A stretch of DNA of 36,616 nucleotides, from NCBI GenBank assembly GCA_902629465.1, contig CACOQX010000009.1:1-36616 (forward strand), written 5' to 3'. The notes under the pieces were generated by a model. It searched no databases and was not told where the DNA came from. It was given only the letters and a program-made list of their open reading frames with translations. Made by a program: the position numbers and the translations under genes. The DNA comes from an uncultured SAR86 cluster bacterium. GTDB taxonomy: Bacteria > Pseudomonadota > Gammaproteobacteria > Magnimaribacterales > AG-339-G14. The stretch's first letter is position 1. Each line of letters starts with the position of its first letter. Positions 1-36,616 of this stretch are shown in pieces.

Positions 1-1551
1 TCTCTCCAAGAAAGTATTATCTATTCCTTAGATATGGGCTCTCTATTAGCAGGTACAAAATATCGAGGAGATTTTGAAAAAAGACTGAAAGGAATCTTAA
101 AGGAGCTTACAAATATACCAAATGCAATCTTATTTATCGATGAAATTCATACAATTATCGGTGCAGGGGCTACTTCAGGCGGAGTGATGGATGCTTCTAA
201 TCTCCTAAAACCAGTACTTGGTAAAGAAGGTATTAAATTTATCGGCTCCACAACTTTCAAAGAATATCGAACCATATTTGAGCAAGACAGAGCCTTGTCT
301 CGAAGATTTCAAAAAGTTGATTTAGTAGAGCCTTCAGTACAAGAAACCATAAAAATTTTAGAGGGTTTAAAAAAGAAATACGAACAACATCACGAATTGA
401 AATATTCGAAAGCCTCTCTCAAAGCAGCTGCAGAACTTTCAGCGAAACATATTAATGATAAGTTCTTACCTGATAAAGCAATAGATGTAATCGATGAAGC
501 GGGTGCAAGATTAAGACTTAACTTGAATGTCAAAAGAAAAACAGTTAATGAGCAAGACGTAGAAAGGGTAATTTCTTTAATGGCACAAATTCCTGAAAAA
601 AGTGTTTCCACAAAAGATCGAGTATCTTTGGGTAAATTAGAAGAAGATTTAAAAAGAGTAATTTTCGGTCAAGATGAGGCTATCCAGAAATTATCAAATT
701 CCATAATGATGTCTAGAGCAGGGTTAGGAGAAGAAGAAAAACCAATTGGTTCTTTTTTATTTTCAGGCCCAACAGGAGTTGGTAAAACAGAAGTTTCTCG
801 TCAATTGGCTAAAATACTTGGTGTTGAACTCATTAGATTTGATATGTCCGAATATATGGAAAGGCATACAGTTTCAAGGCTTATCGGAGCTCCTCCGGGT
901 TATGTTGGTTACGATCAAGGTGGCTTACTTACAGAAGCAGTTACAAAAAATCCTCATTCTGTCATTTTATTAGATGAAATAGAAAAAGCTCATCCAGAAG
1001 TTTTTAACGTACTTCTTCAGGTAATGGACCACGGTATGTTAACTGATAACAATGGAAGACAAGCAAGTTTTAGAAATTGCATTTTGATAATGACAACAAA
1101 TTCTGGGGCATTGGAAATGGCTCGAGAATCCATGGGCTTTCAAAAACAAGATAATACAAGCGATGGTTCTGAAGTAATTAAAAAAACTTTTAGTCCTGAA
1201 TTCAGAAATAGATTATCCGCAATCGTTCAATTTGGAGCTTTAAAAACTGAAGTAATACACACTGTTGTAGATAAATTTTTAACTGAGCTACAAGCTCAAT
1301 TAGATGAGAAACGAGTTGTTCTTGAAGTTGATTCTAAAGCAAGATCTTGGTTAGCAGAAAACGGTTATGACGAAAAAATGGGTGCCCGTCCAATGCAGCG
1401 ACTTATTCAAGATAAAATAAAACAAAAACTTGCAGAATCCATTTTGTTTGGTGATTTAGCTAAAGAAGGCGGAGTCGCAAAAGTTTCAGTTAAGAAAGAT
1501 AAAGTAGATATTAAATTTCTTCCTCACGAAGAAAAAGAGTTAACTACTTAA
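1..1551 (+). CDS. clpA: ATP-dependent Clp protease ATP-binding subunit ClpA, 3' part (reading frame open from base 1)
   Basis: Two AAA modules: FIDEIHTIIGAGATSGGVMDASNLLKP and GPTGVGKTEVSRQLA...GAPPGYVGYDQGGLLTEAV; frame continues upstream of the listed ATG as SLQESIIYSLD. Confidence 0.95.
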   Translation, partial: SLQESIIYSLDMGSLLAGTKYRGDFEKRLKGILKELTNIPNAILFIDEIHTIIGAGATSGGVMDASNLLKPVLGKEGIKFIGSTTFKEYRTIFEQDRALSRRFQKVDLVEPSVQETIKILEGLKKKYEQHHELKYSKASLKAAAELSAKHINDKFLPDKAIDVIDEAGARLRLNLNVKRKTVNEQDVERVISLMAQIPEKSVSTKDRVSLGKLEEDLKRVIFGQDEAIQKLSNSIMMSRAGLGEEEKPIGSFLFSGPTGVGKTEVSRQLAKILGVELIRFDMSEYMERHTVSRLIGAPPGYVGYDQGGLLTEAVTKNPHSVILLDEIEKAHPEVFNVLLQVMDHGMLTDNNGRQASFRNCILIMTTNSGALEMARESMGFQKQDNTSDGSEVIKKTFSPEFRNRLSAIVQFGALKTEVIHTVVDKFLTELQAQLDEKRVVLEVDSKARSWLAENGYDEKMGARPMQRLIQDKIKQKLAESILFGDLAKEGGVAKVSVKKDKVDIKFLPHEEKELTT

Positions 1552-1552
1552 A

Positions 1553-1771
1553 TTACTTTTCTCTAAAAGTTATTCTGCCTTTTGATAGATCATATGGCGT
1601 CATTTCTACCTTAACTTTATCGCCGGTTAAAATACGAATGTAATTTTTACGCATCTTACCTGAAATGTGAGCTGTGATTACATGATCATTTTCAAGTTTT
1701 ACTTTGAAAGTAGTATTAGGCATAGTATCTATTACCTCACCAGACATTTCAATTAAGTCTTCTTTTGCCAT
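1553..1771 (-). CDS. infA: Translation initiation factor IF-1
   Basis: 72 aa [70 protein letters not shown], canonical IF-1; convergent with clpA as in many gammaproteobacteria. Confidence 0.97.
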
Positions 1772-1782
1772 AAAATGTAATT

Positions 1783-1896
1783 ATGCCTGAGGAAAAAAAA
1801 GATAAAAAATTTAATTTAATTGGACTTCTCGGGATCATACTTATTGTCAACATATTTTTGGCAATAGCAGCGTACTGGATAGATTCAATCTACTAA
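1783..1896 (+). CDS. Putative 37-aa single-TM microprotein
   Basis: ATG at 1783: MPEEKKDKKFNLIGLLGIILIVNIFLAIAAYWIDSIY stop; charged N-terminus then one hydrophobic helix; divergent from infA. Below the ORF-track length cut-off. Confidence 0.45.
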   Translation: MPEEKKDKKFNLIGLLGIILIVNIFLAIAAYWIDSIY

Positions 1897-1974
1897 GAAT
1901 TTATCTAATTTATATTGTTTCAATTCTATTTTAAGAGTATAAATATCCAGAAGAGTTTTTAAACGGAGAGATCA

Positions 1975-2118
1975 ATGCATTTCAAATATCTTTTAATTTC
2001 AACTGTCTTTTTTTTAATATCGTGTGGTGGTGGCGGAGATACGCCAGTTCCACCAGCTCCCTTACCTTTAGGAGAAAACAATGGACAAATTACAGATCAG
2101 TTCCAAATAGTTGAATAA
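1975..2118 (+). CDS. Tiny putative lipoprotein (47 aa)
   Basis: MHFKYLLISTVFFLISCGGGGDTPVPPAPLPLGENNGQITDQFQIVE; lipobox LISC followed by Gly run; AGAG just upstream; immediately upstream of the large secreted ORF at 2134. Below ORF-track cut-off. Confidence 0.7.
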   Translation: MHFKYLLISTVFFLISCGGGGDTPVPPAPLPLGENNGQITDQFQIVE

Positions 2119-2133
2119 AATTAAGGAAATATT

Positions 2134-5100
2134 ATGAAAAAATTATTTTTAGTTGGTTTAGTTTTAGGAAGTCTGTCTATTCAGGCACAAACAACGGATT
2201 ATGACAGCGCAAAAACGGATACTTGGGTTGCAGGAAACCCGGCTAATGAAGCTGTTTCTTTGGTAAACCAAATAATCTGTTTTCTGAAAAATGCTACTGG
2301 TCCAAATGTTACAGACTTCCTTGGTAAAAAGTTTAAATCTGTTGTTTATATGGATGAGTGTGAGCAAAGTAGTGGAGGCGGTTCTCTTGATGCAAGTAGA
2401 GGTACGGGGGGATCATCTCAAAATGCTGCTCAAGGAGATTCCTCTAACAACAATAATTTAGCAGAGCAAAAGAAAGACTCTATGATTGTTATTAATGATG
2501 TTGCTTCGAGAGCATCGAATTCAGATCCAATTGTAAGTAAAGCTTGGGTATACATGCCAGATACTGATGGCGGTGGCGGATTTGATAGCTTTGATAGAGA
2601 TATTTATTTAGAAAATACAATTACATCTGGAGTTTCTAACGACAATCCTTATGGCGCTTTTACAATGAGCTATACAATGACTAATACAGCTGATGCTTGG
2701 GGCGGCTCTTTACCGGCCGGTTCAACATTAGGAGAAGGTTATCTAAATATTTCAGGAACAAAAGCTGAATTCATTGAAAGATCTTTCATGTCTAGTGAAA
2801 TGCAAGCCTACGCAGATTTCAGTCAAACTGAGGATGGCGATGTAAAAGGAGTTATTGTTAAGCCAGGTTCAATCGGAGGAACAGGTGGGGGACCTGCTGG
2901 TCCGGGAATGTTTAAGGCATATTATGCTTTTAACGTCGATAAGAGCGAAAACCTTTATTGTGAAAAACTGTTATCTGCCGAGAAGATTTCTTTTGGAGAA
3001 CCAGGAAGCATCATTGCTGCTGCTAATCAGGACGTCATAATTACAGGACCAACAGCGGCAATTAAACCAACAGTTGGGGATGCCTTAACTGATGCTGAAA
3101 TAACTGCAAACGGTTTATCAAAAGCTCCTAAATGTTTATCTACTGCTGCGAGTACAAAAAAGAAATCAGTGTGGCAATATGGAGTTTATACACAGGCTGG
3201 AGCTGAGTATACGGGTGCAACCGATACTAAAAGGGCACCTTTTCCAATTTATGACGTTGCTGGCAGTAAAGAATTAAGAGGTTATGCATCTCACTGGGGA
3301 GTGCATGTAGATTACGAGGTCTCAGACGCGGAAGCTCTCGCTGCTGATTGGAAAAATGAACAAGATGCAAGCGATACAGATATTTACAAACTTTTTCAAA
3401 GCTATGGAAAATTAGAAAAATATACTAACTCATTTCTCTCACTAAATGAGATACATAAAGTTAGAGTAAGACTTTACATTGGTTATGCAAATTCAAATGC
3501 AGAAAGAACTAAGTTTGCAAACTTAGGTTTTGTAGATACCGATTGGGATGGAGCAGATAATACTTTTGGAAATGCTGATGATGATTATGAGGAATATGAG
3601 GGATACTGGGATAAAAATCTAGCGAAGTTTTGTTTTGATACCAAAATAAGTTGGCGAAGAAACGGAGATAACATTAAGACTTTAACAGGTACCTGTTCTG
3701 CTACATCTACTAATTCAACGAATGCTTCTGGTGCGGTGGTTGTATTTTCGGGAGCAGAATGGTTCACCCAAATGGGAGAATGGCAAAGAATTTACCTTTG
3801 GTCTCCAGAATCAGGGACAGATTATGCTATTAGAAAAAATACTACGGATAATCCAACAAGCAAAACTGCTGCAAATGGTATAAAGGTTCAAAGCAGAGAA
3901 TGGGTAGATATTGAGACTGTTTCAGATGCAAATTTCATCTGTCTGAAAAATTGTCCTACAGCCGCAGGAGTCAGTGCTACTGCCAAAGCGGCTTTGGATG
4001 CTATCGTTGCTCAATCAGGAACTGGTCCTCATGTTTCTCCTTATGATGCAACCATTGGCGCTCATTTCAAACAAACCGATTATGAAGCGCCTGCTACGGA
4101 CGGCCAAATCAATGATTTTTGGGGTAATGGTGCTCATTATACTTTTCAAGTAGGAGATTATTGGAATGAAGCTTCTGTCTATATCAATGATGCTAGTAAC
4201 GCAGATGATGTTGCACTTTACAGGATAGAAAACGGAAAATTTTATCAAGGCACAACTGCAAGTGCTCCTAACGAAGTAACCTGGTCTAATGCTGTCTTAA
4301 CCACAGAAGTAAATGAAGTTCTAGCAGTTACAGCAGGTGACGGTAGTCGTCCCTATGCAGGCATGAGACTGGATACTTTATTATCCAATCATTCAATGAA
4401 AATGGCCGATTGGTCTAATAATCATCAATATCGAACAAGAAATATGGGCTGGGCTATTGAATCAGGCTTTTTGGTAGAAAATACTGCCGGTAATAGAACT
4501 AAACTTGAGTGTGACAAGACCGGATCACCAGCTGCATATCATAAATATGGAAACAACAAAGATCACCCAAGAATTGTCACAACTAAGGGAGCTGATGCAA
4601 CTGCTTTAAGACTTTGCTACAACAAAATTAGAGAAGGTTTTGATGGAACTTATTATCGTTTCTATCTCAAGCCTAGAGCACAGTGGACAATTAAAACTGG
4701 TGGAAATGTGGTGAATTTCTTTAAACCGGAAACTATGTATTTTGATACTTCACAAATAAATACCTCAGCTTTGGAACAAGCATCTGGAATACAAGATCGT
4801 GATAAAAACAAGATCATACGATTAGAGTTTTCAGGAGCTAGACAGCTTTGGGGTCTACCTGGTGGAGTATGGGATTTTTGTACAGATCAAGCTTTAGGAG
4901 ATCAAGTCTACAACTGGAATGGTGAATGCTATCGATACATTGATAGATTTGTAATCCCAAACGGACTAAATATCAATACCCTTCCTGATGGTAGTGGTAC
5001 GTCTTACAAAGTTAAAGCTTTAGGGATTGATGAGTTCTTAACACCTACCTCTAATCCTGCAAACATTGGAACTATGTTTGATGGTCTAACTAAAAGCCTT

Positions 5101-5241
5101 TTACCTTCTGAGACTAATCTTAAGAATATGGGGCCTGATGGAGGTTCAAATTCTATAGGAACAAAACCTACAGATGCTCAGCTTGAAGGCTCAGGAAAAG
5201 CTCAAGTTATTCATGGTAAGAAAGTATCTACAGGTAGCTAA
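2134..5241 (+). CDS. Large secreted protein of unknown function (1035 aa)
   Basis: N-terminal signal peptide MKKLFLVGLVLGSLSIQAQ; Gly/Asn/Ser-rich linker; no family recognised; shares motifs with the 9699-11366 product. Confidence 0.85.
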   Translation: MKKLFLVGLVLGSLSIQAQTTDYDSAKTDTWVAGNPANEAVSLVNQIICFLKNATGPNVTDFLGKKFKSVVYMDECEQSSGGGSLDASRGTGGSSQNAAQGDSSNNNNLAEQKKDSMIVINDVASRASNSDPIVSKAWVYMPDTDGGGGFDSFDRDIYLENTITSGVSNDNPYGAFTMSYTMTNTADAWGGSLPAGSTLGEGYLNISGTKAEFIERSFMSSEMQAYADFSQTEDGDVKGVIVKPGSIGGTGGGPAGPGMFKAYYAFNVDKSENLYCEKLLSAEKISFGEPGSIIAAANQDVIITGPTAAIKPTVGDALTDAEITANGLSKAPKCLSTAASTKKKSVWQYGVYTQAGAEYTGATDTKRAPFPIYDVAGSKELRGYASHWGVHVDYEVSDAEALAADWKNEQDASDTDIYKLFQSYGKLEKYTNSFLSLNEIHKVRVRLYIGYANSNAERTKFANLGFVDTDWDGADNTFGNADDDYEEYEGYWDKNLAKFCFDTKISWRRNGDNIKTLTGTCSATSTNSTNASGAVVVFSGAEWFTQMGEWQRIYLWSPESGTDYAIRKNTTDNPTSKTAANGIKVQSREWVDIETVSDANFICLKNCPTAAGVSATAKAALDAIVAQSGTGPHVSPYDATIGAHFKQTDYEAPATDGQINDFWGNGAHYTFQVGDYWNEASVYINDASNADDVALYRIENGKFYQGTTASAPNEVTWSNAVLTTEVNEVLAVTAGDGSRPYAGMRLDTLLSNHSMKMADWSNNHQYRTRNMGWAIESGFLVENTAGNRTKLECDKTGSPAAYHKYGNNKDHPRIVTTKGADATALRLCYNKIREGFDGTYYRFYLKPRAQWTIKTGGNVVNFFKPETMYFDTSQINTSALEQASGIQDRDKNKIIRLEFSGARQLWGLPGGVWDFCTDQALGDQVYNWNGECYRYIDRFVIPNGLNINTLPDGSGTSYKVKALGIDEFLTPTSNPANIGTMFDGLTKSLLPSETNLKNMGPDGGSNSIGTKPTDAQLEGSGKAQVIHGKKVSTGS

Positions 5242-5281
5242 ATAATAAAAAGTCTCTCATGAGAGATTTTTAATTAGACAA

Positions 5282-5310
5282 GAAAAGCCTTCCACAGAAG
5301 GCTTTTCTTT
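5282..5310 (+). terminator. Rho-independent terminator candidate
   Basis: GAAAAGCCTT-ccacag-AAGGCTTTTC stem followed by T-rich tract; preceded by a second small hairpin AGTCTCTCATGAGAGATTTTT at about 5250-5271. Confidence 0.75.
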
Positions 5311-5481
5311 TATTGTCATACAAAGTACCACTATAAGACTAACGATAATCTATACCCGAATAGTATTAAAAATGTATCTACATATAAGTTGAATAACTTA
5401 AAAGCTTGTGTCGTAGTTGGTCTTTAGAATAAATTAGATACTGCTTCGGCTGGATATCAATTTTATTCTGCAAATTGGTCT

Positions 5482-6339
5482 TTATAAGGATTCTAAAAAA
5501 TCTTTTAAAGCCAAACCAATTTCATTAGGAGAATGCTCTTGAATGAAATGATTACCTTTGACAGTTACTTCTTTTAAGTTTTTCCACGACCTAACAAATT
5601 CTCTTTGGTCACCAACAAGAATACTTCCTGGATCTGCATTGATAAATAATTTAGGTATATCGGAATTTTGATGAAATTTTCCATTTTTAGTTACTTCACT
5701 TACGACTGCTTCAGGTTCTCCCTCAATAGGTATTTGTCTTGGCCAAGTTAGAGTAGGGCGTCTATCTTCTCCTGAATTTTTAAAAGGACGAATGTATTCT
5801 GTATTTTCTTCATCTGTAAATCCATTAGCAGAATCATTTAATAAAATTCTTTCAACAAAAACATTTTTTTCTAGAACGATTTCTTCGCCGGCATCAGATC
5901 GCATTAATTGAAATATATTTCTAGCATTTTCTGGCCACTGGTTCCAAGTTAATGGCATTACAATAGCCTCCATAAAAGTTATAGATTTTATTCTGTCTGG
6001 ATTCTCTCTTGCATACTGAAAACCCATAGCAGAACCCCAATCATGAATAACTAAGTTAATTTCATTGCCAAGTTCTAGAGAATCTAAAAGAGCAGCTAAA
6101 TATTTATATTGTCCATGATACTGATAATCGGGGTTATCTACTCCATCTAGTTTTTCAGAATCTCCCATTCCAATAAGGTCTGGAACTACAATTCTCCCCA
6201 GACCCTTAACTGAGGGAGTGATGTTTCGCCATAAAAAAGAAGAGGCCGGATTACCATGTAAAAAGACGATGGATTGACCTTCTCCAGAATCTAAAAAAGC
6301 CATTTGCTTTCCGAGTATTTCCTTATAATTTTTACTCAT
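5482..6339 (-). CDS. Haloalkane dehalogenase, HLD-II (LinB/DhaA-like) subfamily
   Basis: HGNPASSFLWRNI (halide-binding Asn), HDWGSAMGFQYA (nucleophile Asp-Trp), ITFMEAIVMPLTW (catalytic Glu), RRPTLTWPRQIPIEGEP, NHFIQEHSPNEIG (catalytic His). Confidence 0.92.
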   Translation of the reverse strand: MSKNYKEILGKQMAFLDSGEGQSIVFLHGNPASSFLWRNITPSVKGLGRIVVPDLIGMGDSEKLDGVDNPDYQYHGQYKYLAALLDSLELGNEINLVIHDWGSAMGFQYARENPDRIKSITFMEAIVMPLTWNQWPENARNIFQLMRSDAGEEIVLEKNVFVERILLNDSANGFTDEENTEYIRPFKNSGEDRRPTLTWPRQIPIEGEPEAVVSEVTKNGKFHQNSDIPKLFINADPGSILVGDQREFVRSWKNLKEVTVKGNHFIQEHSPNEIGLALKDFLESL

Positions 6340-6470
6340 CTTTCAACTCCTCACTATAAAAAAAATATATATTATCACAATCGTAATTTGGTCCTATTGC
6401 CGCGAGTTTAAATAAAGCGCTAAAACGGAAATATGTTTCCTGGATTTAATGTTTGATATAAGGTGGTCTT

Positions 6471-8165
6471 ATGAACAATAAATATTTTCTTATCTTTTTG
6501 GTAACTTTTCTTATAACTTCATGCGGTGGTGGTGGTGGTTCAGCCCCTCCAGGACAACCGCCTGAACCTACCATTAGTAATTTGAATATTTCAAATTCTT
6601 GTAAAAAGGCCTGGTATACATCTACTTTTCCAGATCCTACTTCCACCAATACAGTTTTTAATAATTATTCTTTTTTTTGGCAACAAACTTCGTTTGAAGC
6701 AATGCCAAACTGTCGTAATGTCTATGAGGCTACCGATGCTATCACTGATACAGGAGGCGTAGATTGGGAAGATTACGTGAAAGAAATTGTAGATTATTCA
6801 AAATATACTCTCGGTCAAATAGTACCTGTTAATATTTTTATTCTAGGAGCCAACCCTACGAGCTCTGTAAATACTGCTGAAAAAGCTTCTTACAATACTG
6901 ACTTTCAAACTGTTCAAGCTAGAGTTGGTTCAAATTATGCTTCCGACCTCGCTAATGGAGATATTTTTCCTATAGAATCGGCTGGAGGTGGTTATTCTTT
7001 TGAGGCTGCACCGAATGGCGCTGATATACAATTACCTCAGGCGCTAGTTTGGGGTCAAAGTGGATTCTCCAATGATAATGAGAAAATACAAGCATCTTTT
7101 AAGATAATTGCTCATGAGTACTTTCATGTCTACCAAAATTCCATAAAGTTTTACAACGAAGCTAGTAAAACTATTTCTATTCCCAAAACTTGGCAATCAA
7201 ATCCTAATATAGTCAACAATCCATCCGGCGATCCTGCTTATTTTCCATGGTGGATTGAAGAGGGTGGTGCAGACTTTGGTGCTATAGTTTTGTCAGCTAA
7301 ATATGCTAATACCAAATCAGGTATAAACGTAAGTACTGTTATAAATCCTGTCCAACAATTTGAAGACCACTTTAAAAAAGCTCATGAACTTTTTGCAGCT
7401 GATGCAAATTTAAAACTCAGTAGCTACAATTTACCACCATCTTCTCCGCCTGATTATGCATATCAAGTTGGAACCGCAGCGTTCTTGTACGCTTGGTATA
7501 AAGACGAAAGAAACTTTAATGCCGCTATGACAAAATATTATACCGACTGGCAAGAAGCTGAATTAAATAGATCGGGTAAAGGTTTTGAAGATGCTTTTGA
7601 AGATGCATTTTGGAAAAACAATACCGAATATTACACTCTTGATGAATTTGATACAGAATTTCGAACATGGATAAGAGCTGGAGATGCAAACAACCGTTGG
7701 GCCATTGTTGCTAAAACAGCAAATCAAATCATTCATGCTAACATAGAGCCTTCTACACCAAATACTCCAAATTCAACCTGGAAAACCATTGCGGTGTCAG
7801 CTGCAGCTAAAGTCATTGATAATGGCGGAGTTAATAAATATTTTATTGACGGTATCCAACAAAAAACACTTGTTGTCAAAGCAGGTAGTAATTATAAATT
7901 TTCTCATGGTTCTACTCATCCAATAAGATTTTCTACCACTCCAGATGGTACTCATGGAGGAGGAGATGCTTACACTCTAGGAGTAACTGTAAATTCGGGT
8001 ACTGAGGTATCTATTACTGTACCAAATTCGTCAAGTACTAAAACCTTATACTATTACTGTGCGAACCATCCAGGTATGGGCGGGAAAATAAAAATAGTAG
8101 AACAAACCTCAAGTGGTTCTAATCCAGTAGGAGGTAGCCCAGGCAACCCAAACCCAGGCTACTAA
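6471..8165 (+). CDS. Lipoprotein with HEXXH metallopeptidase-like region and C-terminal cupredoxin-like domain
   Basis: Lipobox LITSCGGGGGS; AHEYFHVYQNS (HEXXH) followed by WWIEEGGADFGA; C-terminal STHPIRF...YYYCANHPGMGGKIKIVE (His...Cys-x2-His-x2-Met type-1 Cu pattern). Confidence 0.8.
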   Translation: MNNKYFLIFLVTFLITSCGGGGGSAPPGQPPEPTISNLNISNSCKKAWYTSTFPDPTSTNTVFNNYSFFWQQTSFEAMPNCRNVYEATDAITDTGGVDWEDYVKEIVDYSKYTLGQIVPVNIFILGANPTSSVNTAEKASYNTDFQTVQARVGSNYASDLANGDIFPIESAGGGYSFEAAPNGADIQLPQALVWGQSGFSNDNEKIQASFKIIAHEYFHVYQNSIKFYNEASKTISIPKTWQSNPNIVNNPSGDPAYFPWWIEEGGADFGAIVLSAKYANTKSGINVSTVINPVQQFEDHFKKAHELFAADANLKLSSYNLPPSSPPDYAYQVGTAAFLYAWYKDERNFNAAMTKYYTDWQEAELNRSGKGFEDAFEDAFWKNNTEYYTLDEFDTEFRTWIRAGDANNRWAIVAKTANQIIHANIEPSTPNTPNSTWKTIAVSAAAKVIDNGGVNKYFIDGIQQKTLVVKAGSNYKFSHGSTHPIRFSTTPDGTHGGGDAYTLGVTVNSGTEVSITVPNSSSTKTLYYYCANHPGMGGKIKIVEQTSSGSNPVGGSPGNPNPGY

Positions 8166-8174
8166 TACTAAGTT

Positions 8175-8203
8175 ATAATTCTTCTCTAGCGGAGAAGAAT
8201 TAT
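8175..8203 (+). promoter_or_regulatory. Perfect 12-bp stem-loop enclosing SD and start region of downstream ORF
   Basis: ATAATTCTTCTC-tagcg-GAGAAGAATTAT; the 3' arm contains the GGAG(AAG) SD and runs into the ATG at 8202. Confidence 0.65.
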
Positions 8204-8768
8204 GCTTAATCCTGAAGATAGAAGTAAGGCTTTCAATTTTGCCCTTAAAGCTCAAGAAGTTTTTGGATTTTTTATTGGATTGACTGTTTTATGGTCAATC
8301 TATGCACTAACTTTCACACAAATTGAAATATTATTTATTTCAAAAATTTTGCTAACTTTAATTTGTATAGGTTTCGGATCAATTACACCTCTAATTGACT
8401 TTAATGAATCTCATGCAACTAATCCACTTTGGACAGGACATGCTCGTTTTCATTTAGTTTGGCAAGTTAATGCAATAATAATTACTGCAATATTATCTTT
8501 AGTAATTTTGTGGAGTTATTATTCTTTTGAAAATCACTTGATTGTAATCTTATTAAACTACTTATGGATTTTTTCATTTTATGCAACATTCATGGGGTTA
8601 AAATTATTTGATGGTGAATTAAATGATATCAATGGTGTTCCTCCTGTTTTTCTTAATTTACTAAGTAAAAAATTCGAAGTAGATAGAAATGTATATGCTA
8701 TTTCTGGGATTTTAGTTGTAAATACTTATGCATTTATCTTATTTTTACTTTCTTTATATTTAACATAA
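8202..8768 (+). CDS. Multi-pass membrane protein of unknown function
   Basis: 188 aa with several hydrophobic helices; GGAG SD at 8191. Confidence 0.7.
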   Translation: MLNPEDRSKAFNFALKAQEVFGFFIGLTVLWSIYALTFTQIEILFISKILLTLICIGFGSITPLIDFNESHATNPLWTGHARFHLVWQVNAIIITAILSLVILWSYYSFENHLIVILLNYLWIFSFYATFMGLKLFDGELNDINGVPPVFLNLLSKKFEVDRNVYAISGILVVNTYAFILFLLSLYLT

Positions 8769-8836
8769 TATATATTATACGAATATACATATAGCCTATT
8801 CATTGTGCTTTAGGGCCTTCCCTATCTATAAAATAA

Positions 8837-9424
8837 TTAAAAATAAGCCTTGTCTACAAGCTTATCAATTGCAATAAGATCCTTTTGACACTTATCTAAG
8901 AATATATGTAATTTATTATCATCAAAGTTTTCAAATGATGCTGTATCAAACCTTAGTCTTAAAGTTCTAATCTTAAGGATTATCTTTTCATTTTTAGGCA
9001 GGCTGTCTAAACAAAGTCTTATTACTTAAAGGCATCTTGTTATTGATCTAGGAAAACTATCATCTTGTAAAAGAAAGTTTATTACTTCTTCTCTATCAAC
9101 CTCTCCTTTCGAAACTTTTCTAAATGCGTCTTGAGCAGATAATATTGATAGCAAACTTATCCACTCTATCGTAGAAAAATCATAGGTCTTTTTATCGCAT
9201 TTCGTAATACATAAACAATCTATGATTCGCGATATCATATCGATTCTTTCTAAAAATCTACCTAATCTTATAAATTCAAATTCATATCCTCTTGAAAGAT
9301 TGTCATTTATCGAACTAAAAAATTCTTGGGTAAGGTCCACTATATTTGTTATGAAAGGCAATCTTTTTCTTTTGTGAATCTTTAAAAAAGATTCATTAAA
9401 GATATGATCGTGAAGATGATTCAA
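8837..9424 (-). pseudogene. Alpha-E domain protein (COG2307/DUF403) remnant: N-terminally truncated and interrupted by an in-frame TAA at 9026-9028
   Basis: EFEFIRLGRFLERIDMISRIID...WISLLSILSAQDAFRKVSKGEVDREEVINFLLQDDSFPRSITRCL*VIRLCLDSLPKNEKIILKIRTLRLRFDTASFENFDDNKLHIFLDKCQKDLIAIDKLVDKAYF*; similarity continues past the stop in the same frame. Confidence 0.75.
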
Positions 9425-9664
9425 ACTGATACATCCATAGGAGATGCAGCAAGAGTCGCCCTCCTGTCTTTAGATTCTACAATGAAATCAGACTTAACAT
9501 TTGGTCCTCCAATAGATTTAATTGTCTTTAAAAAAGATCAAATAAACTTAGATTTTCAAGAACAACTGAAATTAGATTCACCATTTTTTAAAAAACTGTC
9601 CGATATTTGGGCTGAGCAAATAGACAAAGGTGTCAAAAAACTTCCAAAATTCAATTGGGAGTAG
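9401..9664 (+). pseudogene. Anbu-type (proteasome-like, COG3484) peptidase, C-terminal remnant
   Basis: MIQTDTSIGDAARVALLSLDSTMKSDLTFGPPIDLIVFKKDQ...LDSPFFKKLSDIWAEQIDKGVKKLP resembles the Anbu C-terminus; catalytic N-terminal region absent, in-frame TAA at 9383-9385. Confidence 0.7.
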
Positions 9665-9698
9665 TATTAGGAAGCCTCTGAGAAAAAACTTATTTTCA

Positions 9699-11366
9699 TC
9701 ACTTTAAATAGTTTGAATAAATAGCTTTTTCCAAGTATTTATAGTTTGTCCAATCTGGTTGAAATACTGTCGTATCGTTGTCTTCTGTATCTTCAATAAG
9801 ATCGTGGTCAACATCTAAATTTTTTAGAGGATCTAAGGGAAAGGCGTCCAAGTAATTAGGTATACCATCGCTATCCTCATCTCCATCTTTAGAATAATAA
9901 GCTCCTTGACTTTGACTAAATAAATCAGTGGTTGTACTAAGTTTATTTACAAGAACTGCACCTGTTCTTGGAGTAACTACTACTGGATAATTGAAAAAAG
10001 TATGATCTGGCGTATCCATTGAAGCTTGAATAGTCAAAGAATTGCAATCAGCATCACCTTGTGGTCTTGCTGGATAAACCTTGCTTACTCCTAACTGCCT
10101 TACATAATATTCTTCTCCGGTTTGGTCAATATTTAAAACCGTGCCTTCTGGAACATCAAATAAAGGAAAGTTTTGGTAGTCATGACCATTTATTCTAACA
10201 ATTGTAAAAACATCGCCTAGGTTAGTTCCAGGACAAATATTATCTCCATAAAAACTTCCATCTAACAATTTCTTACACTGCAATCCAGTACCAACCCAAC
10301 TACCATTGAATATCCTTACTTTGCCATCAGAATAAGTTACATTGGATGTAGTAAAATCATAATCGGCAGTTAGAGCTTGAGACGGATCAGAAGTTGAGAA
10401 AGTTATCCTATTTCCGTTACTATCATATACGCCATATCTTTTTGAAGGAACGTATTCCCAAGAACCTGTTCTACTTACACAAAGTTCAGTTCCTGATGAT
10501 GAAGATTCAATACTTGACGTGTCAGCATTATAAAAAGAATTTTTTTGACCAGTATACCCATAAGTTATTTCGTATTTAACTACTTTTTCATTGTAAGCAA
10601 AATTAGTGGTTGAAATACTATATGGATTTCCATCTGGATAATTTTTTGTGTAACCACTTGGAAAATATTGGACTAATCCAGCAGCTAAAAAAGGACTCAT
10701 CTGATTTGTATTGAAGATAAGTTCGGTTACTGTGCCAGTACCGCCTGAATTTTTATTGTGTAATATTTTCGTACCATAGAAATAAACTTCTTGGCCCAAT
10801 GGAATTAAATTATTTAGAATAATGCCATCTATATAAACCGTAGCTTTAAATTGCACTTGATTATTATCAAGAACTGATGATTCATAGGTGGCATTGTAAA
10901 TAGGCGTATTGAGTGTTGGAGCAAGCATTGAAACATAATTGTAATCTAGAGTAAGTACGCCATAAGGATTAGCTGCTGAAGTTTCTTCTTCTAATATTAA
11001 TTTAATTCTAGGATCAGCTACGTTATTTGGCATTGACATTTCCATAACCAAATTATCAGAAGAGGTTGGTTGTTTTGATACTACAAGCCAGGGAAGGTTA
11101 ACTTCGCCGTTCTGACAAGCATTATTATCTAAAATAGCTTCATAACCTATTCCATCTCCTAAATTACTAAAATTTTTATACTCAGTACTTTTAAATAAAC
11201 ACAAATAGTCATTTACACGTCCAAAGCCTACATCCAATTGATACTGATGAATGTAAAATAATTTTCCATTTCTTTTGATAGGGCTAGCTTCAGAGAATGA
11301 ACTTAAAGCAGGAAAGGAGAATAAATAATTTGTAAATAATAAGCTGATAAATAAGCAAATACGCAT
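9699..11366 (-). CDS. Secreted protein of unknown function with C-terminal Asp-rich (thrombospondin type 3-like) segment
   Basis: Signal peptide MRICLFISLLFTNYLFSFPALS; C-terminal DGDEDSDGIPNYLDAFPLDPLKNLDVDHDLIEDTEDNDTT. Confidence 0.82.
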   Translation of the reverse strand: MRICLFISLLFTNYLFSFPALSSFSEASPIKRNGKLFYIHQYQLDVGFGRVNDYLCLFKSTEYKNFSNLGDGIGYEAILDNNACQNGEVNLPWLVVSKQPTSSDNLVMEMSMPNNVADPRIKLILEEETSAANPYGVLTLDYNYVSMLAPTLNTPIYNATYESSVLDNNQVQFKATVYIDGIILNNLIPLGQEVYFYGTKILHNKNSGGTGTVTELIFNTNQMSPFLAAGLVQYFPSGYTKNYPDGNPYSISTTNFAYNEKVVKYEITYGYTGQKNSFYNADTSSIESSSSGTELCVSRTGSWEYVPSKRYGVYDSNGNRITFSTSDPSQALTADYDFTTSNVTYSDGKVRIFNGSWVGTGLQCKKLLDGSFYGDNICPGTNLGDVFTIVRINGHDYQNFPLFDVPEGTVLNIDQTGEEYYVRQLGVSKVYPARPQGDADCNSLTIQASMDTPDHTFFNYPVVVTPRTGAVLVNKLSTTTDLFSQSQGAYYSKDGDEDSDGIPNYLDAFPLDPLKNLDVDHDLIEDTEDNDTTVFQPDWTNYKYLEKAIYSNYLK

Positions 11367-11498
11367 TTAATTTAGAAAAGTTATATCATCAGGTACATCT
11401 TTAAAATTTATGGTTTCAACTTCTGGAGTTGGTTGACTTATGCTGCCTCCTCCGCAAGAAATTAGTAAAAATGCCATCAGAATATATAAAAATTTCAC
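11367..11498 (-). CDS. Tiny putative lipoprotein (43 aa, GTG start)
   Basis: (V/M)KFLYILMAFLLISCGGGSISQPTPEVETINFKDVPDDITFLN stop; lipobox LISC + Gly run; stop codon directly abuts the ATG of the 9699-11366 gene. Below ORF-track cut-off. Confidence 0.7.
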   Translation of the reverse strand: MKFLYILMAFLLISCGGGSISQPTPEVETINFKDVPDDITFLN

Positions 11499-11535
11499 AG
11501 TAAAAATATAAAAAAAAATCTATTTAATTTCAATA

Positions 11536-11566
11536 AAAAAAACCGCTTGTTAAGCGGTTTTTTTTA
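11536..11566 (-). terminator. Rho-independent (potentially bidirectional) terminator candidate
   Basis: AAAACCGCTT-gtt-AAGCGGTTTT flanked by A-run on one side and T-run on the other; just downstream of the 11576-12307 stop. Confidence 0.8.
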
Positions 11567-11575
11567 AAAACTACT

Positions 11576-12307
11576 CTACCTTTCAGCAGGATAAGCTTTA
11601 ACTAATTGAGCAAGAGTTGAATTTACAAATTTTCTTATGTTTCCAACCTTTCTATTGAAAGACTTGAATTCATTTGAAGCGTAAACTTCATCAAGAGCAT
11701 CATTTAATTCTTGAATAGAATTAGATCCGTTATACAACATATGAGATACATATTTATTGCCATAAACTACTCTATTTATTCCATATGACCCAAAAGAATC
11801 TGCAGTGGAATTTGTGAGTTGTTTGTACGCTTCAAGATAAGATGCTTGACTTCCAGTTTTAACCTTAACTTCAATGTTAGAAAAAACAGTATTCAATCGC
11901 CAATCACCAGCCTCTAAAACTAGCTCGGTAACGTAATTATAATAATCTTCACTAACTGAAGTTTTATCAAAGGCTACATTCATTTCTGAAGATGCTGCAC
12001 AAGAAGCAAAGATATTTTGCCCTTTTTGCATCATGTCATAATTTTCATATGCAACTAAAATAACATGTGAATGCCCTCCTCCCATACGAGAATAAAGACC
12101 AACATTTGCTCCAGATTCTTTTCTCCATTTAGCAGCACATGATGAAGAATCAAAGGTTTCAATAGCAGCTACAAACCCTGCCGGATTAGTTACATTGAAA
12201 AAATGGAATTCATAAACTCCACTCCCAGGTCTCAATGTATTCTCATTTGAAAATAGATTAAAAGACAATAAAGCGGTGAGAAATAAATAAATGATTTTAT
12301 TTTTCAT
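11576..12307 (-). CDS. Secreted protein, possible tandem dimeric alpha/beta-barrel fold
   Basis: Signal peptide MKNKIIYLFLTALLSFNLFS; two repeats of beta-strand/helix layout with Gly-Gly-His (RMGGGHSHVILVAYENYD). Confidence 0.7.
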   Translation of the reverse strand: MKNKIIYLFLTALLSFNLFSNENTLRPGSGVYEFHFFNVTNPAGFVAAIETFDSSSCAAKWRKESGANVGLYSRMGGGHSHVILVAYENYDMMQKGQNIFASCAASSEMNVAFDKTSVSEDYYNYVTELVLEAGDWRLNTVFSNIEVKVKTGSQASYLEAYKQLTNSTADSFGSYGINRVVYGNKYVSHMLYNGSNSIQELNDALDEVYASNEFKSFNRKVGNIRKFVNSTLAQLVKAYPAER

Positions 12308-12315
12308 GACTACCT

Positions 12316-13008
12316 CTAATTTCTTGTATAAATGGTCTCACAATACTCAAAAGTTTCTTCAACTTCTTCATCTATGTATTGCTGAGCATCATCCCAAGTA
12401 GCAGCCCAACCTGCTCCTCTAAAATACTCATCTATAATTTTTCCAGTTTCTGCTGCTGTTTTGGTAATGGTTCTTAAATGAAACATTCCGGTTTCAGCAA
12501 ATCCACCGCCAAGTTGAGCAAATACACCAATCATCATTTTGTGACCTGCAGCATCCAGTTCTTTTTGAAGTTTCGTCATTGAATTTGAAAAAGCCTGCCA
12601 ATCGTTTAGCTTTACTCTCCAAAGCCTATGGTATCCATCTCTAGCTTCAAAATCCTTAAGCGGTTTGAAAGCTGAAGAATATTTGATGGTTCTTAATTGT
12701 TTGAGGTCAAAATTAGCACTTGCTGGATCATATAACTCAATAAATCCTATAGCTTTTTCAACACTCGTAAAAGCATTGTAGATGAACATTTGACCTTGAT
12801 AGCTTTCTCCTGTTCTGGTTTTGCAATAACCAGCTTGTTCAGATCCGAAATCATCAAAATCTACATTTTCTTTTAAAAAATTAACATATTTATCAATATC
12901 TTTTGCTTGAACCATAAGAGTCGTAAACGCTCCTTCTGGAACCGCGCTAAGATTTATTGAAAATATTGAGCTTAAAAGAAAAATTAAAGATATTTTTATA
13001 TTTTTCAT
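12316..13008 (-). CDS. Secreted protein, possible tandem dimeric alpha/beta-barrel fold, neighbour of 11576-12307
   Basis: Signal peptide MKNIKISLIFLLSSIFSINLSA; FTTLMVQAKDIDKYVNFLKENV and VFAQLGGGFAETGMFHLRTIT; 8-nt gap to next gene. Confidence 0.7.
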   Translation of the reverse strand: MKNIKISLIFLLSSIFSINLSAVPEGAFTTLMVQAKDIDKYVNFLKENVDFDDFGSEQAGYCKTRTGESYQGQMFIYNAFTSVEKAIGFIELYDPASANFDLKQLRTIKYSSAFKPLKDFEARDGYHRLWRVKLNDWQAFSNSMTKLQKELDAAGHKMMIGVFAQLGGGFAETGMFHLRTITKTAAETGKIIDEYFRGAGWAATWDDAQQYIDEEVEETFEYCETIYTRN

Positions 13009-13073
13009 TATTTTCTCCCAAAATATATATTAAATATTACAAGAAAAAATTAGAAGTTTTGTATCAAATTAGG

Positions 13074-13529
13074 TCAATTTTTTTTAATCAAAGAAAAAAC
13101 GAATAAAAGAAATAAGAACAAAGTCATATAAGGAGCGTAAACCATTCCAGGAGTAATTCCGTCCGAATAAATCGGATCATTAACAATTGGACTGGAATTT
13201 AATACTCTAACAGACCACTCAACTAAAAAAGCTAATATTAATAAAGGTGTTAAAGACTTATATTTTATGACGACTATCCAGGCAAAAGCACAAAATATTA
13301 GCTGAACTAAACCCCATGCAGAAAAGAAAGCATATATAAGAGGCATTGGATCAGGAGTACCAGTTAATACTTTCACATTAGCAATACCATGTAATCCAAA
13401 GTCTTCGAAAGACATATGAATTACAGAACGCCAGGTCATTAACAATAGGAATGGAATAAAGGCGTAGAAAACAAATTTATAGCCCAAATAATTATTATCT
13501 GCAGATTTAGGAAAAAGCATTTCTAACAC
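13074..13529 (-). CDS. Small multi-pass membrane protein of unknown function
   Basis: 151 aa, four hydrophobic segments; 2-nt gap from upstream dehalogenase gene. Confidence 0.72.
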   Translation of the reverse strand: MLEMLFPKSADNNYLGYKFVFYAFIPFLLLMTWRSVIHMSFEDFGLHGIANVKVLTGTPDPMPLIYAFFSAWGLVQLIFCAFAWIVVIKYKSLTPLLILAFLVEWSVRVLNSSPIVNDPIYSDGITPGMVYAPYMTLFLFLLFVFSLIKKN

Positions 13530-13531
13530 AA

Positions 13532-14620
13532 CTAATCGTTCTCTTTAATAAAATTGGCAAGTAAGTTAGATAGCTCTTTGGGTCGAGTCCATTGATAAAA
13601 GTGCCCTCCTCCTATTTGGGGTGCACTTTTTGCACTAGGACACATATTCAAAACATCTCTTTCGGCACCATTGGTTACTGGATCATCTCCAGCAAAAACA
13701 CTCAAAAAAGGTTTATTCCAATTTTTAAAAATTTCTCTAGCTTCTTTTACCGCACTCAAAGACTGATCTGGGATTGTAGGAACATGACTTGGCATGGCTC
13801 TTGGACCCATTTTATAAGATGGGTCAGGAAACGGAGCCTCATACGCATGATCTATTGCTCTATTCAATGGAAATAATTTTCTTAATCCTAGTCTAAGAAA
13901 TAAATAAGAAATAAGTGTCTTAAGAGTGGAATTTTTTCCCATCATGTTAGACATCAAAAAACCAATAGGGAGATCTTCTGTGTCCCAACAAAATTTCTGC
14001 CAATACATAAATTTAAGTGCTGGACTGGAAGATGTTTTATCATCGGCAATGTTCTTACCATCCATTTGACTGACTTCTTTTTGCATAGACATCACAGTAA
14101 GTTTTATATCGCTATCTCTAAAAGCTTTAACTTTGTCAATTACATCTTGAGGAGTGTCAGGGTTATAAGGCAAGCCTGTATTTCCCATTGCGACCTTGAG
14201 AAATCTATCTGGCTCATTTGCTACCACTCTCAGTCCTATAAGACCTCCCCAATCCTGACCGAAAAAGGTTAAATTTTTGAATTCATTAGCTTTAAGCCAA
14301 TCTGTCATCCAATCAACTTGTCTTTGATATGAATAGTCTTCTCTGGATGCAGGTTTATCGGACTTTCCGTAGCCAGGTAGATCTGGCGCAATAACCCTTA
14401 TTCCAGCATCTACCAAAAAAGGAATCATTCTGCTGTATAAATAACTCCAAACAGGTTGACCATGCATAGCCAATAGAATCGGACCATCTTTAGGTCCTTC
14501 ATCAACGTGATGAATTCTCAATTCAGAACCGTCGTGAGTTTGTATTGCTGTATAGTTTGGTTCGAAAGGATAATTTTTTATATTCTCAAAAGCACTATCT
14601 GGGGTTCTTAAAATTTTCAT
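13532..14620 (-). CDS. Haloalkane dehalogenase, HLD-I (DhlA-like) subfamily, cytoplasmic form
   Basis: HGQPVWSYLYSRMIP, FFGQDWGGLIGLRVVANEPDRF, AGDDPVT, IGGGHFYQW; no signal peptide. Confidence 0.88.
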   Translation of the reverse strand: MKILRTPDSAFENIKNYPFEPNYTAIQTHDGSELRIHHVDEGPKDGPILLAMHGQPVWSYLYSRMIPFLVDAGIRVIAPDLPGYGKSDKPASREDYSYQRQVDWMTDWLKANEFKNLTFFGQDWGGLIGLRVVANEPDRFLKVAMGNTGLPYNPDTPQDVIDKVKAFRDSDIKLTVMSMQKEVSQMDGKNIADDKTSSSPALKFMYWQKFCWDTEDLPIGFLMSNMMGKNSTLKTLISYLFLRLGLRKLFPLNRAIDHAYEAPFPDPSYKMGPRAMPSHVPTIPDQSLSAVKEAREIFKNWNKPFLSVFAGDDPVTNGAERDVLNMCPSAKSAPQIGGGHFYQWTRPKELSNLLANFIKEND

Positions 14621-15546
14621 AATTCAAATTTAGAGTTGGATAAAGATTCACATACAGAATTAAATTCTTGCATGGTTTGTTTGATAATCTGTTCTACTGG
14701 TAATACCTCATTTATGAGTCCAATAGACTGGCCAGCTAAAGCAGGCGCAGCATTCATGTCGCCGCCAAAATATAAATCTTTTATTCCGCTTAGAGCAGAC
14801 ATATCCATCAACCCTTCTTCATAAATCTTATCGGTTAACTCTGTCTTTAATGCTCTAATACATGGCTTTGCTTTTTTATTAAGTATGTATGTACCTTGCT
14901 CAGAGCCATTTACGATTGCTCCTTTAAAGTTTTCGTGTACTGGACTTTCTAGAGAGGATACAAATCTGGTACCCATCTGAATACCATCAGCACCGGCAGC
15001 AAATGCAGCAGCCATACCAATACCATCTACAATTCCTCCAGCAGCAACAATTGGTAAATCTGTATGCTTGCGAATTGATTGAATCAAAACATGCAGGCCT
15101 ACTTCTTCGGGACTTTTAAAACCCCCTCCTTCTGTCCCTTCAACAACAAGCCCATCTACACCGGCATCTACTGCCTTGAGGGCTCCTGCTAGACTTGGAA
15201 CTGCGTGAAATACTTTGATATCTGCTTCCTTGAGCTTATGAATATATTTCGCTGGATCTCCTGCAGAGGTTGTTACAAACTTAACGTTCTCTTCGATTAC
15301 AACTTCCAACATACTTTCATCAGAAAGAAATAGAATTGGGAGATTTACTCCAAAAGGACTGTTCGTAAGAGAGGCCATTTTTCTTATTTCATCTTTGCAC
15401 TGATTCACTTCTCCAGAGGAAGTTTCTATAATCCCGAAACCTCCAGCATTTGATACAGCAGAAGCAAGTTGACTCCTCGCAATCCAACCCATAGGTGATT
15501 GAATGATTGGATATTTGCAACCCAACATTTCAGTTATTCTATTCAT
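14617..15546 (-). CDS. Nitronate monooxygenase / 2-nitropropane dioxygenase-like
   Basis: MNRITEMLGCKYPIIQSPMGWIARSQLASAVSNAGGFGII...VVEGTEGGG...PIVAAGGIVDGIGMAAAFAAGADGIQMGTRFV; start chosen at the internal ATG with GGAG SD. Confidence 0.9.
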   Translation of the reverse strand: MNRITEMLGCKYPIIQSPMGWIARSQLASAVSNAGGFGIIETSSGEVNQCKDEIRKMASLTNSPFGVNLPILFLSDESMLEVVIEENVKFVTTSAGDPAKYIHKLKEADIKVFHAVPSLAGALKAVDAGVDGLVVEGTEGGGFKSPEEVGLHVLIQSIRKHTDLPIVAAGGIVDGIGMAAAFAAGADGIQMGTRFVSSLESPVHENFKGAIVNGSEQGTYILNKKAKPCIRALKTELTDKIYEEGLMDMSALSGIKDLYFGGDMNAAPALAGQSIGLINEVLPVEQIIKQTMQEFNSVCESLSNSKFEL

Positions 15547-15548
15547 AA

Positions 15549-16574
15549 TTACTCCACTAAAGATTGGCAATTAGTTGCCGTTAAAAAACCTAATACTTTT
15601 TCCTGATTTTCATTATCAAGGCCTCTGAATTCATCTCTAATCCAATCAAGACACTTTGCTTGATAAGGAAATGATTTCTGCTTCCAAGGATAACCTGCCA
15701 AGTCTACAGACCATTCTTTTTTGCCTTCTCTGATAGCTTTATGATTTTCTATTATTGTTGGCACATAGGAGATAGCTAGTTCTTTAAAAAGATCATGAAT
15801 TGAGTCACTTAGAGAGTCTAAAGTTTTATTTTCCTCTTCATAATCTAAGCCTCCCCTATCATCAAGAGTATTAACATATGCAACTGTTCTGGGAGATAAT
15901 TCATGCGCTATCCTTCTAGGAGTAGGATCGAAACCTACTAATTGAGTAAATTGCCCATAAACTGCAAAATCACATGAAGATGGGAAGTTTCCAAGAAGGA
16001 ATGGGTGCTTTTTAAAGTGTTCTTCAAAAATTGAAAGTATATTTTTGTAGCTTTTATCTATGAATTCGGCAGTATCGTTATTAGAACCTACTACCCACAA
16101 TCTATCTATTTGCCTTTTTGCGAAATGCTCTTTAAAAAAAGCTAGCTCATCGTCTTTTAAAGCACTATTTATACCTAAAGGCAAAATGGTTCCCGCATTA
16201 TCTGCATCTTCATCAAAATGCCACCTATAGTGAAACATAAATTTTGTACACCATTCATCGCCAAAGTCTTCTAAGATAAAATTTATAAAGTTTAGAGCAG
16301 GGTCTTTGGGAAGTACCGATCTGACAGGATATTTTTCTTCAAACTCTCTAATAAGCGGAGTTGAGTCGGTCACTGCAGTAGCTTGTCCGTCTCGGTTCAA
16401 TATAAAAACTGGTAAAAGAATAGGTTTTGGAGGTTCAATGTTCATCCTTTTAAGAACATCCTCTGGTTGACCCCAAATTACTTCATAAGGAATTCTTTTA
16501 TATCTTAGATATGCAACCATCTTCCTCGTATAAGGCGATGCTACATTTCCTATAAGTTTTACTGGATCTGTCAT
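15549..16574 (-). CDS. Glutathione S-transferase-like protein with long C-terminal extension
   Basis: KLIGNVASPYTRKMVAYLRYKRIPYEVIWGQPED (thioredoxin-fold GST N-domain); HFKKHPFLLGNFPSSCDFAVYGQF (GST C-domain N-capping motif). Confidence 0.82.
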   Translation of the reverse strand: MTDPVKLIGNVASPYTRKMVAYLRYKRIPYEVIWGQPEDVLKRMNIEPPKPILLPVFILNRDGQATAVTDSTPLIREFEEKYPVRSVLPKDPALNFINFILEDFGDEWCTKFMFHYRWHFDEDADNAGTILPLGINSALKDDELAFFKEHFAKRQIDRLWVVGSNNDTAEFIDKSYKNILSIFEEHFKKHPFLLGNFPSSCDFAVYGQFTQLVGFDPTPRRIAHELSPRTVAYVNTLDDRGGLDYEEENKTLDSLSDSIHDLFKELAISYVPTIIENHKAIREGKKEWSVDLAGYPWKQKSFPYQAKCLDWIRDEFRGLDNENQEKVLGFLTATNCQSLVE

Positions 16575-16677
16575 GAAGATACTCCTAAATTCAAAAAAAA
16601 TATCTTACCAAATTTACATCGTTTTTATTAAAAAAAGGAGTTCTGGACAGTGAGACTTCAACTCTTGAAGGCGATTT

Positions 16678-17778
16678 TTAATTTTTTGCTGGTAAATCCT
16701 CTACTGGCTTTCCTTGAATAAAATCACTAATAATTTGTGCAAGCTCAGGACCAACCTCTTCTTGTACAAAGTGACTTGCTCCTCCTAAAGTTATAACAGT
16801 TGGATTAGGAATGCGTTTCAAGAAATCAGCCTTCATAGGAAGTGTAATTCTTTCATTTTCTCCAAAAGCTACTAAGAAAGGTTTGTCCCATTTTTCATAT
16901 ACTTTTTTCCATAGTTTTTCATTTTCAGCTAATTGAGTTGGAATAAGATAAGGCCAAACGTGAGCTCCTGCTTTATATAAACCCGAGGGATATGGAGCTT
17001 CATAAGCATAAGCTTCCTCTTCCGATAAATCTATTCTGCCAAAATTTTTAATAATCCCAGCAATATCCATATCTTCTGCATAATAAGAATGAGCTATCCA
17101 ATTGCTGAACATTGAAATACCTGTTGAAGGAGAAGGATTTTCAACTGTTAATGCTTCTTTGGTTTTTTCCATTAACTCTTCAAATGTTATTGGCCCAATC
17201 CACCAAACCCTAAATTGAACAAATTTTTCAAAAAGCCATGCTGTTATACCAGATCGAGCAACCATTCCAGTATTTGATACAACTACATGACTAAAACGAT
17301 CTGGTAATTCCGCTACAACTCTTAAACCAACCAAACCTCCCCAGTCTTGACCGAAAAAAGTTGCATTCTGAAGATCTAGCTTTTGAACTAATTGTTTCAT
17401 TATCTCTATGTGATGTTTGTAAGAATAGTCGAATTTTGAAACAAACTTATCCGACTTACCAAAGCCAACGCAGTCTGGAACAATCACCCTGTGTCCTTGT
17501 GCAGTTAAAACGGGTATCATTTTTCTAAATAAATAACTCCACGCTGGTTCACCATGTAGCAGAAATATTGGATTAGCATCCTTTGGACCTTCATCAAGAT
17601 AATGAATACGTAAACCATCAATCATCATATAATTAGGCTTAAAAGGATAGTCTTTCAGATTTTCAAATCTTTCATCAGGAGTTCGTAAAATACCATCTTT
17701 TATTTCAGTGCCATATATATTTATAGAAAGACAAAAATTTATTATAAATACTAATAAGAAGCTAATTACTAAACGCAC
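16678..17778 (-). CDS. Haloalkane dehalogenase, HLD-I subfamily, with predicted N-terminal signal peptide
   Basis: MRLVISFLLVFIINFCLSINIYG signal; HGEPAWSYLFRKMIP, FFGQDWGGLVGLRVVAELPDRF, LGGASHFVQEE. Confidence 0.87.
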   Translation of the reverse strand: MRLVISFLLVFIINFCLSINIYGTEIKDGILRTPDERFENLKDYPFKPNYMMIDGLRIHYLDEGPKDANPIFLLHGEPAWSYLFRKMIPVLTAQGHRVIVPDCVGFGKSDKFVSKFDYSYKHHIEIMKQLVQKLDLQNATFFGQDWGGLVGLRVVAELPDRFSHVVVSNTGMVARSGITAWLFEKFVQFRVWWIGPITFEELMEKTKEALTVENPSPSTGISMFSNWIAHSYYAEDMDIAGIIKNFGRIDLSEEEAYAYEAPYPSGLYKAGAHVWPYLIPTQLAENEKLWKKVYEKWDKPFLVAFGENERITLPMKADFLKRIPNPTVITLGGASHFVQEEVGPELAQIISDFIQGKPVEDLPAKN

Positions 17779-17823
17779 TCACCGTCCCTCCTTGATTTGA
17801 ATTATCAAATGAATATAGAATAT

Positions 17824-17863
17824 GACAGTATGAGTGTCAATAACTTGTGACAGTATTACTGCC
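17824..17863. promoter_or_regulatory. Two palindromic TetR-type operator candidates
   Basis: GACAGTATGAGTGTC (17824-17838) and GACAGTATTACTGCC (17849-17863), centres 25 bp apart, between divergent HLD and tetR genes. Confidence 0.65.
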
Positions 17864-17871
17864 ATATTACT

Positions 17872-18447
17872 GTGAATAAATTGAAAAAAGATGGAAGAAA
17901 ATTAAGAAGTGAGTCAACTGCAGATCACATTTTAAATACCGCTATGAAAATAGCCCGAAAAGGCAATATAGAAAAAATGTCTTTCAATTCTATTGCAAAA
18001 GAGGCAAACATAGGAACGAGGACAATTTTTCGTCACTTTAAAGATCAAGAATCGCTTCAAGAAAGTCTAGATCGGAAACTTGGTGAAGAATTTACTATTT
18101 CTTTTTCTTCAATAAACAAAGCAAATAATTTGGATAGAAGAATTGAAAATGTTTCTTCTACTCTAATTAAGCTCTACGTAAAAAACCAAAATATCATCCG
18201 GTGGAATCTTCGTAACATCTGGAGAGATAAACATCTAAGAAAAAATATGTTTTCTTGGAATCAAATTTTAAGAGATTTTGTTTATTCCATTCTCCCTGAG
18301 ATTAAACAAAAGAATAAATCCGAAAGAGAAGTTATATTTGAATGTATGTCTTTTATGTTTTTCTTAAGACTAACTGTTGTTCAAGGATTAAATAAAGAAC
18401 AAATAAAAGAAATATTTATCTTAAATACAACAAAGTATCTAAGTTAA
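17872..18447 (+). CDS. TetR/AcrR-family transcriptional regulator (GTG start)
   Basis: STADHILNTAMKIARKGNIEKMSFNSIAKEANIGTRTIFRHFKDQESL, TetR HTH. Confidence 0.9.
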   Translation: MNKLKKDGRKLRSESTADHILNTAMKIARKGNIEKMSFNSIAKEANIGTRTIFRHFKDQESLQESLDRKLGEEFTISFSSINKANNLDRRIENVSSTLIKLYVKNQNIIRWNLRNIWRDKHLRKNMFSWNQILRDFVYSILPEIKQKNKSEREVIFECMSFMFFLRLTVVQGLNKEQIKEIFILNTTKYLS

Positions 18448-18449
18448 TA

Positions 18450-19403
18450 TCAAGAAGCTCTATTAATATTCGCAATAATTTCGTTGATAATTTCGGGTAA
18501 TAATTCTTCCGGTATTTCATGCCCTACACCTTCCATAATCATTCTTTTTGAATTGGTTATGCCATCTGCAACGGCAATACCATGATCTAAAGGCAAGATA
18601 GCATCTTCTGTCCCATGAATGACAAGAGCAGGGACTTTGATTTCATGAAGTCGACTCGTTCTATCAGGACTTGCTCCAACTGCAGCTCCATGCAGAGCAA
18701 ATGGATTATTTCCGTGAGATATAACCGGCTTTAACTTTTCTCTGAAATCAGATTCATTAAAGGGGAACCTTGAGCCAGTCAGTTGTCTGTAGATTTCAAC
18801 AACGCCATCTTCTATTCTTCCTTTGAGGTTATATACAAAAGACTTTTTCATTGCTTCAAGTAATTCTTCCGTAGGTCCGGATAATGAATCATTTTGTATC
18901 CCAGGAGAAGTCATTATGGGAGTAATACTCAAAACTCTTTCCGGATAATCTAAGGCAATGATTTGGGTAATCATTCCGCCCATGGATGCTCCTATAATAT
19001 GAGCTTTATCAATTTTTAGAGCATCCATCAAAGAAACCGCATCTTTTGCCATATCAGATAAATCATACTCGACTGAGGAATCTTCACTAAAATTAAATTT
19101 CCCCTTTTCATTTACTGCCAATCCAAAGATACTATTTACAAAAAGTTTCAAAATAAAAACTGGAAGAAATTTTAAAAAATAATTGTAAAAAGGTTCTTTT
19201 CCGATCCATGAAGACTTACCTACGTCTCTATTATCAAATCTAATAACATGGAAATTATGTGAAACCAACCTATCAATAAATGCTTGATCCCATTGCATAC
19301 AATTTGCATTAGCTCCCATTATTAAAAGTATTGATTCATCAGAAGAATTACCAAATTCTTCATACCAAATTTCTAAGTCATTTATTTCTATTATCCTTCC
19401 CAT
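18450..19403 (-). CDS. Alpha/beta-fold hydrolase (Ser nucleophile)
   Basis: IIGASMGGMITQIIALDYPERV nucleophile elbow; VIHGTEDAILPLDHG acid; EGVGHEIPEEL His. Confidence 0.9.
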   Translation of the reverse strand: MGRIIEINDLEIWYEEFGNSSDESILLIMGANANCMQWDQAFIDRLVSHNFHVIRFDNRDVGKSSWIGKEPFYNYFLKFLPVFILKLFVNSIFGLAVNEKGKFNFSEDSSVEYDLSDMAKDAVSLMDALKIDKAHIIGASMGGMITQIIALDYPERVLSITPIMTSPGIQNDSLSGPTEELLEAMKKSFVYNLKGRIEDGVVEIYRQLTGSRFPFNESDFREKLKPVISHGNNPFALHGAAVGASPDRTSRLHEIKVPALVIHGTEDAILPLDHGIAVADGITNSKRMIMEGVGHEIPEELLPEIINEIIANINRAS

Positions 19404-19411
19404 TTTATTTC

Positions 19412-20179
19412 CTAAATTTTTTCAAATTCTTTAAACTTTTCTCTTTTAATATAAGGCTTATTTCCTTTTCTAGGCTGCCAATTACAACTATAAGATTGAA
19501 ATTTTTTAACATCATTTACAAAAATTTTGTATCTTACAACCTCATCTAGCTGTTGTTTTATGACTGTATCTAAATCACTGGAAGATTTAGATAACATTTT
19601 TTTATATATCTTCGTTATTTTTGCTAATTGGATTTTAATCAAATCATTGTTAAGTTGATTATCTTTGCTAAATTTCTTTCTGTTTTTAAGTATAAAATTA
19701 TCAATTTCGTTATTAATGAGCTGTTGGTCCTTTTCTAAATTATCTGAGAAGCTTAACACTTTGTCATAAAAAAAGTTTTCTATATAGAATCCACCAAGAA
19801 AATTCTTTTTTTGAAAGCCTAATTTAGGATCCATATGGTCTAAAATATCTGGCCACTCTTCAAGAAGAGAAGTACAAAATTTTCTCATTGAAACTTTTTC
19901 TTTTTTTTGAACAGATAACATGTATATGTAAAATCTATTTCTTCTTTCTGAAAACTTACATAAAAATATATTGCTGAAATTGTTTTTACTAATCTTTAAT
20001 TTTCCAGCGTCCTTACTGAAATATTCGTTACAAAAAGAAGTACCATTTTCAATAATTGAAATCGAATTTTCATCTGCTAAGAATCTAATGGTGTCAATTT
20101 CTTCTAAAGTAATATAAGAATAAAGATTAGGAAATAAAAATAATACAATTAGTAATTTTTTCACTTGATATAATTTCAA
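19412..20179 (-). CDS. Secreted protein of unknown function
   Basis: Hydrophobic N-terminus LLIVLFLFPNLYS, Lys-rich; no family recognised. Confidence 0.65.
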   Translation of the reverse strand: MKLYQVKKLLIVLFLFPNLYSYITLEEIDTIRFLADENSISIIENGTSFCNEYFSKDAGKLKISKNNFSNIFLCKFSERRNRFYIYMLSVQKKEKVSMRKFCTSLLEEWPDILDHMDPKLGFQKKNFLGGFYIENFFYDKVLSFSDNLEKDQQLINNEIDNFILKNRKKFSKDNQLNNDLIKIQLAKITKIYKKMLSKSSSDLDTVIKQQLDEVVRYKIFVNDVKKFQSYSCNWQPRKGNKPYIKREKFKEFEKI

Positions 20180-20208
20180 TTTAATAATTTGAAATTATTT
20201 TATATTAA

Positions 20209-21333
20209 TTAATTAATTATATTTGTATCTTCGGAAGAATTAATGAAGTCTGTAAAAGGCAGAACTTGATTTATGAACCTGCTCCAACTGGTAACTCCAG
20301 CTGTACTGACAAAAACAATATCTTTAGCTTGTAGATTAAAATTACCCGCTAATAAGTATCCTGATGGGGATGACATATCGGACTTAAAAATTCTAGGATT
20401 TCCTGCATAATCTTTTGGTCTGAGAATGTAAACTTCTTTACCTTTAGAAGTAGATTGGTTTAAGCCCTTTGCTTGGGCTAAAGCTACTGATAAAGGAATA
20501 TATTTTCTGGTCAAATTAATAGAAATTGGGTTCGTTGCTTCTCCCAAAACATGAACCTGACTTAATGAATTATCTGGCAGATGAATCACATCTCCTCCCT
20601 TCAAGAAAATGTAATTTTGTATTTGAGACGACCTAGCAAGATATTCAAAATCAATGTCATAAGTTACGCCGTCTCTAGTAAATTTAATAGATGTAAGATC
20701 TCCATTAGGTTCAAGTCCCTTTTCTCCAAATGGGTTTGCGTTAGCTATAATTTCGCTTAAGGTCATTGGAACAGAAGTAACTGGATAAGTTCCAACTTTT
20801 TGAAAACTACCCGACACTATAACTTTTTGAGATTTAAACTCAGAAACTGAGACATCTACTTGAGGATTATTTAAAACATCTGATAAATTGATAGTTAAAT
20901 TTTGTCTAATTTCTTCTACGGTTTTTCCACTTACATCAATAATACCAGCATTTGGATAGAAGATAGTTCCATCATCTCTGACTATCTTCTCAAAAATAGG
21001 ATTGATTGCAGCACCCCTCGCTAGTGAAGCTGACAGTCTTTCAGTTTCTCCATAGACGTATATAAAAAGTTTATCTCCTGGACCGACTTTGTATGAATCT
21101 GGAGAGTAATTTAATAAAGATAAAGGAAGGTTCAAAGGAACCTTTAAGTTTTCATTATCGATTAATTTAGTTGAGACTTGTTCTATCAAAATAGGATTTT
21201 CGGATAAACCCGGTATCAAAACACCCTTAAATGATTTTATGTCGCCTAACCTAAATGAAGTACCGATAGAACATGCGGTCAATGTAAAGGAAAAGACTAA
21301 AAAGTAGGTTATTCTTCTCATTGAAATCATCAT
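20209..21333 (-). CDS. Wza-like polysaccharide export outer-membrane lipoprotein
   Basis: LTACSIG lipobox; YKVGPGDKLFIYVYGETE; SLB-like VIVSGSFQKVGTYPV and VHVLGEATNPISI. Confidence 0.88.
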   Translation of the reverse strand: MMISMRRITYFLVFSFTLTACSIGTSFRLGDIKSFKGVLIPGLSENPILIEQVSTKLIDNENLKVPLNLPLSLLNYSPDSYKVGPGDKLFIYVYGETERLSASLARGAAINPIFEKIVRDDGTIFYPNAGIIDVSGKTVEEIRQNLTINLSDVLNNPQVDVSVSEFKSQKVIVSGSFQKVGTYPVTSVPMTLSEIIANANPFGEKGLEPNGDLTSIKFTRDGVTYDIDFEYLARSSQIQNYIFLKGGDVIHLPDNSLSQVHVLGEATNPISINLTRKYIPLSVALAQAKGLNQSTSKGKEVYILRPKDYAGNPRIFKSDMSSPSGYLLAGNFNLQAKDIVFVSTAGVTSWSRFINQVLPFTDFINSSEDTNIIN

Positions 21334-23213
21334 ATATTTAACAATTTTCTCAAAAAGCGCAGAATTCTTACATAAAAACTGCTAATTTGAAAGGATTTTT
21401 CTCTAGGAAGACCATAATAATCATAGTAATTTGACGCTGAATAATAGGGGTAGTTGTATTTTAGCCATAAAAAACTGTAAAAGAGGTCAAATTTGTTAAA
21501 GAAAAATTTGGTTGCCTTTTGTTCTTGTCTTTCATTCAAAAATAAATGAATGTCTCTAAAAGAAGAAACTTTGTTACCAACGATATAGATTATATCTTCA
21601 AAATATTTTGATAAAATTTTTGCATCTACAAATAAGGACCATGGAGGAGTATCACAAAATATGAATTCATACTCTTCCTTAATTTTTTTTATCTCTCTTT
21701 CAAAATCTTCGCTAGTAAAAAATTCAATAGGATCTGAAACATTAAAATAAGGAATAAACAGAGAGTTATTCATCTTAAATTTATCTTTTTGAGAATAAAA
21801 TTCTTCAAAATTTTTAATGTCTATTTTTTCATCAGGAAAGAATCTTTTTGTTAAATCTCCTTTTCTATAATCAAAGTCAATAAAACATGCTTTTTTATCT
21901 AATTTCAAAAATTTATTTATTAATTCAAAAGAAATTTCAGTTTTTCCGACATCTTTTCTTGAACCAGCTATGAGGAAATATTTAAAGGATTCCTCACTAT
22001 TTAAAATCTCATAACTGCATTTATTAAGCATTTCATTTGCTAAATTTTTTACATAAGCAGGATTAGATGATTCATATAGCAAAGGATACTCGCCAATGAC
22101 CTTATCCTTGCCAACATAATCTATTAATGCGTCTAAATTAGAAATTTTATCCTGCATAAAATATCGGATAAATAAAAATAAATACAAAAAAAACGAAATC
22201 AAAAAAGGAAGAATAAATATTGATGTTCCAGGTTCTATTCTTAACGCGTCACTAGCCTCGTTTATAATTCTAATGTTGCTTAAGCTTGAAGCTTCAGTCA
22301 TTGCTAAAACAATTTCTTGAGAAGACAAGTCTTTTAAAACTCCCGAATACAACTCAACTTCACGCTTTAAATTTTCAATCTTTCTTTGATTATCAGGAAC
22401 GTTAGGTAAGTCTTTTTCTATTTCTAAAACTTGTTCCTTTAAGAGATTTTTCTGTTTTAAAAGAGTTACATATATAGGATGGTTTTCTTTATAAAACTCT
22501 TTTAATTCAAACTCCTTAAAATTAATCTCCCTAATTCTTTCTTGGAGTCTACTTAGCTGCTCGACTCTATTATCAGATTCAAAGATTAATCCGACTGAAT
22601 TTGTAGATAGTTTAAATTTATTAAATTTATCTTCAGCTTGTTCTAAAAGACTTTTGATTCTTGGAATTTCATTTTTTACAAATTCTCTCCCAAGTGATGA
22701 AGAACGCTGCTTGAACTCTTTTCTGTCTTTAATATATTCATTATTCAATTCATTAAGAATTTTTTTTAAAAGAAATTTATCTTCAAATACTAAACTTATT
22801 TCAATTAACGAACTTCTGTTGCCCTTTAAAACTAATTTTTCTTTAATTTCGCTTATGGAAGGTACATCAATTTCTTCAAAAAAATTTTGATTTTCAAGGT
22901 TATTCAAAGTATCTCTAACAGTGCTATCAGACTTATATATTTCTATTTCAGCCTCTAAAGAGGAACTAGGAGAAAAAGCTGATTCCAAACCTGAGCCTAT
23001 TGAGGGAAAAAATGATTCTTCTTTTTGAACTTCTATGAGAGAGGTAGATTTATATAGAGGTGTAGATGACACGAAGTAAATAAAACATCCCAAAACAGAC
23101 ACTAAGAAAATAGAAATTAATAAATTTAAGTTTTCTAATAAAATATAGAGGAGGCTTTCAAAATCAAGCTCATCTCTTGATTTGAAAAAACTTTCGTTGT
23201 CTAAGGATTTCAT
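21330..23213 (-). CDS. Wzc-like polysaccharide co-polymerase / BY-kinase
   Basis: Wzz N-domain with TM helices and coiled coil; Walker A AGSRKDVGKTE; A' ACFIDFDYRKGDLTKRFF; FIFCDTPPW; C-terminal Tyr cluster YNYPYYSASNYYDYYG; 4-nt overlap with wza-like gene. Confidence 0.87.
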   Translation of the reverse strand: MKSLDNESFFKSRDELDFESLLYILLENLNLLISIFLVSVLGCFIYFVSSTPLYKSTSLIEVQKEESFFPSIGSGLESAFSPSSSLEAEIEIYKSDSTVRDTLNNLENQNFFEEIDVPSISEIKEKLVLKGNRSSLIEISLVFEDKFLLKKILNELNNEYIKDRKEFKQRSSSLGREFVKNEIPRIKSLLEQAEDKFNKFKLSTNSVGLIFESDNRVEQLSRLQERIREINFKEFELKEFYKENHPIYVTLLKQKNLLKEQVLEIEKDLPNVPDNQRKIENLKREVELYSGVLKDLSSQEIVLAMTEASSLSNIRIINEASDALRIEPGTSIFILPFLISFFLYLFLFIRYFMQDKISNLDALIDYVGKDKVIGEYPLLYESSNPAYVKNLANEMLNKCSYEILNSEESFKYFLIAGSRKDVGKTEISFELINKFLKLDKKACFIDFDYRKGDLTKRFFPDEKIDIKNFEEFYSQKDKFKMNNSLFIPYFNVSDPIEFFTSEDFEREIKKIKEEYEFIFCDTPPWSLFVDAKILSKYFEDIIYIVGNKVSSFRDIHLFLNERQEQKATKFFFNKFDLFYSFLWLKYNYPYYSASNYYDYYGLPREKSFQISSFYVRILRFLRKLLNI

Positions 23214-23357
23214 TGTGTAGAATGCCCAAAAGAAAATGGATTCTATAATAAAATCCTATATGTAGCTAATAAATTTAGTTTTTTAGAATATAAAAGTTAT
23301 AAATGTCATCAAATCTGTACACAATGTCATGTTTTTCTAGGTTTATAAAAAATTAAA

Positions 23358-25397
23358 ATGAACTTACCGCCAAAACCAAAAAAAATAAGAAAAAACTTAG
23401 TTGCGCATAAAGACAAAAGGATAGATTGGTATTATTGGTTGAGGGATGATGAGAGAAAAAACAATGAAGTGCTTAATCACTTAAAACAAGAAAATAAATA
23501 CTCAAGTTTTTGGTACAAAGAGAATAAAGTAAACTCAAAAAAAATTTATAATTATTACAAAAATAAAATACCAAAATTCGAACAAGGATTTAAAACAAAA
23601 TTAAATAAATATCAGTATTTTTCAACTGCTTCTTTTTCTCAAGAACATAGAAGGTTCTATCAAGTTCATAAAAAAAAGAAAAAACTAATTCTTGATGTAA
23701 ATAAACTAGCAAAAGATAGGAAATATTTTGACATTTCATCTATTTACCCGTCTCGAAACCATAAATATCTAGCATATGGTCAAGACATAAATGGCAGAAG
23801 AGAATATTCCATAGTTATTAGGGATATTAATAAAAATAAATTCCTAGAAGAGAATAAGTGCTCTTCCACTGGAAATATTGTCTGGAATGAAAATTCAGAT
23901 GGATATTATTATTTAAAAAAAGATCCGAAAACACTGATAGCCAATTCTTTATTTTTTCATAAATTAGGCACTAGTGTTAAAAAAGATGAATTAATTTTTA
24001 AGGAAAATGACAGAGAATATAATTTAAGTATTTCTTTAAGCAGAACAAAAAAGTATCTTCTGTTACAAGTCTCTAAAACAGAATCTAATGAATTTTGGTA
24101 TTTAAATTTAGAAGAGAAAAACTCAAATTTGGAATGTTTTCTCAAAAGAAAAAACAAACATCTTTATTACATTGACGATTCACCAGACAGGTTTTTCATA
24201 ATGAGCAATAGAGAAAATAAAAAGAATTTCGCTCTTTATGAAACAAATTCTAATAGAACGAAGGAAATTAATTGGAAATTAATTGTTGCACATAAAAAAA
24301 ATGAGCTTATTGAAAATTTTATATGCTTCAAAGATTTTATTATTTTAGAAACAAGAAAAAAAGGAATTCCTTGCTTACTACAAATTGACAGAAATAGTAA
24401 TAAAAAATCTTATATAGACTTTAAGGAAGAGTCTTTTACATTGAGTTTAGCTAATAATAACGATTACAAAGCACGAAGTTTCTCATTTATTTTTTCAAGT
24501 TTAAGAACGCCAAGCTCTCTTTACTCACAAAATTTGTATACAAAAAAGAGAAGAAAGCTCTGGAGTCAAAAAGTTTTAAATCATAAAGAAAATGAATACG
24601 AAACTAAAAGAATAACTATTGTTGCTAGAGATAAAACTAGAGTTCCTATTTCATTAATTTATAAGAAAGGTATAAATCTTAAGAAAGCCCCACTATTACA
24701 ATATGGTTATGGATCTTACGGGTTAATAATTGAACCATCTTTTAAACTATCATTTATGCCTCTAATAGACGAAGGTTTTATTTTTGCAATAGCGCATATT
24801 CGAGGCGGACAAGACCTTGGTAGAGGGTGGTATGACCAGGGACGAATGATGAATAAGATGAATACTTTTTATGATTTTATTGATTGCACAAAAAAACTTC
24901 ATAGTAAAAATATAGGAAATGAAAAAAAAACTTATGCTATGGGAGGAAGTGCGGGAGGTCTTCTGATGGGTGCAATCATAAACTTAGAACCCCAATTGTA
25001 TAAAGGCATAGTTTCGGCAGTTCCCTTTGTCGATGTATTAACTACTATGTCGGATGAAAGCATTCCTTTAACAACTTTTGAATATAAAGAATGGGGCAAT
25101 CCAATAAAGAAAAAAGAATATTACTATATAAAACGATATTCTCCTTATGACAATATTGGTAATAAACCTTATCCACCTGTTTTAGTCACTTCTAGTTTAT
25201 TTGACTCTCAAGTTCAATATTTTGAACCAGCAAAGTATGTACTTAAACTTAGAGAATATAGTACTTCAAATAATCCAATTCTTTTAAAGATGAATTTGAT
25301 TGGAGGTCATGCTGGAAAAAGTGGCAGGCTTGCATCCCTAAAGGAAACGGCTGAGGAATTGGGATTTCTAAGCACACTTTCTACAAAAGATTCTTAA
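23358..25397 (+). CDS. ptrB: Prolyl oligopeptidase family (oligopeptidase B-like, S9A)
   Basis: YGYGSYGLIIEPSF...AHIRGGQDLGRGWYDQGRMMNKMNTFYDF...AMGGSAGGLLMG; PPVLVTSSLFDSQVQYFEPAKY; GGHAGKSGR. Confidence 0.92.
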   Translation: MNLPPKPKKIRKNLVAHKDKRIDWYYWLRDDERKNNEVLNHLKQENKYSSFWYKENKVNSKKIYNYYKNKIPKFEQGFKTKLNKYQYFSTASFSQEHRRFYQVHKKKKKLILDVNKLAKDRKYFDISSIYPSRNHKYLAYGQDINGRREYSIVIRDINKNKFLEENKCSSTGNIVWNENSDGYYYLKKDPKTLIANSLFFHKLGTSVKKDELIFKENDREYNLSISLSRTKKYLLLQVSKTESNEFWYLNLEEKNSNLECFLKRKNKHLYYIDDSPDRFFIMSNRENKKNFALYETNSNRTKEINWKLIVAHKKNELIENFICFKDFIILETRKKGIPCLLQIDRNSNKKSYIDFKEESFTLSLANNNDYKARSFSFIFSSLRTPSSLYSQNLYTKKRRKLWSQKVLNHKENEYETKRITIVARDKTRVPISLIYKKGINLKKAPLLQYGYGSYGLIIEPSFKLSFMPLIDEGFIFAIAHIRGGQDLGRGWYDQGRMMNKMNTFYDFIDCTKKLHSKNIGNEKKTYAMGGSAGGLLMGAIINLEPQLYKGIVSAVPFVDVLTTMSDESIPLTTFEYKEWGNPIKKKEYYYIKRYSPYDNIGNKPYPPVLVTSSLFDSQVQYFEPAKYVLKLREYSTSNNPILLKMNLIGGHAGKSGRLASLKETAEELGFLSTLSTKDS

Positions 25398-26469
25398 CAA
25401 GTTTTCCTATAGCCAAGGATGACGTAAGACCCGGGCTTTCTATACCTTGTAAATTTATAAAATTTTCAATTCCATGATCATCTCTTGATTGAATGCTAAA
25501 ATCTCGCATAGACTCACTCGGTTTTGTTATTTTAGGTCTTATCCCTGCGTAATCTGGATGCAACTTATCTGGATCTATATCAGGCCAATAGTTAGAGATG
25601 GAACTAATGAATTTATCCTTCAAATTTTCATTAAAGCCATAATCGATCTTATCTACAAACTCAACATCAGGGCCAAATCGCATTCCGCCTGCTAGATCAA
25701 AACCAATATGAATTCCTAAACTATGCTGACCTGATACCGGATAAATCAAGTTAGAAAAAGGAGATTTTCCTGAGTATTTAAAATAATGTCCTTTAGCAAA
25801 ATAATTTCTATAAATTTTATTTTTTGGAAAGTTTTCAATATTTTTTAAAGTTTTTTCATTGCTTAATCCGCTGCAATTTATTAAAAATTCGCTTTCAATC
25901 AAAAACTCACCTTCCGTCGAGCAAGAAACAGTAAATTTCTTTTCTTTCTTTTTTGCTCTTAAAAAAGATGTTCGCAGGGAGATAAGACCTCCAAAATGCT
26001 GAATATCTCCCTCCAAAGCAGTTACATATTCAGGTACATCAATTACTCCTGAATTGGGGGAATAAAGTGCTTCGTGAAATTTTAATCCCGGATTATTTTC
26101 TAAAACTTCTTCATTGTCTGCTCTGTTAATTTCAACGTTGTTTTCTAATCCTTGAGTAAGAATTTTATCTAAGTGTGAGAGCTCCGATTTATTTGTAGCT
26201 ATAATGAACTTGCCGTATTTTTTGTGGTTAATTTTTTTTTCTTTGGCGTATTCATAAATAAGTTTATTTCCTTCAACACAAAGTTTTGTTTTTAAAAAAT
26301 TTTTTGGATAGTAAATTCCTGCATGTATCACTCCTGAATTACGCGACGAGGTAACATCTCCTGCTCTTTCGTTTTTTTCTAAAACAATAGTTTCCATCCC
26401 GGACTTCGAAAGTTCGCGTGCTATACTCAATCCGATTACACCGCCACCAATAACGATTACATCAGTCAT
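25381..26469 (-). CDS. FAD-dependent oxidoreductase (L-2-hydroxyglutarate oxidase/DAO family)
   Basis: DVIVIGGGVIGLSIARELSKSGMETIVLEKNERAGDVTSSRNSGVIHAGIYYPKNFLKTKLCVEGN; convergent 17-nt overlap with ptrB. Confidence 0.88.
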   Translation of the reverse strand: MTDVIVIGGGVIGLSIARELSKSGMETIVLEKNERAGDVTSSRNSGVIHAGIYYPKNFLKTKLCVEGNKLIYEYAKEKKINHKKYGKFIIATNKSELSHLDKILTQGLENNVEINRADNEEVLENNPGLKFHEALYSPNSGVIDVPEYVTALEGDIQHFGGLISLRTSFLRAKKKEKKFTVSCSTEGEFLIESEFLINCSGLSNEKTLKNIENFPKNKIYRNYFAKGHYFKYSGKSPFSNLIYPVSGQHSLGIHIGFDLAGGMRFGPDVEFVDKIDYGFNENLKDKFISSISNYWPDIDPDKLHPDYAGIRPKITKPSESMRDFSIQSRDDHGIENFINLQGIESPGLTSSLAIGKLVKNLL

Positions 26470-28102
26470 CTGTTTTATTATTATAGGAATTGATAAGACT
26501 CTTCATTTCATGTCTAAGGAGAAAAATTGAAATTAAATTCGGCAAGGTACTTGCTGCAACTGTAATCAAAGCAAAATTCCATATTATTTCAGTATCTATG
26601 TATCCACTTCCTGCAATAAAGAAAGCTAAAATATAAAGAATTCTGTAATAGATTATTGAAGATTCTCCAAATAGATAGGCAGTGCAACGATCGCCATAAT
26701 AAGCCCATGTGATAACTGTAGAAAAGGCAAATAATAATAATCCAATAGATACTATGTACTCACCATAACTTCCAAAAAATCCTTTGTTAAAAGCCTTACT
26801 TGTTAATACTGCAGATTTTACAAGTGATTTACCGACAAAATCATAAGCGGCATCGATCTCTGAATTATTTATTCTTATTGTTCCTGTGAAAGGAATCCCA
26901 TTTTTATTGACAGTAACTTCTTCAGCAATAGATCGATTATTAAGGATTGTCACCTTACTTTGAATTTTTCCTGAAATGATGTCTAGGTCGCCTGAAAAGC
27001 TCTTTAAAGATGAATTTTTTCCAGATAAAAAATTTAATATATCTATACTATCTCTTTCTTCTTCTAAAGTTCCATTAACGATATACATTGAAGTCCTTTC
27101 AAAACTGTTATTGAATTTTTCTGTCCAAACTCCGGATGAAAGGATTACTAAACCAGTTAAAGTGCAGATTAAGATTGTATCTATAAATGGCTCTAAAATT
27201 GATACGAACCCCTCTTCAACCGAATGTTTGGTTCTTGAGGTTGCATGAGCAATAGGAGCAGAACCTTGACCTGCTTCATTAGAATACAAACCTCTTGCGA
27301 CTCCATAAGTAAAAGCTAACGAGAAAGATGCTCCTAGAAAACCTCCCACAACGGAAGTGCCTTCAAAAACATCAAGAATTATTATTTGAAATGAGGGAAT
27401 GATATTCTCATAGTTGAATATAAGAACACTCAATCCTCCTATGAGATATACAAAAGCCATTAATGGGACTATTGAGGCCGCTATTGTGGATATTCTTTTG
27501 ATTCCTCCTATGATTACAAGAGCCACTAGTAAGCTCATTACAACGGAAGTTCTTAAAGGATCTATTCCAAAACTTGATTCAATCGTACTTGAGATATTGT
27601 CTATTTGAGGCATATTTCCTGATCCAAAAGTACTTATAAGGAGAGAAAAAGCAAAAATAACTCCGAGCCACTTCATATTTAAGCCTTTTTCCATATATAC
27701 CATCGGACCACCTGATATTTCTCCAAAGTTATTTTTTTCTCGATATGCATGAGATAAAGAAACTTCAACAAATTTAGTCGTCATCCCAAGAAAAGCGGTA
27801 ATCCACATCCAAAATAAAGCTGCTGGGCCACCAATAAAAATAGCCATTGCCACTCCGCCAATGTTTCCTGTCCCAACGGTTCCTGATAAGGCTGTGCTTA
27901 GAGCTTGAAAAGGAGAAGTTTGTCCTTCGTTATCTTTTCCAGAAGAAAATAGAACTCTCCATCCTCGCAGAAAATATCTTATTTGAGGAACTCCTAAATA
28001 TACTGTGAAAAAAACACCTATCGAGAGTAAAAGCAAAGGAAACCAAGTAGCACTTCCGAAGTAGCTATCAACATAAAGAATATAGCTGTTAAGGATTTCC
28101 AA
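26462..28102 (-). CDS. Sodium:alanine/glycine symporter (AGCS family)
   Basis: SALSGTVGTGNIGGVAMAIFIGGPAALFWMW, EISGGPMVYMEKGL, GLYSNEAGQGSAPIAHA; contains a long hydrophilic insert between TM segments. Confidence 0.93.
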   Translation of the reverse strand: MEILNSYILYVDSYFGSATWFPLLLLSIGVFFTVYLGVPQIRYFLRGWRVLFSSGKDNEGQTSPFQALSTALSGTVGTGNIGGVAMAIFIGGPAALFWMWITAFLGMTTKFVEVSLSHAYREKNNFGEISGGPMVYMEKGLNMKWLGVIFAFSLLISTFGSGNMPQIDNISSTIESSFGIDPLRTSVVMSLLVALVIIGGIKRISTIAASIVPLMAFVYLIGGLSVLIFNYENIIPSFQIIILDVFEGTSVVGGFLGASFSLAFTYGVARGLYSNEAGQGSAPIAHATSRTKHSVEEGFVSILEPFIDTILICTLTGLVILSSGVWTEKFNNSFERTSMYIVNGTLEEERDSIDILNFLSGKNSSLKSFSGDLDIISGKIQSKVTILNNRSIAEEVTVNKNGIPFTGTIRINNSEIDAAYDFVGKSLVKSAVLTSKAFNKGFFGSYGEYIVSIGLLLFAFSTVITWAYYGDRCTAYLFGESSIIYYRILYILAFFIAGSGYIDTEIIWNFALITVAASTLPNLISIFLLRHEMKSLINSYNNKTDD

Positions 28103-28330
28103 TTATTCTTCAGATCTTACTTTTGCTTCAAATTCAGTATAGCCGCCAATTAATTCTCCATTAATAGTAATTTGTGGAAATGTTCTTGCTGAAGGAAATT
28201 TTTCAAACATTTGCTCCCTAGTAAAATCAACATCAAGCATATATTTTTTATATTCAAAGTTTTTTTGTTTGCATAAATTTTCTGCTTTGTCACAAAAAGG
28301 ACATTGCGGTTTAGACCAAATCTCTATCAT
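28103..28330 (-). CDS. Glutaredoxin
   Basis: MIEIWSKPQCPFCDKAENLC...FPSARTFPQITINGELIGGYTEFEAKV; CPFC active site; start chosen at the internal ATG. Confidence 0.9.
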   Translation of the reverse strand: MIEIWSKPQCPFCDKAENLCKQKNFEYKKYMLDVDFTREQMFEKFPSARTFPQITINGELIGGYTEFEAKVRSEE

Positions 28331-28351
28331 AATTAACCTCTTACTAATTTT

Positions 28352-29047
28352 ATGACACTTCAAGCAATATCAAAAGGATTTGAGTATTACAAAAAATATG
28401 GATTGAATTTTACTATTAAGATTCTCCCGTTAATTATTCTTTTTGGTTATTTTGCAAGTCTCGGCTCTTCATCAAGCCTGTCAGAGGGAATATCAAATTT
28501 TGATATTTCTCTATTACTGATTAATAATTTTTTGATATCGCCTCTCTTGACTATCATCTCTATTTTCGTAGCAAATGACTTAATAGATAAAAGTAACAGA
28601 GATGTTTTGGTCTACTACATTGGTTCATGGCAAATATTATTGAGAGTTTTGATACTTTCTATAATTTCTACTCTTTGCATTGGAATAGGGCTAGTTCTGT
28701 TTGTAGTCCCGGGAATACTTCTTGCCGGATTACTTATCTTTGTGAATTATTTTGCAATTTTAGAGAACAAAACAGTTCTTGACTCTTTAAACCTTTCTTG
28801 GGAGAAATCAAAATTAAACTTTATTCAATGCACTCTCATGGCAGGTTTTTTTTGGTTCATTACAATTCTAACAATTACTATTATGTCTGAAATCTCTTTA
28901 AGTTACGAAGAGCTTAGTCAAATTTCACAAACTTATACGATCATTTCAAGTAGCTTGGCAATATACATACAGGTGTGTTTAATTTCTTTTCCCATCTTGG
29001 TTTTTTACAAAAACCAATCACTTAATGAAATCAAAGATAACATCTAA
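28352..29047 (+). CDS. Multi-pass membrane protein of unknown function
   Basis: 231 aa with multiple hydrophobic helices incl. ISTLCIGIGLVLFVVPGILLAGLLIFV. Confidence 0.75.
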   Translation: MTLQAISKGFEYYKKYGLNFTIKILPLIILFGYFASLGSSSSLSEGISNFDISLLLINNFLISPLLTIISIFVANDLIDKSNRDVLVYYIGSWQILLRVLILSIISTLCIGIGLVLFVVPGILLAGLLIFVNYFAILENKTVLDSLNLSWEKSKLNFIQCTLMAGFFWFITILTITIMSEISLSYEELSQISQTYTIISSSLAIYIQVCLISFPILVFYKNQSLNEIKDNI

Positions 29048-29932
29048 TTGGAGTTTCTTATTAATAGGCACCTTATTTGCCAGCAAAGCCTGAAAAGAAA
29101 TGATTTCTTCTAAAAATAAAAAAAGTCTTTCTTCACCAAGTAGAGAAGTAATTACTGAATTTTTATTATTTGCTTTATTAAATTCTCCTAAGATTGTTTG
29201 GAAAACATTTAGTTTTAAAACATTTAATCTAAAATTTAAATAGTCATCATTCCAAGTATCTAATATCGTTTCTTTGGAAAAATTATAATTATCCAAAGAT
29301 TCAATAGTGTTTATAAAAAGATCCGATAAAAAATTAAATTCCTTCTCTGACATTGAATCTAAATCGTATTCTTTGTAAAGAATTTCAGAAAATAATGGAT
29401 CAATTTTAATTCCATTAAATTTATTTTTTAATTCTTTGTGTTGAATATTTATTCTTATTAATCTACTTAAAATGGTTTTTTTTAATTTAAAAGGCCTTGA
29501 AGAAAGCATGATGATATGAGAATTTTTTGGTGGCTCTTCTAAAATCTTCAATAGGTAATTTTGTGCCTCTTCATTGAGTTTTTCTGCACAATTAATTTTG
29601 ATTACTTTTGCATTAGAAATTAGTGAAGTCTCATTTAAAACATTGATAATTCCCCTATTTTTATCGGTGTCACCTCTGAGAGATCCAATTCCTATCTTGT
29701 CTTTATCGTCCGGTAAAATCTCTAGAAAATCCGGATTTGAATTTCCATTAAAAGATTTACAAGATTTGCATTCATCACAAAAAATAGATTTTTCTTTATT
29801 AGAAGTACATAAAATTTTCTTAATAAAATTATCTGTTAACTTATGTGATTCATTGGAATCTTTACACTCAAAAAGGTAAGCATGTGAAATATTATGTAAA
29901 TTAAAATCTTTTTTAAAAAAATCAGCTTTCAT
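29018..29932 (-). CDS. holB: DNA polymerase III delta' subunit
   Basis: HAYLFEC...CDECKSCKSFNGNSNPDFLEI...KVIKINCAEKLNEEAQNYLLKILEEPPKNSHIIMLSS; located after tmk. Confidence 0.88.
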   Translation of the reverse strand: MKADFFKKDFNLHNISHAYLFECKDSNESHKLTDNFIKKILCTSNKEKSIFCDECKSCKSFNGNSNPDFLEILPDDKDKIGIGSLRGDTDKNRGIINVLNETSLISNAKVIKINCAEKLNEEAQNYLLKILEEPPKNSHIIMLSSRPFKLKKTILSRLIRINIQHKELKNKFNGIKIDPLFSEILYKEYDLDSMSEKEFNFLSDLFINTIESLDNYNFSKETILDTWNDDYLNFRLNVLKLNVFQTILGEFNKANNKNSVITSLLGEERLFLFLEEIISFQALLANKVPINKKLQLDVIFDFIK

Positions 29933-30533
29933 TGAGTTTTTTTTCTATACATTCTTTTGCTAATTCAAATACTTCTTTTTCACTATTGGTTGAATCTATT
30001 GTTACTATTCGATTTGAATCTTCACGAGCAAGCTTTAGATATGAATCTCTAATTCTTTCAAAGAAGTCTATTTCTTCTTCTTCAAACCTATCTAGTGTAT
30101 CTCTATCTTTTGCTCTCATAAGTCCTTCTTCTACAGGCAAATCTAAATAAATAGTTAAATCTGGTTCAGGAAAATTTAACGGCTTTATAAATTTATCTAG
30201 ATCTTCTTTATTAATTTTTCTTCCTGCTCCTTGATAAGCGTAAGTGGAATCTAGATATCTATCAGATAAGATATTTTTATTTTTTTCTAAAGCTGGGTGA
30301 ATAATTTTTCTGACGTGTTCAATTCTGTCTGCAAGGAGAAGAAAAGTCTCAGAAATTGGATCTAACTCTATAGTTTTGTCTAGAAGAAGTTTTCTCAATT
30401 CTGCGCCCTCTTCTGTTGATCCAGGTTCTTTTGTAAAAATAAATTCTATACTGTTATCTATAAAATATTTTTTTAAATTTTTTATCAGAGTAGATTTACC
30501 TGCTCCTTCACTTCCCTCTAAGGTAATAAACAT
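29922..30533 (-). CDS. tmk: Thymidylate kinase
   Basis: MFITLEGSEGAGKSTLIKNL...FTKEPGSTEEGAELRKLLL...DRYLDSTYAYQGAGR. Confidence 0.95.
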   Translation of the reverse strand: MFITLEGSEGAGKSTLIKNLKKYFIDNSIEFIFTKEPGSTEEGAELRKLLLDKTIELDPISETFLLLADRIEHVRKIIHPALEKNKNILSDRYLDSTYAYQGAGRKINKEDLDKFIKPLNFPEPDLTIYLDLPVEEGLMRAKDRDTLDRFEEEEIDFFERIRDSYLKLAREDSNRIVTIDSTNSEKEVFELAKECIEKKLNES

Positions 30534-31453
30534 TATTTTCGTAGTTGATATTTTTTTACTGCTTTTAGATGGTCATCATAATTAGTTGAAAATTCATGGC
30601 TACATTTATCTTTTGCTACAAAATACAAATATTCATGCTCTTCTGGCTGGGCAGCAGCAAATATTGAATTTTTTGACGGATTAGAAATTGGACCTGGAGG
30701 TAATCCTTTATGCATATAAGTATTATATAAGGAAGAATCTTTCAAATCTTTCTTCTTTAAGTCGCCATCAAAATCTTTTAAACCATAAATTGTTGTTGAA
30801 TCCATTTGCAGAAGCATATTTTTTTCAAGTCTGTTATAAATAACTCCGGATATTTTTTCTCTTTCATTAGCACATGATTCTTTTTCTAAAATTGAAGCTA
30901 TGATTAAAATTTCTTTTTTCGAAAAGTTATTCACTTTATTAGTACGCTCTTTCCAAGATTTATTTAAATCAATAATTTGTTTTTCTACAGAATTTTTTAA
31001 AATAGAAAATAATTCGCTCTCTCTATTATAAAAATAAATATCTGGTTTCACATATCCTTCAAATTCACAATTATTTTGAAAATCTGAATTTTGGCAAAAT
31101 TTGTTTAGGATTTTTTTTGAAAATAAATCTGATACCTTTGAACCTTCGGGTACAACAAATTTTTTTAAAACTATTTTTCCAAAATAAACCTTATTAAAAA
31201 TATCAATCAAGGAATCATTATCATTAATTTTATATTTCCCTAAATAAATTTTTTTATCAGTTCCAGAAACATTGAAGATAAGTTTTATCACTTTAGGCAT
31301 AAAGATATTTTTATCTTCTAAATTAATAAAAATTTCACTTAAGTTATTACCTTCCGTAATTTGAAAGTCTGATTCTATATTTAAGGGTTTAAGAACTAGA
31401 AAAGTATAAAAAATGATATTTAAAGAAAATATCAAAAAAAATAGGTATTTCAC
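30533..31453 (-). CDS. mltG: Endolytic transglycosylase MltG
   Basis: VPEGSKVSDLF...IIASILEKESCANEREKISGVIYNRLEKNMLLQMDSTTIYGL...YNTYMHKGLPPGPISNPSKNSIFAAAQPEEHEYLYFVA. Confidence 0.95.
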   Translation of the reverse strand: MKYLFFLIFSLNIIFYTFLVLKPLNIESDFQITEGNNLSEIFINLEDKNIFMPKVIKLIFNVSGTDKKIYLGKYKINDNDSLIDIFNKVYFGKIVLKKFVVPEGSKVSDLFSKKILNKFCQNSDFQNNCEFEGYVKPDIYFYNRESELFSILKNSVEKQIIDLNKSWKERTNKVNNFSKKEILIIASILEKESCANEREKISGVIYNRLEKNMLLQMDSTTIYGLKDFDGDLKKKDLKDSSLYNTYMHKGLPPGPISNPSKNSIFAAAQPEEHEYLYFVAKDKCSHEFSTNYDDHLKAVKKYQLRK

Positions 31454-32691
31454 TAAAGCTTTTTAAAAATTAAAGATACATTCGTCCCGCCAAAACCAAA
31501 AGAATTGCTCATGGAATAATTAACTTCTTTATTCTTTGACTTATTAGGAGTCAGGTCGAGATCAAACTCATTATCGGGTTCATTGAGATTTATTGTTGGA
31601 GGAATAATAGAATCTTGCATTGCTAGAAGGCAAAAAATCGCTTCTATTGCTCCTGCCGCTCCCAATAAATGACCAGTCATTGATTTTGTAGAACTCACGG
31701 ATAAGTTTTTTCTACCTTTAAATATTTCTGATATTGCCTTGGCTTCAATTACATCTCCTAAAGGAGTAGATGTGCCATGAGCATTTATATAATCAATCTT
31801 TTCATAATCTTCTTTGAAATCATTTAAAGCATTGATCATCGCATTGTAAGCACCTCTCCCATCCTCAGCAGGTGCAGTTATATGGTAAGCATCATCACTT
31901 TGTCCGAAACCTACAACTTCGCCATAGATTTTAGCTTTTCTATTTTTTGCAGACTCTAGTTCTTCTAAAATCAATATACCTGCGCCCTCTCCTAATAAAA
32001 ACCCATCTCTTTTTTTATCCCACGGACAACTTGCTTGCTTAGGATTTTCATTATTTGTTGATAGAGCTTTCGCAGCATTAAAACCCGCAAGACCTAGAGG
32101 AGTGATTCCGGCTTCTGACCCTCCGGTAATCATTATATCTGCATCGCCATAAGAAATAGTTCTGGCTGAATAACCTATACTGTGACCAGCACTGGAACAT
32201 GCTGAGACAATTGAAATATTAGGTCCTTGTAAATTATATTTAATTGCTACATTCCCAGATGCCATATTTATGATTGCACCGGGAACAAAAAATGGTGAAA
32301 TTTTTCTTGATCCTTTATTTGCAAGAATTAGAGCATTTTCTTCAATACTACCGAGGCCACCTATTCCGGAACCAATTGAAACTCCTATTCTTGTCCTCGC
32401 AATATCATCTAAAAATATACCAGCATCTTTTAATGCTTGATCCGAAGCAGTAAGAGCATACTGGATAAATGGGTCAATTCGCCTTTTTTCCTTCGGAGAT
32501 AATCCAGAAACCTCATCGTATCCTTTTAATTCTGCAGCAAAGGTTGTAGAAAATCCTGTTGGATCGAATTTTGTTATTCGACTAGCACCACTTTTACCAC
32601 TTACTATACTTGACCAGGTAGAATCGAGGTCATTTCCTAATGGAGAAACAATGCCAAGACCAGTTACGACAACCCGTCTTTTTTCTGACAT
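31453..32691 (-). CDS. fabF: Beta-ketoacyl-ACP synthase II
   Basis: RRVVVTGLGIVSPLGNDLDSTW...SIVSACSSAGHSIGYSARTI...NAHGTSTPLGD...SMTGHLLGAAGAIEAIFC...NSFGFGGTN. Confidence 0.97.
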   Translation of the reverse strand: MSEKRRVVVTGLGIVSPLGNDLDSTWSSIVSGKSGASRITKFDPTGFSTTFAAELKGYDEVSGLSPKEKRRIDPFIQYALTASDQALKDAGIFLDDIARTRIGVSIGSGIGGLGSIEENALILANKGSRKISPFFVPGAIINMASGNVAIKYNLQGPNISIVSACSSAGHSIGYSARTISYGDADIMITGGSEAGITPLGLAGFNAAKALSTNNENPKQASCPWDKKRDGFLLGEGAGILILEELESAKNRKAKIYGEVVGFGQSDDAYHITAPAEDGRGAYNAMINALNDFKEDYEKIDYINAHGTSTPLGDVIEAKAISEIFKGRKNLSVSSTKSMTGHLLGAAGAIEAIFCLLAMQDSIIPPTINLNEPDNEFDLDLTPNKSKNKEVNYSMSNSFGFGGTNVSLIFKKL

Positions 32692-32703
32692 ATTTAAAAA
32701 AAA

Positions 32704-32937
32704 TTATTCTGCAGAATCTATATAGTTTACTGCATCCTCAACAGTAGCTATCTTTTCTGCCTCTTCATCGGGAATCTCTATTTCAAATTCCTCTTCGAAA
32801 GCCATCACTAATTCAACAGTATCTAATGAATCTGCTCCTAGATCATCGATAAAGCTAGCGGAAAGAGATACTTCTTCTTCACCAACTCCTAATTGTTCGC
32901 AAACTATCCTACGAACTCTATCTTCAGTACTGCTCAT
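32704..32937 (-). CDS. acpP: Acyl carrier protein
   Basis: [43 protein letters not shown]. Confidence 0.98.
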
Positions 32938-33036
32938 ATGAACCTCTATTTAAAAATTGTTTGAATTATATACCTTTAAAAAATATTTTTTCAAAATAAT
33001 AGTAAAAATTAGTTTACAAAATTTGTGTAAGTCAAG

Positions 33037-33768
33037 TTACATATATAAACCACCATTAACATGAATAGTCTGGCCTGTAATATAATTTGCCCGATCTGAG
33101 GCTAAAAAATTTACTACTTCAGCAATTTCACTAGGTTTTCCTAGCCTACCTAGAGGGATTTGGGAAGATAAAAAATCTTCATTTCCTTCTGAAATTTCCT
33201 TTGTCATATCTGTTTCTATAAATCCTGGAGCAACACAATTCACATTAATATTCCTTGATCCTAGTTCTCTAGCCAAAGACCTAGACATTGCTTCAATCCC
33301 TGCTTTTGCTGCAGCATAGTTAGCCTGTCCTTTGTTGCCAAGAACAGCTGACGTAGAAGAAATGTTTATTATTCTGCCCCACCTGTTTTTAACCATTTTT
33401 TTTATAAATGATTTAATGAGTAAGTATTGTCCGTTAAGGTGAACATCAATAACGTTATCCCATTCATCATCTTTCATTCTTAACATGATGTTATCTCTAG
33501 TTATTCCGGCATTGTTAATCAATATATCGGGATAAATTTCTTTCGAATCAAGTAGAGAAGTTAAATCTTTAATTGATTCTCTGTCGCCTAGATCTAATTT
33601 GAAGGCATTACCTTCAATGTTCATTGAATTTATATTTTCTAAAATACTTTTAACACTAGATTCAGAAGTTCCAGTTCCAACAACAAAATATTCGTTATTT
33701 AAAGATTTAAGAATGGCATTGCCTATTCCTCTTGAGGCACCAGTTATTAAAACGGTTTTTTTTGACAC
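33037..33768 (-). CDS. fabG: 3-oxoacyl-ACP reductase
   Basis: TGASRGIGNAI...NNAGITRDNIMLRMKDDEWDNVI...INISSTSAVLGNKGQANYAAAKAGI...GGLYM. Confidence 0.95.
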   Translation of the reverse strand: MSKKTVLITGASRGIGNAILKSLNNEYFVVGTGTSESSVKSILENINSMNIEGNAFKLDLGDRESIKDLTSLLDSKEIYPDILINNAGITRDNIMLRMKDDEWDNVIDVHLNGQYLLIKSFIKKMVKNRWGRIINISSTSAVLGNKGQANYAAAKAGIEAMSRSLARELGSRNINVNCVAPGFIETDMTKEISEGNEDFLSSQIPLGRLGKPSEIAEVVNFLASDRANYITGQTIHVNGGLYM

Positions 33769-33771
33769 TAA

Positions 33772-33978
33772 CTAATTTGTGGAGTCTTCGGTTGAATCAT
33801 CCTTTGTTTTTATATCCAGAATTTTTCTTCCCTTAAAAAAACCGTCTCTTGTCATATGATGTCTTTGATGCTTTTCACCAGTAACAGGATCAAGTGATAG
33901 AGCTTCTTTTTTCAAAGCATTATGAGCGCGTCTTGCGCCCCGTCTTGCTCTGGATACCTTACTTTTCTGTACAGCCAT
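33772..33978 (-). CDS. rpmF: Large ribosomal subunit protein bL32
   Basis: MAVQKSKVSRARRGARRAHNALKKEALSLDPVTGEKHQRHHMTRDGFFKGRKIL. Confidence 0.95.
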   Translation of the reverse strand: MAVQKSKVSRARRGARRAHNALKKEALSLDPVTGEKHQRHHMTRDGFFKGRKILDIKTKDDSTEDSTN

Positions 33979-34013
33979 AATTTAGAAACGCAATTCTATG
34001 GCAATTTGAATAT

Positions 34014-34928
34014 TTATTCATCATTTTTAAGTATTTTTTTAAACTCTTTGGGAGGCTTTTCAGTTACATGAATATTCAAATCCTTTGAAGTGAAAGAGTT
34101 CGCATGAAGATACATCCTTTTTTTATAAGTTGAAACTTTTGAAAGCTTATTTTCTCTTATTCCGTATTTCTTGTCTCCTACAATTGGAAATCCTAATTCA
34201 GAAAGATGAACTCTTAATTGATGAGTTCTTCCAGTAATCAATTCGCACTGAATGAGCGAAAAATGCTTTGAAGATTCAATTAATTTAAAAAAGGTTTTAG
34301 CAATTTTCCCGCCGTCTGAAATCCTAACCATTCTTTCTTTGCCTATAACCATATTTTTTTCAATATTTATTTCATAAATACCATCTTTATGAATCCAGTT
34401 TCCATGGACAACAGCTTGATAAGTTTTTTTTACTTTTCTTTCCGAAATCAATTTATTACAGCGCCTTAAAAATTTATTGTTTTTAGCAATTACTTGGCAA
34501 CCCGATGTATCTTTATCTAATCTATGAACCAATTTTGCATCTCTGTAGGCTTTACCAAAATTTCTTATCGTTTCAATGACGCCAAGTGATATTCCACTTC
34601 CACCATGTGAGGCAATGCCCTCAGGTTTGTTTATAACAATGAAATCATCATTTTCCTCTAAAATTGCTTCTTTTATCAAAGATATAATATTAGTAGGAAC
34701 AAATTGACTTTCTTCTTTTGAAATCCTAATGGGCGGGACTCTCAATTCATCTCCGCTAAATAATTTATATGAGGGTTTTTTTCTTTTGCTGTTAATTCTG
34801 ATCTCGCCTTTTCTGATGATTGAGTAGATCTTGGATTTTGGTACGCCTTTTAAATAATTAATTAAAAAATTATCCAGTCTTTGACCGGAAATATTTTCAT
34901 CAATAATTATTTTTCTTACTTCAGGCAT
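34014..34928 (-). CDS. rluC: 23S rRNA pseudouridine synthase RluC-like
   Basis: S4 domain GQRLDNFLINYLKGVPKSKIYSIIRKGEIRIN; catalytic LVHRLDKDTSGCQVIA; ITGRTHQLRVHLSELGFPIVGDKKYG; divergent from rne. Confidence 0.92.
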   Translation of the reverse strand: MPEVRKIIIDENISGQRLDNFLINYLKGVPKSKIYSIIRKGEIRINSKRKKPSYKLFSGDELRVPPIRISKEESQFVPTNIISLIKEAILEENDDFIVINKPEGIASHGGSGISLGVIETIRNFGKAYRDAKLVHRLDKDTSGCQVIAKNNKFLRRCNKLISERKVKKTYQAVVHGNWIHKDGIYEINIEKNMVIGKERMVRISDGGKIAKTFFKLIESSKHFSLIQCELITGRTHQLRVHLSELGFPIVGDKKYGIRENKLSKVSTYKKRMYLHANSFTSKDLNIHVTEKPPKEFKKILKNDE

Positions 34929-35138
34929 AAATAATTTAGATTTATTTAAATATTTTCTCTAGAATACATATCAAGTCCCTAATTAATGTTATTTTAGGGC
35001 AAGAATTTTAACTTAGTTTAAATATAAGAATTTAATAAAGTTAGGTAGCTTGGGCGTAAAACCTAATATTTATTTCCAATAAAGCCTTCTTTAGGAGGAA
35101 CAATCTTTTATATTTAAGCATTTTCATGAGGTGAAACT

Positions 35139-36616
35139 ATGAAAAGAATGCTTATCAACGCTACACAGCCGGAAGAACTCAGGGTTGCAATAACAGAAGG
35201 TAATCTTTTGTATGATTTAGATATTGAAAATATCAGTGAAATCCGCAGAAAAGGAAATATATACAAAGGAAAAGTTAGTAGAATTGAACCAAGTCTAGGA
35301 GCCGCATTTATTAACTATGGGGCGGAAAGACATGGTTTTTTGCCTTTCAAAGAAATTTCTCCTCAATTTTATCCTGAAAAATATAATCGTAATTCAAGAC
35401 TATCTGTTTCAGATTGTTTAAAGAAAGATCAAGAAATTCTTGTTCAAGTTGAAAAAGATGAACGAGGTAACAAAGGAGCAGCCCTAACTACTAATATAAG
35501 TCTAGCAGGAAGATATTTAGTTTTAATGCCGAATAATCCAAAAGCGGCCGGAATCTCTAGAAGATTAGAAGGAAAAGAAAGAGATAAACTTAAAGAAAGA
35601 ATTGAGTCCTTAAAAGTTCCTGAATCTATGGGATTAATAGTTAGAACTGCAGGAGAAGGAAAAGACCTTGAAGATCTTAAATGGGATTTAGAGTACCTCC
35701 AAAGAGTTTGGGAAGGCATAAGTGAAGCAAATACTTTGAAAAAAAGCCCAATTTTAATTTTTAAAGAAAGCGATATCATCATAAGAGCTTTAAGAGATTA
35801 TCTGAAAGAAGATATCGAAGAAATCTGGGTCGATACTGAAGAAGCTTTTGAAGAAGCTTCTGAGTTCGTCGAACGTGTAATGCCTGATCAAGCTAAAATT
35901 CTTAATAAGTATGAAAATACTCTCCCTTTATTCACCCGATACCAAATTGAATCGCAAATTGAAACTGCTTATCAAAGAGAGGTAAAACTTACATCTGGAG
36001 GATCAATCGTCATAGATGATGCGGAGGCACTTGTTGCGATAGATATCAACTCATCTCAAGCTACTTCAGGTAAGGATATTGAAGAAACTGCGGTCAAAAC
36101 CAACATAGAAGCATGTGAGGAGATTGGAAGACAATTGAGGCTTAGAGATATCGGTGGATTGGTTGTAATTGATTTCATCGATATGATGAAACTTGAAAAT
36201 AAGCGTGCTGTAGAAGATGCTATGAGAGAGGCACTTTCTGAAGATAGAGCCAGAGTTCAAATTGGACGTATTTCTAGATTTGGATTGCTTGAACTATCAA
36301 GACAAAGACTTAGATCATCTTTGAAAGAAAGATGGACGCAAGATATCAATACCCTTTCAACCGCAGTTCTTAGATTGCTTGAAGAGGAATCTAGTAAAGA
36401 AAAAACTAGTGAAGTAAGAGCAATAGTATCACCTGATATGTCAGCATTACTTCTTAATGAAAGAAGAGTTCGTTTGAACGATATAGAAGCTAGGAGTAAT
36501 GTAAAACTTGTTGTAATTTCTGATGCAACTAGACCCGATTCTAGATTTGAAGTTATAAGGATTAAAGATGGAAAGGTTATAGACCCTGAAAAAAATAGAT
36601 CGAGTATTTCGGTTGC
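35139..36616 (+). CDS. rne: Ribonuclease E, 5' part (runs off window)
   Basis: MKRMLINATQPEELRVAITEGNLLYDLDIENISEIRRKGNIYKGKVSRIEPSLGAAFINYGAERHGFLPFKEI; continues open to the window end. Confidence 0.95.
   Translation, partial: MKRMLINATQPEELRVAITEGNLLYDLDIENISEIRRKGNIYKGKVSRIEPSLGAAFINYGAERHGFLPFKEISPQFYPEKYNRNSRLSVSDCLKKDQEILVQVEKDERGNKGAALTTNISLAGRYLVLMPNNPKAAGISRRLEGKERDKLKERIESLKVPESMGLIVRTAGEGKDLEDLKWDLEYLQRVWEGISEANTLKKSPILIFKESDIIIRALRDYLKEDIEEIWVDTEEAFEEASEFVERVMPDQAKILNKYENTLPLFTRYQIESQIETAYQREVKLTSGGSIVIDDAEALVAIDINSSQATSGKDIEETAVKTNIEACEEIGRQLRLRDIGGLVVIDFIDMMKLENKRAVEDAMREALSEDRARVQIGRISRFGLLELSRQRLRSSLKERWTQDINTLSTAVLRLLEEESSKEKTSEVRAIVSPDMSALLLNERRVRLNDIEARSNVKLVVISDATRPDSRFEVIRIKDGKVIDPEKNRSSISV

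Follow-up and report, generated by a model that had tools for sequence, protein, structure and literature searches.

The tiny lipoprotein genes that precede two large exported-protein genes of an uncultured SAR86 bacterium each probably encode a detached N-terminus, which anchors its partner protein to the outer membrane non-covalently through a conserved C-terminal tail, since in other bacteria a single uninterrupted protein comprises the same anchor, linker, tail and partner. Both pairs lie in opposite orientations in the window (the whole 36,616-nucleotide stretch of DNA analysed; Table 1), and their large proteins belong to a new, unnamed, widespread protein family with an unusual split architecture.

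Table 1. Features of the two lipoprotein-partner pairs in the window.
Feature	Coordinates	Strand	Remarks
Tiny lipoprotein 1, 47 aa	1975..2118	+	Signal peptide, lipobox LISC at Cys17, Gly/Pro linker, C-terminal tail
Lipoprotein 1 conserved C-terminal tail, GQITDQFQIVE	2083..2115	+	Found with tail profile; selection measured on other family pairs
Partner A, 1035 aa, exported	2134..5241	+	Sec signal peptide, conserved Cys, beta-rich model
Tiny lipoprotein 2, 43 aa, GTG start	11367..11498	-	Lipobox LISC at Cys15
Lipoprotein 2 conserved C-terminal tail, INFKDVPDDITFLN	11370..11411	-	Kept across 10 B-family loci
Partner B, 555 aa, exported	9699..11366	-	Short remote homologue of A (by profile comparison); Asp-rich, TSP3-like C-terminus

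Gene pairs and protein family

The preliminary description, made from the letters alone, had claimed that a tiny lipoprotein gene stands before a large signal-peptide protein gene twice in this window, and all four ORFs are present, separated by 15 nt in pair A and 0 nt in pair B. Both lipoproteins (MHFKYLLISTVFFLISCGGGGDTPVPPAPLPLGENNGQITDQFQIVE for lipoprotein 1, in which the residue at +2 is Gly, and MKFLYILMAFLLISCGGGSISQPTPEVETINFKDVPDDITFLN, translated from GTG, for lipoprotein 2) have a lipobox, and a Sec-type signal peptide is present on partner A and on partner B separately. The C-terminus of partner B scored 11.4 bits with the TSP_3 model (PF02412), below the cut-off of 25. In the source genome itself (0.94 Mb, 60% complete), a search with a lipobox DNA pattern that was too narrow gave no match.

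By profile comparison, partners A and B are judged to be remote homologues. Their pairwise BLASTP similarity is marginal (E 0.004) and too weak to decide the matter as sole proof, but hhalign clearly relates profiles of 20 A proteins and 10 B proteins (E 4.8e-11), also after removal of the signal peptides (E 5e-8, probability 94.8; five column-shuffled controls, 0.2-0.4). The ordered motifs that had been noticed in both large proteins are signatures of the family (NPxGxF, VWxYGLY...GxR and FxIxxG...YxVKAL), retained even in its most distant members; alignments and hhalign place conserved cysteines and the NPxG, YGxY and FxIPxG motifs in all branches of the A/B family. Partner B is a short form: little remains of the stretch that separates YGxY from FxIPxG, and the C-terminus is rich in Asp. 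Among 40 searched genomes of the same taxonomic family, 26 have relatives of A and 11 have relatives of B, the weakest of the latter being marginal. The preliminary description did not recognise the family, and Pfam, NCBIfam and PDB sequence searches with A, B and their relatives found no known family; when the models were compared by Foldseek with the PDB and with viral models, no hit fell below E 0.05, named plasmids gave no match, and literature searches found no description.

Within SAR86, 47 of 49 family ORFs (in 30 neighbourhoods) have an upstream lipoprotein of 39-180 aa on the same strand, 0-25 nt away, and a hydrophobic segment with a Cys is present in each of the 47. Pairing with an upstream CG[GSAK] lipoprotein comes to 47/48 when a 134-aa fragment is set aside, and a single strict rule applied to both groups pairs 37 of 48 family ORFs vs none of 261 unrelated ORFs of at least 250 aa from the same loci; the pairing is not due to chance. 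The repeated bicistronic unit suspected from two examples is thus borne out by 47 of 48 SAR86-family homologues. The partners do have profile similarity, and homologues lacking the lipoprotein, named beforehand as an outcome that would speak against the unit, are confined to a minority, comprising one SAR86 clade and the one-chain forms described below, which need no separate lipoprotein. The unpaired exceptions are the 134-aa fragment (L044:694-1098), which belongs to a second family member beside an intact one and is apparently a decaying paralogue, and L068:6450-9653, whose relatives L101 and L104 are likewise without a lipoprotein; these three form one small SAR86 clade, and no tailed lipoprotein was found elsewhere in the locus analysed either.

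The relative reading frame of lipoprotein and partner, the gap between them and the stop codon of the lipoprotein vary among loci. Read-through of the stop codon is therefore excluded: the stop of the zero-gap B pairs differs among orthologues (TAA, TGA or TAG), and in many A pairs the two genes lie in different frames.

At the site between infA and an alpha/beta-hydrolase gene (window 1553-6339), genomes of the genus hold one to three lipoprotein-partner cassettes, a tandem copy-number variation at a fixed position. Tandem duplication of whole pairs would account for two further features: paralogues within a genome resemble each other only remotely, and every tail keeps to one class of partner. 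Next to partner B, two adjacent secreted-protein genes (window 11576-13008, minus strand; 243 and 230 aa) without a Pfam family are conserved in several SAR86 genomes, and a 132-aa ORF (window 9026-9664) looks decayed or truncated in comparison with versions of about 303 aa in L046, L055, L056 and L060.

The conserved tail of the lipoprotein

The lipoproteins consist, in order, of the lipobox, a Gly/Ser-rich linker and a conserved C-terminal tail, the last of which had not been foreseen in the preliminary description. The residue at +2 is Gly in 47/47 and never Asp, which is compatible with outer-membrane sorting under the established Lol rule for this position. The mature lipoprotein has 23-71 residues in 41 of the 47 and 143-162 in the other six, which carry an extra domain related to the C-terminus of another lipoprotein of the window (6471-8165, plus strand). 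The latter, a large CGGGGG lipoprotein, has a metalloprotease-like motif (HEYFH...E) and, at its C-terminus, a weakly cupredoxin-like domain, a relative of which is inserted in the anchor lipoproteins of 161-180 aa in L042, L043, L051, L053, L057 and L058.

The consensus of the tail is about x[VLI]Pxx[IV]x[VI][VI]E. In A pairs the shared form is [YG]x[LVI]Pxx[IV]x[VI][VI]E plus 0-6 further residues, and the tails of B pairs (YKNVPDDITFLN) match the same pattern, VPxxIx[FV][LI], by eye. The lipoprotein is under purifying selection, the tail most strongly: over 14 pairs, the tail has a pN/pS of 0.037/0.297, as against 0.046/0.316 in the partner and 0.107/0.346 in the lipoprotein as a whole. Distances between tails rise with those between partners (r 0.91, compared with only 0.43 for the lipoprotein signal peptide; 0/2000 permutations, also when shuffling was confined to paralogues of one genome), a correlation that linked inheritance alone could produce. 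When the ends of 3952 ORFs in the family loci were scored with a tail profile, 37 of the 39 that reached at least 9 came from family-linked lipoproteins, and no unlinked lipobox ORF in these loci had the tail; the sensitivity of the profile is biased because it was trained on these same tails, and the absence elsewhere is unbiased.

Structure prediction of the pairs, proposed at the outset and run with AlphaFold2 on read-through fusions in which the stop was read as Gly, produced beta-rich partner models (pLDDT 54 for B and 70 for A), the first domain of A consisting of one helix and about ten strands, but from shallow alignments of 10 and 32 rows it did not place the tail at a docking site (block-mean pLDDT about 23-39).

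One-chain and long split relatives

With a broader profile, the family was found in 24 of 369 sampled Gammaproteobacteria genomes, 22 of them besides SAR86, as well as in five more Pseudomonadota genomes of one family, one other Pseudomonadota genome (L123) and a groundwater record whose title reads Deltaproteobacteria and which a tree tool assigns to the Myxococcota (L106). Most of these members are a single lipoprotein, an architecture that had not been foreseen either, in which lipobox, Gly/Ser/Thr linker, motif, spacer and domain follow one another, thus joining anchor, tail and partner (for example ...STLSACGGGGGGGGGESGAVTGLVMPSNISVIANQNGSGGTALALYNDAGTDYSTDEARVNIYDASMESLQTVNMILC in L130). 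A profile built solely from split tails ranked the motif first, second or third over the full length of most one-chain members. A regular expression, written with the one-chain sequences already in view and searched within 100 aa before the domain, matched in 15 of 21 one-chain proteins, at a distance of 13-47 aa from the domain, vs 3 matches in the 18,724 other residues of the same proteins. Two distant one-chain groups, the f47 genomes and L106, have a degenerate motif with only a weak match.

Split partners also occur outside SAR86 (L122, L125, L129, L133 and L138), where they have a signal peptide instead of a lipobox and are preceded in 5/5 cases by a tailed tiny lipoprotein, at a larger distance in L133. 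SAR92 HTCC2207, K189A, a Pseudomonadales MAG and further families of SAR86 have a long split form: the partner has 1250-1900 aa, and the gene 1-13 nt upstream encodes a protein of 525-994 aa that ends in the same tail (GYKVPTSIDVIETKE, GFVLPKEIKVIEAK, GYSLPETISVLETVE) and in several cases contains bacterial Ig or cadherin-like domains. All complete lipoproteins of this form have a lipobox except that of HTCC2207, for which the start of the ORF is not resolved. A quick tree of 71 domains with several long branches requires at least three changes between split and one-chain forms, and its well-supported branches force two changes for the one-chain label; being unrooted, it does not separate gain of the split from loss.

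Proposed anchoring of the partner

After export by Sec, the lipoprotein would receive its lipid at the cysteine of LISC and, having Gly and not Asp at +2, be delivered to the outer membrane, where its flexible linker would present a short beta-strand-like C-terminal tail, xVPxxIxVIE. The partner, presumably co-translated, would be exported separately by its own signal peptide and fold as a disulfide-rich beta protein; the conserved cysteines agree with an exported partner that is putatively disulfide-bonded. Docking of the tail onto this partner, probably as its missing N-terminal strand, would hold it at the membrane, and in the one-chain relatives the same tail links anchor and domain covalently. 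The comparisons establish the gene anatomy, the linkage, the conservation of the tail and the one-chain equivalents; docking and the outer-membrane location are inferred, and the addition of a strand is suggested by the alternating hydrophobic pattern of the tail. The motif is terminal on a separate anchor or internal in one chain and occurs on no unlinked lipoprotein in the family loci, so that it is most simply read as a structural part of the partner domain that enables the anchor to work in trans.

Alternatively, the tail might direct the export or sorting of the lipoprotein, for instance its delivery to the surface, and the large gene might simply share its transcript. The C-terminal position of the tail in split forms, a frequent place for sorting signals, would suit this, but the tail is internal in one-chain forms, its sequence class tracks the partner, and its absence from unlinked lipobox ORFs in the loci also makes such a signal quite improbable. 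The preliminary description had suggested that the lipoprotein may anchor or chaperone its partner. Anchoring has gained strong comparative support from the conserved tail and the natural one-chain forms, and chaperoning none: a dedicated chaperone or assembly pilot for folding or outer-membrane crossing, rather than a lasting anchor, is unlikely even though many outer-membrane pilots are small lipoproteins and each partner gene has one tiny cognate lipoprotein, because the usual mature length of 23-71 residues, mostly Gly/Ser linker, is too small for a folded pilot and fusion into one chain better suits a permanent part.

That the tiny ORFs are functionless remnants of a broken one-chain gene is hardly credible; relatives do have the one-chain architecture that such remnants presuppose, but purifying selection on the lipoprotein, strongest on the tail, contradicts decay, as do retention in 47/48 copies despite varying frame and gap and the partner's own signal peptide. 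The partners without a lipoprotein in one SAR86 clade count against the detached anchor, as do the unplaced tail in the AlphaFold2 models and the degenerate motif of the f47 genomes and L106; it is nevertheless the best explanation. More tentatively, the lipoprotein may act in trans as a detachable lipid anchor whose tail strand completes and holds the partner, with separate genes permitting exchange of the anchor (bare linker, cupredoxin-like or cadherin-like modules) and regulation or release of the surface protein, the split having evolved or reversed at least twice. Going by the cadherin-like modules and by how strongly the paralogues diverge, one may guess that the partner serves in surface adhesion or ligand capture.

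The detached anchor would be a first testable function for lipoprotein genes of 40-60 aa, which lie under common ORF cut-offs and are now tied to a family of large exported proteins that spans Gammaproteobacteria, other Pseudomonadota and one Myxococcota genome. If the tail binds in trans, the result would be non-covalent lipid anchoring of a protein, with the one-chain forms as natural controls. Because SAR86, an abundant group of the surface ocean, is uncultured, its surface proteins are difficult to study by other means.

Known systems resemble this arrangement in part. Two-partner secretion (type Vb) also involves two adjacent genes and a large, exported, beta-rich protein, but here the partner gene encodes a tiny lipoprotein instead of a POTRA/beta-barrel transporter; no TPS domain was matched by Pfam in A, B or their relatives, and no adjoining transporter of the TpsB/FhaC type was seen on reading the ORFs of the window, part of which were covered by HMM scans. 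Donor-strand complementation of chaperone-usher pili resembles the proposal in that a beta domain is completed by a short strand supplied by a different chain, but here no chaperone or usher was seen and the proposed strand would come from a lipid-anchored peptide. LptE with LptD and the secretin pilotins likewise pair a dedicated lipoprotein with a single large envelope protein; in those systems the lipoprotein is a folded domain, whereas this one consists of a linker and a tail. Outer-membrane lipoproteins of the Sec/Lol pathway have a signal peptide, lipobox, Gly at +2 and flexible linker, exactly as do the one-chain relatives, but in the split form the anchor with its tail and the functional domain are two proteins encoded by adjacent genes.
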